In this document: positions 1 through 64,000 of the stretch, in pieces
Numbering within the stretch: position 1 is the stretch's first letter
Layout: the number at the start of each line of letters is the position of its first letter
Source of the DNA: Pontibacter sp. G13
GTDB lineage: Bacteria > Bacteroidota > Bacteroidia > J057
Assembly: GCF_031851795.1 (NCBI RefSeq)
Contig: NZ_CP134696.1
Coordinates: 6,138,001 to 6,202,000 of the forward strand
Length of the DNA stretch: 64,000 bases
Direction: 5' to 3'
The notes under the pieces: model-generated
The model's database searches: none
Told to the model about the DNA's origin: nothing
The model's input: the letters and a program-made list of their open reading frames with translations, nothing else
Translations under genes and position numbers: made by a program

Positions 1-1
1 G

Positions 2-301
2 ATCACTTCGAATATCTCCTTTGTGACTGAAAAGGTGGATGGCACCGGTTCCTTGCGTGTACAGGCGCATGAATTCTACATCCCATTGGTGGGCGTGGAT
101 CTCGATGCCGAGAAGGAGAAAATCCAGAAGGAGATCGAGTACACAGAAGGATTCTTGCAGAAAGTTGTGAAGAAATTGAGCAATGAGCGCTTTGTCCAGA
201 ATGCCCCCGAGCAGGTGGTTGGGCTTGAGCGTAAGAAGCAGGCAGATGCGGAAGCCAAGCTGGAAGTCCTGAAAAAGGCGTTGACAGAATTGGGCGCATA
301 A
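2..301 (+). CDS. valS: Valine-tRNA ligase, C-terminal fragment
   Basis: This is the last 99 codons of a gene that begins before the window. The product charges tRNA-Val with valine in the cytoplasm. The visible part is the C-terminal coiled-coil arm of ValRS: a short hydrophobic strand (FYIPLVGVDLDAEKEKI), then a charged helix pair with the family signature of LSNERFVQNAPEQVV followed by ERKKQADAEAKL. The frame is open from base 2 to the TAA at 299-301. A strong terminator hairpin follows about 65 bases downstream, so valS probably ends its transcription unit. I am confident of the family because the NERFV.NAP motif is specific to this arm. Confidence 0.93.
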   Translation: MTSNISFVTEKVDGTGSLRVQAHEFYIPLVGVDLDAEKEKIQKEIEYTEGFLQKVVKKLSNERFVQNAPEQVVGLERKKQADAEAKLEVLKKALTELGA

Positions 302-364
302 GTTTTCGCTTCTATTCATGATAAAGCCATAAACTCCTTCTGATGAAGTTGTTGTGGTGACGCT

Positions 365-404
365 AGCGGGGAATTGTCGAACTGACAATTCCCCGCTTTT
401 GGTT
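365..404 (+). terminator. Intrinsic terminator after valS
   Basis: A perfect 14-bp stem (AGCGGGGAATTGTC paired with GACAATTCCCCGCT) with a 5-base loop is followed by TTTTGGTTT. It lies 64 bases after the valS stop codon and fits a Rho-independent terminator. Confidence 0.85.
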
Positions 405-424
405 TGTGGAGGATCTGATGAGAA

Positions 425-613
425 GTGCGGATGGCTCGTGTGGTGTGAGGTGCCTGAAGTGGCCTCCCTCTGGGAGGAGTCTGCGATCCGGTGGCGGCGA
501 TCTCTCGCCACCGGATCGCAGACCGAGCCTTGGCGAGCACGAAAGGGACCGACCCGGCGACATGGATGATGGGCAGGAACCTGATGCCAGATGCGCCGGG
601 GCACACCCAAAAT
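425..613 (+). repeat. Dispersed structured repeat, copy A
   Basis: This is one of six copies in the window of a 190-220 bp intergenic repeat. It starts with GTGCGGATGGC, carries a GTGCCTG box, and ends in a variant of GGATACGCCCAAAT (here GGCACACCCAAAAT). Inside is a long hairpin whose arms read GATCCGGTGGCG and CGCCACCGGATC, then a GACCGAG..GCGAGC segment. A second stem, CCCGGCG paired with CGCCGGG, encloses a variable loop. Other copies use different bases in both stems but keep the pairing. Most of the 562-base valS-to-LVIVD gap is this element; I see no gene in it. Confidence 0.75.
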
Positions 614-863
614 AGCCTCATTTTTAGATGGTTGACGATTCGCTTTGGGGAACAATTTCAAGCGGAGATGTAGGGAAGGGAATCCCGCTTTCGGCTGCAA
701 CTTTTCCGATTTCGCCTCTTTCCCACTTCGAAAGAATACAGTCGAAGAAGTTTCGAAAACCCCGAAAAGCTGGTATCTTGTCAGATCAACACCTGCCCGA
801 GATTTCTGATTGAGTGCCAAACGCGTGATGTGTGGGGTAGGTGCCTAACGCCATTTTATACCC

Positions 864-3254
864 ATGAACGCCAAACTCACCTTTCAATTGGGGCTATTGC
901 TGCCCTGCCTACTTCTTTTTTTCGGAAGCGCGCTACACGCGCAAACGGCCTTTCAGGTAGATTTGCTCGGTCAATTGTCCTATTCCCAAGGGCTCAATGA
1001 TGTTTGGGGATATGTCGATGGCCAAGGCCGTGAATACGCGCTCGTAGGCACCCATACGGGAACTTCCATTGTCGATGTCTCCGATCCGTTGCAGCCGCTT
1101 GAGGTGGTGTTTGTCGATGGACCACAATCCATCTGGCGGGACATCAAGACTCGGGGCGAATTTGCCTACGTCACCAATGAAACGGATAGCGGACTTCAGG
1201 TGATCGACCTCACCCAGCTCCCCGTCAAAGTGGAGAGTAGATACGTGCAGGCTGCCGACATGAAATCCGCCCACAACTTGTACATCGAGGGAGATCGACT
1301 CTATCTCGTTGGCGGCAACAAATACGGAGGGGGAATCGCCGTGCTGGACTTGGCCGTCGATCCTTGGGAACCAACCTTCTTGTTTGCCTATTCCAGTCAG
1401 TATGTCCACGATGTCTACGTTCGCGATGGGATTGCCTATGCGGCCGAAGTGTATCGTGGCAAAATGCGGATCATCGATCTCAATGGAACCGAGGCGAATG
1501 ATCTGGGATCTGTGGAATATCCGGGAGCATTCACGCACAATACGTGGCTGAATGATGCAGGGACGGTCTGTTTCACCACCGATGAATTGGCCGCCGCCAA
1601 AATCCATGCTTGGGAAGTGAGCGACCCTGGAGACATCCAGTATCTCGATGACATCCAGTCCTCGCTGGGCAAAGGCCTTTCCATTCCGCACAATGTGCAT
1701 GTGCTGGACGATTATCTGATCACCTCCTACTATGCCGATGGATTGCAGGTAGTCGATGCGAGCCGTCCGCACAATCTGATTGAGGTAGGCTACTATGATA
1801 CAACTCCGATTGAGGGGGGAACTTATGACGGTGCTTGGGGGGCTTATCCTTTCCTGCCGTCTGGAAATATCCTCGTGACCGATATCGACGAAGGACTATT
1901 CGTCATGTCTGGGCAATATCAGCGCGCTTGTTACCTCGAAGGAAAGGTGTCGGATGCTGTGTCCGGCAATGCGTTGTCGGGTGCTCGGATCACGCTGACC
2001 GAGAATGACGCAACTTCCCTCTCCAATCTTGTGGGGGAATACGCTACTGGGGCTGCCACTGCGGGAACCTTCACCGTGGTAGTTTCCCGATTTGGCTACG
2101 AAAGCAAGACTGAGACGGTCGAATTGATGAACGGTGAGGTAGCTGATCTCACCTTTGAGTTGACCCCCATCGAGCAAACCTCCATTTCCTTCAAGGTAAT
2201 CGATGTTACCACGCGAGAGGCTATTTCCAATGCCCAAGTTCTAGCGGATTTTGGCGTGGAGGGCGGTCAGTTCCTTTGGGAAACGGATGCCGAAGGGTTG
2301 GTCTCTTCCAAAACACTGCCCCGGCTCCCGATGCAAGTGACAGCCGGAAAATGGGGACATCTCGCCCATCAAGTTTCGGTGGATCTCGCGACTGCATCTG
2401 GTCTCATTCAGATCGAGCTGTTGGAACAATATGCGGATGATTTTGTGCTGGATCTTGGCTGGTCTACATCGCGTAAGGCAAGCCGTGGCGCATGGGAGCG
2501 TGCGATTCCTCTGCCGACGAGGCATTATCTCCTTGATCCAACCCCCTTGAATCCCGGTCAGGATCTGCCGGATGATTTGGGGGAATATTGCTATGTGACG
2601 GGAAACGATCCCTATACGCCATTTACCGATGATGTCGACAATGGCTCTGTATGGCTGAAAACGCCCATGATGGATTTGAGTGAGTACTTGAAGCCCTACG
2701 CATCATGGCATTACCGATTGGTGAATTGGTCCACTTCAGGCGGAGGTCAACCTCACATTGGTTCAATGGCTGTATATCAATTGATCGATGGAGACACTAC
2801 TGAATTGGCTCGATTTGAGGGGCCGCTTGATACCACTTGGACTCGGATTGCCATTCCGTTGCACGATCCGCTTGAGCTAAATGGTCCCGCCGAGATTCAG
2901 CTCTTGTTTGAGGCGAACGATCCTACCGGGAACTCTCAACACTATGTTGAGGCTGCCATGGATGGATTTGAAGTAAAGAGTAGCATTGTGGTAGATCCGA
3001 ATGGGAATCCACAGCTGTATGGATTGGTCCAAGGTGAAGATTATTTCATCCGTTACTTGCTCCCTGAAATTTGGGCATGTGAGGAGGTGGATTTTGCCTT
3101 GTATGACTTGGCGGGGAGGGAACTTTTTCAAATGGATCTGGCGGAATGCGCCGGAGAGCTCAGGCTGCCGCGCCCATTGCCAACCGGGGTGTATGTGGCT
3201 GTCCTGGAACGATTTGGAGAAGTGGCCTTCACTACGAAATTGTCTGTTCAATAA
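864..3254 (+). CDS. LVIVD-repeat (choice-of-anchor B type) T9SS secreted protein, paralog 1
   Basis: This 796-residue protein is predicted to be exported and passed to the type IX secretion system. Residues 1-27 form a signal peptide ending ALHAQ. Residues about 30-350 carry LVIVD-type propeller repeats (SIVDVSDPLQPLEV, GLQVIDL, GLQVVDASRPHNLIEVGYYD), as in 'choice-of-anchor B' proteins. Two carboxypeptidase-regulatory-like beta-sandwich modules follow (about 355-435 and 440-520), then a jelly-roll-like region. The tail from about 735 ends LPTGVYVAVLERFGEVAFTTKLSVQ-like, typical of a type A sorting domain. Only 16 bases separate it from its paralog downstream. Biochemical function is unknown; surface adhesion or scaffolding is a guess. 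Confidence 0.85.
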   Translation: MNAKLTFQLGLLLPCLLLFFGSALHAQTAFQVDLLGQLSYSQGLNDVWGYVDGQGREYALVGTHTGTSIVDVSDPLQPLEVVFVDGPQSIWRDIKTRGEFAYVTNETDSGLQVIDLTQLPVKVESRYVQAADMKSAHNLYIEGDRLYLVGGNKYGGGIAVLDLAVDPWEPTFLFAYSSQYVHDVYVRDGIAYAAEVYRGKMRIIDLNGTEANDLGSVEYPGAFTHNTWLNDAGTVCFTTDELAAAKIHAWEVSDPGDIQYLDDIQSSLGKGLSIPHNVHVLDDYLITSYYADGLQVVDASRPHNLIEVGYYDTTPIEGGTYDGAWGAYPFLPSGNILVTDIDEGLFVMSGQYQRACYLEGKVSDAVSGNALSGARITLTENDATSLSNLVGEYATGAATAGTFTVVVSRFGYESKTETVELMNGEVADLTFELTPIEQTSISFKVIDVTTREAISNAQVLADFGVEGGQFLWETDAEGLVSSKTLPRLPMQVTAGKWGHLAHQVSVDLATASGLIQIELLEQYADDFVLDLGWSTSRKASRGAWERAIPLPTRHYLLDPTPLNPGQDLPDDLGEYCYVTGNDPYTPFTDDVDNGSVWLKTPMMDLSEYLKPYASWHYRLVNWSTSGGGQPHIGSMAVYQLIDGDTTELARFEGPLDTTWTRIAIPLHDPLELNGPAEIQLLFEANDPTGNSQHYVEAAMDGFEVKSSIVVDPNGNPQLYGLVQGEDYFIRYLLPEIWACEEVDFALYDLAGRELFQMDLAECAGELRLPRPLPTGVYVAVLERFGEVAFTTKLSVQ

Positions 3255-3270
3255 TTTTTCCCAATACTGC

Positions 3271-5649
3271 ATGAAGTATTTTTATTCTTTGATGGCAGCT
3301 TTGCTGATTTCTCTGTCTGGGGGAATGGCGCAGGTTGTCAAGAAAAACCTCGATTTGGTGGGAGAGTTGGGGTATGATCCGAACCTCTCCGACATTTGGG
3401 GCTATGTAGATGGCACCGGCAGGGAGTACGCATTGGTGGGTGCCACCAATGGAGTATCCATTGTCGATCTAGATGACCCCTCCAATCCTCAAGAACTGTT
3501 TTTCATTCCCGGTGCCGAGACGATTTGGCGCGACTTGAAGACTTTTGGCGATTATGCCTATGTCTCCAATGAAGGCGGCAATGGACTGCTGGTCATTGAT
3601 CTTTCCGGACTTCCTGGAAGTATCCAGCACAAGGATACGGTGATCGCCGGTACTTCGACCATTCACAACCTGTGGGTGGACGATGCCGGGTACCTGTATT
3701 TTTGTGGAGGAAACACCTTCAATGGCGGTATGGTGATCCTCGATCTCAATCCCAACCCTTGGACGCCGGATTTTGTGGGTGCCTACGATGATGCCTACGT
3801 GCACGATGTGTATGTGCGCAATGACACCGCTTACCTCGCGGAGATCAACATTGGTTTCCTGACGATTGTAGATGTAGCGGACAAATCCGACTTGGAGGTG
3901 CTCGGTACCCGAACGTATGTCGATGCATTCACGCACAACACTTGGCTCAATGATGCCGGAAATGTGGTGTTCACGACGGACGAATTGAGCGAAGCCTACA
4001 TCTATTCCTTTGATGTAAGTGATCCATCGGACCCGGTGATTTTGGATCGGATTCGTTCCAATCTCAGTGGCGGGACCACCATTCCTCACAATGTCCATGT
4101 GCAAGACGATTATCTCGTCATTTCCTACTACCGAGACGGGATCTATGTAGTAGATGCAGCGCGTCCGCACAATATGGTTGAGGTCGGATACTACGACACT
4201 TCTCCATTCTCGGGCGACGGATTCAACGGTTCCTGGGGGGCCTATCCATTCCTACCATCCGGCTTGGTGCTGGCTTCCGATATGGAGCAAGGGCTGGTAG
4301 TGTTGGACCCTACCTACATCCGCGCATGTTATTTGGAAGGGGACATTACCGATGCCAACACCGGAAATTCTATTTCCGGAGCCAATGTCGAAATCTTGGG
4401 AACTGATGCCTTCGAGATGTCCAGCAATTTGGGGGCTTATGCTACCGGGATTGCCGATGCGGGAACGTACCAGGTGGTTTATTCCAAATATGGCTATTAC
4501 CCCGATACGCTCACGGTATCCTTGTCCAATGGTGTTTTGACGGAGGAGGACGTAGCTTTGGTTCCGCGTCAGAAGATGGATCTCACGATTGTCGTAACTG
4601 ATGCCGAGACAGGGAATCCCATTCCATTGGCGAAGCTTTCTATGCGCAATCCTGAGGTGACCTTTGACTATCTGACCGATGCGACGGGATCTGTCCTCGC
4701 GACCGATTTCACTCCCGGTGATTTTGAGTTGATCGTGGGCAATTGGGGTTATCTCGCACAGTCCATTTCGCTGATGTTGGGGGACAATGATACCACCATA
4801 ACGGTAGCGCTTGAATCCGGCTATCGCGATGAATTTGCCTTGGACCTCGGATGGATTGTGTTTGGCGATGCCGAACGCGGAATCTGGGAACGGGGGGAGC
4901 CAGTGGGTACCTATCTGAATGGAGGGTTCCCATTTGCCCCAGAATTTGACTTGGCGGATGACATCGGCAATATGGCCTATGTGACGGGCAACGGCGGAGG
5001 AAATGTCTGGACAGATGATGTGGACAATGGTACCACCTCTTTGCTTTCGCCTTCGATTCTGGTGGCCGATTACGAGGAACCCATGCTGAGATTCCACTAT
5101 GGGTTTGCAAATACGACTACGAGCAACACGCCGGGGGATGATAGTTTGGTCGTCACAGTTTCCAATTTCATGGAATCGGCGGATGTCTTCTTCACAGCGA
5201 GTTCCTATGACTCAGTGTGGGTGTTGGTAGACTCCATTCCTTTGAAGGACTACATCAGCACCAATGTGCCCTTCCAGATCACCTTCCGGACGGCAGATGT
5301 GGGTTCTGGTAACTGGGTGGAGGCATCCATTGATGGAGTTGAGGTGTTCGATGCCGCAGCGGATACTTCCGGAACGACTTCCATCGACTATGCTGACTTC
5401 CAGTCGGTCAACATTTGGTCAGATCCATCTGGGGGGCAATTTTGGATTTCTAGGGATTTGGCTGAGTTGAATCCCACTCAGGCCTGGGAAGTGAATCTCT
5501 ACGATCTCCGTGGCGCAGCTTTGGGTAAATGGGAGATTCCTGCTGGAGAAGCGCGGATGGGATTCCCGCTTCCTGATACCCAAGGCATGTATGTGGTGTC
5601 CGTTTCGGTCGCTGGTCAACGAGTCAAATCCGAGAAGATCATCCGATAA
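3271..5649 (+). CDS. LVIVD-repeat T9SS secreted protein, paralog 2
   Basis: This 792-residue paralog of the preceding gene has the same order of parts: signal peptide (MKYFYSLMAALLIS..GGMAQ), LVIVD propeller with matching motifs (DIWGYVDGTGREYALVG, AFTHNTWLNDAGNVVFTTDEL), two regulatory-like sandwich domains, a jelly-roll region and a T9SS type A tail (LYDLRGAALGKWEI..GMYVVSVSVAGQRVKSEKIIR). An open frame runs back to 3001 inside the upstream gene, but the ATG at 3271 is the first that gives a signal peptide, so I chose it. The pair looks like a tandem duplication and is probably co-transcribed. Function is unknown. Confidence 0.85.
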   Translation: MKYFYSLMAALLISLSGGMAQVVKKNLDLVGELGYDPNLSDIWGYVDGTGREYALVGATNGVSIVDLDDPSNPQELFFIPGAETIWRDLKTFGDYAYVSNEGGNGLLVIDLSGLPGSIQHKDTVIAGTSTIHNLWVDDAGYLYFCGGNTFNGGMVILDLNPNPWTPDFVGAYDDAYVHDVYVRNDTAYLAEINIGFLTIVDVADKSDLEVLGTRTYVDAFTHNTWLNDAGNVVFTTDELSEAYIYSFDVSDPSDPVILDRIRSNLSGGTTIPHNVHVQDDYLVISYYRDGIYVVDAARPHNMVEVGYYDTSPFSGDGFNGSWGAYPFLPSGLVLASDMEQGLVVLDPTYIRACYLEGDITDANTGNSISGANVEILGTDAFEMSSNLGAYATGIADAGTYQVVYSKYGYYPDTLTVSLSNGVLTEEDVALVPRQKMDLTIVVTDAETGNPIPLAKLSMRNPEVTFDYLTDATGSVLATDFTPGDFELIVGNWGYLAQSISLMLGDNDTTITVALESGYRDEFALDLGWIVFGDAERGIWERGEPVGTYLNGGFPFAPEFDLADDIGNMAYVTGNGGGNVWTDDVDNGTTSLLSPSILVADYEEPMLRFHYGFANTTTSNTPGDDSLVVTVSNFMESADVFFTASSYDSVWVLVDSIPLKDYISTNVPFQITFRTADVGSGNWVEASIDGVEVFDAAADTSGTTSIDYADFQSVNIWSDPSGGQFWISRDLAELNPTQAWEVNLYDLRGAALGKWEIPAGEARMGFPLPDTQGMYVVSVSVAGQRVKSEKIIR

Positions 5650-5866
5650 TTTCGCGATTTCGAACGTGATAAGAAGCGCTTCTTTGCCGATCAGGCAGGG
5701 AAGCGCTCCTTCAATTAGAACCGTTTATTTGGAAAGGTGAACGCTATATACAAACGAATCATCGGGCTAGCGGGAAATTCGGTTTGGGCCCTTTTCATCC
5801 TGCGGAAAATATCTTAAATTTAACCAAACGTTCAAATCGGCTCAAATTCCCTTTTGGCAGGTCAAT

Positions 5867-7108
5867 ATGAAGTTTCCGTTGAGTCTCCTCCCATCCCAAT
5901 GCTTTGTGCTGTTTTCGGGGTTCCTAGCCCTGTTGATGGCAGGGTGTAGCACCCAAAATCCCCAAATGGAAGTCGCTCCCACACTCATGTCGGGACCGAG
6001 TCTCAAACGGATGTCTGCGGAACAATACGGGATCGACGTTTCCAACCTCCGAGTCGTACAATCACAATTCAAGAAAGACCAGTTTCTCACCGATCTCCTC
6101 AGTAGTTTTGGGGTGCCTCCGCATCGCATCGAATCCATTGAGCGGAAGGCCGAAGGTATTTTCGATGTGCGGGATATGCGCCCGGGCAATCCTTACACGC
6201 TGATTTTGGATAAGGAATCAGGGCTGAAGTTTTTCGTGTATGAAGTTACCCCTGCCGAGTATGCCGTGGTTTCCCTGATGGATACCGTGTCGGTGTACGC
6301 CGGACGGAAAGAGGTCAAGGTACAGGTGCTTGAGGCGGGTGGAGTCATCGACAATTCCTTGAACGAAAGTCTCGCTGCTCAAGAACTTTCTCCATTCTTG
6401 GGGTACCAGCTCGAGGAAGTGTTTTCATGGACGTTGGATTTTCGGAAGCTGGACGTGGGGGATACTTACAAGTTTCTCTACGAAATGGATTTGGTGGAAG
6501 GGTTTCCAATGGGCATTCCGCGTTTGTTGGCAGCAGAGATCCAGCATGGTGGCCAATTGCATCATGCCTTTCGATATGGGCAGGGAGATTCAGCCATGTT
6601 TGTCAATGAGTTGTGCCAGCCTATTTCTGAAGGTTTTTTGTTCGAGCCTTTCGAGGAAGGTACTGCCAAGCTCCAGGAGAGCGGTGGTGCCAAGGATCGG
6701 GTCCGGAAGGGAGTGGTCTATGAGACTGAGCTTGGAACCCCCATCGTGGCTCGCGCCCAAGGACAACTCGTCAGTATCAAGCGCGGAAGTACGGGATATT
6801 ATGTCCGGATCAAGCATGGTTCTGCCTACGCCACACAATACATGCACCTTACCCAACTAAACATGGGAATTGAGGAGGGAAATTGGATTCAGGCTGGGGA
6901 TACCTTGGGGCAATCAGACAAATGGTTGAGAATGAAGTACTGGCGTAAGGGTCGACCCGTTGATCCTTTGCGTAAGCATCCCACCTATGTGGCAGTGCCC
7001 AATGATTTGGACATGGCTGACTTCAAGCCACAAATTACCGTTTTGCAATCCAAGTTGGAAAACCTGCGCATTCCGGATGTAAGTGTCACTTTCGCCTCCA
7101 AAAACTAA
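5867..7108 (+). CDS. M23-like lipoprotein with degenerate metal site
   Basis: This 413-residue predicted lipoprotein has a lipobox LLMAGCS near residue 27. Its C-terminal half (about 270-370) has the LytM/M23 endopeptidase fold signature: GTPIVARAQGQLVSI, then YYVRIKHGSAYATQYMHL, then IQAGDTLGQS and VDPL. Active members cut peptidoglycan cross-links using zinc held by HxxxD and HxH. Here the first motif reads RKGVVY (near residue 279), so His and Asp are lost. The usual HLHFE segment reads LRMKYW, so those His are lost too; only the His of YMHL remains. I infer a non-catalytic member, perhaps an amidase activator in the style of EnvC. It appears to be a single-gene unit. Confidence 0.75.
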   Translation: MKFPLSLLPSQCFVLFSGFLALLMAGCSTQNPQMEVAPTLMSGPSLKRMSAEQYGIDVSNLRVVQSQFKKDQFLTDLLSSFGVPPHRIESIERKAEGIFDVRDMRPGNPYTLILDKESGLKFFVYEVTPAEYAVVSLMDTVSVYAGRKEVKVQVLEAGGVIDNSLNESLAAQELSPFLGYQLEEVFSWTLDFRKLDVGDTYKFLYEMDLVEGFPMGIPRLLAAEIQHGGQLHHAFRYGQGDSAMFVNELCQPISEGFLFEPFEEGTAKLQESGGAKDRVRKGVVYETELGTPIVARAQGQLVSIKRGSTGYYVRIKHGSAYATQYMHLTQLNMGIEEGNWIQAGDTLGQSDKWLRMKYWRKGRPVDPLRKHPTYVAVPNDLDMADFKPQITVLQSKLENLRIPDVSVTFASKN

Positions 7109-7518
7109 CAGAATCCCCCATATCTTAACAGCAGTCCATTTGCGGGAATCGTCAGATGTAAATTTGTATTGATCAATCACGAAAATGTGTCTAACCTTTT
7201 GATCAATCGTTCATCCCTGATATTCTTCCATTTACCCCAGCATATCGACCGATCGCCGGATATTCACGGCTGCATAACATCCATTCCTTTCAATATTTGA
7301 AGTAATCTTGGCATAAGTTTTTCACTAAAGTTTGATATCAAGGCAAACTGGAGAGAAATCTTACACATGTTTTACCTGTGGCGAAGGGGAAATGGATCGC
7401 TCCACAATTCACGATTGGGGTTTTTCCATACCTTTATCCCAGTTTTCGGACTAAACAGGCATAAGCACGTGCGGTATGCCGGGATTACTTGAAGTATCAT
7501 TTTTAGCCATCATTCGCT
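7109..7518. other. 410-base intergenic region
   Basis: This is an AT-rich gap between two plus-strand genes. It contains TGATCAATC twice (about 7168 and 7200) and short hairpins. I see no gene, clear terminator or clean TAnnTTTG promoter in it. Confidence 0.4.
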
Positions 7519-8049
7519 ATGGCAATGAAATATTTGTCAATTACCGCTTGTTTCCTGCTGTGGGCCGGCTGGGTGTCTGCTCAAAGCAGTCTCTTCATCC
7601 CTTTTGGCCAGACAGCCGAGGAGGTGAAAAGCTACCTTGACTCTCGCGATTACATCGTATCAGTCACCGAGGACGAGGAACTCCAATCTTTGCGAGTAGT
7701 CCTCGACAATGAAAAGATGGTGGAGTATGCCTTCAAGGATGGGGCGCTTTACGCCACCACCGTGACCCGTAATTACCTCGATAAGAAGAAAGGCCGGGAA
7801 ATCCAGAAAAGCTGCCTCGACTACATGAAGCAGATTGGGGTCGGAGATCTCGTCCAAACCGAGGAAAACAAGGTCATGTGCTACACCACTGTCACAGATT
7901 CTCGGATTATCAAACTGTTTGTACAGATGCATCCTAAGAGTTTGACGTTGACGCTCACTGCGTTCAGTAAGCGCTATGGACCGATGGAGCAAGACGAAAA
8001 TTTCTATTACGAGGTGGAAATTCTCCAACGGAAATTCATCTCTAACTAG
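7519..8049 (+). CDS. Secreted protein of unknown function
   Basis: I do not recognise this 176-residue protein. It opens with a signal peptide (MAMKYLSITACFLLWAGWVSAQ) and the mature part is a compact alpha/beta sequence with no Cys pairs placed like a known family (SLFIPFGQTAEEVKSYLDSRDY, then VVLDNEKMVEYAFKDGALYATTV). A start two codons later (MKYLSI) is equally possible. A good terminator follows 25 bases after the stop. Similar short exported proteins are common in Bacteroidota, and their role is unknown. Confidence 0.7.
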   Translation: MAMKYLSITACFLLWAGWVSAQSSLFIPFGQTAEEVKSYLDSRDYIVSVTEDEELQSLRVVLDNEKMVEYAFKDGALYATTVTRNYLDKKKGREIQKSCLDYMKQIGVGDLVQTEENKVMCYTTVTDSRIIKLFVQMHPKSLTLTLTAFSKRYGPMEQDENFYYEVEILQRKFISN

Positions 8050-8073
8050 TTTTCGCCAGATTGGAAAAAGAAT

Positions 8074-8107
8074 GGGACGGCCACGATGTGGTCGTCCCTC
8101 ATTTTTT
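8074..8107 (+). terminator. Intrinsic terminator
   Basis: The stem GGGACGGCCAC/GTGGTCGTCCC has a 3-base loop and is followed by TCATTTTTT. It ends the 7519-8049 transcript and sits between convergent genes. Confidence 0.8.
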
Positions 8108-8141
8108 GCTAGAGCGGTTTTCATCTGCTCGATGCAATCAT

Positions 8142-9509
8142 CTAGGCGGTTTCTTTCCGGAGTTTTCGGAAGTACTCATTGGCCGCCTGCATGACTTTCG
8201 GTGCTAAGTAAAAGGTGGATACCATGGTCGGAATGGCCATCAATGCGTAGCAACCGTCGATGATCCCCAATGCGGCGTCAATCTGGACCATCGCGCCCAC
8301 TACAATAGACATTACATAGAAGAAATTGTAGTACCGCTGATTCTCGGCGCCGAAAAGGTATCCCGCGCATTTGGTGCCGTAGTAGGACATGCTGAACATC
8401 GTCGTGAGCGAGAAGATCGCGGCACAGGCCAGAAGGAGATACTCTCCCACGAAAGGGATCGAGGTGCCAAAGGCTCGCAGTGTCACGGTAATGGCTTCCT
8501 CATTGGAATTCATCCAGTCTCCCGATACAATGATTGCCAAGGCAGTAAGCGTACAGACGATGATCGTGTCGATCATGGGACCGAGCATGGCAATCAGTCC
8601 TTCCCGAATCGGCTCGTCTGTTTTGGCTGCTCCGTGGGCCATCGGGGCGGTACCGATACCGGCTTCATTGGAGAAGGCGGCTCGACGAACGCCCGCAATG
8701 ATCAAGCTTCCCAAAGCACCTCCTAGAACGGCTTCACCCGTGAAGGCATCTTCGATGATCAGCCAGAGTGCAGCCGGAATTTCGGGAAGGTGCGTCACCA
8801 AAATATAACTCACGCTCAGTGCATAGACGACCACCATCGTTGGGACAAGCTTTCCTGCTACGGTGCCAATTCGAGTGATGCCACCAAAGATCACCAGCGA
8901 TACCAAGACCAAGATTCCAAAGCCCACCAAGAACTTGGAGAGATCAGTTGGAACGACTCCATTGGGCGTCAGGGCAATATCATGAATCAATTGGGTCAAT
9001 TGATTGGCTTGGAAGAAGGGCATGGTACCGATCATACCGCAAATGCAGAAGAAAACCGCCAGCCAATTGAATTTTTTGCCCATTCCCTCTCGAATGACAT
9101 ACATCGGGCCTCCTTGGACTTCTCCCTCAGAGTCTTCCCCGCGATACATCACCGCCAAGGTGCAAGTGAAGAATTTGGTTGCCATTCCCACCAATGCGCT
9201 CATCCACATCCAAAATAGGGCTCCCGGGCCGCCTGTCGTGATGGCCACAGCGACACCGCTGATATTTCCCATTCCTACGGTTGCTGCCAGTGCAGTAGAA
9301 AGCGCCTCATAATGATCGATCTGGCCGGGATCATCTGGGCTATCGTATTTCCCACGGAGGATATCCCAGGCATGACCGAGGTACCGATAGGGAATGAATC
9401 GGGCATACCCGAGGAAAAAGAGTCCCCCTCCGACCAAGAGGATCAACAGGGGAGGCCCCCACGCAAGATTGCCAAATGCTACGGCGATCTCTTCGAAATG
9501 CTGAAACAT
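8142..9509 (-). CDS. Alanine/glycine:cation symporter (AGCS family)
   Basis: This inner-membrane protein of 455 residues should import alanine or glycine with Na+ or H+. The family signatures are clear: ALAATVGMGNISGVAVAITTGGPGALFWMW near residue 80, GEVQGGPMYVI near 140, and AAFSNEAGIGTAPMAHGAAKTDEPIREG near 290. About eleven hydrophobic segments run through the sequence. I place the start at 9509 (MFQHFEEIAVAFGNLAWG). An in-frame start 20 codons upstream would add a non-membrane leader unlike the family. The substrate cannot be fixed from sequence alone. The gene stands alone and is convergent with the preceding gene. Confidence 0.9.
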   Translation of the reverse strand: MFQHFEEIAVAFGNLAWGPPLLILLVGGGLFFLGYARFIPYRYLGHAWDILRGKYDSPDDPGQIDHYEALSTALAATVGMGNISGVAVAITTGGPGALFWMWMSALVGMATKFFTCTLAVMYRGEDSEGEVQGGPMYVIREGMGKKFNWLAVFFCICGMIGTMPFFQANQLTQLIHDIALTPNGVVPTDLSKFLVGFGILVLVSLVIFGGITRIGTVAGKLVPTMVVVYALSVSYILVTHLPEIPAALWLIIEDAFTGEAVLGGALGSLIIAGVRRAAFSNEAGIGTAPMAHGAAKTDEPIREGLIAMLGPMIDTIIVCTLTALAIIVSGDWMNSNEEAITVTLRAFGTSIPFVGEYLLLACAAIFSLTTMFSMSYYGTKCAGYLFGAENQRYYNFFYVMSIVVGAMVQIDAALGIIDGCYALMAIPTMVSTFYLAPKVMQAANEYFRKLRKETA

Positions 9510-9783
9510 GCAGTATGGATTATGATTGAGCAGCGCTAAGCTTGGAGAGCTCCTAGATCTACCAAACACAGGCTATAGGAGCCTTAAGATGCACATTTGC
9601 GGGCGAAAGGCGAAATGGATAGATGATTCGATGGGTCGTACTGTCATTTTCTGTAGTCAGACAATGTAGGAAGTCTCTTGGGGGAATGTGTGAGATCATC
9701 CCCTTGAGGAACAAAGGCAGGCTAGGGCAGGTTGATATGGGCGATAAGTTGCAGGTGCAAAACATACTCAACCACGCTGGATC

Positions 9784-11091
9784 ATGAAACCATTTGTTTC
9801 TGCCGATAAAGCGCTGCAAGCCGTCAAATCGGGCAGCCATGTATTCATCCATACCGCCGCTGCGGCACCACAAGTGCTAGTCAAAGCATTGGCGGGAAGG
9901 GCACCCGAGGTGAAGGGCGTTCAAATTTACCAAATGCATACAGATGGGGAGGCGCCTTACGCCAATCCACAGTACATGGAGAACTTTTCCATCAATTGTT
10001 TCTTCATCGGTGCCAATGTCCGCCCGGCCATCAAGACCGGACAGGCGAGTTACATTCCGGTGTTTTTGAGCGAGGTGCCGTTGCTCCTTCGCCGAGAAGT
10101 CATCAAGATCGATGTGGCGTTGATCTCGGTATCTCCACCCGACAAGCATGGATTCTGTTCGATGGGGCCTTCAGTGGATGCAACTCGTGCGGCTGTGGAA
10201 ATGGCGGATGTAGTCATTGCTCAAGTGAATCGCCACATGCCACGGACGCATGGAGAGGGCTGGGTCAATGTCAAGGATATTGATTATCTGGTGGAAGGGG
10301 ATGTGCCGCTTCCTACGCATCCTGAGGTGGAGCTCACCGATATTGAGCGATCCATTGGACGACATGTGGCGGGTCTGGTTGAAGATGGGGCTACCCTGCA
10401 ATTGGGAATCGGTGCTATTCCAAATGCAACGCTCGAAGCACTTGCGGATCACAAGAATTTGGGAATACACACAGAGATGTTTTCCGATGGGGTAATCCCG
10501 TTGGTCGAATCTGGAGTGATCAACAACTCGATGAAACACCGCCAACAAGGCAAGATCGTTTCCGCATTTGTGATAGGGACACAGAAGGTATACGACTTCA
10601 TTGATGACAATCCTTATGTGACGATGATGGACGCCCAATATGTCAATAGTACCAATGTGATTCGTAGGCATCCCAAAGTGACAGCTATCAATTCGGCTAT
10701 CGAGGTGGACTTGACAGGGCAGATCTGTGCGGATTCTATCGGGCATAATATGTACTCTGGAGTAGGCGGGCAAATGGATTTTATCCGAGCTGCTTCGCTC
10801 TCTCAAGGAGGTAAGCCGATTATCGCATTGCCTTCGACTACCCGAAAGGGAATTCCTCGGATCGTACCGCATCTGAAAAGTGGGGCAGGGGTAGTGACTA
10901 CTCGCGCCCACGTGCATTTTGTGGTAACTGAATATGGTGTAGCGGATCTGAAGGGCAAGACTTTGCGCCAGCGCTCCAAAGCCTTACTGGAGATCGCACA
11001 TCCGGACCATCGAGAGGAATTGGAGCGTCAGGCCTTCGAGTTTTATGGTCAGCACTCGATATCCATTCCAAAGCGGAAGACCGATGCGTGA
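9784..11091 (+). CDS. Acetyl-CoA hydrolase/transferase family (4-hydroxybutyrate CoA-transferase-like)
   Basis: This 435-residue cytoplasmic enzyme is predicted to move CoA between an acyl-CoA and a carboxylic acid. The N-terminal half has the family's ISVSPPDKHGFCSMGPSVDATRA segment. The C-terminal half has LGIHTEMFSDGVIPLVESG near residue 225; the Glu of HTEMFSDG is the conserved residue that forms the glutamyl-CoA intermediate. The motif GGQMDFIRAASLSQGGKPIIALPST follows. Length matches 4-hydroxybutyrate/acetate CoA-transferases. Neighbours give no pathway context, so the physiological acids are unknown. Confidence 0.88.
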   Translation: MKPFVSADKALQAVKSGSHVFIHTAAAAPQVLVKALAGRAPEVKGVQIYQMHTDGEAPYANPQYMENFSINCFFIGANVRPAIKTGQASYIPVFLSEVPLLLRREVIKIDVALISVSPPDKHGFCSMGPSVDATRAAVEMADVVIAQVNRHMPRTHGEGWVNVKDIDYLVEGDVPLPTHPEVELTDIERSIGRHVAGLVEDGATLQLGIGAIPNATLEALADHKNLGIHTEMFSDGVIPLVESGVINNSMKHRQQGKIVSAFVIGTQKVYDFIDDNPYVTMMDAQYVNSTNVIRRHPKVTAINSAIEVDLTGQICADSIGHNMYSGVGGQMDFIRAASLSQGGKPIIALPSTTRKGIPRIVPHLKSGAGVVTTRAHVHFVVTEYGVADLKGKTLRQRSKALLEIAHPDHREELERQAFEFYGQHSISIPKRKTDA

Positions 11092-11183
11092 CCTTCAATT
11101 GGGACCTATGGGAAGGCTACATTTCCCTAGAAAGACTGCTAGTTTTTTGGGTCCGGTTGCTTGATCCGTAGGACCGTAAATCT

Positions 11184-11219
11184 AAAAACGGCTATCTCCA
11201 CAAAGAGGTAGCCGTTTTT
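11184..11219. terminator. Bidirectional terminator hairpin
   Basis: AAAAACGGCTAtCTC pairs with GAGGTAGCCGTTTTT around a short loop, giving a U-tract on either strand. It serves the convergent CoA-transferase and Rpn-like genes. Confidence 0.85.
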
Positions 11220-11238
11220 GGGTTTATCGAGGTCAATG

Positions 11239-12223
11239 CTATTTCGCCCCAGCAGATCTGATAACACTTGATGATTGCCCTCGGTGCGCCTCTAGCCACG
11301 TTTCCCGAAGTGCTAAAAGCTCCTGACGGGGAATAGCTGTTACCCCTTGAATAATCTCTAGACTCAGGCCTAATTTGAAGCTGTTTTCGGCTGAATGGAG
11401 TATGCCTTCTTCCATTCCAAGTAATTTCCCCTGCTCGATCCCCTGCTCGATCCCAAGCACTTTACCCTGCTCGATTCCTTTTTGGATGCCTTTTTCGACT
11501 CCTTCCTCCAAGGCCTTTTTGCGATTGAAATCCATCTGATTGTGATAATCGCGGTATCGTTTGAGGCTTGCTTGGTATGCACGGCGTTCCTCCTCGGTCA
11601 TGTTGATCATCTCGGCAATTTCAAAGATTTGCATAAATGGTTCGCGTTTGAAGGCTTTGGGAATATCCGAGAACGTGTGTAGGTGTTTGAACAGATAAAG
11701 CCAATGGTCGAGATCTGTTTCGAGTTCTTCAAGGGATTTGGTGAATTTCGGTAATTCCACCATCACAAATGCTAGGTCCTCAGAAAATACAAAATCTGAG
11801 TCGAAATACCGAATATGCGCCCTGTGATAATACTTGTCAGGCAATCTTGCCTCAAATTCGAAGTCCAAGATGCTCAACAGGCTGACAGTTGAAATCCCAC
11901 TTTCTGCCTTTACGGCCTTGATCGGCAATCGGTCGAATTGCATAGAAGATGGCCCTTTTGACAAAATACTCCTGGGGTTTCCTTTGGGCTTCGAAAATGA
12001 ATTTGGCATTGCGGTCATTGGTGAGGAAGATATCGAATATCGCGATCCGATCCTCCGGGGAGTCCATCCGATGTTCAGAAGAATGGATGGTTACTGAAAT
12101 GCTGGGGGACCTGTGCGGCAACAATGCATTCAAGAGGTGGACCAATAAATGCGAATGTGCCGATTCTCCCAGAATCCGCTTGAAGGCGAAATCCGTCATG
12201 AAGTTGAGATATTTTTCCTGCAT
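11239..12223 (-). pseudogene. Rpn / PD-(D/E)XK nuclease family transposase-like protein, frameshifted
   Basis: Two overlapping minus-strand frames together spell one Rpn-family protein. The N-terminal frame (12223-11852) begins MQEKYLNFMTDFAFKRILGE and holds the nuclease core: DIFLTNDRNAKFIFEAQRK has the Asp and the E-x-Q of a PD-(D/E)XK site, followed by QGRKGRKWDFNCQPV. It then shifts frame near 11875-11885 and continues as LLSILDFEFEARLPDKYYHRA to the end at 11239. The C-terminus has a tandem (K/E)GIEQGK repeat, a hallmark of the family. Intact members act in horizontal transfer and DNA breakage. The break predicts an inactive gene unless it is recoded or is a sequencing error. Confidence 0.8.
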
Positions 12224-12746
12224 GTGTTTGTTGAAATTGGAGCGCCAACCTCCGAAAAATACCTGATAAACAGTTCCTTCATTTTGAAAATGGGTATTAA
12301 CACCTGCTTTCTCAAAATCTCAAAACGAGGGTGTTTGTACGGGGAGGATGAGAACTATACGGGGGGGGGCTAGGGTAAAGGTGCGGTTGATAGGTGCGGC
12401 GTAAGGGATAGTAGGGGCGAGCCTTTGGCGAGGTCCGAGTCGGAATTCGTGTCAAGGGGGGCCGACTGGTATGGCTGGCAAATACATCCGGGCATGATCG
12501 ATCAGGCGAGGACGGAAGCGATAGCGTACCCCCGAAAAGCCCGGCCCCGCGACACAGCGGTCAAGCGGAAATCCGCTGTCCAGCACGCGGGGATACGCCC
12601 AAATCATCCATCAGAGGAACCCATTCCTATGTAGAAACTCAATCGTCAAATGCCTATATTATGGTTAAGTGGATTCAGGTTTTTGCTTCAGTACCTCAAA
12701 CCCTGAACAGCTTCAATGAATTGTCTTATCACTAACTCGCAAATAC
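12224..12746. other. 523-base intergenic region with a repeat copy
   Basis: The gap separates the divergent Rpn-like pseudogene and the coiled-coil gene. It holds a run of ten or so G near 12361-12370 and repeat copy B (12381-12605). I see no gene in the rest. Confidence 0.5.
12381..12605 (+). repeat. Dispersed structured repeat, copy B
   Basis: This copy has a shortened 5' box (GTGCGGCGTAAGGG) and the intact 3' end GGGGATACGCCCAAATC. The enclosing stem reads CCCCGCG against CGCGGGG, a compensated version of CCCGGCG/CGCCGGG in copy A. Its inner loop contains its own hairpin, ACAGCGG against CCGCTGT. Confidence 0.7.
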
Positions 12747-13346
12747 ATGGATGAATTTCTTGGAAAATGGTCTCGAGAGCTGGATGATCTAGAGGTGTCT
12801 ATGAATATGGAGGACTCCGAGCTCGAGCAACGATTTGCCCAAACCCAAAGTAAGTTGGAGGAATGGGTCAAGGACGCAGAACATGCATGGGATCAGTGGC
12901 AACCGTCGGAATCGGCCGCGAATATCAAATCTGCGCTGGAATCTCTTCGGGTTCAAGCAGCCTTGGGAAGTGCGGAGGGGAAAGAAGCATTGACAAACCA
13001 ACGCAAGGAATTGAGCAAGGCGTTGAATCAGTTTCAGCAAACGTGGAGTACTTGGAGCAAGGATGTGGGGGAAGCTTCGGATGGATACGCCAAAGAGATC
13101 ACCGAACAGGTGTCTGCATTTCAAACCCAAATCGACCTCATGCGGGTCAAGTTTAACTTGGGGAAAGCCGACGCCAATGATCAGATCGATGCCGAGGTGA
13201 AGGAAATTCGCCAAAAGATCCACGAAATGAAACAGCGGGCACAAACGGCTCAGGGGAATTCGGACGAAAAATGGCAGTCTGCCAAAGCTGAACTGGCCGA
13301 ATCTTGGGAACACCTCAAATCTGCCATCCAGAAATTGTTGAATTGA
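12747..13346 (+). CDS. Coiled-coil protein of unknown function
   Basis: This 199-residue protein is almost wholly helical and charged, with heptad-like spacing throughout (for example ELEQRFAQTQSKLEEWVKDAEHAWDQW and AEVKEIRQKIHEMKQRAQ). It has no signal peptide or membrane segment, so it is probably cytoplasmic. Trp residues recur in the pattern W..W, which is uncommon in simple coiled coils. I recognise no named family. A strong terminator follows immediately, so it is probably a single-gene transcript. Confidence 0.7.
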   Translation: MDEFLGKWSRELDDLEVSMNMEDSELEQRFAQTQSKLEEWVKDAEHAWDQWQPSESAANIKSALESLRVQAALGSAEGKEALTNQRKELSKALNQFQQTWSTWSKDVGEASDGYAKEITEQVSAFQTQIDLMRVKFNLGKADANDQIDAEVKEIRQKIHEMKQRAQTAQGNSDEKWQSAKAELAESWEHLKSAIQKLLN

Positions 13347-13368
13347 TTGGGAGCTTTCTTCCAACAAG

Positions 13369-13401
13369 ACGGGGAATGCTGCGCGCATTTCCCGTTTTTT
13401 T
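13369..13401 (+). terminator. Intrinsic terminator
   Basis: ACGGGGAATGC pairs with GCATTTCCCGT around TGCGC and is followed by seven T. It lies 22 bases after the coiled-coil gene. Confidence 0.88.
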
Positions 13402-13515
13402 GTGGCTCAATGGGGATTTGACTACTTGTAATGAATTGTAAATTATTCGTTTCATACATTACAGTGATTGATTTATACTTGATTGTGAAATAGATAGTTG
13501 TCGAACCTACATTGT

Positions 13516-14379
13516 ATGTCCCAAAGGAAACAATTACCCTTTCTGCTCTCCTTGCTTGAGGATGACTCACCTACCGTTCGGGAACAGGTTCGGACAGAAT
13601 TGAAGTTGTTTGGGCCCGGTTTGAGTGAAATGGTGACTCCATTTCGCTTTGAGCTGGACGACGAAAGCCTACGCATCCTCGATGAGATCTGTCAAGAAGT
13701 ACGTGAGGAGCACTACACACAAGGGTGGCTTTCGTGGTTGGAAATCGAAGATACGAAGGAAAGTCTCGAAAAAGCCCTCGTCAATCTAGCGTATCTGGAG
13801 TATGGCCAAGATGCCGAAAGTATCCCGGCTATGCTAAATGATCTGGCTTCTGCATATCTACTTTGGACCGAAGAGAAGTCGGTCTCCAGCCTGATGACCT
13901 TCCTCTTTCAGGAGCATAGGTTCAAGGCACCGGGAGATTTGACCTATAGCCATCTGCACGACAACATCCTCTATACCATCCGGGTTCGGGAGGGTAGTCA
14001 GATTGCGCTGTCATGCCTCGCCATTTTGGTGGGGAAGCGTGCAGGCCTTGAATTGGATGGGATCAGCATCCAGGGCAACTTTATGGCTTGTTCCTTTGAG
14101 TCGGAGAAATTGCAAATGTATAACTCCTTCAACAAGGGAAGGCCACTCGCGCGCGCGTCCTTGATGTATATCGAAGAAGCGCTTCGACGCAACCAAATTC
14201 CCCCTGCGGAGATGAAAGCCCGTGTCCACGAGATCGTCGCTCAAATTCTCCGAAAGACGATCGACCAACACCATCAACAAGGATTTCATCAGGAAGCCCG
14301 AGAATATGTGAAACTCTACCAAAATCTGGCCCACGCCCTCCGCGCTCGTGGAATAACAGATCCATTTGGGTTTTCCTGA
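13516..14379 (+). CDS. SirB1/transglutaminase-like family protein
   Basis: This 287-residue protein resembles the SirB1 group. A helical N-terminal region is followed near residue 145 by YSHLHDNILYTIRVREGSQIALSCLAILVGKRAGLELDGISIQGNFM. This corresponds to the family's N-S-x-L..VL..R.G.P..LS.....R.G....G....HF pattern. The usual catalytic-like Cys and His are weakly matched: Cys lies in LSCLAI, but the position often held by His reads GNFM. Family members have no firmly proven reaction. I chose the ATG at 13516; a TTG six codons upstream keeps the frame open. Confidence 0.65.
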   Translation: MSQRKQLPFLLSLLEDDSPTVREQVRTELKLFGPGLSEMVTPFRFELDDESLRILDEICQEVREEHYTQGWLSWLEIEDTKESLEKALVNLAYLEYGQDAESIPAMLNDLASAYLLWTEEKSVSSLMTFLFQEHRFKAPGDLTYSHLHDNILYTIRVREGSQIALSCLAILVGKRAGLELDGISIQGNFMACSFESEKLQMYNSFNKGRPLARASLMYIEEALRRNQIPPAEMKARVHEIVAQILRKTIDQHHQQGFHQEAREYVKLYQNLAHALRARGITDPFGFS

Positions 14380-14409
14380 CCACTGAACCAGACTCGCAAA
14401 CGTAGTTTT

Positions 14410-14442
14410 CAGGCCGGCCATGTGCTGGCCTGTTGCATTTTA
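14410..14442 (+). terminator. Weak intrinsic terminator
   Basis: CAGGCC pairs with GGCCTG around an 11-base loop, followed by TTGCATTTTATT. It is a plausible but weak terminator for the SirB1-like gene. Confidence 0.5.
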
Positions 14443-14725
14443 TTGTCGTATCAATGGTTTTGTGTTATTTCACGTATCTGGAATCAAAGGCCTAATCCAA
14501 CAACTAAAATCACTTTTTTTCGTCGTTTTTTTAAAAATATCGGCTTAATCTCTGACTATTTGCGCAGCGGTCCGACCTCGAAATTATTGGAAAGAATCCA
14601 GCTCGTTTCAAAATTTTGTCAATGATCTGTTTAGTTATTCATAAATATGTTAATCCGATACGCGCTTTGACAAAACTTTGATTATACATATCTTAAAAAC
14701 CTTGCTTGGGTCAATCCTGCCTCAC

Positions 14726-14755
14726 TTGAATATTAGTCCTGAAAAACTAACTTTG
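14726..14755 (+). promoter_or_regulatory. Bacteroidota-type promoter for the pyrophosphatase gene
   Basis: TTG at 14726-14728 is followed after exactly 19 bases by TAACTTTG at 14748-14755. This matches the Bacteroidota sigma-A pattern TTG-N19-TAnnTTTG and predicts a start near 14762, leaving a leader of about 48 bases before the ATG at 14810. Confidence 0.75.
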
Positions 14756-14809
14756 TGTTTTTCCGAATCTTTCCGGTACGATTGACTCTGAGATTTTAAT
14801 CGGTTTTTC

Positions 14810-17224
14810 ATGGATTACATCACTTACTTGCTACCTATCGCGGGAGTCATTGCGCTCCTGTACACCTTCGTCCGGTCTTCCTGGGTAGGAAAACAGGACG
14901 TGGGAGATGACCGTATGGCCCGGATCGCCACCAACATTGCCGACGGTGCAATGGCCTTCCTCAAGGCTGAATACCGGGTCCTTTCCATCTTCGTCATCGC
15001 ATTGGCGATATTGCTTGCCTTTAAGGGAAGTATGGAGTCCTCCTCCAACTTCTGGGTGGCAATCTCATTTGTCGTCGGCGCAATCTGTTCCGCATTGGCT
15101 GGATATATCGGAATGCGCGTTGCCACCAAGGCCAACGTTCGTACCACACAAGCTGCTCGGACTTCGCTCGGAAAAGCCCTTGAAGTGGCTTTTGCAGGAG
15201 GATCTGTCATGGGTATGGGCGTTGTGGGTCTCGGAGTCCTCGGACTTGGAAGCCTTTGGATGATCTACCGGATGACCACTTGGGGAGACATGGTTGGCAA
15301 TGACCCACAGGCGGAATTGTCCATGGTCCTCAATGTCCTTTCTGGATTCTCTTTGGGAGCTTCTTCCATTGCATTGTTTGCGCGTGTCGGAGGTGGTATC
15401 TACACCAAAGCTGCTGACGTAGGTGCTGACTTGGTCGGTAAAGTCGAAGCGGGTATCCCAGAGGATCACCCATTGAACCCTGCGACCATCGCCGATAATG
15501 TTGGGGACAACGTAGGAGACGTTGCCGGTATGGGAGCTGACTTGTTCGAGTCCTTTGTAGGGTCGATCATCGGTACCATGGTACTGGGGGCTGCTTTTGC
15601 CGCATTGCCTGAATTTGGAGAAAGCTTCGGTGGTTTGGGAGCGGTATTACTTCCACTCGTGCTGGCGGGAGCGGGGATCTTGGTCTCCATCTTTGGAACG
15701 TTCTTCGTGAAGGTCAAAGAAGGCGGAAACCCTCAGTCAGCCCTAAATATGGGCGAATTCCTCTCTGGTGGAGTCATGCTGATTGTTTCCTTCTTCATCA
15801 TCAGCTACATGCTGCCTAGTACATGGGACTTCAATGGAATCACCTATACTTCCACAGGCGTATTCTTGGCGGTAATCTCCGGCTTGATCGCAGGTCTGCT
15901 TGTAGGGAAGGTTACTGAATACTACACCGGTACAGGGACCAAACCTGTTACTGGCATTGTAAAGCAGTCTCTTACAGGATCTGCTACGAATATCATCGCA
16001 GGTCTCGGTGTGGGGATGATGTCCACCGCCATCCCGATTATCTTGATTGCCGCTGCGATCTTGGTTTCCTATCATTTTGCGGGTCTTTACGGGATCGCGA
16101 TTGCCGCGGTCGGTATGCTGGCCAACACCGGTATCCAATTGGCGGTAGATGCCTACGGTCCGATCTCCGACAATGCCGGGGGAATCGCCGAGATGGCTGA
16201 GCTTCCGAAAGAAGTGCGCAAGCGTACTGACAAACTGGATGCCGTAGGTAACACCACTGCTGCAATCGGTAAGGGATTTGCGATTGCCTCCGCAGCATTG
16301 ACTGCCTTGGCATTGTTTGCTGCCTTCATGCAACAGGCGGGAATCGCGAGTATCGACATCGCCCAGCCTAAGGTGATGGTGGGGCTACTGGTTGGTTCCA
16401 TGTTGCCATTCGTCTTCTCGGCTATGTCCATGAATGCAGTAGGACGTGCTGCCATGTCAATGATTCAGGAGGTGCGACGTCAGTTCAACTCCATTCCAGA
16501 ATTGAAGGCTGCATTGAATATCATGCAAAAGTATGATGCAGACCTTTCCAAGGCAGATGCTTCGGAGTTGGAGACGTTCAAGGCAGCTGACGGAAAAGCT
16601 GAATATGCCAAGTGTGTGGAAATCTCCACCAAGGCTTCCATCCGTGAGATGATGATTCCCGGTATCTTGGCCGTTGCCGCTCCGGTAGCGGTTGGATTTG
16701 GCGGTGGCCCAGAAATGCTGGGTGGTCTGCTTGCTGGGGTTACCGCTTCAGGTGTATTGATGGCGATCTTCCAGTCCAACGCCGGTGGTGCTTGGGACAA
16801 TGCCAAGAAGATGTTCGAAGAAGGAGTTGATATCAATGGCGAGACCTACTACAAAGGCTCCGAACCACACAAGGCTGCCGTGGTAGGTGACACCGTGGGG
16901 GATCCATTCAAGGATACTTCCGGTCCTTCCCTCAACATCTTGTTGAAGCTCATGTCCGTTGTGGCATTGGTGATCGCTCCAACTTTGGCTGCTGTTTGGG
17001 GAACCTCTGCTTCCACAATCGATGCCAATCCAACCGGAATCGAGCAACCCGCTATCCCTGCTCAAACTCCAGAGGCAGACGTGGAAATGTCCGCTGCTGA
17101 TTTGCAGGAAGCTGAATCCGAAGAAATGAATGCGCTTGAAACCGATGGCACCAACGAGGAAGGTGACATGACTGAATCTGCGCAAGCTGAAGAATCCTCA
17201 GACGAAGACACTGGACAGAACTAA
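14810..17224 (+). CDS. hppA: Membrane-bound ion-translocating pyrophosphatase, K+-dependent type
   Basis: This 804-residue inner-membrane pump couples hydrolysis of pyrophosphate to export of H+ and/or Na+. The substrate-site motifs are intact: [22 protein letters not shown], then [26 protein letters not shown] near residue 225, and [20 protein letters not shown] near 690. At about residue 480 the sequence is [18 protein letters not shown]; Ala rather than Lys in GNTTA marks the K+-dependent class, whose members may pump Na+. About sixteen membrane segments are evident. The last 50 residues form an acidic, Glu/Asp-rich extension beyond the usual C-terminus. The ATG at 14810 gives the standard N-terminus, and a good promoter precedes it. 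Confidence 0.93.
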
Positions 17225-17257
17225 TGTCTTTGTCATTACTACTCTCTAACTGACCGG

Positions 17258-17293
17258 CGGCCGCTTCCACTTGGAAGTGGCCGTTTGTGTTTC
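17258..17293 (+). terminator. Intrinsic terminator after hppA
   Basis: GGCCGCTTCC pairs with GGAAGTGGCC (one G-T pair) around a short loop and leads into GTTTGTGTTT. It lies about 35 bases after the hppA stop. Confidence 0.7.
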
Positions 17294-17386
17294 ATTTGGG
17301 AGAATGTCTTGCTGTGTCAGGCAAACTCCCATGGGGAATGTCGAAAGGATTTTGCATCTTGTCTCCTGCTTGAAATTCCTGCCGAC

Positions 17387-19054
17387 ATGAGATATCTGGT
17401 TTTCTTTACTTGGCTGTGTTGCTTGATTTCCACAGCATTCGCCCAAGACAAATATTGGATCTCCTTCACTGACAAAGGTGATCTCTCCCAAGCCCAACGC
17501 ACCGTAGCGCTTTCTCCTGAAGCCTTGGCCAACCGTGCCGTGCTGGGCATTCCCCTTGACGAAACTGACTATGCCGTCAACCCTGCCTACCTGACTGGAA
17601 TCATGGAATCCGCTCAGGTAAAAGTGTTGAGGACTTCGCGTTGGTTCAATGCGGCTTCTGCGAATCTGACCTTCGAACAATACCAACAAATCGACGCACT
17701 TCCATACGTGGCGGACATCACCCCTGTACGGAGTCATTCCACTACCTTGAAAATGGGCATGACCGATGAATGTCCGGAAACTCCTTATGTGGGGACTGCT
17801 GCCCGTCAATTGACCATGTTGAAACTAGATCGTCTCCACGCCAATGGCCTGACAGGAAAAGGCGTACGTGTGGCGGTGTTTGACAATGGCTACTATCGCG
17901 TGGATAGCTTGGAAGCTTTTGAGCATATCTTTGAGGAAAACCGAATTGTCGGAGCGTATGACTTTGTGGACAATGACGACGACGTTTTCAATAGCTGTGT
18001 GCATTGCAAACATGGGACGTATGTCTTTTCCATCTTGGCTGCTAGAATGCCGGATGTATTGATCGGCTCTGCTCCTGATGCTGAATTTATCCTGCTCCGC
18101 ACAGAGAATGACTATTCAGAGACTCATCAAGAGGAGGACAATTGGATTGCCGCTGCCGAATATGCAGACAGTTTGGGTGCGCGGATCTTCACCACTTCCT
18201 TGGGATATTATGACTTTGACGAGGGAGAAGGGGACTATTTCAATTCGGATCTGGATGGGCAAACTGCAAGAATCACCATTGCTGCGGATATCGCTGCCAG
18301 TAAGGGAATTGTCGTGGTGAACTCCGCCGGAAATGCGGGAAGTCGTGGACTCAATGCGCCTGCGGATGGATTCGATGTCCTAGCGATCGGAGCGGTGGAT
18401 GCGTGCACAGACATTGCGGGATTCTCTAGTCGGGGACCTACTGCCGATGGCCGTGTGAAACCCGATCTGGTAGCTATGGGGTCAGGAAACTTCTTCCTCG
18501 ATCCAAGCGGCAGTGTTCGGACGGGTGGCGGAACTTCCTTTTCCTGCCCGATTATCTCGGGGCTCACAGCTTGTATGCTTCAGGCGGCTCCAGAAGCTCC
18601 CCGAGCATTGATTTACGATGCTCTGAAATCTTCTGCCGACCGATTTGAAGACCCGGACAATTCCTATGGCTATGGATTGCCTGATGCAGTCACGGCCACT
18701 CAGGCATTGTTTGAGGGTGGATTCGCGCGAGGTGCCAGCGGTCAATTGCTAGACCCCAGTTTGGGCTATGGGCATCCCTTTCCACAAGAACGCATGGTGG
18801 TGTATCCCAATCCGAGCGCGGGAGATATCCACTTGGCATTTGAATCTCCTCGGGCAAGATTTCCGGCATTGATCGAAATGTATGATCTGACAGGGAGATT
18901 GGTGTGGAGCCGTCAGGAGGAAATTAGCAATGACAACCTGATGGTGAGAATTCCTGCAGCCCGAACGACTGGAATCTTCATGCTACAGGTGGTCGATGAG
19001 GAAACGGGTGCGCGTATCCTAACCCGGAATGTATCCTTTACCCTGAGTCGGTAA
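17387..19054 (+). CDS. Subtilisin-like (S8) secreted protease with T9SS tail
   Basis: This 555-residue secreted serine protease carries the full catalytic triad: Asp166 in VAVFDNGYY, His209 in CKHGTYV and Ser384 in GGTSFSCPI. The oxyanion Asn lies in VVNSAGNAGS. A signal peptide (MRYLVFFTWLCCLISTAFAQ) starts at the ATG at 17387; the frame is open 34 codons further upstream, but that region overlaps the hppA terminator and lacks signal features. An N-terminal propeptide-like region spans about 20-150. The last 80 residues form a type A sorting domain (VVYPNPSAGDIHLAF..MYDLTGRLVW). Cell-surface or extracellular protein breakdown is likely. Confidence 0.92.
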   Translation: MRYLVFFTWLCCLISTAFAQDKYWISFTDKGDLSQAQRTVALSPEALANRAVLGIPLDETDYAVNPAYLTGIMESAQVKVLRTSRWFNAASANLTFEQYQQIDALPYVADITPVRSHSTTLKMGMTDECPETPYVGTAARQLTMLKLDRLHANGLTGKGVRVAVFDNGYYRVDSLEAFEHIFEENRIVGAYDFVDNDDDVFNSCVHCKHGTYVFSILAARMPDVLIGSAPDAEFILLRTENDYSETHQEEDNWIAAAEYADSLGARIFTTSLGYYDFDEGEGDYFNSDLDGQTARITIAADIAASKGIVVVNSAGNAGSRGLNAPADGFDVLAIGAVDACTDIAGFSSRGPTADGRVKPDLVAMGSGNFFLDPSGSVRTGGGTSFSCPIISGLTACMLQAAPEAPRALIYDALKSSADRFEDPDNSYGYGLPDAVTATQALFEGGFARGASGQLLDPSLGYGHPFPQERMVVYPNPSAGDIHLAFESPRARFPALIEMYDLTGRLVWSRQEEISNDNLMVRIPAARTTGIFMLQVVDEETGARILTRNVSFTLSR

Positions 19055-19099
19055 CCATTTCCCTCGAATAGAACGGAGGAACCTCTGATACGAAAAAAT

Positions 19100-19137
19100 A
19101 GGAGCCTGTCTATTGCTGGACAGGCTCTTACTGTTTT
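19100..19137. terminator. Terminator hairpin between convergent genes
   Basis: AGCCTGTC pairs with GACAGGCT around TATTGCTG, with A-rich sequence before it and CTGTTTT after. It sits between the S8 protease and the GH2-like gene. Confidence 0.7.
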
Positions 19138-19143
19138 GAACGG

Positions 19144-22113
19144 TTATCTCAATGTGGAGGCTGCTTGGAAATTGGTTGCGTGCTGGACGGGAGACCATGC
19201 ACTGCTGCTTTCTTTGTTCTGTCGTTGAACCTGAAAATACCAGGGGGAATCCTCCTTCGCTAGGATGATCGCCATATCCCGGTTTTGGGTCATGAAGGTC
19301 TTCGTCAATTGATCTGGAGCGGGTCCATACCTGATGGTGTAAACCAGGTCTTGCGATTCTCCAGAATATCCGACGATCAACTTTCCGTCCTCCAAATATC
19401 CCCCATGGACGATCGGTGGAAGCAAATCATGAAGGGGTAATGCCGCCAACTCCAATGTGTTCGAAGTGGTCCCCGAAAGATTGATGGCTGCTAGTTCGAC
19501 CTGATTTATCGTGGAATCCTCCAAGTCTATTTCGATATATGCAGAATGCGCTGCATGGAGGGTTTGCGGATGGCTCGTTTCTGTGGTTGTGGACAGAAGA
19601 TACATGGTCTCAGGCTCAGGGGCCAGATAGACGCGGAGCTTGGTAGGCGTCCGGTAGGCCTCAATTTCTGGCGTTTTGGGGGCATCGAAGGCCTTGTGAT
19701 ATTGCCAACGGATCGTTCCATCCGGCGCCACCATGCTGATGGTGAAATGATGAGCTTCATCTGTGGGCTGGTCCCAGATGAAGCGATGAGATAATGCTGG
19801 GTCTCCGGGAAATAGGTCTGGCAACTCAACCTGGGTTTGGATAATTGATCCGCCGTTTGCATCCTCCCAATTCGCCTCAAGCTGATAGCCTCTCAAGGGA
19901 AAGTGTGTGATCTCTTTTTGCGAGTTCATCCAGAGTTCCACCTGAAGGGTGTCCATCCCTGCTTGAACTTGACTGTTCAACTTTACTTTGAGTGGTGCGA
20001 TTTTGTCCCCGAAGTCATGTAGTTGTCGGCGTTTGATGCGCCATTCATCCACAAATTCCAACGGGGAATGGGTAGCGATAGGTGCAGGACTTAGGTAATC
20101 GTTAAAGGTGGGATAAATTGTTCCAGCCCAATATGGAGGCAATTGCTGGAGCTGATTGACTGCACTTCCGGGGCAATCCATCGGTAGCATGATGGGCTTA
20201 TTGGGCCATTTCGCATGGATGGCTTCCAGCTTGGCAAAAGGGTCTCCCGCTGAGCAATTGAGCAAAATCAGATCGCCCAACCCCAAAGGCTGGTTGTAAG
20301 GGGTGTCTTCGACGTGATGGCCAGCATCGGTTGCACAGCTCACCATCCTGTGGGGATCGAGTTGGGTGCGAATGAAGGTCAGGGTGGTGTCCACGTATTC
20401 GAAATGATGGGTTAGGTCATTGCCTACGTTCCACAGGACAATACTCGGATGGTTGCGGTCCCTAAGAATCATCTCGGTCAGCCAACGCTTGATGCGTGGA
20501 TAATTGGGCGCCGAAAACATCGGCAGGGTCAATTCCCGCACATCGATTTCGGCAAATACCATCATGCCCATTTCGTCGCAGAGATCCAGCAAATCGGGAC
20601 TGGCTGGACCATGCATGATCCGGATGAAGTTGAAGCCTGCATCCTTGATCAGTTTCAGATCTGCCCGAAGCATTTCTTTGGGGCGACTCGGTCCAAAATA
20701 CGGATGACTATTTACCCATTGGGTGCCAACGAGTCGAATGGGCTCTCCGTTGAGCTGTAATTGGTCTCTTCTAGCTGCGAATTTGCGGATTCCCACGCGA
20801 TGATAGGTTCGATCTAGGATGGTGCCCGCTTGTTCGATTTCCACAGTCCACTGATACAAATTCGGATGATCAAAATCCCAATAATCCACCTGATACGCTG
20901 ATAGCAAGGTTTTTTTCCTAATCAGAGAATCTGACTGAGGGGCAAGCTTCAAGGTATCGGCTTGTTCCCACGAAATACCTGTCCGGTGTACATGACTCCG
21001 AACAATCACCTCTTGGGAATCAGGAGTGGCATTGACCAAGGTGAATTTTGCATCCAAGATCGCTGTTTGCGTTGCGAAATTCGGCTCGGCGTGAAAATGG
21101 GGGGCGCGAATGTGAAGGTTGTTTCTGCGAATCACGTGAACGGCTTGTGTAATGCCGCCCCAATTCCAGGTATCTCCTGAAAAGTATTGGTTGTCTACTT
21201 TCACCGCAATCATTTGTCGAGACCCCAGAATGAGTTGATCTGTGATATCGAATTCGAAAGGGGTAAATCCACCTGTGTGAGTACCTACCGATTGGCCATT
21301 TACAAATACCTCGGCTTGGTGATTGACGGCTTCGAATCTCAGGATGAAACGATTGGTTTTGCGATCCCAGTTTCGGGGAAGGATCACGTGCTTGCGGTAC
21401 CAGCCTTTTCCCGTATATCCCCGATGATCATCGAGCATGCCCCAATGCCCGGGTACAGGTAGATCGGTCCAGTTGGTCAATTGCTGACCGGGAATGGGAA
21501 GGAACCGAGCTACCCGGCTGGCCTCTTGAAGTTGGGATTGGGCGATGGGCCGAAGCATGATGGCATCTGCCGCAAGGGTTCCCGCCGAAGTGGCAGAGAT
21601 CTCCAGCCAATGTGCATCAAATTGCTCGACGGGAAATACACCCAAACTCACCCATTGACTACAACGGATCTGCTGCGAAAGGTGAACTATATGCGTTCCA
21701 GCTGCATGTTGGATACGTACCCGTGCATGTTCGTGGTGGCTGTATGGGTATCGAATAAACCACTCATATTGCCCGGATTGCTTCAACTTGGGAAGAAATC
21801 GGACAAATTGGGTGGTGTCTCCTTGTGCGTATTCGCGCGTTAAATAATTCAGTCCCCAATGATTGGTGCCGAATCGGGTGCTTTTGACATGGTTCCAACG
21901 GCCAGATAGCTCAATATGGGCATCATCGGAATTGTCGAAGATCAGATCTTTGGACTTGGGCTGAATGAGTTGAGCACGAGAACCATCTCCATAAAGGGTT
22001 CTAAACTGCCAAGTTCCGGAAAGGTCGATGGTGTCGGATTGAGCCAACAGGATGGTGCACGCACACATGCAGATCGTAAGCAGGGCGGTGCATCGACGGT
22101 AAAGGGTCAACAT
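19144..22113 (-). CDS. Glycoside hydrolase family 2-like secreted protein with altered catalytic residues
   Basis: This 989-residue exported protein has the GH2 plan: a jelly-roll (WYRKHVILPRNW..RFEAVNHQAEVFVNGQSVGTHTGGFTPFEFDIT), immunoglobulin-like middle and TIM barrel (GEPIRLVGTQWVNSHPYFG..NHPSIVLWNVGND). A golvesin-like beta module is inserted in the first part (about residues 105-200: SGQYEWFIRYPYSHHEHARV..LAADAIML). In active GH2 enzymes the barrel holds an N-E acid/base and a Glu nucleophile. Here the first reads N-D (Asp566), and the nucleophile region reads KPIMLPMDCPGS, with no Glu. I infer loss of ordinary activity or a changed mechanism. The ATG at 22113 gives a signal peptide; upstream only TTG is available. 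Confidence 0.8.
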   Translation of the reverse strand: MLTLYRRCTALLTICMCACTILLAQSDTIDLSGTWQFRTLYGDGSRAQLIQPKSKDLIFDNSDDAHIELSGRWNHVKSTRFGTNHWGLNYLTREYAQGDTTQFVRFLPKLKQSGQYEWFIRYPYSHHEHARVRIQHAAGTHIVHLSQQIRCSQWVSLGVFPVEQFDAHWLEISATSAGTLAADAIMLRPIAQSQLQEASRVARFLPIPGQQLTNWTDLPVPGHWGMLDDHRGYTGKGWYRKHVILPRNWDRKTNRFILRFEAVNHQAEVFVNGQSVGTHTGGFTPFEFDITDQLILGSRQMIAVKVDNQYFSGDTWNWGGITQAVHVIRRNNLHIRAPHFHAEPNFATQTAILDAKFTLVNATPDSQEVIVRSHVHRTGISWEQADTLKLAPQSDSLIRKKTLLSAYQVDYWDFDHPNLYQWTVEIEQAGTILDRTYHRVGIRKFAARRDQLQLNGEPIRLVGTQWVNSHPYFGPSRPKEMLRADLKLIKDAGFNFIRIMHGPASPDLLDLCDEMGMMVFAEIDVRELTLPMFSAPNYPRIKRWLTEMILRDRNHPSIVLWNVGNDLTHHFEYVDTTLTFIRTQLDPHRMVSCATDAGHHVEDTPYNQPLGLGDLILLNCSAGDPFAKLEAIHAKWPNKPIMLPMDCPGSAVNQLQQLPPYWAGTIYPTFNDYLSPAPIATHSPLEFVDEWRIKRRQLHDFGDKIAPLKVKLNSQVQAGMDTLQVELWMNSQKEITHFPLRGYQLEANWEDANGGSIIQTQVELPDLFPGDPALSHRFIWDQPTDEAHHFTISMVAPDGTIRWQYHKAFDAPKTPEIEAYRTPTKLRVYLAPEPETMYLLSTTTETSHPQTLHAAHSAYIEIDLEDSTINQVELAAINLSGTTSNTLELAALPLHDLLPPIVHGGYLEDGKLIVGYSGESQDLVYTIRYGPAPDQLTKTFMTQNRDMAIILAKEDSPWYFQVQRQNKESSSAWSPVQHATNFQAASTLR

Positions 22114-22195
22114 GTTTTTGCAATCAATCAATTACGAATTCGAAAAGAGTCACGCAAGATGACTCTTTTCGATTGTCGGGATGAAGTTGCAAAAA

Positions 22196-25072
22196 TTATT
22201 GCTTGATGAACCGTTTTTGGTAGTAATGTCCGTCTGCGTGAAGGATCATGATGTAGGTACCCGGCTTGAGCCCTTTCGCAGAGAAGGAGATTCGGTCTCC
22301 AGATACCTTGAATTTGGATCGGGTATTCCACACTGTCTTGCCGTCCAGCCCGAAAATGCGGATTTCCACGGAGGAAGGGTCGCGTACTTCCAGCCCGATG
22401 TTGAGCTTGTTCTGGGTTGGATTCGGGAAAATCGGAATGGATTCTTCGGCCAATCCTTCGATGACTTCCCCTTCCAGGCTGGTAGCTAGGCTGCTCCAAC
22501 CTTGCGTCATGCCCTTGGTGTAGCCAATGGCCCAGCCGCTCCCCTTGAGTGCCAGCCAATAAATTCCCTCGGTGTATGGATCTGGCTTGAAATCGGTGAT
22601 CACATCAGGCTGCCCCAGATTTTGGTTGACTTTCATCCATGTCTGGCCCCCATCGAGGGACAAATATGCACCGGGATTGAAGGTCGTTGCGCCTTTGTTT
22701 TCATGAGGAAGGGCAGAAGCTACGGTGATGATGTTGGGGTTGACGGGGGAGGTTTCCGCCTGCCAGATGTAGGGCATGTCGAAGATCTTCTGCCAAGTAG
22801 CTCCCGTATCTTTGCTTCTCCAGACTCCGCCTTGAGCGAATGTCCCTTCATCCGTTCCGCAGGAGATAAACAGATGCCCGTTGTTGCGGTCGATGAAAAT
22901 GTTGTTGACCGACTTGATCGATGAAGGGATGGTGATTTTGGACCAGCTATTTCCTTGATTTGTCGTGCGATACAGCCCTCCATTGGACCCGTTCTTGGAC
23001 ATGTTCAGCGATGCGTATAGGGTGTGGGAATCTTGTGGGTCCATCGCCAGGCGGTTTACACTTGCACCTGCAGGGAAACCCGCATTTTTTCTGGACCAAG
23101 TGAGGCCCCCATCTACGCTTTTGTAAACGCCCAATGCCGTGAAATCACTCGGAACGCGCTGGTTGGAGACTTCTCGGAAGGGATTGGCCAAAACCGTGAA
23201 ATAGATGGTATTGGGATTCAGCGGATCGATCATCAGGGAATGCTGATGAATATGGTCCTGCGATAAGTTTCCGCCATAGACTACTGGATTGGAAATGTTG
23301 GTCCAAGTCTGGCCTCCATCGGTCGATTTTCGGAATTGTCCGCGGTGATTCTGGCGGAACATCAGGATATAGAGCGTATTGGGATCATTGGGGTGAACGG
23401 CGACATTGGAGATGGAGTGAGCACCAGCGGGATTGTTTTGGCCTTCGATCTGCTCCAGAGCAATGGCCATTGGATCGGGAAAGTCTCCCAGCGGCGCACT
23501 CTGCCAAAGGCCATGTTCGCCTGAGCAAAATAGGTATCGTTTGGGATCTCCTGTTTCCAACAGCATGAATCGTCCCGGAAGGTTGGAACCGCCGCGCCCA
23601 ACCCAATGCCCAGATCCGGGTGCTGTCTCGAAATCGTCCACCTGATGCCACGAAACGCCATGATCGGTCGTTTTTAGCGTCTGTTGGTCGATGCAGATGT
23701 AGACATCCCCGTTTGGGTTGACTGTCAGGAATCGATTTCCGGCATATTCGTAGTGATCCTTCATGTACTCGTGGAGGTGCGCAAATTGGGTGTTCATCCC
23801 TACTGGCTTGTTGCGGGAAGTCCAGTAGGAATTGTCTGGATCATCCACCCAATATTTGCCCGTTCTGGCGGTTGGGAACCAAGTCTGTCCCCCATCCTCG
23901 GTTTTCCAGACGTCTCCCACGCCAAATGATTTGTCATGCTTGACATTGGTGCCGATGTAGAGCTCGTTCTTGTTTTTGGGGTTGACGATCAGTCGGTTGT
24001 ACACCGATAGGATCGCGGTAGGAAAGGTTGGGTAGTTGGATTTTGCATCTGCTTTGGAAATTCCCAGCCAGAATCCGACGGCATTGTGGTATTTGTCGCG
24101 CTGGGCATAATTGGTCATCTGGGTGAGGTCGAGCCCCAAGTCTCCCGTGATGTTGGTCCAGGTCTGTCCGTGGTCGATGCTTTTGTATACCCCGCCTGAA
24201 GACGTGATTGTGCTTCCATTGGGCTGATAATGCGTCTGTTCCACCATGTATAGGATGAATTCACCCGTAGAAGCATCGTGGTAATAGGTGAGATCTCTGG
24301 GGCGATTGTGCGGGAGCCCATTTCCACTTTTGTTCCACGAATCCCCTTGGTCATTGCTGATGTAGATACCGTGGTTGGTAGCTGCGAATATCTTGCTGGA
24401 ATTGGTGGGGTCGACGATGATCCGCGCCACGTCTGTAGTACTTGGTAGGCCTACCTTCACCCGCGTCCAGGACTGCCCTGCATTGGTGGACTTGTAGATG
24501 GCGCCATACTCGGCATACTTGTAGGAATGTCCGAGTGGATTCGCTTGGCTGCGATGGTTGGATTTCACATTCCAGAAATCTCCCCCTCCGATGTACCAAT
24601 TGTTGTCATCATTGGGATCGACTGTCATCTGCGACTGTTTGCCTCCCCCATTGAATTGCATCTGGCGGGTCCATGTGTGTCCTTGGTCGGTAGTCTTGTA
24701 TAGATGACCACGTACATCGACGGCCATGCCGAAATTCGGGTTTTGGTGGGAGAACTCGATGTCCTTGATGCGGCGCATTTCTTTGCCGGTCCCATCGACG
24801 GGCTTGATCGTTTGCCAGGATTGGCCGTTGTCCCAGGAGCCGTAAGAGTTGTACATATCCGGGGACATGAACAAGACATTGGTGTCGGTCGGATGGCACC
24901 AAAACTCCTCGCAATAGCCAGACATTCCCGGTCCGATCTGATGCCAGACGATGGTGTCGCTGGATGAAAGCGGCTGAGATTGTAGCTGCTGGAAGAAGTT
25001 TTGATCCAACTGCGCTTGACAGATGAAGGCCCCGACAAACGAGGCTGCGAGCGTAATACAGTATCTGATCAT
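22196..25072 (-). CDS. Asp-box (BNR/sortilin-like) propeller protein with T9SS tail
   Basis: This 958-residue secreted protein is a long beta-propeller, probably two stacked propellers as in GH74 xyloglucanases and VPS10/sortilin proteins. I count twelve Asp-box turns of the S/T-x-D/N-x-G-x-(T/S)-W type, for example SWDNGQSW, TTDQGHTW, TEDGGQTW, STDGGQTW and SLDGGQTW. The signal peptide starts at 25072 (MIRYCITLAASFVGAFICQAQ); an ATG twelve codons upstream is also possible. The C-terminus (IPIFPNPTQNKLNIGLEV..KGLKPGTYIMILHADG) is a type A sorting domain. Whether it cleaves glycans cannot be told from repeats alone. It lies 82 bases upstream of the GH2-like gene on the same strand and may share its transcript. 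Confidence 0.85.
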   Translation of the reverse strand: MIRYCITLAASFVGAFICQAQLDQNFFQQLQSQPLSSSDTIVWHQIGPGMSGYCEEFWCHPTDTNVLFMSPDMYNSYGSWDNGQSWQTIKPVDGTGKEMRRIKDIEFSHQNPNFGMAVDVRGHLYKTTDQGHTWTRQMQFNGGGKQSQMTVDPNDDNNWYIGGGDFWNVKSNHRSQANPLGHSYKYAEYGAIYKSTNAGQSWTRVKVGLPSTTDVARIIVDPTNSSKIFAATNHGIYISNDQGDSWNKSGNGLPHNRPRDLTYYHDASTGEFILYMVEQTHYQPNGSTITSSGGVYKSIDHGQTWTNITGDLGLDLTQMTNYAQRDKYHNAVGFWLGISKADAKSNYPTFPTAILSVYNRLIVNPKNKNELYIGTNVKHDKSFGVGDVWKTEDGGQTWFPTARTGKYWVDDPDNSYWTSRNKPVGMNTQFAHLHEYMKDHYEYAGNRFLTVNPNGDVYICIDQQTLKTTDHGVSWHQVDDFETAPGSGHWVGRGGSNLPGRFMLLETGDPKRYLFCSGEHGLWQSAPLGDFPDPMAIALEQIEGQNNPAGAHSISNVAVHPNDPNTLYILMFRQNHRGQFRKSTDGGQTWTNISNPVVYGGNLSQDHIHQHSLMIDPLNPNTIYFTVLANPFREVSNQRVPSDFTALGVYKSVDGGLTWSRKNAGFPAGASVNRLAMDPQDSHTLYASLNMSKNGSNGGLYRTTNQGNSWSKITIPSSIKSVNNIFIDRNNGHLFISCGTDEGTFAQGGVWRSKDTGATWQKIFDMPYIWQAETSPVNPNIITVASALPHENKGATTFNPGAYLSLDGGQTWMKVNQNLGQPDVITDFKPDPYTEGIYWLALKGSGWAIGYTKGMTQGWSSLATSLEGEVIEGLAEESIPIFPNPTQNKLNIGLEVRDPSSVEIRIFGLDGKTVWNTRSKFKVSGDRISFSAKGLKPGTYIMILHADGHYYQKRFIKQ

Positions 25073-25308
25073 GATAAAATTGAAGCGATTGAAAATGACG
25101 ATATTCATCAACTTCCAGATTTTGGGGAGGATAGTAAAGGAGGACGGGTCATTGTGATGATTTGGTTCTGGGAAAAGAACATCTGTTTGGTTGAAGGATC
25201 TTACGGCCAGTAAGCGAGCAAAATCGTCCAAGCGGATATTACCACAAAGCAAGTTCCGCCGAATTCCCTAAATTTTGGTGAACGAATAACCTTCCCAACT
25301 ACTCCAAC

Positions 25309-25884
25309 ATGCGAATCGCCTACATCCTGTTTGACAACATCACCTTGCTGGACCTGATCGGGGCCTATGACGCGATCGGCCGGATCAAAGCGCAGCGACC
25401 CACTCTCACTTGGGATCTCTGTGCGATGTCTCCGACCATTTTGGATAGCCACGGCATGAAGATTCAGATGACTGCCATTCAACCCGATTTGAGTGAATAC
25501 GATGTCTTGTTTATCCCCGGAGGCATGGGAACACGCCCCTTGCAATTCGATCTGCCATTTCTCAATTGGCTTTCGACGGCTGAATCTGTTCCGCTCAAGA
25601 CTTCCGTCTGTACCGGGAGCCTATTGTTGGGCGCAGCGGGATTTCTGCAGGGTAAGGTCGCCACTACGCATTTTAGGGAATACGAGACGCTCAAGCCCTA
25701 CTGCAAGGAAGTCGCCACCAACCGGATCGTGGTAGATGGTGGGGTGATCACTGCTGGGGCCGTTGCTTCCTCCCTCGATTTGGGATTGTACCTCTGCGAA
25801 AAATGGGTCGGAAAATCCAATGCTGAAGCATTTCGGGAAGACATGGACTACCGGGGAGCCGATCCAGATATTCGAGTGGTGTAG
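25309..25884 (+). CDS. DJ-1/PfpI family protein (isonitrile hydratase-like)
   Basis: This 191-residue cytoplasmic protein belongs to the DJ-1/PfpI class I amidotransferase-like superfamily. The N-terminus (MRIAYILFDNITLLDLIGAYDAI) and the nucleophile elbow SVCTGSLLLGAAG, with Cys101, match the isonitrile hydratase/ThiJ subgroup closely. GGVITAGAVASSLDLGLYL follows as in that group. There is no AraC-type DNA-binding domain, so it is an enzyme-like stand-alone member. The substrate is unknown. It is transcribed divergently from the Asp-box gene and followed by repeat copy C. Confidence 0.88.
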   Translation: MRIAYILFDNITLLDLIGAYDAIGRIKAQRPTLTWDLCAMSPTILDSHGMKIQMTAIQPDLSEYDVLFIPGGMGTRPLQFDLPFLNWLSTAESVPLKTSVCTGSLLLGAAGFLQGKVATTHFREYETLKPYCKEVATNRIVVDGGVITAGAVASSLDLGLYLCEKWVGKSNAEAFREDMDYRGADPDIRVV

Positions 25885-25910
25885 AATGTCCACTTTCCCA
25901 GTGCTAGCGA

Positions 25911-26115
25911 TGGCTTGCCGCGGCGTAAAGTGCCTGAAGGGGTCGTCGGTGGAGGATGCGTGCTTGAGGAAGAACGCTGATTGAAGGTCTTGGATTTTTT
26001 GACAGGATGTGTTTCCACCGACCGAAGCGACAGCGGAGCCCGAAAGGGACTGACCCAGCGACTAGATATGCCAAGCGTGGAACCCTGAGTTTGCACGCTG
26101 GGATACGCCCAAATC
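25911..26115 (+). repeat. Dispersed structured repeat, copy C
   Basis: It begins 26 bases after the DJ-1 stop codon with GATGGCTTGCCGCGGCG then TAAAGTGCCTG, and ends GCTGGGATACGCCCAAATC. The enclosing stem is CCCAGCG against CGCTGGG, again compensated relative to other copies. The segment CGAAAGGGACTGACCC is shared with copies A, D and E. Confidence 0.75.
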
Positions 26116-26459
26116 TCCCAACTCGGAAATATCAAACGAGGGTATCAAGTCTTCGGGATTGGCGGAAACTCCTTGATGCAAAAATTGTTTAGGGTCTTTT
26201 CCTGCGAATAGAATTGAAAGGAAATCAAATCTTGAAAATGGATTGCCAGATGAATGGCAGGAGATCATGGAAGCGTAGAAAAATCGGCCTAAAATATCCG
26301 TAAGCGCCTGTCACTTGGTGGTTACTTTGTGAGTTCCAACCTTTCTGAAATCAACAAAAAATTAACATGAATTTTGATTGTCGAAAATTTATGAATCCCT
26401 AACAATATGCACACATACAGCTAAGGCAGCTCGGGCAACTTCCGGAAACTGTATATCTC
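26116..26459. other. Intergenic region before the PhoD-like gene
   Basis: This 344-base AT-rich stretch follows repeat copy C. It probably holds the promoter of the phosphatase gene. Near 26326 the sequence GTTACTTTGTG is close to, but one base short of, TAnnTTTG. I see nothing else. Confidence 0.35.
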
Positions 26460-28475
26460 ATGAAGAAGTTGATTTTGAGTGTCTGCCTAGTTGCCATGAC
26501 CTTGGGCGTTTCGGCCCAGCAAGTGCAGCAGTTGGACCGTACCGAGAGCCGTGCTGCCGATGTAGCTGCCGCTTTCAACCCCAATCTGGCGCCTTTCTAC
26601 CACGGGGTGGCCTCTGGGGACCCATTGGCCGATCGCGTGATCATCTGGACACGCTACACGCCCGATATGGAAGGAACTTATGATATTTCCTATACTGTCG
26701 CGACCGATACGGGATTGACCGATGTCGTGACCACTGGACAGGTTTCCACCTTTGCTTCCAAAGATTATACCGTCAAAGTAGATGTGACGGGGCTCACCGC
26801 TGGAACGACCTATTACTTCCAGTTCGAAGACACGGACGGCCGTAAATCCATCATTGGACGTACCCGGACAGCCGCTTCCGGAGCCGTAGACCAACTGCGT
26901 TTTGCGGTGGTCTCGTGTTCCAACTATGACGAAGGATATTTCAACGCCTACGGCAATATCGCTCAGCGTAATGATCTCGACGCAGTTTTGCACTTGGGTG
27001 ATTACATCTATGAGTATGGCGAAAACTACTACGGAGACTCTGCCAATACCGACCGCGTGCTTGAGCCTGCTGTGGAGATTCTGAATATCGTCGACTACCG
27101 TACTCGCTACTCTTTGTACAAACTCGATGAGAACTTGATCAAATTGCACCAACAGCACCCGATGGTGGCGATCTGGGATGACCATGAATCTGCCAATGAC
27201 GCTTTCAAGGATGGCGCTGAAAATCACGATGATGCGACTGAGGGCACTTGGGATGCGCGGAAGAAGACGGCTCGTCAGGTGTACTTCGAGTGGATGCCGA
27301 TTCGGGAAAAGGCCGATTCTACCATCTACCGTGCGCTTTCCTACGGTGATTTGGTGGACCTGATCATGTTGGATACTCGCCTCGAAGGCCGTGAAGAGCA
27401 GATCAACGATATCACCAATCCATTGCTGTATGCGCCGAACCGTACTTTGCTGGGGGCAACTCAAAAGCAGTGGTTGAAGGATCAATTGGCCAACTCCACC
27501 GCCAAGTGGAAGGTCGTCGGCAATCAGGTGATTTTCTCTGAATTCAACGTCGGATGGGCGGGACCTGCCACTGGGCAGACCTTCGAGCAGGTAGAAAGTG
27601 GTTTTCTTGATATCTGGGATGGATATCCAGCAGAACGCGATACGCTTATCAACTTCATCTCCAGCAATTCCATAGATAACGTGATCTGGCTGACAGGTGA
27701 TTTTCATTCCACGTTTGCCTTCGATATTGCGCTGCGTCCGTCCGTGTTCGCGGTAGATGTGCAGGATGGTACGTTGTTGCCTACCTATGATCCTGCCACA
27801 GGCAACGGATCTGTAGCGGTAGAATTTGCAACGCCTTCCATCACTTCCAAGAACTTTGACGAGAACGTAGGCGCTGCGGCTTCCGCTGGATTCGAATTTC
27901 AGATGAACAACCCGATCTTGACGGTCGATCCTACTGATCCGGTTTATGGAATCACGCCCAACCCGCACATGAAGTATGTGGATCTGGATCAGCATGGATA
28001 CTTCGTTTTGGATTTGAAGGAAGATTCCGCTCAGGCCGACTGGTATTTCGTGCAGGACATCCGGAGCCTGACTGAGGTGGAGAATCATGGCAAAGGCGCA
28101 GTAACGATGGATGGTGGCAATCGCCTCAAGATTTCCGATGCTGAAGCTACTCCCAAGGCTATTCAGGAAATTCCTGCTCCATGGCCGAACTTCACCACTT
28201 CCATCGAGGAAGCTTCTCCGATCCACCTGTTTGAAGCCTATCCAGTTCCTGCGCATGATTTCGTGAATGTGAGCTTCGCTACTACCGCTGCTGGCGATCT
28301 CCGTGTGGAACTGATGAGCTTGGATGGTTCCATGATCCAGTCCATCTCTGAACAAGTGGCCCAAGGACTCTTTCAAACACAGTTGAACACTTCTGAATTG
28401 GCGAGCGGATTCTATCTCGTGCGCATTTCCTTGAATGGCGCTACTGCCGTTACTCGCAAGGTGATCATTGACTAA
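26460..28475 (+). CDS. PhoD-like alkaline phosphatase with T9SS tail
   Basis: This 671-residue secreted metallophosphoesterase should release phosphate from phosphodi- or monoesters. A signal peptide (MKKLILSVCLVAMTLGVSAQ) precedes a fibronectin-like N-domain with FYHGVASGDPLADRVIIWTR, the classic PhoD opening. The metal-binding core follows: FAVVSCSNYDEGYFNAY, LHLGDYIYEYGE, MVAIWDDHESANDAFKDGAENH and later VIWLTGDFHSTFAFDI. The last 85 residues form a type A sorting domain ending ELASGFYLVRISLNGATAVTRK. A terminator follows 20 bases after the stop. Phosphate scavenging outside the cell is the likely role; no Pho-box was identifiable. Confidence 0.92.
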   Translation: MKKLILSVCLVAMTLGVSAQQVQQLDRTESRAADVAAAFNPNLAPFYHGVASGDPLADRVIIWTRYTPDMEGTYDISYTVATDTGLTDVVTTGQVSTFASKDYTVKVDVTGLTAGTTYYFQFEDTDGRKSIIGRTRTAASGAVDQLRFAVVSCSNYDEGYFNAYGNIAQRNDLDAVLHLGDYIYEYGENYYGDSANTDRVLEPAVEILNIVDYRTRYSLYKLDENLIKLHQQHPMVAIWDDHESANDAFKDGAENHDDATEGTWDARKKTARQVYFEWMPIREKADSTIYRALSYGDLVDLIMLDTRLEGREEQINDITNPLLYAPNRTLLGATQKQWLKDQLANSTAKWKVVGNQVIFSEFNVGWAGPATGQTFEQVESGFLDIWDGYPAERDTLINFISSNSIDNVIWLTGDFHSTFAFDIALRPSVFAVDVQDGTLLPTYDPATGNGSVAVEFATPSITSKNFDENVGAAASAGFEFQMNNPILTVDPTDPVYGITPNPHMKYVDLDQHGYFVLDLKEDSAQADWYFVQDIRSLTEVENHGKGAVTMDGGNRLKISDAEATPKAIQEIPAPWPNFTTSIEEASPIHLFEAYPVPAHDFVNVSFATTAAGDLRVELMSLDGSMIQSISEQVAQGLFQTQLNTSELASGFYLVRISLNGATAVTRKVIID

Positions 28476-28495
28476 TCCATCGCTCACACTTTGAG

Positions 28496-28530
28496 AAAGG
28501 GGGACGATCACGTCTCCCTTTTTGGTTTTT
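28496..28530 (+). terminator. Intrinsic terminator after the PhoD-like gene
   Basis: AAAGGGGGACG pairs imperfectly with CGTCTCCCTTT around ATCA, followed by TTGGTTTTT. Confidence 0.8.
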
Positions 28531-28577
28531 GGGGCTTCCCGATTTGGCCGAACTTCTGATCCCTTCGATTTTCAACC

Positions 28578-28619
28578 AAAAAGCATGAAACCGCCGTCAG
28601 GAGCAGGTTCATGCTTTTG
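28578..28619 (-). terminator. Terminator hairpin for the 28648-28983 gene
   Basis: AAAAGCATGAA and TTCATGCTTTT form a near-perfect stem with a GC-rich loop. Read on the minus strand it ends in a T-rich tract downstream of the small minus-strand gene. Confidence 0.65.
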
Positions 28620-28647
28620 TAGGATGAGCCAAGTGGAAGAAAGGAGG

Positions 28648-28983
28648 CTACTCGAATCGTTTGATGAGCGATAGTTGGGTGACTTCGCCGTTTTGGTCAA
28701 TGATTTCAAAGGTTCCGACTTCTCCATCCCAAGCGCGTACAATCTGCATTTCCACAGGGGCATAGATAGAATGCCTGAAAATGTTGTTGCCATTCTTGAG
28801 GGTGATGATCAGCTGATTGCCAGTATTGACGGGGTCGTATTCCGCATCAACGAATTCCATGTCTCGTGCTACGATGGCTCCCTGTGTAGTCAGGATCGTC
28901 ATCCGTCCCTCATTACCGCTGGTGAAGGTCTGGAGCCTATTTTGCCATTCATCATAAGGAATTGCCTGTCTGCTTCCCATCAT
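28648..28983 (-). CDS. Small protein of unknown function
   Basis: This 111-residue protein has no signal peptide. It opens MMGSRQAIPYDEWQNRLQTFTSGNEGRM and continues as an all-beta-like domain (TILTTQGAIVARDMEFVDAEYD..NQLIITLKNGNN..VEMQIVRAWDGEVGTFEIIDQNGE). The layout resembles the DUF5335 type of short beta proteins, but I cannot claim membership. Starts at 28983 and 28980 are both ATG. It appears to be a single gene with its own terminator. Confidence 0.65.
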   Translation of the reverse strand: MMGSRQAIPYDEWQNRLQTFTSGNEGRMTILTTQGAIVARDMEFVDAEYDPVNTGNQLIITLKNGNNIFRHSIYAPVEMQIVRAWDGEVGTFEIIDQNGEVTQLSLIKRFE

Positions 28984-29100
28984 TCATTGAATTAGGTGAA
29001 AGGATGATTCCATAGGGCGAAATCAACGACCTAATCCAAACTGACAGCCTTGACAGAGGTTTTTTTGGGCCTTTTTGGGAAATCGAATGCTGGGAAGATA

Positions 29101-29125
29101 GGAGCAAGGTGCTGGACCTTGCTCC
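29101..29125 (-). terminator. Hairpin downstream of the 29158-30909 gene
   Basis: GGAGCAAGGT pairs perfectly with ACCTTGCTCC around GCTGG. The T-tract on the minus strand is poor, so it may be a processing or pausing hairpin rather than a strong terminator. Confidence 0.5.
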
Positions 29126-29157
29126 CTGTGTCTTGGTATTTGTCAAGCGGTCATACG

Positions 29158-30909
29158 CTACTGAATGACGATTTTGGTGCTGCCCAAGCGGTCGCTATTT
29201 CGTTCAATGTGAATGATATAGGTTCCTGCTGGATAATTCCAAAGGGCCAGCTGGGAGTGTTCCGAGCCGGATTCTAGGCGATGGACTCCCAAGGTTCTGC
29301 CCTGCAAATCCAGGATGACCGCATGGGTTGCCATCGGAGGGTGGGTGAGGGAAATTTGGTGTGTTGCTGGATTGGGGAATGCATTCGGTTGAAAGGCATT
29401 TCGTGTTTTCTTCAATGCGGTACTCACGACGGGGGCCGAACAGGTTTCCACCCCGAATTTGGCCACAAAGAAATCCGATGAACCTCCGCCTTCGACCAGC
29501 AGCAGCGAATCTCCCAGCCAGAGACTATCACCAAAAGCCCCTGCCACATAGATGTTTCCGTTGGGGTCGGTCTTGACGTAATTGGCTTGTGAATTGAGTG
29601 TGGAGGCCATCCCCATGAACGACAGCGGATTGAGCGCGGAGTCCGTGATCAGCAAGACTGGGCTGCCGCCGATTCCAGATGGGGTGGTGACCAAGGTGTC
29701 TCCCGGCAACATTTCCGCATCGCCGATTTTGGTTCCCACTCCGATGATGCGTCCATCTCGGGCTTGCGTGACTTGGGAGATAAAGAGATTGTTGTTGAAA
29801 CTGGTACCCGAAATAGATTTGGTGGCCATCCCTTGGGCATCAAATTGGATGATGCCTGCCGATTGGCCATAGCTGGCATTGGGATCTGCTCCCCAACCGA
29901 GCAAGGTGTCGCCTTGGATGATTCGCGGGTCTTGATGGAAATAGTTGTGTCCAAACCCAATGAGGAGATTTCCTGCTTGACTGATCGTCCCACCTGCGAA
30001 TAAATCTGTGGTGGAATCGCTCCATACCCGAATCCAATCTGTGTCGCCATTGGGGTCCAGCTTGGCGATAAATGCATCAGAAATGTCCATCGGGAAAGCG
30101 TTGTAAAAGGCTTGCCCGTCGAATAGGAGGCTATCCTGAATCGAACTGGAGAGATAGAGATTCCCGGCTGGATCGGTAAACATCTTCGGTAAGGCGTTCC
30201 AATAATTGCCCAATCGTTTTGCCCAGAGCGGACTTCCTGAGGTATCCCAAGCAATCAAATGGTAGCCAATCTGCCCTGCTGGGTAACCGGGAATGATATC
30301 CACAGAGTCCCAACCGACGGGCAGTCCTTCGTCTAGGACCAAAGTGTAAATCGTACCATTGGCGCCCACGGCTACTTCTCGTCCCGATGCGGATGGCAGT
30401 TGCTCATTTTCATAGGACCAAATCATCTGCCCATCGGGGGCAATTTTGCACAGCATGAATGAACCGCTTTTGAGCGTGTCTCCGCCAAACAGGGTAGGGG
30501 AGTTGGGCGAATGATTGACTCGGCCCGTGAGATAGAGGTTTTGGGCGGCGTCCATCGTCATGGCAAATGGGCGGTCTGCGCTTTCGTCCTCCGATACTTT
30601 GAGCCACACGGGTTCGCCCTGACAGTCGTATTTGGCCAGAAACATCTCGCCCTGTCCAAGCCCCGTCACTGACCCAAATCCGGAAAAGGTGTGAACCTCG
30701 GTGCCGTTCAGCTTGGATTTGAGACTCCCGAAGACGTAGACATTTCCAAGTGTATCTACCTCCAGCCCATAGGGTTGGTCTTCATCGAGTCCCGCTCCGG
30801 TCTGCTTTCCGCCTCCGTGATGGGCCCATTGCCATGATTCAGCTTGTTGTGCCTGAGCATAATAGCCGAATGTCGAAATAATCAGAATTGTGGTAAATAG
30901 GTATTTCAT
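29158..30909 (-). CDS. T9SS secreted beta-propeller-like protein
   Basis: This 583-residue exported protein has a signal peptide (MKYLFTTILIISTFGYYAQAQ) and repeated modules of the type D..GN(I/L)Y..G (VDTLGNVYVFGSL, MDAAQNLYLTGRV, TDPAGNLYLSSSI, TDPNGNIYVAGAFGDSLWLGDS). This is the SBBP-like propeller repeat often seen in Bacteroidota secreted proteins. The last 80 residues (NAFPNPATHQISLTHPP..LDLQGRTLGVHRLE) are a type A sorting domain. No catalytic motif is visible. Its function is unknown. Confidence 0.8.
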   Translation of the reverse strand: MKYLFTTILIISTFGYYAQAQQAESWQWAHHGGGKQTGAGLDEDQPYGLEVDTLGNVYVFGSLKSKLNGTEVHTFSGFGSVTGLGQGEMFLAKYDCQGEPVWLKVSEDESADRPFAMTMDAAQNLYLTGRVNHSPNSPTLFGGDTLKSGSFMLCKIAPDGQMIWSYENEQLPSASGREVAVGANGTIYTLVLDEGLPVGWDSVDIIPGYPAGQIGYHLIAWDTSGSPLWAKRLGNYWNALPKMFTDPAGNLYLSSSIQDSLLFDGQAFYNAFPMDISDAFIAKLDPNGDTDWIRVWSDSTTDLFAGGTISQAGNLLIGFGHNYFHQDPRIIQGDTLLGWGADPNASYGQSAGIIQFDAQGMATKSISGTSFNNNLFISQVTQARDGRIIGVGTKIGDAEMLPGDTLVTTPSGIGGSPVLLITDSALNPLSFMGMASTLNSQANYVKTDPNGNIYVAGAFGDSLWLGDSLLLVEGGGSSDFFVAKFGVETCSAPVVSTALKKTRNAFQPNAFPNPATHQISLTHPPMATHAVILDLQGRTLGVHRLESGSEHSQLALWNYPAGTYIIHIERNSDRLGSTKIVIQ

Positions 30910-30986
30910 AACCTACAATATCTGAAATTATTGGAATTGATTCAATATTCTGATTATTCTGAAAGGGTATATGTTTGGGTAAATGG

Positions 30987-31017
30987 AAACGGGGCGACTC
31001 GATGAATCACCCCGTTT
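30987..31017 (-). terminator. Terminator-like hairpin after the DUF5694 gene
   Basis: AAACGGGGcGA pairs with TCaCCCCGTTT around a short loop. It lies 37 bases past the stop of the minus-strand DUF5694 gene; the following tract is only moderately T-rich. Confidence 0.55.
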
Positions 31018-31053
31018 GGATCTATGAATCTTGCGGCAAAAGTCCTCCGGCTG

Positions 31054-31920
31054 TTACAGGCTGTCGAATTCGATATAGTCAAATTCCGGCGAACAGGTCA
31101 AGAATTGGCGGAAGAGTGCGGCATGTGCATTTCCGAAGATCAGGAGGATTCGATCATCTGGGCTTTCCACGATTTCTTGCACATTGCGGAAAATTCTCAG
31201 GTTTCGGCTGTACCAATACGTGGCGACCATGTCAGCGCCTCGATATTTTCCGAGTTTGAAATCTCCGGTCAAGTACATTCCATAATCGGATTCATGGCTG
31301 CCGGGCTGATTGATATGTTTGAGATAGTCTAGCAATGTCATGGATTTCAGAATCTCACGGTCATAGTTGAACCAGAGATTCCCGAGGCTATCTACCAGAT
31401 CGTCGCTAACCCAATCATATCCTTCGGCCATTTCTTCGACAAAGGTTGAGTCAAGCATGGTCAGTTCGGTGATAAATCCGTGAGTATCCAATGCATACAG
31501 GGTATCGAGGGCCATTTCGTCCGCGAGTCGATAGCCTACCTGATAGATTTCGTTGCGCCCCAGCTCAAACGTTCCGGCTTGATATTCTCTGAATCTTTTC
31601 ATCAGGGGCCCCGGATTGCGCGTTTCTACACAAATTTTGGTGGGCTTGAATTGCTTGATGTACTCCACGAGCTCTCGTACTTCCAGCTGTCGTTGCTCGG
31701 ACAGTACATCTACCTTGTCTTCTTCGGAGGTCTTTTTGGCATCAAGTCCGGGATAATTGAAGTGAAAAGTGCCCATCACCAATACTTGTGGCTTCGGGAA
31801 GTCAAAGAAGTCCTTGGCGGATTTCAGGGTGTCCGGGTCATAGGAGGTAGTCTGGGCGTGGCAGGAACATGCTGCGAAAATGGCTACAAGTAGGAGTTTT
31901 GTGAGATAAATCTGTTTCAT
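31054..31920 (-). CDS. DUF5694 (TraB/GumN-like) exported protein
   Basis: This 288-residue protein has a signal peptide (MKQIYLTKLLLVAIFAACSCHAQ; a lipobox-like CSC is also present). The mature start VLVMGTFHFNYPGLD is the characteristic DUF5694 motif and resembles the GxxH motif of TraB/GumN proteins. ICVETRNPG and a terminal GNAHAALFRQFL also fit that fold, in which a His/Glu set may bind metal. No reaction is established for DUF5694. It is followed by the divergent DUF4269 gene. Confidence 0.8.
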   Translation of the reverse strand: MKQIYLTKLLLVAIFAACSCHAQTTSYDPDTLKSAKDFFDFPKPQVLVMGTFHFNYPGLDAKKTSEEDKVDVLSEQRQLEVRELVEYIKQFKPTKICVETRNPGPLMKRFREYQAGTFELGRNEIYQVGYRLADEMALDTLYALDTHGFITELTMLDSTFVEEMAEGYDWVSDDLVDSLGNLWFNYDREILKSMTLLDYLKHINQPGSHESDYGMYLTGDFKLGKYRGADMVATYWYSRNLRIFRNVQEIVESPDDRILLIFGNAHAALFRQFLTCSPEFDYIEFDSL

Positions 31921-32061
31921 GAAGAATGAGGTAAAGTGGTTGAATGTTCGCGAAGGACTTCCTCCGGATACTTGGGATGCAGGGAATATCCCGCGACGAA
32001 TACTTGCCTTGTGCTAATAGGTTAGCAGACATTGTGTTTAACCTTCGAAAAAAAATCCACC

Positions 32062-32598
32062 ATGACGCCGAATTTCATGGACATCGAATATCTGAAAGTA
32101 GGTTCTTCTCGACAGAAGCAAGCCTATGACCTCCTCAAGCAACTCGCGGTGATGGATACGCTTGCACCCTATGATCCCTTGCTGGCTGGGACGATTCCCA
32201 TAGAGATTGACCTACCGGAGAGTGATTTGGATATCATCTGCCAAGTCCGGGATCATGAGGCTTTTTCTGCGGTATTGGCGCATGGATTTGGGGAGCAAGA
32301 GGCTTTTGAAGTGTCTAGCTATCCGAAATTGGGTCAATGGCGGACGGTGGCGAGATTTCGGTCTGGTGGCTTCGAGGTGGAGATTTTTGGACAGGATGAA
32401 CCCACAATTTCCCAGTATGCATTCAAGCACATGCTCATCGAATGGAGGCTTTTACAAAAGCATGGAGAGGCATTTCGGCAGAAGATTTTAGCCCTCAAAC
32501 GATCCGGTATGAAAACCGAGCCCGCATTTGCCCAAGTTTTGGGATTGTCGGGTGATCCCTATCAGGCATTATTGGATTTGGGAAATTCATTGGATTAA
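32062..32598 (+). CDS. DUF4269 nucleotidyltransferase-like protein
   Basis: This 178-residue cytoplasmic protein matches DUF4269. The sequence PYDPLLAGTIPIEIDLPESDLDIICQV has the Asp pattern (DLPESDLDI) of a nucleotidyltransferase-fold active site, and IEWRLLQKHGEAFRQKILALKRSGMKTEPAFA is the conserved C-terminal block. The ATG at 32062 was chosen over a TTG ten codons upstream; an ATG at 32077 is a shorter option. The acceptor substrate is unknown. The next gene starts 131 bases downstream. Confidence 0.82.
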   Translation: MTPNFMDIEYLKVGSSRQKQAYDLLKQLAVMDTLAPYDPLLAGTIPIEIDLPESDLDIICQVRDHEAFSAVLAHGFGEQEAFEVSSYPKLGQWRTVARFRSGGFEVEIFGQDEPTISQYAFKHMLIEWRLLQKHGEAFRQKILALKRSGMKTEPAFAQVLGLSGDPYQALLDLGNSLD

Positions 32599-32729
32599 CA
32601 AATTGATAGTCTGTTTATTGGCCCTGTCACAAGTCAAATTGCAACAGGACGTTTTTTCAATTCGCCCGAAAATTGGTCCCCTATTTGATTAAATTGTGTG
32701 GTTCACTCAGTCCTAAAGCCCCCACCAAA

Positions 32730-34217
32730 ATGGAGTTAGAAGCCTTTTTTTCTCGGTTTCGAAGACAGATCATCGGCGTTGACCATATCATCCAAACCCC
32801 GTATCATGATTCCATTCCTCTCTTGTATGCAGATTGGACTGCTAGCGGTAGGATGTACCAAGCCATTGAGGATAAGCTCCAAAGCCAGTTGTATCCCCTG
32901 GTGGCAAATACACATACGGACACCAACCACACAGGCATGAGCATGACCTATGCTTACCATCGAGCACAGCAGATCATCAAGCAGCATGTGGGTGCCAATA
33001 GCGAAGACGTCCTCATCTCTTCGAATTCAGGCATGACGGGGGTGGTGAATAAATTGCAGCGGATCTTGGGCCTCAAACTGCATGAGTCCTTTCTCGATCA
33101 GGTGGAAATAGCCAAGAAAAATCGACCTGTAGTGTTCGTGACCCACATGGAGCACCACTCCAATCAGACGACTTGGTATGAAACGATCGCGGAGGTAGTG
33201 GTGGTTCCGCCCGATGAGCAAGGATTGGTTGCTCCGGAAAATTTCCGCTCAGCGGTAGCTAGTTATGCCGACCGCCAGATGATAATTGCTGCGATTACCT
33301 CCTGCTCCAACGTTACGGGAATCATGACGCCGTATATGGAGATTGCCCAAATCATGCACGAAGTCGGAGGATATTGTTTTGTGGATTTTGCATGCTCGGC
33401 TCCATATATCGACATCGATATGCACGCTTCCGATGACGACGGCAGATATCTGGATGCGATCTACTTCTCGCCACACAAATTTCTTGGTGGTCCGGGATCG
33501 AGTGGCATCTTGATATTCAACCGGTCTTTGTATCACAATCGAGTTCCTGATAACCCGGGGGGAGGTACAGTCGATTGGACGAATCCTTGGGGGCAATACA
33601 AATTTGTGGATGACATCGAGGCACGTGAAGATGGCGGCACTCCTGCATTTTTGCAGACTATCCGGACAGCCATGTGTTGCCAGTTGAAGGAAAAAATGGG
33701 CGTGGATCGGATGCTCGCTCGGGAGGAAGAGATGCTCCAGCAGATCTGGCCAAGGCTCGATCGAATTCCCAATCTTCATGTCTTGGCAAGCGAACATCGC
33801 CATCGTTTGGGGGTGATTTCGTTCTACATCGATGGCCTACATTATCACTTAGGCGTCAAGATGCTCAATGACCGATTTGGGATTCAGACGCGTGGAGGCT
33901 GTTCATGCGCAGGCACCTATGGCCACTTTTTGCTGAACGTCAGCCCTTCCCATTCGAGAGAGATTACAGACCTGATCAGTCAGGGGGATTGCTCTACAAA
34001 GCCCGGCTGGATCAGGATGTCCATTCATCCGACGATGACTGATGCGGACATACAAAAACTGTGTGATGCATTGGAGGAATTGGCAGGGAACTTCCGGGAG
34101 TGGCAGCAGGATTATGTCTGCGATTTCACACAGGGAAGAATCGAGCACACCTGCCAGCAAGCCATGCGGCAGATGGAGGCCCAAATCGATCAATGTCTCC
34201 TGGAAGGATTTGCCTGA
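32730..34217 (+). CDS. Class V aminotransferase, cysteine desulfurase (SufS)-like
   Basis: This 495-residue PLP enzyme belongs to the class V aminotransferase fold. The PLP lysine is Lys250 in YFSPHKFLGGPGSSG, and GCSCAGTYGH near residue 391 places a Cys where SufS-type desulfurases carry theirs, although here it is a Cys-Ser-Cys pair. THTDTNHTGMSM near the N-terminus and GGGTVDWTNPWGQYKFVDDIEAREDGGTPAFLQ are shared with an uncharacterised long subgroup common in Bacteroidota and Proteobacteria. No suf genes lie nearby, so a dedicated sulfur or amine reaction is possible. The ATG at 32730 was chosen because upstream codons lack family features. Confidence 0.82.
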   Translation: MELEAFFSRFRRQIIGVDHIIQTPYHDSIPLLYADWTASGRMYQAIEDKLQSQLYPLVANTHTDTNHTGMSMTYAYHRAQQIIKQHVGANSEDVLISSNSGMTGVVNKLQRILGLKLHESFLDQVEIAKKNRPVVFVTHMEHHSNQTTWYETIAEVVVVPPDEQGLVAPENFRSAVASYADRQMIIAAITSCSNVTGIMTPYMEIAQIMHEVGGYCFVDFACSAPYIDIDMHASDDDGRYLDAIYFSPHKFLGGPGSSGILIFNRSLYHNRVPDNPGGGTVDWTNPWGQYKFVDDIEAREDGGTPAFLQTIRTAMCCQLKEKMGVDRMLAREEEMLQQIWPRLDRIPNLHVLASEHRHRLGVISFYIDGLHYHLGVKMLNDRFGIQTRGGCSCAGTYGHFLLNVSPSHSREITDLISQGDCSTKPGWIRMSIHPTMTDADIQKLCDALEELAGNFREWQQDYVCDFTQGRIEHTCQQAMRQMEAQIDQCLLEGFA

Positions 34218-34288
34218 ACCATGAGCCGAATATTTGGAAATGAAGGGCTTTCCTACCACCTTCAACATTCTACCACGCTCAAACATTT

Positions 34289-34612
34289 ATGGAAACATCT
34301 CCACATTACGGCTTGATTGGCTCATTTCAAGCGATTGACGGCGCTGGCGAACAACTCGCGGGCATCCTTCTACAAGCCGCAGAACTCATGCGCAGCGCTG
34401 ACGGTTGTCAACTGTATGCAGTAGGCCAATCTCCTGATCAGTCAGATACGATCTGGGTCATGGAGATTTGGGATAGCCAAGAAGCCCATGATCAATCTTT
34501 GGGATTGCCGGGTGTCCGGGAATTGATCGGGCAAGCCATGCCCCTTCTGGCGGCTCCTCCCAAGGGCGGCCAAGCACTAGAAATTCTCGGTGGGGTAGGC
34601 GTGAAGGAATAG
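34289..34612 (+). CDS. ABM-domain monooxygenase-like protein (YgiN type)
   Basis: This 107-residue protein has the antibiotic-biosynthesis-monooxygenase fold: GLIGSFQAIDGAGEQLAGILLQAAELMRSADGCQLYAV, then DTIWVMEIWDSQEAHDQSLGLPGVRELIGQAMPLLA. Family members act as small dimeric quinol or polyketide oxygenases without cofactors, or as heme-degrading enzymes. It lies 71 bases after the SufS-like gene and about 130 bases before the SRPBCC gene. It may be the first gene of the sigma-factor cluster. The substrate is unknown. Confidence 0.8.
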   Translation: METSPHYGLIGSFQAIDGAGEQLAGILLQAAELMRSADGCQLYAVGQSPDQSDTIWVMEIWDSQEAHDQSLGLPGVRELIGQAMPLLAAPPKGGQALEILGGVGVKE

Positions 34613-34740
34613 CCCTACATCTGGGAGTGCTCACTACCTTTTCTCCAAAAGTTTTCCTTTTTGCTGAAGTTGGGTCACACCTGTCTCGTGGGTTTTGTCT
34701 AAGGGGTAAATCATTTGTTCAACTCCTTAAACAATCGAAA

Positions 34741-35142
34741 ATGGAGGCATTGCAAACCGTGGTGATTACCCGTAGCTTTTTGGTGAAAGCGACCTATGAA
34801 TCGGCCTTTGAATACTTGGCCGATCCCATGAACCAACCCAAATGGGCCATTCATTTCGTCCAGCGAGTCGAGCAAACTGCGGATGGATACTTGGCAACCC
34901 TTCCATTTGGTCAATTGCCCATTCAGATCCATGCAGATCCACAAACGGGTGTGCTAGATATCCAGTTTGGTGAAGGTTCTGCTTCGCCCGTCCGATTGGT
35001 TTCCATTTCTCCCGGCGAATGTCTGTTTTCCTTCACATTGGTCAAACCTACAGACATGCCCGACCCCGTTTGGGAGCAGCAGGCCGTCCCCAATTTGGAG
35101 GAAGAATTGGAAATGCTCAAAACTCAATTGATGGCCCTATGA
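34741..35142 (+). CDS. SRPBCC (START-like) protein
   Basis: This 133-residue cytoplasmic protein fits the SRPBCC ligand-binding fold. It opens ITRSFLVKATYESAFEYLADPMNQPKWAIHFVQRVEQTADGYLATLPFG, the usual opening of polyketide-cyclase/dehydrase-like members. The stop codon overlaps the next start as ATGA, so it is translationally coupled to the membrane protein behind it. I chose the ATG at 34741; the frame is open further upstream, but that part lacks fold features. The ligand is unknown. Confidence 0.75.
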   Translation: MEALQTVVITRSFLVKATYESAFEYLADPMNQPKWAIHFVQRVEQTADGYLATLPFGQLPIQIHADPQTGVLDIQFGEGSASPVRLVSISPGECLFSFTLVKPTDMPDPVWEQQAVPNLEEELEMLKTQLMAL

Positions 35143-35558
35143 AAAGGTTTCTCATGGCAGGTATCGGAGGATTTGCGGTGAATCAGGTGGTGGCTACCTT
35201 GTTGGCCATCCTGATTCTGAATCCTTGGCTGAATGAAGCATTTGGCGATACCATCAGATCTGCGGAGGAAGGCCTGGCTTTCCCGAGTTTGTTGGGGGGA
35301 TACTTGGTGCTGTCGCTCCTGATGGCTTGGATGTTTCCCAAGATGAATTTGCAGGGATCTTGGAAGGCGAAAGGCTTGGTATTTGGTGCATGGATTGGCG
35401 GAATGGTGTTCGTAGCGGGGCATTTGGTCGTAGCAGGTTGGTCCGTACTCCCGGGAGTCCCCATGCTGTTTTCAGGCTTGGTGGATAGTTTGGCCGCGAT
35501 TGCCGCAGGATATTGGATCGCATATATGTATCGACATGGAGTTGGAGCAAGCCGTTAA
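35139..35558 (+). CDS. Small integral membrane protein
   Basis: This 139-residue protein has four hydrophobic segments (about 5-25, 45-62, 73-95 and 103-127) and a short charged C-terminus. Its start overlaps the SRPBCC stop by four bases (ATGA), and its 3' end overlaps the sigma-factor start by 23 bases. The tight coupling on both sides suggests a shared role with the sigma factor, perhaps membrane sensing in place of an ordinary anti-sigma factor. That role is inference; I do not recognise the family. Confidence 0.72.
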   Translation: MKRFLMAGIGGFAVNQVVATLLAILILNPWLNEAFGDTIRSAEEGLAFPSLLGGYLVLSLLMAWMFPKMNLQGSWKAKGLVFGAWIGGMVFVAGHLVVAGWSVLPGVPMLFSGLVDSLAAIAAGYWIAYMYRHGVGASR

Positions 35559-36333
35559 ACTCGCGTTGAATGGTGATCGTGATGCCCTTGAACAAGTGGT
35601 CAAGGGCATCCAAGGTTGGGTGTACAATTTGGCATTGAGCATGCTTTGGCACCCAGACGATGCCCAAGACGCCACGCAGGAGATTCTGATCAAAGTCATC
35701 ACCCGGTTGTCCATGTTTGAGGGGAAAAGCGTCTTCAAGACTTGGGTCTATCGTGTGGCTTCGAATGAACTCCTCAATGTGAAAGCCAAGCGCATCCGCC
35801 AGCGGGTGAATTTTGAAGCATTTAGCCATAAACTTGCCGAAGGTCTCAACTACGACCGAGCCCATCAATCGGACCGAGTGGAGCAAAAGCTCTTGGTGAC
35901 GGAGGCCAAAGTGGGATGCTCGCTGGCCATGTTGCAATGTCTAGATCGGGACCATCGGTTGACCTATCTGCTTGGGGAAATTTTGGAGTTCAATAGCCAA
36001 GAAGGAAGCTACATCTTGGGGATAGCACCTGCTACCTACCGCAAAAGGCTTTCCCGTGTCAGGTCGAAGGTAAGGGCCTTTGTGCACCATCATTGTGGGT
36101 TGGTGAATGCCTCCAATCCGTGTCGATGCTCCAAGCAGGTGGCATCCAATGTCGAGGCGGGGATCATTCGTCCCAAGAGCTTGCTATTCGCTCAGGAGGA
36201 TGCCCAAGCGCTGATCGATTCTGTGGAGGAGGTCCGGAATGAGGTCTGGCTGTTCCAAACCAATATGGAATACGAAGCGCCAGAAATGTTGCTAGAGGGT
36301 GTTCGGCGAATCATTTTCCAAGCGCGGTTTTGA
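35536..36333 (+). CDS. ECF-type sigma-70 factor with Cys/His-rich C-terminal extension
   Basis: This 265-residue protein directs RNA polymerase to a private promoter set. Region 2 is clear (ALSMLWHPDDAQDATQEILIKVITRLSMFEGKSVFKTWVYRVASNELLNVKAK), and region 4 is around residues 130-185 (LTYLLGEILEFNSQEGSYILGIAPATYRKRLSRVRSKVRAF). After it comes VHHHCGLVNASNPCRCSKQV, a compact His/Cys set that could hold zinc, and then an extra domain of about 60 residues. This extension is seen in some ECF groups that lack a classical anti-sigma factor. It is the last gene of the overlapping SRPBCC-membrane protein-sigma run. Confidence 0.85.
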   Translation: MELEQAVKLALNGDRDALEQVVKGIQGWVYNLALSMLWHPDDAQDATQEILIKVITRLSMFEGKSVFKTWVYRVASNELLNVKAKRIRQRVNFEAFSHKLAEGLNYDRAHQSDRVEQKLLVTEAKVGCSLAMLQCLDRDHRLTYLLGEILEFNSQEGSYILGIAPATYRKRLSRVRSKVRAFVHHHCGLVNASNPCRCSKQVASNVEAGIIRPKSLLFAQEDAQALIDSVEEVRNEVWLFQTNMEYEAPEMLLEGVRRIIFQARF

Positions 36334-36350
36334 GGGATTCTGATAGGGAT

Positions 36351-36540
36351 GTGCGGATGGCTTGCGGCGGCGTAAAGTGCCTGGAGAGATCCCCGTCAGG
36401 GGAAGTCGTAGATCTGTGGGCGGCGATCTATCGCCCACAGATCTGCGACCGAGGCAATTGCCGAGCTCGGAAGGGACTGGCCCTGCGTCTTTCTCTGCCA
36501 GCTAGGAACTTCTGCCGGAACGCAGGGATACGCCCAAATC
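36351..36540 (+). repeat. Dispersed structured repeat, copy D
   Basis: It starts 17 bases after the sigma-factor stop with GTGCGGATGGCTTGCGGCGG and ends GCAGGGATACGCCCAAATC. The central hairpin arms are GTAGATCTGTGGGCG and CGCCCACAGATCTGC. The enclosing stem is CCCTGCG against CGCAGGG, compensated against the other copies. It fills the gap between two convergent genes. Confidence 0.8.
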
Positions 36541-36554
36541 CTCTTGACTCGACC

Positions 36555-37196
36555 TTATCTCCTTGTCCGCAAGATCCAGATCTCCACGATTGCCAGATTG
36601 ACGAGCCATCCGGCCCAGGAGACGATCCGGTAGGTGTCCATCGGGGGCCAGGCCACTGTCGAAACGATGATCCACTTGATGAGGCGAAGGCTGATAGCAG
36701 ATAAGGTGAGCGCATAGGAGCGCATCATCCATCGTTCATGTCCTTTCCAGTTTCGGTCTTTGGCGGTTTTGATGGCCCAAAAAGTGAACCCCCACCAGAG
36801 GATAGCCTGAAGGATGAAGGAGATTTGGGAGCCGAGACCGCCATTGGCATACAGCGCCATGACGAATCCAGATGGTGCGGCAATGCCCAAGATCAGTCCA
36901 ACGTATCCCATCCCGAGTGTGCGGTGTAAGGGCCGATAGCGTAGTCGGAGCCGGGCAGAAAATTGGGTCGCGCCTAGTACCAGCACAAAAATGCTGGTGT
37001 AGACATGGCTGAAAAAGGCGATCTGGTAGTGAAGGTGCTGGATGGCGTCGACCTTGACACGGAGAAATGCTGCCCCAAAATCGATGGGGATGTACTGGAG
37101 GGTGATGAGCACCATCAGGTACGAAAAGTAGGCAAGGGCGACATACCAGATGCCGCCCTTGATCCATGTGAGGATATGCCGTTGTGGAGCTTTCAT
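36555..37196 (-). CDS. DUF2306 membrane protein
   Basis: This 213-residue inner-membrane protein has six or seven hydrophobic segments. It matches DUF2306: FLRVKVDAIQHLHYQIAFFSHVYTSIFVLVLGATQF, then RLRYRPLHRTLGMGYVGLILGIAAPSGFVMALYANGG and GHERWMMRSYALTLSAISLRL. The conserved His residues (FSHVY, PLHRTLG, GHERWM) could bind heme, as in the related cytochrome-like fold, but this is not shown. It starts 2 bases after the YARHG gene ends, so the two are an operon. Confidence 0.82.
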   Translation of the reverse strand: MKAPQRHILTWIKGGIWYVALAYFSYLMVLITLQYIPIDFGAAFLRVKVDAIQHLHYQIAFFSHVYTSIFVLVLGATQFSARLRLRYRPLHRTLGMGYVGLILGIAAPSGFVMALYANGGLGSQISFILQAILWWGFTFWAIKTAKDRNWKGHERWMMRSYALTLSAISLRLIKWIIVSTVAWPPMDTYRIVSWAGWLVNLAIVEIWILRTRR

Positions 37197-37198
37197 GA

Positions 37199-38185
37199 TC
37201 AGCCCCGCCCGAATGAATCGTAGTATTCTTCGGCATTTTGCTCATAGCGGAGCAGCAGCTCGATATTCTGGCGTTCAATGTCGGTGAATTCACCCCGGAT
37301 GTCGGTATGAACAGGGACATACCAGGATTGCGCATCGAAGAACACACGCAGCGGACGATTCTTGAAGGAATACCCGTGGCGTGCGTAGATGGTATTGCGG
37401 ATGATGCGAAGGTCTTCCTTTTTGAGATTCTCTACGATTTCCTGGGTCAAAACCGTGTTGGAGGCATTGATCTCATAGATCCTGTCTGTGCTGGTGGAGA
37501 ATTCCTTCAAGACGTATTCCTCAAATTCACCCTCCTCATATTCGATTGAGTCGGTCTGCTCGATGGACTTTTGCCAATTGATGTACTGCTTGGCGTGCTC
37601 CAGCATCACATCGGCATCATAGAGATAGCCCTGGCGTTCAAGCTCGTATTTGCGGTATTTGACAGTCAGGTCCTGATAGGCTGCCCAGGTCCCGGCCATT
37701 CCCGACCCTTCGATGGCAAATTCAAATGCCCCATCGTATCGGTCGTCTCCTGGTTCGCGGACGGAAAATACGTATTGCTCGGTCTCGTCATTGCGGGTAA
37801 AGGTTCCTTTGAAAGGGCGGTCATTTCCTGCAACAACGCTATGGCCATAGATAGAGTCCCCTTCGAATCGGTCGATGGAGATGTTGATCTTGTTCTCTCT
37901 GCGCCATACATATCCCTCGTCTACATAGAGGTTTTCTTCTCCGTTCAGTTTTTCTCGGTCAGGCATGAAATACCCTACATAGAATCCGGTCAGATCGGCT
38001 TCTGTCACATCGTCAAAGAGCGGACCTTGGATCACGTAGTCCTCTTCTTCTTCGGTTTCGAGATCGGCCGTTTCGGAAATTTCGGTGCCGGGTTCTTCGA
38101 CAACTTGGGGATTGGGGTTTTTGATGGCGGAATCACAGCCTGCGAAAAAGATACAGGCAATCGCCATTGCGTAGGTGAAACGCAT
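37199..38185 (-). CDS. YARHG-domain lipoprotein
   Basis: This 328-residue predicted lipoprotein (lipobox FFAGCDS near residue 18) has an acidic linker at about 30-50, a lipocalin-like beta region at about 65-180, and a C-terminal YARHG domain. The YARHG domain reads LRIIRNTIYARHGYSFKNRPLRVFFDAQSWYVP and is an extracellular peptidoglycan- or envelope-associated module named for this motif. It is upstream of and coupled to the DUF2306 gene. A role in the envelope is likely; the molecular function is unknown. Confidence 0.82.
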   Translation of the reverse strand: MRFTYAMAIACIFFAGCDSAIKNPNPQVVEEPGTEISETADLETEEEEDYVIQGPLFDDVTEADLTGFYVGYFMPDREKLNGEENLYVDEGYVWRRENKINISIDRFEGDSIYGHSVVAGNDRPFKGTFTRNDETEQYVFSVREPGDDRYDGAFEFAIEGSGMAGTWAAYQDLTVKYRKYELERQGYLYDADVMLEHAKQYINWQKSIEQTDSIEYEEGEFEEYVLKEFSTSTDRIYEINASNTVLTQEIVENLKKEDLRIIRNTIYARHGYSFKNRPLRVFFDAQSWYVPVHTDIRGEFTDIERQNIELLLRYEQNAEEYYDSFGRG

Positions 38186-38349
38186 GGGTAGATAGTGTGT
38201 GGTGATGGAGTATCGGTGCTGGACGTAAGGCCGGTGGTACGGCCAGTGGCAAAATACAGAAAATCAGGAGAATTGGAAAGTCGGAAATTTGATGGGAGGT
38301 ATCAAGGTGCGGAAAGGAGAATGGAGGGGTTTCCCCCATTTCGCCGATC

Positions 38350-39006
38350 TCAGACCGCTTCTACCTGCTGGCCGTCCATTCCCAGTTTGACTTCCACAGA
38401 GCCTCGCACTCGATATTCCTGTTCGACGGGCAGTTGGATCTCATCGAATCTGCGGTCTTTCAACAGCTGATATTGCGCTCGGACGAATGGCGTGATGTCT
38501 TCGATACTGAGCGGATCTTCGAGGGCATATCTTCGGGCGATTCCGCCTTTGATCCCGATCTGGATCGCCCGGTAATCTTGGCGTTGGTCAAACAGATTGT
38601 AGGCGGGGTCCCATTGAACGCGAACTTCGCTGTTGCTCAGGGCAAATTTCCATCCTTCTCTTGAACCATGAATGCGTTCTGTGTAAGTGCTGAGAACAGC
38701 ACGATCCAGGAGTAATTGGAAAAATTCATGGGACAATTTGATGGCCAAGATCCGTTCTTGGTCCTCTTTGGAAGCCCAGCCAGCGCGGTGCATCATCCAG
38801 AGGAAGTTGGGCTTGATCCAGGTCATCCTGCCCAATTTGAAAGGGCCGCCAAAGGCTTGGTGCGCTACTGCGTATTGGGCGATTTGGGGCTTGTAGGCCT
38901 GATATATGATCAGTCCATCCTCGTCGTATTGGGCGGTGATGGATCGGATGAGCTTGGGGGTATTCAGCTCGAATTCAGGGAGGGAGTGAGTATGGAGTGT
39001 AGACAT
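38350..39006 (-). CDS. DUF4291 family protein
   Basis: This 218-residue protein is a good match to DUF4291: RSITAQYDEDGLIIYQAYKPQIAQYAVAHQAFGG, then RMTWIKPNFLWMMHRAGWASKEDQERILAIKLSHEFF and VQWDPAYNLFDQRQDYRAIQIGIKGGIARRY. The family is thought to be ADP-ribosyltransferase-like from its conserved Arg, Tyr and Trp pattern, but the activity is unproven here. It has no signal peptide and is therefore cytoplasmic. It seems to be a single-gene unit. Confidence 0.85.
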   Translation of the reverse strand: MSTLHTHSLPEFELNTPKLIRSITAQYDEDGLIIYQAYKPQIAQYAVAHQAFGGPFKLGRMTWIKPNFLWMMHRAGWASKEDQERILAIKLSHEFFQLLLDRAVLSTYTERIHGSREGWKFALSNSEVRVQWDPAYNLFDQRQDYRAIQIGIKGGIARRYALEDPLSIEDITPFVRAQYQLLKDRRFDEIQLPVEQEYRVRGSVEVKLGMDGQQVEAV

Positions 39007-39135
39007 GATTGAATAGGTCAGGATCGACTCACGGTGATAGGGAGGGTATGAAACAATGCGTGCATACGTCTAGATTATTCAGAAGGTTGGAAAACTTTCT
39101 GAATTTTACGGAGTCAAAAATTATCCGCGATTACC

Positions 39136-40092
39136 TTATAAGTCAGGGTCGTTAGACGGATCAGGGGTTTTGTCAAACTGCTTGGATACCTTCAATGCGC
39201 CGGATTTGCGCCATGCTTCTTTCGAGATGAGATAATTGAGATACTTTCTGAATTTCTTGTATCGAATAGATTCAGGATTGAGCTTGATGGCTTCTTCAAT
39301 GGCTGTCAAAGCTTCTTTGGGGTCTTCCAAAGCCAAGTGCAAATGAGACTTGAAGTGCCAAGCAACAGCATCATCCGGCATATTTCCCAGATGAATATCG
39401 ATCTGTTCCACTGCCCGTTGAGGCATGCCCATCTGGTCGAAAATGACCGCTCTCTGATAGGCGATGAGTGGATGATCTGCTTGGATGGTTTCCACCTCGT
39501 CAAGCTGTTGGAGGGCTTTTCGGTATTTGTTCCGGGCAATTTGAATCCGACTCGCGAGCAGGTGGTACTCGATGAGGTCTTCCGGGTCAAGGCCAATTCC
39601 TAGTTCGATGGAAGCCCATGCCTCGTTGTATTTGCGGGATTTGAGCAATACACTGGCCTGATAGTAATAGCTCTCTGCGTGGGCTGGATCTACATCTAGC
39701 GCCTTTTCCAGTGCCTCCAGTGCTTGGGAGAAACGGCTCAGATCATCCAGAACGCATCCAAGCTGAAGGTGTCCTAGCACATCCTCCGGTTCTAGCTCGG
39801 TATATAGTCTGAGATCAATGAGCGCATCTGTGAATTGGCCAGATTGAGCGAGCAAGAGGCCTCGTAGATAATACCCATCCGCGGCTTCTGGAGCGATATC
39901 CAGCCATTTCCCTAGCGCTTCAATCGCTTCCTCGGGTCTATTCAGCTCCACCAAGAGTTCGGAGCGGTACTTCCAAAGCTCTTCCCAATCCGGCTCAATC
40001 GCCAAAGCTTGGTCCAAGGATTCCAAGGCCTCCTCCCAGCAAGAGAGTGAGGCGAGTGTACGGCTGTGGGCAAGTAGGTGGGATGTCTGCAT
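39136..40092 (-). CDS. Tetratricopeptide repeat protein
   Basis: This 318-residue protein is composed of about eight TPR units (for example WEEALESLDQALAIEPDWEEL, EEAIEALGKWLDIAPEAADGYYLRG, SQALEALEKALDVDPAHAESYYYQAS and KEALTAIEEAIKLNPESIRY). Such repeats form a helical solenoid that binds protein partners. There is no signal peptide, so it is cytoplasmic. It is divergent from the small gene at 40263; a palindrome lies between them. The partner is unknown. Confidence 0.85.
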   Translation of the reverse strand: MQTSHLLAHSRTLASLSCWEEALESLDQALAIEPDWEELWKYRSELLVELNRPEEAIEALGKWLDIAPEAADGYYLRGLLLAQSGQFTDALIDLRLYTELEPEDVLGHLQLGCVLDDLSRFSQALEALEKALDVDPAHAESYYYQASVLLKSRKYNEAWASIELGIGLDPEDLIEYHLLASRIQIARNKYRKALQQLDEVETIQADHPLIAYQRAVIFDQMGMPQRAVEQIDIHLGNMPDDAVAWHFKSHLHLALEDPKEALTAIEEAIKLNPESIRYKKFRKYLNYLISKEAWRKSGALKVSKQFDKTPDPSNDPDL

Positions 40093-40194
40093 AGATCTAG
40101 GGAAGCTGGGGTCGCGTATTGTGTAAGATAAGCACTTGTACGGAAACTAGCGAGAACCGATTACGCGAACAAGGTAGAAGATTTGGGATGCCTT

Positions 40195-40222
40195 GTTTAA
40201 TTATTTGACTAAATGATTAAAC
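40195..40222. promoter_or_regulatory. Near-perfect inverted repeat, possible operator
   Basis: GTTTAATTATTT and AAATGATTAAAC are inverted repeats (11 of 12 bases match) separated by GACT. It lies 41 bases before the ATG at 40263 and 103 bases from the divergent TPR gene, a typical place for a dimeric repressor site. It could also be a weak hairpin. Confidence 0.45.
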
Positions 40223-40262
40223 AAAAAATTGTCAGACCTGTTCTTGGAAGAAAACATTGATT

Positions 40263-40475
40263 ATGGCACAAGACACTCAAAATTGGCCCGAACTTGCAGC
40301 TGGACTGTATGACAAACTCACAGGGAGAAATGCCGAAATCTCCTATGAATTCAACAACTTCGACGTTCAAGTCCCGAGTAGCGCTTCCAACGATGCTCAA
40401 CACGCTCACTGGAAAATCAACGGAACCTTGAAGATCCGCACTCAGGATTCCGGTCAAAACCGATCTGACAATTAG
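40263..40475 (+). CDS. Small protein of unknown function
   Basis: This is a 70-residue soluble protein (MAQDTQNWPELAAGLYDKLTG..EISYEFNNFDVQVPS..HWKINGTLKIRTQDSGQ). It has a helix-then-beta-strand composition and no signal peptide. The pattern of GLYDKLTGRNAEISYEFNN recalls short phage- or plasmid-borne proteins but matches no family I know. The start at 40263 has an ATG; an upstream TTG adds two codons. It precedes the 40524 gene by 48 bases, probably in one transcript. Confidence 0.65.
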   Translation: MAQDTQNWPELAAGLYDKLTGRNAEISYEFNNFDVQVPSSASNDAQHAHWKINGTLKIRTQDSGQNRSDN

Positions 40476-40523
40476 GAACATAGCCGTTTGGTCTTCGGAC
40501 CGGACGGCTCAATCATTTGAGGC

Positions 40524-40865
40524 ATGGAAAACTGGATGCACGCTTTACAGACTCTTTCCTTCGAGGGCAAACTGGACATCGAGTCCGATCACGGAACCGT
40601 GTCGATATCGGGAGGATATGAGGACGGAATCATCTGTACATTTGATCGAGGCGCTGCGTTCAGACATGTGCTCCGATCCATCCGATCCCGAGGGTTTTCA
40701 TGGCAAGAATTATTCGACCAGAGGAAAGCTATTTCCCAATTTTCGCAGCCTATTTCGGTTTACATCCGGGAAGGAAAATTACTGGAAAGGCAATCAGACG
40801 GGAAGTTGCGCATGAATTACTGGTTGGCGATACCGCAGGTGGTGCGGGTGATGTTCTCGGACTGA
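40524..40865 (+). CDS. Protein of unknown function
   Basis: This 113-residue soluble protein (MENWMHALQTLSFEGKLDIESDHGTVSISGGYEDGIICTFDRGAAFRHVLRSIRS..) has an N-terminal beta region and a C-terminal helix-rich half, including RQSDGKLRMNYWLAIPQV. No motif of a known family was recognised. It follows the 70-residue protein in the same direction and ends just before a terminator hairpin, so the two probably form a small operon. Confidence 0.6.
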   Translation: MENWMHALQTLSFEGKLDIESDHGTVSISGGYEDGIICTFDRGAAFRHVLRSIRSRGFSWQELFDQRKAISQFSQPISVYIREGKLLERQSDGKLRMNYWLAIPQVVRVMFSD

Positions 40866-40873
40866 GCAATTCC

Positions 40874-40943
40874 CATTTACGTAAATAGCGTCAACATACT
40901 GACTGAATTTACGTGAATTGCGTCAACATACTGACGCAATTTT
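40874..40943 (+). repeat. Two tandem copies of a TTTACGT..GCGTCAACATACTGAC unit
   Basis: A unit of about 40 bases (TTTACGTRAATWGCGTCAAC then ATACTGAC) occurs twice in tandem directly after the 40524-40865 gene. The second copy has become a terminator hairpin. Confidence 0.6.
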
Positions 40944-40950
40944 CATTTTT
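40915..40950. terminator. Terminator hairpin between convergent genes
   Basis: AATTGCGTCA pairs perfectly with TGACGCAATT around ACATAC, followed by TTCATTTTTT. It ends the plus-strand pair and lies directly at the end of the DUF4132 gene. Confidence 0.8.
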
Positions 40951-43081
40951 TGATCCTGCCGGCATTCATTTCAGGTGCTTCGGTCAAAAGGGAAAGTCGA
41001 TACAATTCGTAGTGTATTTCCGAAAAAATGATAGGCGGGATCTCGCTGAGATCTTGAGGCGAACCAGCATGATTGAAGGTCAATTTGCCCATTCTGACAT
41101 ATTTAAAAATGCCTGCTGGCGTAGTCTCCCCATTTTGAAAGTCAACTCCTACTTCCAATATCGCTTCGAACGCTCCAGCTCGTTTGGTTGGGTAGTTGCC
41201 AGAATCCCATTGTCCCTGAAGGCTATAGGACCAGCCTTGTTTTTTGAGCCAATTTTCCATAGCGTGTTGCTGGAGCCAAATGCCCTCAAATTTCGTGGAA
41301 TGAGTATCTGAATGTGAGGTTTCCACACCGTACCGATATAGGTTTCTTCCAACCTGTACAAATGGTTGGATGATTCCTTCACTCGCAAGCGTTTCTCGCC
41401 AGTTTTCGACCTCTTGCCTAGTGCCTTGGCAGGGATGCCAAAGACTCACTTGCATTTCATCGAGGTTGGGCTCCACGGGTTCTCCCAGAATATTGATCCA
41501 TTCTCCGTCTGACGAAATCAAGTCGATAGAATGTGTCTCGGATTCAAACCGCCAGATCAATCCTTCCGCGATCATGCCTACGAGTGGGTGCTGCCGAAAA
41601 TGGGTATTCCAATGAGGGAAATCCATCTTTCGTAGCCTCAAATACATTCCCTGTATATGCTGTGTCTGGATGGCAAGTTGTTCCTTGACCTCTTTGGCGG
41701 TTTTCTTGATGGCTTTTATTTCTTCCTTGTGGGTAGTAGCAAGCGTTTTGGGAAGGGTTTTTTGCCGTTTTCCAGCGGGAGTTTCCCATGCTAATTTCAC
41801 TTGCCAGCTGGGTGTAAGCGTCAAAATTGCCCGGTATTCATCTAATTCCCATGCCCGTTTTCCATAAGAAAGCCCAAAATGTGGGGTGGTCATTTCAGCG
41901 AGGGATTCCATGGAGATGTCTGAAGCATTGGCCATCTGCTGGATTTGCTTGTCGATGAGTTTGTTGACAGATGGATATTTGATCTTATGCTTGAGCTTTT
42001 TCAGGTAGGGGAGTCCGATTTCTGGAGCTTGCTGTCCAAATACATAGATGCCTGCATTGCCGATCTTCTTGGCGAGTGCCCCAATACTCGGAAGTTTTTT
42101 GAAGGACCAATGGGTGAGTTCCTCCAATTTGGGAAATACCTTCTGCGAATCTAGATAGGGCCAGGCCCATACCACCCCCCTGATCATGTCTAAGGTCAAT
42201 GGATTTACGTCTAGGGACGTTTTCGTTCGATGCCCTTTTTGGATGGACTGAATGGTGAGATTGATCAAATGCTCAAAATCTGATTCCCAATCGCGTTGAT
42301 GTTCCTTGAGATAAGCCTTGACCTGTTTCTTCCACTTCATCGAGGGTTTGGATCCTTTTCCGGCTTGCTGAAGGAGTGGAATGAAGGCTTCCCAACCATC
42401 TGGATTGGTCACTCGAAACGATTGGATTTCAGTTCCCACAGCATCTTGAACAATGACGATGCCCTTGTCATCTTGCCATTGGAGGATACTTAGCCGCTTT
42501 TTTAATTCTGAGGGATCTTGTGCGTACAAAAATGCCTGAGCCAAAGGTTCCAATTGCCTGTTCAGTTGTTCTGGTATCGGAAATTCATGGATGTTGCGCT
42601 CAAGTAGATTCATGAGGTCTGAATATGGGAAAAGGTAGAATCCAATGCGCTCTGCATGAAAAAAATGGGTGACCTCACCTACCAAGAAACTCAATTCTCC
42701 AAGCGTCAATGGACCTATCATTCGTATCATTTTTGCTGTTAGGGATTCTAGATCAAATCCCCGCTTTTCATTGCGAGCAAGTATCCAGAGCACAGCTCCA
42801 ATGCTCAATAGCTGCGATTCATGGTTCAATCGGGTAAATGACTGAATGAGCCCTTCCATATTCTCTGTGGAGATCCTGCCCGCTACGTTATGCCATTTCA
42901 CAATCTTTTTCGCCCATTCTTCGGCATGACTTGGATCGGCTGAACCTTGGGCTAATCTTTTGGTCAAAGTAGAAATATACTGAGAGAGCTCGATGCTGGT
43001 CATTGGATTGTTTTGGGTGATAAATAAGGCATAAATGTCATTTTTACCAACTTTAAAGTTGTATAATGTTTGGGATCTCAT
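40943..43081 (-). CDS. DUF4132 (MolR-like) protein
   Basis: This 712-residue cytoplasmic protein matches DUF4132. A helical-repeat-like N-terminal two-thirds is followed by the domain itself near residues 395-530: SLAEMTTPHFGLSYGKRAWELDEYRAILTL..WETPAGKRQKTLPKTL..IQGMYLRLRKMDFPHWNTHFRQHPLVGMIAEGLIWRF. The family includes E. coli MolR-type proteins of unclear function and often sits beside WGR domains, absent here. The ATG at 43081 is used; one at 43003 (MTSIELSQY) is an alternative. The gene looks solitary. Confidence 0.82.
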   Translation of the reverse strand: MRSQTLYNFKVGKNDIYALFITQNNPMTSIELSQYISTLTKRLAQGSADPSHAEEWAKKIVKWHNVAGRISTENMEGLIQSFTRLNHESQLLSIGAVLWILARNEKRGFDLESLTAKMIRMIGPLTLGELSFLVGEVTHFFHAERIGFYLFPYSDLMNLLERNIHEFPIPEQLNRQLEPLAQAFLYAQDPSELKKRLSILQWQDDKGIVIVQDAVGTEIQSFRVTNPDGWEAFIPLLQQAGKGSKPSMKWKKQVKAYLKEHQRDWESDFEHLINLTIQSIQKGHRTKTSLDVNPLTLDMIRGVVWAWPYLDSQKVFPKLEELTHWSFKKLPSIGALAKKIGNAGIYVFGQQAPEIGLPYLKKLKHKIKYPSVNKLIDKQIQQMANASDISMESLAEMTTPHFGLSYGKRAWELDEYRAILTLTPSWQVKLAWETPAGKRQKTLPKTLATTHKEEIKAIKKTAKEVKEQLAIQTQHIQGMYLRLRKMDFPHWNTHFRQHPLVGMIAEGLIWRFESETHSIDLISSDGEWINILGEPVEPNLDEMQVSLWHPCQGTRQEVENWRETLASEGIIQPFVQVGRNLYRYGVETSHSDTHSTKFEGIWLQQHAMENWLKKQGWSYSLQGQWDSGNYPTKRAGAFEAILEVGVDFQNGETTPAGIFKYVRMGKLTFNHAGSPQDLSEIPPIIFSEIHYELYRLSLLTEAPEMNAGRIKK

Positions 43082-43258
43082 CAGGTCATCCCCTGATTTC
43101 TACCAATCCATCCCGCCCAAAACGCTCATTTTTCTGACGTACATCTTGTTTTCTTGACCCTTCATTTATTTCCCTTCCAACCTCGAAAATTTTGGTTTTG
43201 CGGGATGGGTAAAATGTGTAGATTGGGAGGTTGATGTTAACCCCCAAACCCCGAGAAT

Positions 43259-44158
43259 ATGTCCATACTGTTTGATAGCTTCCAAGAATGGAAGGAAGCT
43301 TGCGAACGCACTCAAGCCCCTCCGTGGAAGCCCGTCCTCGAATACGAGATAGTTCAGAAGAATCGCGAGGAATCCTTTATCTGGGAGAAGCTGGAACAGG
43401 CCTATGCAGTCATGAAGGATGCGGTACAGACAGGCCTCACCGAAGACATGACATCTTTCAGCGGCATGGTCAAGAACGGCGCCAAGAAGGTCATCAATTC
43501 GCCAATCAGCGTACTTGGGCCTCAGTTCCAGAAGCTCATCGCCTATTCACTTGCCGCCAAGGAAGTGAATTCGTGCATGGGACGGATCGTAGCGGCACCG
43601 ACCGCTGGTGCTTCTGGAATCATGCCGGGTGTGCTGGTCATGATGGAGGAGCTACACGAGATCGAACCCCGAAAGCTACACGAGGGCATGTTGGTGTCCG
43701 CCGGGATCGCCTTGATCATTGAAAAGCGCGCCTCGATTGCCGGGGCCGTAGGTGGGTGCCAGGCTGAAACAGGAACTGCGGCAGCCATGGCCGCGGGAGC
43801 GATTGTCTATACCTTGGGAGGAGATCTGGAGACCATTTTCGAGTCGGTCGCCATCACGATCATGAATATGCTCGGACTCATCTGTGACCCAGTGGCGGGA
43901 TTGGTAGAGGTGCCTTGTGTAAAACGAAATGGGTCTGCAGCAGTGATTGCCTTTGCTTCTGCGCAAATCGCCCTTGCTGGAGATTCAGCAATGATTCCCG
44001 TCGATGAGGTGATCGATGCGATGGGAGAGGTGGGCGCTTCGATGGAAGACAAATACAAGGAAACGGCCCTCGGAGGAATCGCCAATACGCCTACTGCCCG
44101 TGAGATTGAGGCTCGGGTGCTGGTTCAGGAGGCAGAGCAGGTTGAGGAAGAAATATAA
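43259..44158 (+). CDS. sdaAA: L-serine ammonia-lyase, iron-sulfur type, alpha subunit
   Basis: This 299-residue enzyme subunit deaminates L-serine to pyruvate and ammonia. The 4Fe-4S and active-site motifs are intact: SFSGMVKNGAKK, NSCMGRIVAAPTAGASGIMPGV, GGCQAETGTAAAMAAGA and GLICDPVAGLVEVPCVKRN. The length is that of the separate alpha subunit. A beta subunit gene (sdaAB) is not adjacent, so it would have to be elsewhere or the alpha subunit acts alone. A long hairpin follows the stop codon. Confidence 0.92.
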   Translation: MSILFDSFQEWKEACERTQAPPWKPVLEYEIVQKNREESFIWEKLEQAYAVMKDAVQTGLTEDMTSFSGMVKNGAKKVINSPISVLGPQFQKLIAYSLAAKEVNSCMGRIVAAPTAGASGIMPGVLVMMEELHEIEPRKLHEGMLVSAGIALIIEKRASIAGAVGGCQAETGTAAAMAAGAIVYTLGGDLETIFESVAITIMNMLGLICDPVAGLVEVPCVKRNGSAAVIAFASAQIALAGDSAMIPVDEVIDAMGEVGASMEDKYKETALGGIANTPTAREIEARVLVQEAEQVEEEI

Positions 44159-44204
44159 GGGTCGGAGCAGCCAAACAGCTCCCTGTTTCAATCGAAGACA
44201 TGTA

Positions 44205-44259
44205 AGCCCATTCGGAAATTGCGATTGGAAAAACTCCGATCAATTTGTCCGAATGGGCT
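44205..44259. terminator. Long inverted repeat after sdaAA
   Basis: AGCCCATTCGGA pairs perfectly with TCCGAATGGGCT; the interior (AATTG against CAATT, then GATTGGA against TCCGATC) continues the stem. It is followed by AACTGTTTTAATTT. It is a strong hairpin with a moderate T-tract, a likely terminator of sdaAA. Confidence 0.65.
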
Positions 44260-44450
44260 AACTGTTTTAATTTCCAAATTAACGGCAATTTAAGCCAATA
44301 TGATTGGTAGAAAGTCCCACTTGATCGGTTTTCGTAAAGGGTCAACTATTCCTGAATGATGTAATGTCGGCACAATTTTCGCGTGCTGCATGAAGCTGAA
44401 TTCTACTAGCTTTTTCCCATCAATCCGCATTTATTAAGACTTCTGAATCC

Positions 44451-45275
44451 ATGGTGCGTAGTGCTTGCTTGCTAATCCTTTCGTTGCTCTTCTTTGGTAC
44501 CCCCGTCCGCGCAGAGCGTGTCTTGGAAGATCTGGATTTCAATTCTGGAAATTGGGCCATGATCGGCGTTCCGCTTCACAACTACAAGTTGCTCCCGATC
44601 CAAGAGGAGTTGGGAACTTTCGTTTCGCGTGATCTCAGCATGATGAAGAAAATTCAGGAAGCCTGGGATCTGGATGTCACCTATGACTCCAAATGCGATT
44701 ATCACTATGCCCTCAAATTTTACGAGGATGGGAAATTGATTAAGACCCTCACCCTCAACCTCCATTGTGGGTATCTGACCTACCAAGGGCTTTCCTACGA
44801 ATTCTCCCCCAATGAATTCGAATTGTTCCGCAACAATTCCACCCCCATCGCATGGTCCCGGATTTCCTTCAAGGATCTCGGCCTCCTCAAGGAAGCCGTC
44901 AGTACCTTGGACAACCGCAAAGACATTTTCTGGTATGACGACGTGCACCAGTATGTATATCCCGGTTTTTTCATGATTTCGGTGAATAACATTCCTTGGA
45001 ACTCAGACCTTGATTCTCTGCACCAAGTCGTCCATGACAAGATGATCGAGCGCACTGCTTCTACCGAATTCTACCTACAAGAATATTTTCACGTGATCCG
45101 CGGAGACAAATTGTTTGTGCGATATGTTGTAAATTGTGAGGAGCATTTGGCTGGAATTTTGGAAAAAGGCGTTTCCCTACCGTGGAGACCCCATATCCAA
45201 GCAGGGGATTCCGTGAGCATTTTGGCGATTGGTATCGACGAGACCAAATATCGACAGCTCATGGGTCAGCAATAA
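44451..45275 (+). CDS. Secreted protein of unknown function
   Basis: This 274-residue exported protein has a signal peptide (MVRSACLLILSLLFFGTPVRAE). The mature part has several Cys (YDSKCDYHYALKFY, TLNLHCGYLTY, RYVVNCEEHL) and aromatic-rich strands (DIFWYDDVHQYVYPGFFMISVNN). I recognise no family. It ends 10 bases before the PhoX start, so it is likely the first gene of the PhoX-P450-Crp operon. Confidence 0.7.
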   Translation: MVRSACLLILSLLFFGTPVRAERVLEDLDFNSGNWAMIGVPLHNYKLLPIQEELGTFVSRDLSMMKKIQEAWDLDVTYDSKCDYHYALKFYEDGKLIKTLTLNLHCGYLTYQGLSYEFSPNEFELFRNNSTPIAWSRISFKDLGLLKEAVSTLDNRKDIFWYDDVHQYVYPGFFMISVNNIPWNSDLDSLHQVVHDKMIERTASTEFYLQEYFHVIRGDKLFVRYVVNCEEHLAGILEKGVSLPWRPHIQAGDSVSILAIGIDETKYRQLMGQQ

Positions 45276-45285
45276 GCGACGCACT

Positions 45286-46731
45286 ATGCAAGATCCCATC
45301 TCGAGAAGATATTTCCTTCAACTAGCCGGCAAGATCTCTGCCGGCTTTTTTGGCCTTCAGGCCGTGGCCTCATCTGCACTGGCAGCGGAATCCCCCGCTC
45401 CGGGTCAGGTCTTGGGCCGCGGATATGGAGCCTTGCGCACCGATCCCAAGGGGATTCTCAATCTGCCCAAAGGATTTTCCTACCGCATCATTTCGCAGCA
45501 TGGTACCGTCATGGATGATGGATTCTTCGTGCCGGGAAAGCCTGATGGCATGGCGACCTTTCTCGGCCCAGAAGGAAAAACCATCATCGTCAGGAATCAC
45601 GAGTTGAGCCCTGAAATGAATGATCTCGGAGCTTTTGGGGAAAAGCTAGAACTGCTCCGAGCTGTACCAAAATCTGCCTTGTACGACTTTGGGGGAGGAA
45701 AATTGCCCGGACTGGGAGGGACGACCACGCTGGTATACGATACCAAAACCCACACCGTGGAAAAGGAATTCCTGAGTCTCGCGGGGACGATCCGAAATTG
45801 TGCTGGCGGGCCCACCCCGTGGAATACGTGGATCACATGCGAGGAAACCGTCTTGAAGAATGTGGGGGATCTGGAGCAAACGCATGGATACAATTTCGAA
45901 GTGCCAGCTTCGCATATTCCCCAGTTGTATGATCCTGTCCCACTGAAAGCCATGGGAAGGTTTCAGCATGAGGCTGTCGCGGTCGAACCCAACTCCGGTA
46001 TTGTGTATCAAACGGAAGATCGCCACGATGGAGTCATCTACCGATTCCTTCCCAAAGTTCCCGGTAAGCTCCACAAAGGCGGCAAGCTTCAAGCACTCGC
46101 TATTCGCGACCGCAAATCCTTCGACACCCGCAATTGGGCAGGCTTGAAAACCGAGCGATTTCCCAAGAATCTGCCGCTCCCCGTGATGTGGATCGACGTG
46201 GAGGATGTAGAGTCTCCCGATGATCAGTTGAGGTACCAGTCCTTTGAAGCGGGAGCTGCGAGATTTGCCCGAGGAGAAGGGATGTGGTATGGAAATGAGG
46301 AAGTGTTTTTTGCCTGTACCAATGGTGGAATCAGAAAGCAAGGTCAGATTTTCAGATATGTACCCAGTCCGTACGAAGGAACCAGCCGGGAAGGGGAAAG
46401 ACCCGCTACGCTTGAATTGTTTATCGAGCCCAACCGTTCACGACTGCTGGAAAACTGTGACAACTTGACGGTATCGCCATTTGGCGATCTTATGGTCTGC
46501 GAGGACAATCTCAATCCTCGAATTTTGGGGGTGACTCCCTCGGGTGAAATCTATCCATTTGCTCACAACATCGGGTTTATGTCCGAATTTGCCGGAGTGT
46601 GCTTCTCTCCAGACGGATCGACCATGTTCGTGAATATTCAGCATGCCAATCTCACATTTGCCATCACAGGGCCATTCCGCCGACCGGAGGCCCAAGCATG
46701 GCAGACCTTCAAACCTAGCCGCAACAAATAA
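45286..46731 (+). CDS. PhoX-type (DUF839) Tat-exported phosphatase-like protein
   Basis: This 481-residue protein carries a twin-arginine signal (SRRYFLQLAGKISAGFFGLQ..ALA), so it is exported folded. The body is the PhoX/DUF839 propeller: KGFSYRIISQHG, TIIVRNHELSPE, GGTTTLVYDTKTHTVEKEFLSLAGTIRNCAGGPTPWNTWITCEETV, RFQHEAVAVEPNSGIVYQTEDRHDGVIYRFLP and LLENCDNLTVSPFGDLMVCEDN. True PhoX enzymes use a Ca/Fe cofactor; the conserved Cys, Glu and Asp positions appear present. Only 7 bases separate it from the P450 start. It may be an exported phosphatase or another propeller enzyme. Confidence 0.87.
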   Translation: MQDPISRRYFLQLAGKISAGFFGLQAVASSALAAESPAPGQVLGRGYGALRTDPKGILNLPKGFSYRIISQHGTVMDDGFFVPGKPDGMATFLGPEGKTIIVRNHELSPEMNDLGAFGEKLELLRAVPKSALYDFGGGKLPGLGGTTTLVYDTKTHTVEKEFLSLAGTIRNCAGGPTPWNTWITCEETVLKNVGDLEQTHGYNFEVPASHIPQLYDPVPLKAMGRFQHEAVAVEPNSGIVYQTEDRHDGVIYRFLPKVPGKLHKGGKLQALAIRDRKSFDTRNWAGLKTERFPKNLPLPVMWIDVEDVESPDDQLRYQSFEAGAARFARGEGMWYGNEEVFFACTNGGIRKQGQIFRYVPSPYEGTSREGERPATLELFIEPNRSRLLENCDNLTVSPFGDLMVCEDNLNPRILGVTPSGEIYPFAHNIGFMSEFAGVCFSPDGSTMFVNIQHANLTFAITGPFRRPEAQAWQTFKPSRNK

Positions 46732-46738
46732 TCTGTCC

Positions 46739-48100
46739 ATGTCCTCGACCCTTGTCGCTTCTGAATCCAAAACCATTCCCATCATTCCCGGCCACCCGAT
46801 CTTGGGCAATACCGGAGATTTTGCCAAGGGAACCCGCCAGTTTGTCCAGCGAATCGTGAAAGAGTACCCCGAGGGGATCGCCCACGCCAAGATCGCTTTC
46901 CGAGACTTCTACCTGATGTACCATCCCGAGTTGGTGCAGCATGTGTTGGTGAAAAATCATCATAATTACGTCAAGAGCTTTGCGTATGATGGGATCAGGA
47001 CATTTTTGGGAAATGGCCTACTGACGAATGAGGGGGATTTTTGGAAAAAGCAGCGCAGGAGTATTCAGCCTGCTTTTCACCGGACGAGGATTGCGGATAT
47101 GACGACTCAGATGGCGGCCCAGACCGATGCCCTCATGGATGAATGGGAAGAGCTTGGGGTGTCGCAATTGGATCTGCAATCAGAAATGGGGCAATTGACC
47201 AGAGACATCATTTCATTGGCGCTTTTTGGTCCGGAAAATTATGATCCCGCCGAGTCCAAGATGCTCAGCGATGCCTTGTTTTGCTTCCGGAATTACGCCA
47301 ATGACCGGATGAAGAATCCATTCATGGCGCCGTTATTTGTTCCCACCGAATACAATCGCACCTTCAAAAGTTATCGCAAGGATCTTCAACGGATCGTGTT
47401 TGATGCCATTCACGCCTGTGAGCAGTCATACACAGAAGGCGCACCGACCATCGTCCAGATGCTCATGGAAATCGGCCGTGAAACGGGTGAAACGATGAGC
47501 CACCAGCAGCTCTACGATGAGATTGTCACGATTTATGTGGCGGGGCAGGAAACGACTACCAATGCGCTGTTTTTCCTCTTTCATCTGCTCGCTACACATC
47601 CCGAGGTAGAGCGCAAAGTACTGGCGGAAGTGGACGGAATGGCTAGTGATGGCCTCCCGACAGTGGAGGAAATTCGAGGGTTATCCTATTGCCGAATGGT
47701 GATTCAGGAGACACTTCGAATCTATCCGCCCGCTTGGGCCATCAGCAGAACCAATCTCGAAGCGGACCATGTCTGCGGTTATCACATCCCCAAGGGCACC
47801 ATCCAATTCTTGCCGCTGTATGCCTTGCATCATGACGAATCCTACTGGGGGGACCCTGCGGTTTTTAGACCGGAGAGATGGGCGGATGGAGCCAAGCACC
47901 GGGATATGTACTTGCCATTCGGAAGCGGTCCGCGTGTATGCATCGGCAATGAATTCTCGCTGTTGGAAATGCAGGTAGTGATGGCGGTATTGCTGCGTCG
48001 ATTCCGGCTTGCGCATCAATCAGGCAAGGAATTGGACCTGATCACTCCTATGACCATGGGACCCCGCCATCCGGTGAAATTCGATCTCAAACCCCGATAG
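46739..48100 (+). CDS. Cytochrome P450
   Basis: This 453-residue heme monooxygenase has all class motifs: the I-helix AGQETTTNALFFLFHLL, the K-helix E-x-x-R in IQETLRIYPPAW, the PERW motif in VFRPERWADG, and the heme loop LPFGSGPRVCIGNEF with Cys401 as the thiolate ligand. There is no membrane anchor, so it is soluble. The style resembles bacterial CYP4-like or CYP102-like fatty-acid hydroxylases (long helix I, SYCRMVIQET), but the substrate is unknown. No ferredoxin or reductase gene is nearby. It is cotranscribed with PhoX and the Crp/Fnr gene. Confidence 0.92.
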   Translation: MSSTLVASESKTIPIIPGHPILGNTGDFAKGTRQFVQRIVKEYPEGIAHAKIAFRDFYLMYHPELVQHVLVKNHHNYVKSFAYDGIRTFLGNGLLTNEGDFWKKQRRSIQPAFHRTRIADMTTQMAAQTDALMDEWEELGVSQLDLQSEMGQLTRDIISLALFGPENYDPAESKMLSDALFCFRNYANDRMKNPFMAPLFVPTEYNRTFKSYRKDLQRIVFDAIHACEQSYTEGAPTIVQMLMEIGRETGETMSHQQLYDEIVTIYVAGQETTTNALFFLFHLLATHPEVERKVLAEVDGMASDGLPTVEEIRGLSYCRMVIQETLRIYPPAWAISRTNLEADHVCGYHIPKGTIQFLPLYALHHDESYWGDPAVFRPERWADGAKHRDMYLPFGSGPRVCIGNEFSLLEMQVVMAVLLRRFRLAHQSGKELDLITPMTMGPRHPVKFDLKPR

Positions 48101-48115
48101 CCACCCCGATAGCCA

Positions 48116-48685
48116 ATGTCTGCCGCCTTCAAAAAAGCCATTCGCGAAATTTGCGATTTCAGCGATTCCGAATGCGATCTGTTTGTTCCGCATCTCAAGC
48201 GAAAACAGCTTGCCAAGGGCGACTTTTTCCTGCAAGCGGGGGAGGTAGCCCACGAAATCGCCTTTGTTGAATCGGGGGCGCTCAGGCTCTACTATTTGCT
48301 AGACGACAAGGAGGTGAATCAGCATTTCTTCTTGCCGAGCCAGTTTGCGGTGTCATATCCAGACTTTCTCAAGCAACAGGCAGGTCGGCACTTCATTCAG
48401 GCGCTTGAACCATGTGAGCTTATTTCATTTGGGTACGAGGCGCTACAGATGGCCTATGCGAAATCTAAACGCTGGGAGCGATTTGGGAGGCTGATCGCAG
48501 AGCAAATCTACATGGAAAGTATCCATCGAATGGAGTCCATGATGTTCCTATCGGGTGCAGAGCGCTATCGGCAATTGGAGGAGGAACATCCCGATTGGAT
48601 GCACCGAATTCCGCTCTATCATCTCGCATCCTATCTCGGGATGGAGCGTGAGTCCCTGTCGAGGATTCGTTCCCGCAGTAGATAG
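48116..48685 (+). CDS. Crp/Fnr family transcriptional regulator
   Basis: This 189-residue regulator has an N-terminal cyclic-nucleotide-binding-like barrel (LFVPHLKRKQLAKGDFFLQAGEVAHEIAFVESGALRLYYLLDDKEVNQHFFLPSQF) and a C-terminal helix-turn-helix (YHLASYLGMERESLSRIRSR). The PGE/R cAMP loop of true CRP is not conserved, so another effector is likely. It ends the operon behind PhoX and P450 with 15 bases between, and plausibly controls it. Confidence 0.87.
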   Translation: MSAAFKKAIREICDFSDSECDLFVPHLKRKQLAKGDFFLQAGEVAHEIAFVESGALRLYYLLDDKEVNQHFFLPSQFAVSYPDFLKQQAGRHFIQALEPCELISFGYEALQMAYAKSKRWERFGRLIAEQIYMESIHRMESMMFLSGAERYRQLEEEHPDWMHRIPLYHLASYLGMERESLSRIRSRSR

Positions 48686-48782
48686 GGGGATGGTCGATTT
48701 TTCGATTGTGATCTAGGTCAATTTTTGGGGCATGCGTAGCGCCGACCTTGCAGACATGTTACACTCAATCATCAATCGTATC

Positions 48783-49418
48783 ATGTCTAGAATCACATTT
48801 TTCGCAGCGCTGGTAGTGCTCATGGGCTGCCAATCCACCAAAACTCCCACACTCCCGCTTATCACTGAATTGCCCGATCACTCGGAGGCCTACACCATCA
48901 TCTGGTTGGGAACAGGTACGGCTTACCTGTATGAATCCGGTGAATACGTACGGATGGAGTCCGGAGACTATGAATTTCAGGTGACACAGCGTCGATATCC
49001 CAACCGTTGGATCAGCGTCAAGGATGGACATTGGCGGCATCCAGATTATGATTTCGGGAATCTCCCAAGAGATCGAACCATGTATTTCGAACTGGCCTTT
49101 ACCCCAGATCAGCAAGGCGTGGAGGTTGATATGCGCACGTCGATGGGCCCGGGCTCTGGTCGCTCCGATCGGCAATTTCGGGCACAAGTTTTCGAGATTG
49201 AGATGGCCGATATTTCCAAATTCGCCCCCTACAATCGCATGCGGATCACGCAGCAATACCTCTACGAAAGCGGAAGGCTGGAAGAAACGGTCGAACTCTA
49301 CAAGCTGGTGGACGGCGTAGAGCACCCTTACCTCAAGATGGAGGAACGAGCGGACATATATCGGCCGACGACTTTGGATCAGGCTCCTACCGTGATGGGA
49401 GGATATTCCGGGCAATAG
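48783..49418 (+). CDS. Lipoprotein of unknown function
   Basis: This 211-residue predicted lipoprotein has signal MSRITFFAALVVLMGCQS with the lipid Cys near residue 17. The mature part is a lipocalin-like beta-rich domain (YTIIWLGTGTAYLYESGEYVRMESGDYEFQVTQRRYPNRWISVKDGHWRHPD). The frame is open 17 codons further upstream, but the ATG at 48783 gives the lipobox. No family was recognised. Repeat copy E begins 22 bases behind the stop. Confidence 0.72.
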   Translation: MSRITFFAALVVLMGCQSTKTPTLPLITELPDHSEAYTIIWLGTGTAYLYESGEYVRMESGDYEFQVTQRRYPNRWISVKDGHWRHPDYDFGNLPRDRTMYFELAFTPDQQGVEVDMRTSMGPGSGRSDRQFRAQVFEIEMADISKFAPYNRMRITQQYLYESGRLEETVELYKLVDGVEHPYLKMEERADIYRPTTLDQAPTVMGGYSGQ

Positions 49419-49440
49419 GTTCATGCCGAGCGTTTATTGC

Positions 49441-49627
49441 ATTTGGGCGTATCCCGGCGAGTGTGGACTTGATTCCTATCTGGGTAGAGGAGTCGCCGGG
49501 TCAGTCCCTTGCGAGCTCGCTGGCGCTCGGTCGTAGATCTGTGGGCGATATATCGCCGCCCACAGATCTACGACTCCCCCTGATGGGGGCCTCTACAGGC
49601 ACTTTACGCCACACAGATCAGCCGCAC
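49441..49627 (-). repeat. Dispersed structured repeat, copy E
   Basis: Minus-strand copy. It reads GTGCGGCTGATCTGTGTGGC and TAAAGTGCCTG at its 5' end (49627) and GCCGGGATACGCCCAAAT at its 3' end (49441). The hairpin arms are GTAGATCTGTGGGCG and CGCCCACAGATCTAC; the enclosing stem is CCCGGCGA against TCGCCGGG. Confidence 0.8.
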
Positions 49628-49699
49628 ATGGAGATCCTCCCAATCCTGCCCTAAGGCGGGATCTCACGGATGGTATCGCCTAGGTTTCGGTTTCATGGC

Positions 49700-49885
49700 A
49701 GCCGCGTGAAGGATCGTAGTGGCGCGACCATAGGAGCGGTCCGACGGTATACTGCCTGCCAGGAGGGAGATACATGCCCAGATTTGCAGGGTGATCCGGA
49801 GTCATTCATCCGGAGGACGGAGCCCCGCGAACCCACGCAGAGCCTGACCCCGGAGAAGCGCAGCCGACGGGGGCACGCCCAAATC
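49700..49885 (+). repeat. Dispersed structured repeat, copy F (diverged)
   Basis: This weaker copy lies head-to-head with copy E, 72 bases away. Its 3' end (GGGGGCACGCCCAAATCC) is clear, its 5' box is poorly preserved, and the enclosing stem is only partly recoverable (CCCCG against CGGGG). Together E and F occupy most of the 577-base gap. Confidence 0.5.
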
Positions 49886-49995
49886 CAGAAGATTGACCGA
49901 TTGAGCAAGATGTTCGGAATGGACTAATTTTTGCATATTGCCGATCATTGATAATCCGTTCACCGGATTATATTTTCCTCATATCTTGTAATTCT

Positions 49996-50919
49996 ATGAA
50001 AAAGTCTCTGTTGATGATGGGCCTCTGTTTGGCGGTCCTGACGGGGTGTGATCCTGTACCCGAAGTACCCGTAGGGGTCCTGAAAATCAGATTGGCGTTC
50101 GATGCGGATCAAGCTCGACTCGACAATCTAGGGCAACCTTCGGAGATTCCAGACGGCCATGCAGCACAAACGCCGGAGTTCAATGCCATGAGTATTCATT
50201 ACATCGAACTCGTGCCGGATGCATGGACACAATTGGGGGAAGGCTCAGTGGTCTACCGTGGTGAAGAAACTGAAGAAGGGGGAGAAGCAGCGATCAAATT
50301 TGACGCTGCGATCGTGGAAGATGACGGTGGATATTTGCTTGAGCTGCCCATGAGCGAAGTGGCGGCCGGGACTTATGCCTACGCGCGCGCATCCGTAAGT
50401 TACCAGAACTACACGGTGAATTTCGATCTGGATCTGACCGAGTTGGGCTATCCCGGAATTGAGGAATTCCCAGATCAGCGCGGCACAATTGCTTCCTTTG
50501 TGGGGTTCAATACCTACATCGGGAATCTGACGGTGGATCAGGAATCCATTGCCGTCGATGCCAACAAGCGCCAAGGATTTTGGGCTTTCGAGATGGAATT
50601 GGATGAGCCGCTCTCGACTTACTATCAAGAGCCACCATTGACAGGTGAAGCACCAGCAGGTGCAACCACTGTGGTGAATCCGATTTCCAGCCAGTCTCCT
50701 GTCCCTGCAGGTTCTTGCGTCGTAACTGGTGCTTTCGATGCGCCGTTGACGATCACGGAAGCTCGTGACGAAGAGGTGGAATTGACCTTCTCATTCAGCA
50801 TCAACAATAGCTTCGAATGGGAAGACCCGAACGGAAATGGCAAATGGGACTTCACGGTCCAAGGAGCCGAGCCGGTTGTGGATATGGGCTTGCGTGGGCT
50901 TCAGGTCAGCGCTCGATAA
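49996..50919 (+). CDS. Lipoprotein of unknown function
   Basis: This 307-residue predicted lipoprotein has the signal MKKSLLMMGLCLAVLTGCDP with a lipobox at LTGC. The mature part is rich in acidic residues and beta-strand patterns (GVLKIRLAFDADQARLDNLG, TYAYARASVSYQNYTVNFDLDLTELG, NSFEWEDPNGNGKWDF). The first ATG after an upstream open stretch is at 49996 and gives the lipobox, so it was chosen. I do not recognise the family. It ends before a strong terminator. Confidence 0.75.
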   Translation: MKKSLLMMGLCLAVLTGCDPVPEVPVGVLKIRLAFDADQARLDNLGQPSEIPDGHAAQTPEFNAMSIHYIELVPDAWTQLGEGSVVYRGEETEEGGEAAIKFDAAIVEDDGGYLLELPMSEVAAGTYAYARASVSYQNYTVNFDLDLTELGYPGIEEFPDQRGTIASFVGFNTYIGNLTVDQESIAVDANKRQGFWAFEMELDEPLSTYYQEPPLTGEAPAGATTVVNPISSQSPVPAGSCVVTGAFDAPLTITEARDEEVELTFSFSINNSFEWEDPNGNGKWDFTVQGAEPVVDMGLRGLQVSAR

Positions 50920-50961
50920 TCCTCCAACATGAATTAAGATCTTCGACAGATATCTGTACAT

Positions 50962-50993
50962 GGGGCTGCCATACGAGGTAGCCCCTTTTTTTT
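50962..50993 (+). terminator. Intrinsic terminator, abutted by a repeat array
   Basis: GGGGCT pairs with AGCCCC around a 12-base interior, followed by eight T. The inverted-repeat element of the next array begins directly after the last T, at 50994. Confidence 0.85.
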
Positions 50994-51776
50994 GAAGCTG
51001 TTCATGGGGGAGCTATGCTTGCTGCAAGCGCTCATTTGCAGAACCTCCCTTCGCCATTTTTTCGGCCATAGCCCCACTATGGCCTGCAAAACTGGCTTCG
51101 GGAGAACCTCCAACTGATCGCTTTCGCTGTCGCATATCCCCCCATGAACAGCTTCGTTTTTTGAGCTGGCTCTTGGCTTGCGGGTGAAAATTTGTAGAAT
51201 CTCTGTACGCGTTTTTTCGGCCAAGGACCCACTATGGCCTGCAAAACTGGCTTTGGGAGAACCTCCAACTGATCGCTTTCGCTGTCGCATATCCCCCCAT
51301 GAACAGCTTCGTTTTTTGAGCTTGCTCTTGGCTTGCGGGTGAAAATTTGTAGAATCTCTGTACGCGTTTTTTCGGCCATAGCCCCACTATGGCCTGCAAA
51401 ACTGGCTTCGGGAGAACCTCCAACTGATCGCTTTCGCTGTCGCCTATCCCCCCATGAACAGCTTCGTTTTTTGAGCTGGCTCTTGGCCTGTGGGTGAAAA
51501 TTTGAGGAACCTCCTTACGCGTTTTTTCGGCTATAGCCCCACTATGGCCTGCAAAACTGGCTTCGGGAGAACCTCCCACTGATCGCTTTCGCTGTCGCCT
51601 ATCCCCCCATGAACAGCTTCGTTTTTTGAGCTGGCTCTTGGCTTGCGGGTGAAAATTTGTAGAATCTCTGTACGCGTTTTTTCGGCCATAGCCCCACTAT
51701 GGCCTGCAAAACTGGCTTTGGGAGAACCTCCCCCTGATCGCTTTCGCCGTCGCATATCCCCCCATGAACAGCTTCG
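50994..51776. repeat. Array of 155-bp units bounded by GAAGCTGTT.. inverted repeats
   Basis: A complete 162-bp first element (50994-51155) opens with GAAGCTGTTCATGGGGG and closes with CCCCCATGAACAGCTTC. Its interior has the perfect hairpin GGCCATAG-CCCCA-CTATGGCC. The last part of the element is then repeated with a period of exactly 155 bases: the marker TTCGGCC lies at 51061, 51216, 51371, 51526 (as TTCGGCT) and 51681. The left inverted repeat occurs only once, the right one in every unit and followed by GTTTTTT in all but the last. Open frames in the array shift register at each unit and are not believable genes. Confidence 0.85.
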
Positions 51777-51910
51777 TTTCCGGCCATCGGATATGTGGGT
51801 ACGTTTTAGTATTTAATTTTTTGCATGGTAATGCAACCCACGAAAGGGTAATTTGCGACTCCTTACTGGGCGTGAAACGCCCAAGTGATCATCTCTTTAT
51901 CCGCTTTGGA

Positions 51911-52501
51911 ATGTCTGCTGTCAATTACTGGCTGTTGTTATTCGGCCTCATTTGTATCGGAACCCCTGTACTGAGTCAGGAACTTTCGCTCGGAGCGCGT
52001 ATGGGAACCACGCCCCAGACCGTCATCTCGGATAGTGGAAAGTCTGTCCTGCCCAATTCTCATGCGGGATTGTCCGTCACCTACACCCGTCAGCGTTCGG
52101 AAATGGACGTAAACCTTCAGGTCCAAATGCAGAAAGCTCCCGAAGAGGGAGCGATTGTAAGGGTGCCTTTGACGGTAGGACTTCCGGTCGACAAGAAAAA
52201 GCGGGTGAAGCTACGGGCTGGTACTTTCGCGGAGTTTGAAGGGAACCCCGGCAGTAAAACCGCCAAAAAGGTGCGGGTAGGGGTGACTACAGGAATCGAT
52301 GTGAATATCCCGCTGACCAAGAAATTGGTCCTCGTAACCGAGACGAGATTGAGACAAGACCTGAATGGACAGATGGTCCAATCCGATACCTCCTATGTGG
52401 CTCCCGCCAAAAACCTGCAATTTTCCATTTCCTTGGGACTCTCCTGGAAATTGAAACAGGGTAAGGAGAAGAAAACCAAAAAGCCTTCCAGTACGGAATA
52501 A
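51911..52501 (+). CDS. Exported protein, probable outer-membrane beta-barrel-like
   Basis: This 196-residue protein has a signal peptide (MSAVNYWLLLFGLICIGTPVLSQ) and a mature part of alternating strands (LSVTYTRQRSEMDVNLQVQMQK, VRVPLTVGLPVDKKKRVKLRAGTFAEFEG, NLQFSISLGLSWKLKQGKEK) compatible with a small beta-barrel of the PorT or outer-membrane-protein type. The frame is open upstream to 51764 inside the repeat array, but the ATG at 51911 starts the signal peptide. The family call is tentative. A strong terminator follows the stop. Confidence 0.7.
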   Translation: MSAVNYWLLLFGLICIGTPVLSQELSLGARMGTTPQTVISDSGKSVLPNSHAGLSVTYTRQRSEMDVNLQVQMQKAPEEGAIVRVPLTVGLPVDKKKRVKLRAGTFAEFEGNPGSKTAKKVRVGVTTGIDVNIPLTKKLVLVTETRLRQDLNGQMVQSDTSYVAPAKNLQFSISLGLSWKLKQGKEKKTKKPSSTE

Positions 52502-52529
52502 CGATCTCCTGAAGCTAGAGCGGGGATAG

Positions 52530-52574
52530 AACCGGATCGGCATGTGGAAAGTCCGCATGCCAATCCGGTTTTTT
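52530..52574 (+). terminator. Intrinsic terminator
   Basis: AACCGGATCGGCATG pairs with CATGCCAATCCGGTT (one mismatch) around an 11-base loop, followed by TTTT. It ends the beta-barrel-like gene. Confidence 0.85.
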
Positions 52575-52685
52575 GGTGCTGCTTGATGATTGGCATTCAA
52601 TCCTCAAACAGTTAGGTATTCATCCAGGCACGGATGAATAGGGGGGCATATCGTTGCCAAAACCATAAGGCTGGCGTAAGTGATC

Positions 52686-54925
52686 TTGAAAAACCGAAGG
52701 ACTCGAATTCCATTGGAACGAATCGACCTCGGCCCCTTGCTCTGAAAAACCGAAGGACTCAAATTCCATTGGAATGAATCGACCTCGGCCCCTTGCTCTG
52801 AAAAACCGAAGGACTCAAATTCCATTGGAATGAATCGACCTCGGCCCCTTGCTCTGAAAAACCGAAGGACTCGAATTCCATTGGAATGAATCGACCTCGG
52901 CCCCTTGCTCTGAAAAACCGAAGGACTCGAATTCCATTGGAATGAATCGACCTCGGCCCCTTGCTCTGAAAAACCGAAGGACTCAAATTCCATTGGAATG
53001 AATCAACCTCGGCCCCTTGCTCTGAAAAACCGAAGGACTCAAATTCCATTGGAATGAATCGACCTCGGCCCCTTGCTCTGAAAAACCGAAGGACTCGAAT
53101 TCCATTGGAATGAATCGACCTCGGCCCCTTGCTCTGAAAAACCGAAGGACTCGAATTCCATTGGAATGAATCGACCTCGGCCCCTTGCTCTGAAAAACCG
53201 AAGGACTCAAATTCCATTGGAATGAATCAACCTCGGCCCCTTGCTCTGAAAAACCGAAGGACTCAAATTCCATTGGAATGAATCAACCTCGGCCCCTTGC
53301 TCTGAAAAACCGAAGGACTCGAATCCAATTTGGACGAATCAACCTCGGCCCCTTGCTCTGAAAAACCGAAGGACTCGAATTCCATTGGAACGAATCAACC
53401 TCGGCCCCTTGCTCTGAAAAACCGAAGGACTCGAATTCCATTGGAACGAATCAACCTCGGCCCCTTGCTCTGAAAAACCGAAGGACTCAAATTCCATTGG
53501 AATGAATCAACCTCGGCCCCTTGCTCTGAAAAACCGAAGGACTCAAATTCCATTGGAATGAATCAACCTCGGCCCCTTGCTCTGAAAAACCGAAGGACTC
53601 GAATTCCATTGGAACGAATCAACCTCGGCCCCTTGCTCTGAAAAACCGAAGGACTCGAATTCCATTGGAACGAATCGACCTCGGCCCCTTGCTCTGAAAA
53701 ACCGAAGGACTCGAATCCAATTTGGACGAATCGACCTCGGCCCCTTGCTCTGAAAAACCGAAGGACTCGAATCCAATTTGGACGAATCGACCTCGGCCCC
53801 TTGCTCTGAAAAACCGAAGGACTCGAATTCCATTGGAACGAATCGACCTCGGCCCCTTGCTCTGAAAAACCGAAGGACTCGAATCCAATTTGGACGAATC
53901 GACCTCGGCCCCTTGCTCTGAAAAACCGAAGGACTCGAATCCAATTTGGACGAATCGACCTCGGCCCCTTGCTCTGAAAAACCGAAGGACTCGAATCCAA
54001 TTTGGACGAATCAACCTCGGCCCCTTGCTCTGAAAAACCGAAGGACTCAAATTCCATTGGAATGAATCAACCTCGGCCCCTTGCTCTGAAAAACCGAAGG
54101 ACTCGAATTCCATTGGAACGAATCAACCTCGGCCCCTTGCTCTGAAAAACCGAAGGACTCAAATTCCATTGGAATGAATCAACCTCGGCCCCTTGCTCTG
54201 AAAAACCGAAGGACTCGAATTCCATTGGAACGAATCAACCTCGGCCCCTTGCTCTGAAAAACCGAAGGACTCAAATTCCATTGGAACGAATCGACCTCGG
54301 CCCCTTGCTCTGAAAAACCGAAGGACTCGAATTCCATTGGAACGAATCAACCTCGGCCCCTTGCTCTGAAAAACCGAAGGACTCGAATCCAATTTGGACG
54401 AATCGACCTCGGCCCCTTGCTCTGAAAAACCGAAGGACTCGAATTCCATTGGAACGAATCAACCTCGGCCCCTTGCTCTGAAAAACCGAAGGACTCAAAT
54501 TCCATTGGAATGAATCAACCTCGGCCCCTTGCTCTGAAAAACCGAAGGACTCGAATCCAATTTGGACGAATCGACCTCGGCCCCTTGCTCTGAAAAACCG
54601 AAGGACTCGAATCCAATTTGGACGAATCAACCTCGGCCCCTTGCTCTGAAAAACCGAAGGACTCGAATCCAATTTGGACGAATCGACCTCGGCCCCTTGC
54701 TCTGAAAAACCGAAGGACTCGAATCCAATTTGGACGAATCGACCTCGGCCCCTTGCTCTGAAAAACCGAAGGACTCGAATCCAATTTGGACGAATCAACC
54801 TCGGCCCCTTGCTCTGAAAAACCGAAGGACTCGAATTCCATTGGAACGAATCGACCTCGGCCCCTTGCTCTGAAAAACCGAAGGACTCGAATCCAATTTG
54901 GACGAATCGACCTCGGCCCCTTGCT
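52686..54925 (-). repeat. Forty-unit tandem array of a 56-bp hairpin element
   Basis: Exactly 40 units of 56 bp run without a spacer or length change (the CTGAAAAACCG start recurs every 56 bases; the first unit reads TTGAAAAACCG). On the minus strand each unit reads AGAGCAAGGGGCCGAGG, then GATTC, a variable hairpin, GAGTC, CCTTCGG and TTTTT. This parallels the 3' half of the three small-RNA genes at 56.9-57.7 kb. Two hairpin variants occur: 27 units read ATTCCATTGGAA and 13 read ATCCAATTTGGA on the plus strand, with pairing kept by two compensated base pairs. A third position pair also covaries (A with T in 11 units, G with C in 11). It is not CRISPR, because there are no unique spacers. Confidence 0.9.
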
Positions 54926-55194
54926 CTGAATAGTTGAACCGTCTACCTCATTGAGGAAACAAATCCAACCGGATGGCTTTTTTGTTTTTTTAACATTCGA
55001 CCCCATTTCTGGGAGGACCTTTCGAATGTTTCGCATGTCAAATAACTCCGTGCTGACAATACAAGTATAGGGAGGAAAAAGCCGCAATCGTCTATGTTTT
55101 GCTCCAATGGTTATTTTTATGGACAGAACGGTTTTTTTGGGTGGGATGAATGGTTTTTGATGATTCAGAGGTGGGAATAGTTTTATCATGTATA
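54926..55194. other. Flank of the 56-bp array
   Basis: The region between the array and the TonB/TPR terminator has no gene. On the minus strand its last bases before the array (GACGGTTCAACTATTCAGAGC) resemble, loosely, the leader of the small-RNA genes (GACGGTAATCC..ACAAGAGC), so it may be the remains of a founding copy's start. T-runs occur at 54978-54992. Confidence 0.4.
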
Positions 55195-55223
55195 TAAAAA
55201 AATGCAGCCTGAGAGGCTGCATT
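55195..55223 (-). terminator. Terminator of the TonB-C/TPR gene
   Basis: On the minus strand AATGCAGCCT pairs perfectly with AGGCTGCATT around CTC, followed by seven T in a row (including the stem end). It lies about 160 bases past the stop codon at 55381. Confidence 0.8.
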
Positions 55224-55380
55224 CTATGTTTTTTGCCATATTGATCGATGCTCGAATTTGAGATTAGATCAATATTGGAAATTCTATGTTCTGATTATTT
55301 CTCTGCGTGAGAATGGCTTATTCGGAAATCAAGAAATGGGATCTTGAAATGCGAATAGGGTGATTTGTCTAGCAATTAGG

Positions 55381-56490
55381 TCATCGTAATTCCTTAGGAT
55401 CATAACCACACTGATTGTTTAGCAATTGCTGCGCCAAACTCGCTGCTTGACCTGATAAACCCAATGCGAGCGACTGTTTCAGATTGCTGCAAGCCTCCTG
55501 TTTTCCATCCAACTCAATCAAAACAAGTGCCTTGTATAAATAGGGTTCCGGTGCTTTGGGTGATAGCTCGATAGCAGCTTGAATGTCGGTGAACGCTTGC
55601 TGGTGATGCCCGAGCAGCGAGTGTGCGTATCCTCTCCTGATCAGAGCGACCATTCTCAAGGCCGGATCTTGGTAATCTACAAGCACCTTATTAAAGTCTG
55701 AAATGGCTTTCATGGGTTTACCCATCGCATTCCAGGCGTTTCCTCTTTCTAGGTATATTCTAGGGATGAGCTCAGCGGTTCTGGGATCAGAATATTCGCA
55801 GGTAATGGCGACACCAGCCGCCTCGGTGAGATCATGTAATGCCATCTCCCATTTGGTCTGATAGATCGCCGATCGCGCTCTTTGGTAGAAAGCTTCTAAC
55901 AATACGCCCTGAAAAGGGTGATCCTCTTTGTTTTTGTGGGGATTGTATCGGATGCTTTTGGAGAATGAAAGCTCAGCTTGGTCATACTGACCTGTTTTGA
56001 GCATACTGAGTCCATGCTCTAGCGCTTCGATCGTCCGCCGCTTACTCACATGACCAGACATCCCGATCATGGTGTTGCGCATCTGGCGTTTGGCTGCCTT
56101 GGCGGAAGAAGCGTCAATTTGAAAGTCAATGGGGACATTCACCCAATACTTGAGGGCCTTCTGATCCCGTTTGGCGGGATAAAACTTGAGCAGATGAATT
56201 TGCTCATTGACGGCTTCGTTCAACACGGGGTGCGCATAGCGAGTGATCCGGTGCTTGACATACTCCCCTTGTTCATTGACTAAGACTCGGCAATAGATTT
56301 TTCCTTCAATACCAGCTTTGAGTGCCTTGACGGGATAGCCAATGGCTTTCCGGACTTCCCCCATGTTAATAGGTTCCGGTTCCCGATCTACATACACGAA
56401 TTCATGAATGTGAGGATCTGATCCGACGATCTGAGCGCACAGAGACCCTCCTGTTAAGAGCAGGAGAAAAAGTGAGAGAACGACTTTCAT
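55381..56490 (-). CDS. TonB C-terminal domain / TPR exported protein
   Basis: This 369-residue exported protein has a signal peptide (MKVVLSLFLLLLTGGSLCAQ). Residues about 35-125 form a TonB C-terminal-like domain (IGYPVKALKAGIEGKIYCRVLVNEQGEYVKHRITRYAHPVLNEAVNEQIHLLKFYPAK). Residues 155-365 contain TPR units (GLSMLKTGQYDQAELSFSKSIRYNPHK, MKAISDFNKVLVDYQDPALRMVALIRRG, QQAFTDIQAAIELSPKAPEPYLYKAL). There is no membrane anchor like true TonB, so it may be a periplasmic partner protein. The start at 56490 is a clear ATG. Confidence 0.82.
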   Translation of the reverse strand: MKVVLSLFLLLLTGGSLCAQIVGSDPHIHEFVYVDREPEPINMGEVRKAIGYPVKALKAGIEGKIYCRVLVNEQGEYVKHRITRYAHPVLNEAVNEQIHLLKFYPAKRDQKALKYWVNVPIDFQIDASSAKAAKRQMRNTMIGMSGHVSKRRTIEALEHGLSMLKTGQYDQAELSFSKSIRYNPHKNKEDHPFQGVLLEAFYQRARSAIYQTKWEMALHDLTEAAGVAITCEYSDPRTAELIPRIYLERGNAWNAMGKPMKAISDFNKVLVDYQDPALRMVALIRRGYAHSLLGHHQQAFTDIQAAIELSPKAPEPYLYKALVLIELDGKQEACSNLKQSLALGLSGQAASLAQQLLNNQCGYDPKELR

Positions 56491-56900
56491 AAATAGATGA
56501 ACCCAATGATATAATTCGTAAATAAGATATCATATAATATGGAATATATGAAGGTCTTGTAATGGAATGGTCGGTTTCGGTGCGCGAATGGTCAATGCGC
56601 TGTATTTGAGTTAATTTGTTGTTTTGTAGTGACTTATGGTTATGTATTCTTACTCCTGTTCATGAGATGTTATGTGTGTGGGCTTTTCGTTGACAGTAGG
56701 AATTTTGGTGCTTGTCCTGTTTTTAGATTATTCGAAAATTCGTTTTTGTTTAAATCGTTACCCGAAAATCAGTTGCCATCCCCTTGGCATTTTGGGGAGA
56801 TTCAATGCACCGATTTGCCTGAGGGTAGGTAATCTTTCGGGGCGAAGTTGCATGGAAACCGAGATCCTGAATAAAACGAAATGTAAACATTCACCCAGAA
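56491..56900. other. AT-rich intergenic region
   Basis: This is a 410-base non-coding stretch upstream of the TonB-C/TPR gene and before the small-RNA cluster. I see no credible gene. Its short open frames lack signal, family or codon-usage support. Confidence 0.4.
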
Positions 56901-56906
56901 GGTTTC

Positions 56907-56936
56907 TTGGACTCCAAAGGAGTTCAACTACATTTG
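56907..56936 (+). promoter_or_regulatory. Promoter of small-RNA copy 1
   Basis: TTG at 56907-56909, exactly 19 bases, then TACATTTG at 56929-56936. This is a full match to the Bacteroidota consensus and places the start near 56943, at the CAGGA stem. Confidence 0.75.
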
Positions 56937-56940
56937 AATC

Positions 56941-57021
56941 AACAGGACGGTAATCCTGGAATTACAAGAGCAAGGGCTAGGGTTGATTCGTTTCCGATGG
57001 AAACTGAGTCCCCTAGTTTTT
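56941..57021 (+). ncRNA. Predicted small RNA, copy 1 of 3
   Basis: It begins with a hairpin CAGGA-CGGTAA-TCCTG, has a single-stranded linker GAATTACAAGAGCAAGGG, and ends in a terminator. The terminator closes with CTAGGG/CCCTAG, continues GATTC/GAGTC, and has an upper stem GTTTCC-GAT-GGAAAC, followed by TTTTT. Forty-odd bases up to CTAGGGT are identical in all three copies, while the upper stem differs but stays paired. A consensus promoter lies just upstream. There is no ribosome-binding site or credible open frame. I do not recognise the family. Confidence 0.75.
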
Positions 57022-57028
57022 CATTGAT

Positions 57029-57064
57029 GGCGGTATCCCAGAGCGGGAATACCGTCTTTTCTTT
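57029..57064 (+). terminator. Second terminator-like hairpin
   Basis: GCGGTATCCC pairs with GGGAATACCGT around a short loop and runs into CTTTTCTTT. It lies directly behind small-RNA copy 1, perhaps a back-up terminator. Confidence 0.65.
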
Positions 57065-57300
57065 GATAGGGGGGATTTTGAGCGATCATCCGTTTAGGAG
57101 GTCGTTCCCAGTATGACTATTCAGCCTATCGGTTGGATAAGGTGGACGAAATGATTTGACAATTGAAGTGCTTGGCGTCAGTAGTTGCGGATCAGGGGAG
57201 AGGATGGCGCTAGAAAAACGCGGGAATTTCGATTTATCAGACGAAATAGAATCTGGGGATCAAATTATGAAACGATGTAACGATTTTGTGTGAAAATGAA

Positions 57301-57330
57301 TTGCTAATGGGGGTGAGTTGAGTACATTTG
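57301..57330 (+). promoter_or_regulatory. Promoter of small-RNA copy 2
   Basis: TTG at 57301-57303, exactly 19 bases, then TACATTTG at 57323-57330. Spacing and -7 box are the same as for copy 1 although the spacer sequence differs. Confidence 0.75.
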
Positions 57331-57334
57331 AATC

Positions 57335-57417
57335 AACAGGACGGTAATCCTGGAATTACAAGAGCAAGGGCTAGGGTTGATTCGTCTCCGATGGAGGCTG
57401 AGTCCCCTAGTTTTTTT
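57335..57417 (+). ncRNA. Predicted small RNA, copy 2 of 3
   Basis: It has the same 5' hairpin, linker and terminator as copy 1. The upper terminator stem is GTCTCC-GAT-GGAGGC, where copy 1 has GTTTCC/GGAAAC; the changed bases still pair. It ends in seven T. Between copies 1 and 2 the sequence is unrelated, so conservation is confined to the promoter boxes and RNA. Confidence 0.75.
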
Positions 57418-57589
57418 ATGTCCCCTCCCTCCATTCGGGAATTGTTTCGCTTTCGGTCAAATTGCGGATTGTCAGACGATTACCTCAAGTTCGTTTCTTC
57501 CGCCTGATTGTACCATTCTCCCCAAAGATGTAACGAATCGTGTCCAAACGGATTTTTCATCCCGATGATGTCCCCTACTTTTATGTTAC

Positions 57590-57671
57590 AACAGGACGGT
57601 AATCCTGGAATTACAAGAGCAAGGGCTAGGGTAGATTCATCCCTTCGGGATTTGAGTCCCCTAGTTTTTTT
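57590..57671 (+). ncRNA. Predicted small RNA, copy 3 of 3
   Basis: It has the same conserved core from ACAGGACGG to CTAGGG. The upper terminator stem is quite different (ATCCC-TTC-GGGAT) but again fully paired, and seven T follow. The promoter is weaker: TACTTTTA at 57576-57583 stands where TACATTTG is in the others, and no good TTG is at the right distance. Two bases after the T-run the GAAGCTGTT array begins. Confidence 0.7.
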
Positions 57672-57673
57672 AT

Positions 57674-58498
57674 GAAGCTGTTGAAGGCTATCTATTCCTG
57701 CTGCAAAGGTCTATTTCCAGAACCTCAATTCGTCATTTTTTCGGCCATAGCCCCACTATGCCCTGCAAAAATGACTTCTTGAGAACCTGAAACTAGCCCT
57801 TTTCGCGACGGAATATCCAGCCTTCAACAGCTTCTCTGGGTTTGCGGGTAGCCATCTATTCCTGCTGCAAAGGTCTATTTCCAGCCCCTCGATCATCGGG
57901 ATTTCTCCCACCTTCGCCTTATTTCCCCCAAAAAACGGCTTTGACCGAACTTGAGCTTGATCCTTGCGCGACGGAATATCCAGCCTTCAACAGTTTCTCT
58001 GGGTTTGTGGGTAGCCATCTATTGCTGCTGCAAAGGTCTATTTCCAGCCCCTCGATCATCGGGTTTTCTCCCACCTTCGCCTTATTTCCCAAAATGGCTT
58101 TGACCGAACTTGAGCTTGATCCTTTCGCGACGGAATATCCAGCCTTCAACGGCTTCTCTGGGTTTGTAGGTAGCCATCTATTCCTGCTGCAAAGGTCTCT
58201 TTCCAGCCCCTCGGTCATCGGGTTTTCTCCCACCTTCGCCTTATTTCCCCAAAACGGCTTTGACCGAACTTGAGCTTGATCCTTGGGCGACGGAATATCC
58301 AGCCTTCAACAGCTTCTCTGGGTTTGCGGGTAGCCATCTATTCCTGCTGCAAAGGTCTATTTCCAGCCCCTCGGTCATCGGGTTTTCTCCCACCTTCGCC
58401 TTATTTCCCCAAAAACGTCTTTGACCGAACTTGAGCTTGATTCTTTTCTCACCGGAATATCCAGCCTTCAACAGCTTCTCTGGGTTTGCGGGTAGCCA
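57674..58498. repeat. Array of about 160-bp units bounded by GAAGCTGTT.. inverted repeats
   Basis: The first element (57674-57834, 161 bp) opens with GAAGCTGTTGAAGGCT and closes with AGCCTTCAACAGCTTC. It shares with the 50994 array the core TTTTTTCGGCCATAGCCCC and the AGAACCT boxes, so both are one family. Four further units follow with periods of 159-163 bases (marker GCCATCT at 57851, 58014, 58173, 58333). Their interiors are diverged, reading CCAGCCCCTCG..ATCGGG. The stems of the two arrays differ in sequence (CATGGGGG against GAAGGCT) but pair in both. Frame-shifting units argue against coding. Confidence 0.8.
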
Positions 58499-58598
58499 GA
58501 GTAAAAAGAGAATCCCGATCTATCCAAATGATTGCTTCTGGCCATTTCCAGAGACATCCACAGGTAGATCGGGATTGTATATCGAGGGTTTGGTCCTG

Positions 58599-59657
58599 CT
58601 AGTTTCTCACCGCAGAGAGTCCTTCAGGTTTCAGGATTCGGATCTCGCTGATATGGGTTTCCACCAAGCCTTCTTCCTTGAACTCAGACAATACACGGGT
58701 AACACATTCCTTGGACGTTCCCACCAAAGAGGCCAAATGCTCTCGTGTAACGGCCATTTTGAAGGTCTCCTGAGGATCTTCTAGGAATCGGTCTCGAAGA
58801 TGCAGGAGGGCATCTGCTACGCGCTTACGAACGGAATCATAGGCGAGGTGAAGCAACTCCTCTTCCTTTTCGCTCAGGGAATCGGATAGCATGCGGATAA
58901 AAGTGGAAGCCACATTACGATTGTTGAACAGCAGAGAGAAAAAGTCATCCTTGGGGATCAGCATCAACTCTGTGTCCTCCAATGCCATCGCAGAATCCTC
59001 ATAAGGAGTATCTCGCAGCAATGGCAGATATCCCAAATAATCTCCTGCTTTCAAAAGACCTGTGACATACTCCTTGGCGTCCTCATTGGTCTTGTAGGTT
59101 CTGACTTTGCCAGATTTGATGAATAGGAGTCCGAATGGATAGCTTCCCTCGTGATAGATGACTTCACGTGCCTTGTACACTCTAGATTGCCGTGCATCAG
59201 AGAGGTTTTTCAGATCCTCAATTCCTTTGGCCTTCAGGATAAATTCCTCGGGCTCAGATTGGAGTGCTTCTAGCTCAGAGTGAATCTTCTGGTGCTTCTT
59301 GAGCCTCAATTCGATGGCGTCCAACAACTCTACATCATCAAAGGGTTTGGTGATGTAATCATCCGCGCCCATGGACATACCCTTCCGGAAATCGACGGAT
59401 TCTGCTTTTGCTGTCAGAAAGATAAACGGCGTATTGGACGTACTTGGGAGTTTGCTCAGCATCCGCAAGACGCCATATCCATCCAATTCTGGCATCATGA
59501 CATCACAAACGATCAGATCTGGTTCGTGAGTCTTTGCAAGCGAAACGCCGACCTTGCCGTTTTCGGCGACCAGCACCTCATAGTCAGCCAAGGAGAGGAT
59601 CTCAGCGGTATTCTCTCGCATGTCTGGGTTATCTTCGATCAGGAGTATTTTCGGCAT
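58599..59657 (-). CDS. Response regulator: receiver fused to Crp/Fnr output
   Basis: This 352-residue regulator has a receiver domain (residues 1-120; KILLIEDNPDMREN, phospho-acceptor Asp53 in LIVCDVMMPELDG, Lys in YITKPFD), a cyclic-nucleotide-binding-like barrel (about 150-265; FIKSGKVRTYKTNEDAKEYVTGLLKAGDYLGYLPLL) and a Crp-type helix-turn-helix (TREHLASLVGTSKECVTRVLSEFKEEGLVE). Phosphorylation and an unknown ligand could both control DNA binding. It is the last gene of the signalling operon, 16 bases behind the hybrid kinase. Confidence 0.9.
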   Translation of the reverse strand: MPKILLIEDNPDMRENTAEILSLADYEVLVAENGKVGVSLAKTHEPDLIVCDVMMPELDGYGVLRMLSKLPSTSNTPFIFLTAKAESVDFRKGMSMGADDYITKPFDDVELLDAIELRLKKHQKIHSELEALQSEPEEFILKAKGIEDLKNLSDARQSRVYKAREVIYHEGSYPFGLLFIKSGKVRTYKTNEDAKEYVTGLLKAGDYLGYLPLLRDTPYEDSAMALEDTELMLIPKDDFFSLLFNNRNVASTFIRMLSDSLSEKEEELLHLAYDSVRKRVADALLHLRDRFLEDPQETFKMAVTREHLASLVGTSKECVTRVLSEFKEEGLVETHISEIRILKPEGLSAVRN

Positions 59658-59673
59658 GGTATGGAGGAGTTAG

Positions 59674-61251
59674 TTATTCTGTAATGGATTCCAATGACCC
59701 ACTGGGCAATTGGATGGGCAGGGTAACGGTGAAGGTCGTACCTCGGTCGATTTCGCTTTCAAATTCGATGACCCCCTGCATGAGGCTGACATATTTATGT
59801 ACAATATTGAGTCCCAGACCTGTCCCTTGAATGTGGGTGGCATTGTGGGCTCTATAAAATCGTTCAAATAGATGGATCTGCTCTTCCTCGGCGATCCCAA
59901 TCCCTTCATCTTTCACCGACAGCTTCAGATGCGGCTCCTTGTCCGTTAGGTTAATGTGGATTCGCGAGTCCGGTCCGGAATACTTGATAGCGTTGGAGAT
60001 CAGGTTGAGTAGGATATTTCGGGTCAAATGCTTGTCCAAATGAACCTGTTTGTCCAGCTCGGCCTCAATGTGCAGGTCTTGACCGGGCTTGGCGAGACTT
60101 TGCATTTCTTCGCAAACCTCCTGAATCAATTCCACCAAATCGAATTCTGAAGGCCGTACCTCCATTTTGCCCTCCTCCAGCTTGGAGATAGACAGGAAGT
60201 CTTCCAAAATACTCGTGAGATTACGCACATTGGCCTTGATGCGGTCCACGTGTTTGGCGCGATTGGGCTGCTGCTCGGTTTGCGTGTATTTCTCGATGAG
60301 CGATACTGATGAGAGGATGGTACTCAGCGGAGTCCGAAACTCGTGAGAGGCCATGGAAATGAACCGTGATTTCAGCTCATTCAGTTGGCGTTCTTTATTC
60401 AGGGCGTGTTTGATCTCGGTTTCCGCCTGCTTTTCTAGGGTGATGTTCCGGAAGACAATCAGGATCTGCTCGCTCTCCAGTCCATCGGCATTCAATGGCA
60501 CCCCTTGGATGAGGTAGATTTGATCCTTGCGGTGCATGTCGAAGTCGAGCGATTCCCCCCCAAACACACGCTGGAGGAAATAGGTCAATTTTTCATGGGT
60601 ATCTGGCTCGAATAGGGAGTAGACGCTCTTTCCCAGCATGGTTTCCCGCGTTTCTCCAAAAGCTTCCAATTCCTGACCATCCGCCAGCAGCAAATTCATA
60701 TCGGGGTCAAGAACCGCAATCAAGGTGCTGGGAAACTGATTGGCCATGGAGTGATAGAGCCATTGACTTCGGGACAATTCTTCGTTGGCCAATTGAAGTT
60801 CAAGGGTTCTTCGCTGCACCCGCTCCTCCAACTCAGCATTCAGCGACCGGATTTGGGTCAGATTGGCTGCTTGCTGGATCGCATAGCGAATGGAGCGCTC
60901 CAGTTGATCTGCGGAAAAATGTCCTTTGACCAGAAAGTCGGCTGCACCTTCACGCATGGCTTGTGCATCCACTTCTGGATCTCCTTGGCCGGTCAGCAGA
61001 ATCATGGGCTTGGTGTAGCCTTTTTTTCTTGCTTCCTTGAGCAAACCGAGGCTAGAGTGGATTCCCAGCCGATAATCCACGAGATACAGGTCATGAGCCT
61101 GTCGGTCCAGTTCCTTTTGGGCATCTTCATACGTGTGTACCCAATCCAAATGGTAGGACTGATGGGTGATGTCTCCAAGTAGATCCTCGGTAATGAGGAA
61201 ATCTTCCTCGTCATCATCAATCAGCAATATGGAAATCTGGCCTGTTTTCAT
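59674..61251 (-). CDS. Histidine kinase with N-terminal receiver and PAS domain
   Basis: This 525-residue cytoplasmic signalling protein has a receiver (1-125; ILLIDDDEEDFLITEDLL, Asp in DLYLVDYRLG), a PAS-like region (about 170-285), a HisKA domain with the phospho-His in MASHEFRTPLSTILSSVSLIEKY, and a HATPase_c domain with NLISNAIKYSG, VKDEGIGIAEEE and GTGLGLNIVHKYV. No membrane segment is present. It lies 9 bases downstream of the single-receiver gene and should pass phosphate within the cluster. Confidence 0.92.
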   Translation of the reverse strand: MKTGQISILLIDDDEEDFLITEDLLGDITHQSYHLDWVHTYEDAQKELDRQAHDLYLVDYRLGIHSSLGLLKEARKKGYTKPMILLTGQGDPEVDAQAMREGAADFLVKGHFSADQLERSIRYAIQQAANLTQIRSLNAELEERVQRRTLELQLANEELSRSQWLYHSMANQFPSTLIAVLDPDMNLLLADGQELEAFGETRETMLGKSVYSLFEPDTHEKLTYFLQRVFGGESLDFDMHRKDQIYLIQGVPLNADGLESEQILIVFRNITLEKQAETEIKHALNKERQLNELKSRFISMASHEFRTPLSTILSSVSLIEKYTQTEQQPNRAKHVDRIKANVRNLTSILEDFLSISKLEEGKMEVRPSEFDLVELIQEVCEEMQSLAKPGQDLHIEAELDKQVHLDKHLTRNILLNLISNAIKYSGPDSRIHINLTDKEPHLKLSVKDEGIGIAEEEQIHLFERFYRAHNATHIQGTGLGLNIVHKYVSLMQGVIEFESEIDRGTTFTVTLPIQLPSGSLESITE

Positions 61252-61260
61252 GCTTGGGGA

Positions 61261-61701
61261 TTAGGGTAATTCGACGATTTCCAGCCAGTATTTCTTGATG
61301 GTTTTCATCATGTCCACCAAGTTGGCAAAGTTCGCGGGTTTGGTGATGAATGAGTTGACCCCCAGCTGGTAGGTCGTATGGATGTCTTCTTCTGCGCGGG
61401 AAGTACTGAACACGACAATCGGAATGGTTTCGAGCCTTGGATCTGCTTTGATTTCTTCCAATGCTTCTCTGCCATCCTTGCGAGGCATATTCAGGTCGAG
61501 CAGGATGAGTCCCGGAAGATTTTCGTCTCTGAGGTGAGCATAAGGCTCCACCCGATTGAGGTAGTTCATCAATTCCTCTCCATCTTCCACAAATGCTGAC
61601 GGGCCCAGCCATTGACATTCCTCCATCGCATCAGCCATCAGCATGCGATCTTCTGGATCATCTTCAGCAATCAATAACAAAGGCAATTTGGCGGTACTCA
61701 T
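61261..61701 (-). CDS. Single-domain response regulator (Rcp1-like)
   Basis: This 146-residue stand-alone receiver (LLLIAEDDPEDRMLMADAMEE, Asp in LPGLILLDLNMPRKDGREALEEIK, SFITKPANFANLVDMMKTIKKYW) is of the Rcp1 type often paired with phytochrome-like kinases. It has no output domain, so it probably shuttles phosphate. The ATG at 61701 is used; an open frame extends upstream into the kinase gene. It lies between the PAS kinase and the hybrid kinase. Confidence 0.9.
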   Translation of the reverse strand: MSTAKLPLLLIAEDDPEDRMLMADAMEECQWLGPSAFVEDGEELMNYLNRVEPYAHLRDENLPGLILLDLNMPRKDGREALEEIKADPRLETIPIVVFSTSRAEEDIHTTYQLGVNSFITKPANFANLVDMMKTIKKYWLEIVELP

Positions 61702-61760
61702 TAAGTTCAATTCGATGGTAAATCCTAACGGATAAATGTAGCCAATTTCCGGGTCCAAAA

Positions 61761-62921
61761 TCAGTCTTTGGACTCCATTTCCCACTGTTGAGGCTTCGGG
61801 TGTTTGGCCAATTCAATGACAAAGGTAGATCCTTGGCCGGGCTTGCTCATGGCATTGATATCTCCGCCATGTCGTTGGGCGATCCGGCGACAGATGGAAA
61901 GCCCAATTCCCGAGCCCTCGTATTTTCGGCCTTCGAGACGCTGGAACATATCAAAAATCCGATCCAGATATTTCTCCTCGAATCCGATCCCATTGTCCGA
62001 AACATAGATTCTTACCCGTGGCTCCACCGTCATGCCTGATTCCGCATCCAAATGAATCTCTTCTCCCCAGATCTGGATTTCTGGAGCTACATCGGGTTTC
62101 CGGAATTTGATTCCATTGGATACCAGATTTTGAAGCAATTGGTGAATTTGGATTTCGTCGGCGTGGATATGGGGCAATGAACGGTAGGTGACCGTAGCCT
62201 GATTTTCCTGAATGGCTAGATCGAGATCCTGGCAGACATTGCCGATGATATCCTCCAAATCTACAGGCAGGAAAGGATTGGCACGGGTAGAGACTCTTGA
62301 GAATGACAGCAGATCCTCGATCAACCTTTGGAGACGATTGGAAGCGTTGAGCATTCGCACAAGGTAATCCTGCCCTTTTTCACTGAGCTTTTCGCCTTCC
62401 TTGTCGATGATCCGCGAACCAAACGCCTGAATTTTCCGAAGGGGCTCCTGAAGATCATGCGAAGAGACATAGGCAAAATGCTCCAAATCCTTGTTGCTTC
62501 GTTCAAGTTCAGCTGCGTATCTCTTGAGGCTGGCTTCAGCCTGTTTTTCCTTGGTCAGTTCATGAATAGTCCCTGCAAACATCCGGGTACCATCCTCCAG
62601 TTCCATTTCGGCCACAGCCAATCGGAAAGGAAATACTGTCCCATTCTTTCTAAGTCCATGGACCTCTCGGCCAATTCCGATGATTTTGGGGGTGCCGCTA
62701 GACAGGTAGTTGTGGATGTATCGATCGTGGGCTTCCCGATCCGGACTAGGCATCAACATGGAGATATTGCGCCCGGTAATCTCGTCGGGATGATATCCGA
62801 AGATATCCGCAGCTGCCGGATTGATGGCGGTGATAACGCCTCGGTCGCTGATGGTAATGATCCCATCGATGGCTGATTCAAAAATCGCCTTGAGCATGAT
62901 CGCTTGATCTAGTTGATTCAT
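61761..62921 (-). CDS. PAS-domain histidine kinase
   Basis: This 386-residue cytoplasmic kinase has a PAS domain (residues 10-125; FESAIDGIITISDRGVITAINPAAADIFGYHPDEITGRNISMLMPSPDREAHD, as in FixL-like PAS), a HisKA domain with YVSSHDLQEPLRKIQAFGSRI, and a HATPase_c domain (NLVSNGIKFRKP, VSDNGIGFEEKYLDRIFDMFQRL, GSGIGLSICRRIA). The HisKA type (SHDLQEPLRK) matches phytochrome-like kinases. FixL-type PAS domains may bind heme, but the proximal His could not be confirmed. The ATG at 62921 was chosen; upstream only TTG fits. Confidence 0.92.
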   Translation of the reverse strand: MNQLDQAIMLKAIFESAIDGIITISDRGVITAINPAAADIFGYHPDEITGRNISMLMPSPDREAHDRYIHNYLSSGTPKIIGIGREVHGLRKNGTVFPFRLAVAEMELEDGTRMFAGTIHELTKEKQAEASLKRYAAELERSNKDLEHFAYVSSHDLQEPLRKIQAFGSRIIDKEGEKLSEKGQDYLVRMLNASNRLQRLIEDLLSFSRVSTRANPFLPVDLEDIIGNVCQDLDLAIQENQATVTYRSLPHIHADEIQIHQLLQNLVSNGIKFRKPDVAPEIQIWGEEIHLDAESGMTVEPRVRIYVSDNGIGFEEKYLDRIFDMFQRLEGRKYEGSGIGLSICRRIAQRHGGDINAMSKPGQGSTFVIELAKHPKPQQWEMESKD

Positions 62922-63177
62922 CTGAGTGGGGAATTGGCGTTTCCCCAAAATTATTGGAGTCCTTCAGAAATTGCAATGCTCGGAAGAACTCTCGGTACAA
63001 TTTGGGCCAAAAAGAAGGCGACGTGCATTCCCGAAGAATCACGCCACCTTTTTCACCACCCTACGAATAAATTCTTTCAGAAGTGATAGGCTTCTGCATG
63101 CAATAAACCTATCCCCCCATCAGATCAAAAGGTGACCGGTCATCCTGCGAAATGACAAAAGTCACTCCCGATCCATT

Positions 63178-63999
63178 TTATAAGGAATCGATGAAATCTA
63201 TGAGGTTAAAGGAGGTATCTGGGTCCCGCACGAGCAGGATTGGGATTTCATGGCAATACTGAACGAGTTTGGCCGCGACGGAGCCCAAGAAAAATGCCTG
63301 CAATCCTCTGACTCCACGAGTTCCGACTACGATCAGATCGGCTTCATTTTCCTTGGCGACATCATTCACCAATTTGGAAATGGATGCTTCCGAACGATTC
63401 CACGTGAAAACTGCACTGCTGGGAACGTTTAGGCTTTCAATGCGCTTTTGCTCTTCCAGAAACTGCTTCTGAGCATGGATGCGCATGATATTGGAGAATT
63501 CCTCCTGCGTTTTCCCAATTTTGGAATACCCACTTGGCACTTCATACACATGATGTAGAACCAGTTCTGTGCCTGGAGTAGCCGCAGCAACACTTGCCCC
63601 TGTATCCCAAGCCAATTTTCCATAATCGGAGAAATCACTTGCGACCCAGATTTTTTGAGTTTGTTTGGGAGGATTTTTGGGAACGAGCAGAAGCGAGCAT
63701 GGCACATTTCGGGCGACTTGGACCGTCAATAGGCCACTTCCCTCATTCGCAGGCTTCAATCCGAGGATCAGCAGGTTGATGTTTTTATGATTGGTCCATC
63801 GGATGATTTCCCTTCTGGCCGATCCTTCTACCACTTTGTATTCGACATCGTACTGTTCCACCTCGGGAAAATACCGCTTGACCTCGGCTTTCATGATGGC
63901 TCGGGCCTCCTCATCACCGGGGACTACCAGTTCTGGATACTCTTCTTTGAGCGCAGGGGGGAGCTCTAGGCTCTTTTGGGCGTTGAAAAAGTAGATTTT
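63178..63999 (-). CDS. Universal stress protein, tandem UspA domains (5' end beyond window)
   Basis: The frame is open through the window edge, so the start is missing; at least 273 residues are visible. The visible part ends the first Usp domain (VEYKVVEGSARREIIRWTNHKNINLLILGLKPANEGSGLLTVQVARNVPCSLLLVPKN) and includes a full second one (KIWVASDFSDYGKLAWDTGASVAA..ADLIVVGTRGVRGLQAFFLGSVAAKLVQYCHEIPILLVRDPD). The G-x(2)-G-x(9)-G-S/T ATP motif is imperfect in the second domain (GTRGVRGLQAFFLGSVA). It heads the signalling operon 256 bases before the PAS kinase. Confidence 0.88.
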   Translation of the reverse strand, partial: KIYFFNAQKSLELPPALKEEYPELVVPGDEEARAIMKAEVKRYFPEVEQYDVEYKVVEGSARREIIRWTNHKNINLLILGLKPANEGSGLLTVQVARNVPCSLLLVPKNPPKQTQKIWVASDFSDYGKLAWDTGASVAAATPGTELVLHHVYEVPSGYSKIGKTQEEFSNIMRIHAQKQFLEEQKRIESLNVPSSAVFTWNRSEASISKLVNDVAKENEADLIVVGTRGVRGLQAFFLGSVAAKLVQYCHEIPILLVRDPDTSFNLIDFIDSL

Positions 64000-64000
64000 A

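Follow-up and report, generated by a model that had tools for sequence, protein, structure and literature searches.

What is a run of forty near-identical 56-nt units doing beside a set of small-RNA genes in Pontibacter sp. G13? It lies in the window (the whole 64,000-nt stretch of contig NZ_CP134696.1 analysed here), and an earlier note had proposed that it arose by amplification of the linker and terminator of a neighbouring small RNA (sRNA) and might make a ladder of RNAs, act as a sponge, or serve as a DNA hairpin site for a recombinase. Our own reading, to which we give roughly even chances, is that the sRNA family would be the output of a LytS-like/LytTR two-component system, and the array a concatenated form of it that raises the dose and titrates a partner.

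TRF reported 40.1 copies of period 56 at 52687-54930 (96% matches, 0% indels), and cutting the minus strand at AGAGCAAGGGGCCGAGG gave exactly 40 units, with all 39 spacings equal to 56. The two approaches thus agree on the forty units in exact 56-base register that had been seen by eye, a regularity far beyond chance; the array is present as first described, with its limits corrected from 52686-54925 to 52688-54927. The features of the array and its surroundings are as follows.

52688..54927, minus strand: array of 40 units of 56 nt (from TRF, unit cutting, folds of three variants and pair counts), each unit consisting of AGAGCAAGGGG, a bulged hairpin (CCGAGG..CTTCGG, GATTC..GAGTC and a variable inner hairpin) and TTTTTC
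54928..55056, minus strand: leader of ~130 nt from promoter to first unit, with hairpin CCTCAATGAGG (predicted transcription start)
55199..55225, minus strand: terminator-like hairpin between the upstream gene and the array, from a terminator scan
55381..56490, minus strand: gene for a protein with TonB_C and TPR, between the array and the stand-alone sRNAs

The 40 units comprise eight variants, and seven of their first 55 columns vary. Six of the seven make up three base pairs of the predicted fold, the seventh (column 19) falling in a bulge. Pairs 27/35 (C-G in 13 units, T-A in 27) and 29/33 (A-T in 13, C-G in 27) are paired in 40 of 40 and form one linked haplotype, while pair 25/39 (G-C 24, A-T 11, G-T 1, A-C 4) is paired in 36 of 40. 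Each of three unit variants, when folded alone, formed a single long hairpin with bulges (-19.1 to -20.6 kcal/mol, z -2.2 to -2.8). Its closing stem had been given as CCGA against TCGG; these bases do pair, as part of a stem of six pairs in which CCGAGG meets CTTCGG with one G-U, and the GATTC/GAGTC part, also present as described, proved to be itself a helix with U-G in the middle. A generic terminator scan that does not allow bulged stems flagged no array unit (7 sites found, 7.0 expected). Two other readings of the repeat were rejected. As coding sequence it fails on its periods, here and in the related arrays described below (52, 53, 56 and 58), which are no multiples of 3, and open reading frames through the array look like by-products because the 56-base period is no multiple of 3. 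As a CRISPR it fails in that the whole 56-base unit is repeated, in eight variants among 40, rather than identical repeats with unique spacers.

Three stand-alone sRNAs of one type (type A) lie about 2 kb away, on the other strand.

56940..57021, plus strand: sRNA type A copy 1 (predicted 5' end; module 56967-57021), made up of a 5' hairpin CAGGA..TCCTG, linker ATTACAAGAGCAAGGG and a terminator module
56929-56936, plus strand: -7 box TACATTTG of copy 1
57335..57417, plus strand: sRNA type A copy 2 (predicted 5' end; module 57361-57417)
57323-57330, plus strand: -7 box TACATTTG of copy 2
57590..57671, plus strand: sRNA type A copy 3 (predicted 5' end; module 57616-57671)

Comparison of the modules bears out the claim that these copies have the same order of parts as the array units. 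The proposed descent of the array from the linker and terminator of an sRNA fared less simply: the units are indeed homologous, but what had been called the 3' half of the gene looks like the core of the family and no fragment. It is this apparent core that the array repeats: in order-level copies and some copies of family f46 the RNA is little more than the module, as judged from a TANNTTTG box that lies 16-21 nt before GAGCA in those copies. The 5' hairpin of the window's copies seems to have been added in their lineage. For the 5' domain we considered by eye an H-type pseudoknot (GUAA with UUAC) and rejected it, since the G002 and G005 copies break it.

The earlier note knew of no described family with this structure, and Rfam 15 is in agreement: there was no match at the gathering threshold in the window, and the seven sRNA loci searched at E<=10 gave sub-threshold matches only, mostly of microRNA models elsewhere. 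One weak twister-sister match (20.9 bits, threshold 34) overlaps one copy in L002. With at most 3 mismatches, 37 bases from the 5' hairpin and linker of the stand-alone RNA were found in 7 of 21 genomes, and AGAGCAAGGG followed by GATTC within 12 bases in 19 of 40, the match in G036 coming without the rest of the module. Covariance model R1 had matches in 19 of the 22 genomes of the window's own order (E<=0.01) and in 21 of the 295 genomes of a class sample (E<=0.001), outside the order only in families f46 (3 genomes) and f50 (9). A wider model, R2, matched 27 of 395 genomes with a distribution like that of R1 plus one weak further match, in G064; R1 applied to the phylum sample, with stricter filters under which weak matches are lost, returned the window's own genome alone among 395. 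An exact pattern occurred in 36 stretches of the named collection, from which records for the window's genome may be absent. Of these, 35 belong to Bacteroidota metagenome records; the other, on a contig of Rhodanobacter, lacks the GAGTC half and is taken as chance. A module pattern scan of viral contigs gave 0 matches. In the window's own genome R1 matched 48 times, at the 40 array units, the three window copies and five places elsewhere.

By their 5' part the sRNAs fall into types A (in the window), B (GAAAGGGCGATAATCCTGGATTACA), C (CAACAGGTTAAAGTAAAGAA), D (GGCATTACGCCAGATACAGAAGCTAGGGG), E (family f50) and the f46 forms. Nearly all have in common the hairpin GGG-UN-GAYUC-hairpin-GAGUC-CCC-U, from which a few differ (for example GAATC/GATTC in G007). 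Its two bulges are offset, as in the form GGG-UN-GAYUC-hairpin-UU-GAGUC-CCC, and a U-run follows. On the 5' side of the module hairpin stands GAGCA in types A, B, C and f46, GAAGC in D and GAGAGG in E.

The module hairpin covaries. Of the 93 distinct modules collected, 46 were stand-alone; alignment A1 comprises 45 of them, with one L054 copy omitted, plus L010, and the invariance of AGAGCAAGGG in it is by construction, the copies having been collected with an exact AGAGCAAGGG pattern. In these 46 stand-alone modules (45 distinct) 97.8% of cells were paired, and the covariation that had been sought among stand-alone copies is there, with two-sided changes in 79 cells against a mean of 24.5 in shuffles that ignore kinship, and 0 of 500 shuffles as high. 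The cell count is more striking than two other measures: two-sided change affected 7 of 14 pairs, against 5.9 in shuffles (14 of 500 reached this), and pair types numbered 20 against 19.0. Alignment A3, of 27 chosen array units from six genomes, gave 98.9% of cells paired and 43 two-sided cells against 12.7 in shuffles (0 of 500 as high), with two-sided change in 6 of 14 pairs against 4.5 (69 of 500 as high); the structure counted excludes an inner pair that shifts in register from genome to genome. AGAGC, GATTC and GAGTC are invariant across the 27 units, and the middle pair of GAUUC/GAGUC is U-G in all 27, where the opposite strand would have A-C. The outer stems of the arrays are unlike those of most stand-alone copies, yet paired. 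Within single arrays, by eye, one pair is C-G or U-A in 7 of 7 units of G006 and another A-U or G-C in 4 of 4 units of G005. Judged by sequence, the module is a real RNA family, new to Rfam 15.

Homologous arrays, the existence of which had been left as a check on the earlier note, are present in five other genomes; arrays of 3-40 units with periods of 52-58 thus occur in 6 of the 13 genomes of the window's family, its own included. Their sizes are 18 x 52 (G004), 7 x 56 (G006), 4 x 52 (G005), 3 x 53 (G003) and at least 5 x 58 (G008, broken by contig ends), and short-read assemblies may collapse such arrays. The T-runs inside arrays are of 4-6, against a median of 7 for stand-alone copies, and the run of the last unit is the longest in 5 of the 6 arrays; the exception is the window's array, in which it is no longer than the others. 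A gene for a dynamin-like GTPase directly follows the array, on the same strand, in G004, G005 and G006; in G008 the array lies 217 nt upstream of a kinase homologue (39% identical to the G000 kinase), and in the window and G003 the gene beyond the array is convergent. Homologues of the window's TonB_C and TPR protein (29-38% identical) adjoin sRNA copies or arrays in G004, G005 and G006.

No exact TANNTTTG occurs inside the array unit (8 variants inspected). Upstream of the first unit is a putative promoter, with a -7 element and three repeats resembling LytTR boxes.

55062..55069, minus strand: -7 element TATACTTG of the array (TANNTTTG type, one mismatch)
55104-55111, minus strand: LytTR-box-like repeat ACCATTGG, the weakest, 42 nt upstream of the -7 box; candidate site
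55125-55132, minus strand: LytTR-box-like repeat ACCGTTCT, 63 nt upstream of the -7 box; candidate site
55147-55154, minus strand: LytTR-box-like repeat ACCATTCA, 85 nt upstream of the -7 box; candidate site

The string TATACTTG is also found in a type B sRNA promoter of the same genome (L058), and by a fixed criterion the three boxes (box region 55104..55154, minus strand) are in phase. For counts across genomes we removed near-identical upstream regions and any row whose module had no GAGCA, AGAAGCTA or CAGAGAGG nearby, leaving 99 rows, 89 of them non-array. An exact TANNTTTG box lay within 60 nt upstream in 40 of these 89 regions (2.2 in shuffles), and ACCGTTCA-like boxes upstream of stand-alone copies numbered 69 motifs in the 89 regions, against 7.1 in mononucleotide shuffles. 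Spacing was regular: 49 of the 52 box pairs at most 70 bp apart were separated by 21, 42 or 63 bp (0.025 such pairs in shuffles), and 41 of 54 distances from box to -7 element were 42 (15), 63 (12), 84 (10) or 105 (4) nt.

A strict test, requiring at least 2 boxes in phase, was applied after array first units had also been removed from the stand-alone rows (84 left); both box motif and geometry were defined after inspection of the sequences, and controls were judged by the same criteria. Four of the six arrays passed, the window's included, as did 21 of the 84 stand-alone copies, against 0.12-0.17% of random windows (0.12% of 6000 windows of 300 nt) and 4 of 637 gene upstream regions. The genomes, being related, do not count as independent samples. 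By type the copies passing were 4 of 22 (A), 3 of 6 (B), 4 of 7 (C), 0 of 8 (D), 0 of 9 (E), 2 of 24 (other) and 8 of 8 for f46, the last from three genomes of one genus. Most stand-alone copies failed, among them the window's three type A copies, which have no convincing repeats. The arrays of G003 and G005 failed as well; by eye, that of G003 has two boxes 21 bp apart with the -7 box at 45, and that of G005 one box. LytTR proteins bind direct repeats, mostly with 12 bp separation and by a rule of 11-13 bp (PMC6193735). The four arrays and 21 copies have the direct repeats of a putative LytTR-controlled promoter.

In most of the family the candidate regulator, with its kinase, follows an sRNA copy directly. 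Orthologues of a single LytTR response regulator are encoded in 21 of 22 genomes at 52-100% identity, against at most 40% for paralogues; G011 has no LytTR regulator match. A row of stand-alone copy, LytS-like kinase and LytTR regulator was found in 9 of the 13 family genomes (G000, G001, G002, G003, G004, G006, G007, G009 and G010) plus G021. The regulator locus of G005 is cut by a contig end, G012 and G008 have no sRNA copy adjoining the regulator, and in G014-G018 the copies found were on contigs other than the regulator's. We regard the LytTR circuit, as a prediction, as well supported by sequence, and the array is probably part of it because a LytTR-type promoter, a feature absent from the earlier note, precedes it. 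The LytTR regulator of the kinase pair would bind the boxes upstream of arrays and sRNAs. Given the short interior U-runs, a long multi-module RNA, a ladder or processed monomers would be made from the array, and its purpose may be dose, one promoter yielding many copies of one binding module.

What the array RNA would do is probably to titrate a partner that recognises GAGCA and the bulged hairpin, as CsrB/RsmZ titrate CsrA/RsmA. We favour titration because what arrays retain is precisely the module that the types have in common, without the variable 5' part, and because CsrB/RsmZ multiply a binding module behind a two-component promoter and no Hfq came over the cut-off (0 of the 22 order genomes, with one weak sub-threshold match in G014). 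RRM proteins, considered as a possible partner, occur in 18 of the 22 genomes and are absent from G014, which has two sRNA copies.

A rather unlikely alternative is that the sRNA acts in trans by base pairing through a seed, AGAGCAAGGG, which the array would multiply as a terminated ladder or cut monomers, likewise under LytTR control. The linker would suit a seed, being unpaired unless AAGGG forms G-U pairs with the U-run, conserved as GAGCA in types A, B, C and f46, and placed at the predicted 5' end of the RNA in order-level copies; interior runs of T4-T6, with the longest run in the last unit of 5 of 6 arrays and the stand-alone median of 7, would suit a ladder, and tandem sRNA copies can act via base pairing, as NsiR1 shows (PMC9045159). 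The seed complement CCCTTGCTCT exceeded its reversed pattern, a rough control, in G002 (12 against 2), G004 (19 against 13), G006 (12 against 5) and G010 (17 against 3), sRNA copies having been subtracted by hand, and three sites are within ORFs, 19-37 nt from the start (L167, L172 and L174). However, in the window's own genome there was no excess (10 non-sRNA sites against 12 reversed), and in 28 of 30 loci, 4 of the 28 being sRNA copies, the sites were mostly inside or antisense to ORFs. When 21 neighbouring gene starts were compared with shuffles, loci and starts being hand-chosen, only two (the G021 kinase and the G010 TROVE gene) reached or exceeded the best of 60 shuffles. The Hfq result also speaks against base pairing.

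Less probable still is a minisatellite, grown from an sRNA gene by slippage or unequal crossing-over, in which the only function would be that of the ancestral promoter and hairpin. Near-identical units (8 variants in 40), a period (52, 53, 56, 58) and copy number (3 to 40) that vary between genomes, and the restriction of arrays to 6 of 13 family genomes are what such growth would leave. Against this stand the compensatory changes between and within arrays, the retention of arrays in six genera with AGAGC, GATTC and GAGTC constant in 27 units, the phased LytTR-type promoter on 4 of 6 arrays, and the array of G008, which occupies, upstream of the kinase homologue, the place of the stand-alone copy in others.

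The recombinase site of the earlier note belongs to a wider and very improbable class of DNA-level elements, whether an integrase or recombinase hairpin site (attC-like) or a mobile repeat of REP or MITE type. The array is tandem, intergenic and rich in inverted repeats, which would suit such an element, but its U-G pair in 27 of 27 units leaves the other strand unable to pair there, exact TANNTTTG boxes precede modules far more often than in shuffles, synteny with the two-component locus crosses genera, and no recombinase or transposase domain was found in the scanned neighbour proteins. Scarcely credible, although one promoter before tandem structured RNA repeats recalls it, is a type III toxin-antitoxin system with the array as antitoxin RNA, given the convergent gene beyond the array in the window and G003, the dynamin-like GTPase (G004, G005, G006) or kinase (G008) after it elsewhere, and searches of domain and defence libraries that gave no type III toxin, the defence library showing Leo-type and type I restriction similarities among 8 neighbours.

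Returning to the LytTR circuit with titration, its boxes may reach beyond the sRNAs. A search of 22 genomes for the double box AMCRTTCR-N13-AMCRTTCR gave 37 places, against 10 for a reversed control pattern. Eight of the 37 precede sRNA modules by 94-124 nt, and two precede TROVE/Ro60 genes (G003 and G009). Three more, a single one in G000 and an overlapping pair in G004, are upstream of RtcB genes, from which 2.5-3.2 kb and other genes separate them; 24 others had no assignment. The G010 TROVE gene also has boxes, that of G006 none in the scan, and tRNA genes follow the TROVE genes of G006 (23), G009 (7) and G010 (27). These placements hint at a LytTR-box regulon for RNA damage or translation stress, for which the Salmonella rsr-yrlBA-rtcBA operon, induced by broken tRNAs (PMC7790460), and the Anabaena trn operon (PMC10272220) are cited analogues. 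TROVE is present in 7 of 80 genomes searched and in 4 of the 13 of the family, and absent from G000, the window's own genome. We considered whether the sRNA is a Y RNA of Ro60/TROVE, an idea raised by the boxes before TROVE genes, and rejected it in this simple form because TROVE is missing from most genomes with the sRNA. The same lack distinguishes these genomes from the Salmonella case; here LytTR-type boxes precede TROVE/Ro60 and lie 2.5-3.2 kb upstream of RtcB. A fuller picture, which we put forward tentatively as possible rather than probable, is that the window's array represents a new class of regulatory RNA, a single LytTR-driven transcript of up to 40 head-to-tail complete minimal sRNAs, each with a weak intrinsic terminator, so that read-through would set the number of modules (graded length and valency), and that it acts alongside the monomeric sRNAs in a stress circuit to which, in this lineage, Ro60/tRNA-cluster and RtcB RNA-repair genes also belong.

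If this is true, a little-studied Bacteroidota order, whose records in the named collection are metagenome-assembled only, would have an sRNA family not yet described, together with a candidate signalling system upstream of it. That one box type stands before Ro60 genes with tRNA clusters as well as upstream of RtcB suggests a regulon for RNA damage or translation stress that lies outside the RtcR paradigm. The array makes testable how RNA polymerase passes through tens of terminators, how copy number tunes RNA dose and valency, and what protein or RNA recognises the bulged GAUUC/GAGUC hairpin.

LytTR-controlled sRNAs and tandem sRNA arrays are already known kinds. In Firmicutes, VR-RNA under VirR and RNAIII under AgrA are single regulatory RNAs driven by LytTR regulators, a relation that is here predicted from sequence; we know of no module arrays in those systems. 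Bacteroides reportedly has a multicopy family of paralogous sRNAs, FopS, with the protein RbpB. The likeness to it, by description alone, is that of multicopy sRNAs in Bacteroidota; our module is found only in its own order and in f46 and f50 of the class samples, plus one weak match, and RRM proteins do not track it strictly (G014). To our knowledge this would be the first concatemer of complete terminator-bearing sRNA modules, and the titles and abstract openings searched, covering few subscription papers, contained no description of LytTR-driven sRNA arrays or terminator repeats. The closest tandem case is NsiR1 of Nostoc, a developmentally controlled sRNA of ~60 nt that is present as 12 tandem copies, of which seven are identical (PMC9045159). 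There each copy has its own promoter, whereas here none lies in the unit, and 4 of 6 arrays have a single LytTR-type promoter ahead of their units. The closest functional case is CsrB/RsmZ under GacA, where a two-component system drives RNAs with several copies of a protein-binding site (PMC5109040, PMC12047976); RNAs driven by a two-component system and carrying multiple copies of a binding site are what we predict here. Those RNAs present GGA in a hairpin loop, in contrast to the folds of three and all eight variants here, which have no GGA in the loop, and GacA control there corresponds to putative LytTR control here, over near-identical terminator-like units.

In locus L241 (the Pontibacter sp. 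G13 genome, C1:2646000-2656000), predicted LytTR-type boxes are followed by a stretch of about 1 kb in which no gene is evident, then by tRNA-Gln and tRNA-Cys, an HNH gene, an acetyltransferase-like gene and, last, a gene for an RtcB RNA ligase.

L241 2282-2331: LytTR-type boxes

Judged by this gene order, L241 looks like an RNA-repair locus behind a LytTR-type promoter of the kind seen at the sRNAs.

TROVE-type genes occur at four loci (L242, L244, L256 and L257). Upstream of the TROVE-type ORF in L242, L244 and L257 stand LytTR-type boxes and then about 500 nt, and in three genomes the TROVE-type gene is followed by tRNA genes, 7 in L244, 23 in L256 and 27 in L257.

The sRNA locus of the window is itself flanked on both sides by tandem arrays of longer period:

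51057-51779: tandem array, 155 bp x 4.7, on one side
57804-58498: tandem array, 160 bp x 4.3, on the other side

By eye, TTTTTTCGGCCATAGCCCCACTATG, part of the 155-bp array, has one further occurrence, before the 160-bp array.

An additional sRNA subtype, GAGCAATAAGGGTYGACTC, was found in two genomes of genus g3 (L248:4109, minus strand; L249:3682, plus strand), where it lies next to a gene encoding a cytochrome-c-like CASCH motif. Genomes of family f50, outside the order, have one sRNA copy each where there is a match; in L145, L147 and L148 this copy adjoins what appears, by eye, to be purD. Directly downstream of the arrays in L039, L042 and L043 lies a gene for a dynamin-like GTPase similar to Leo defence proteins.
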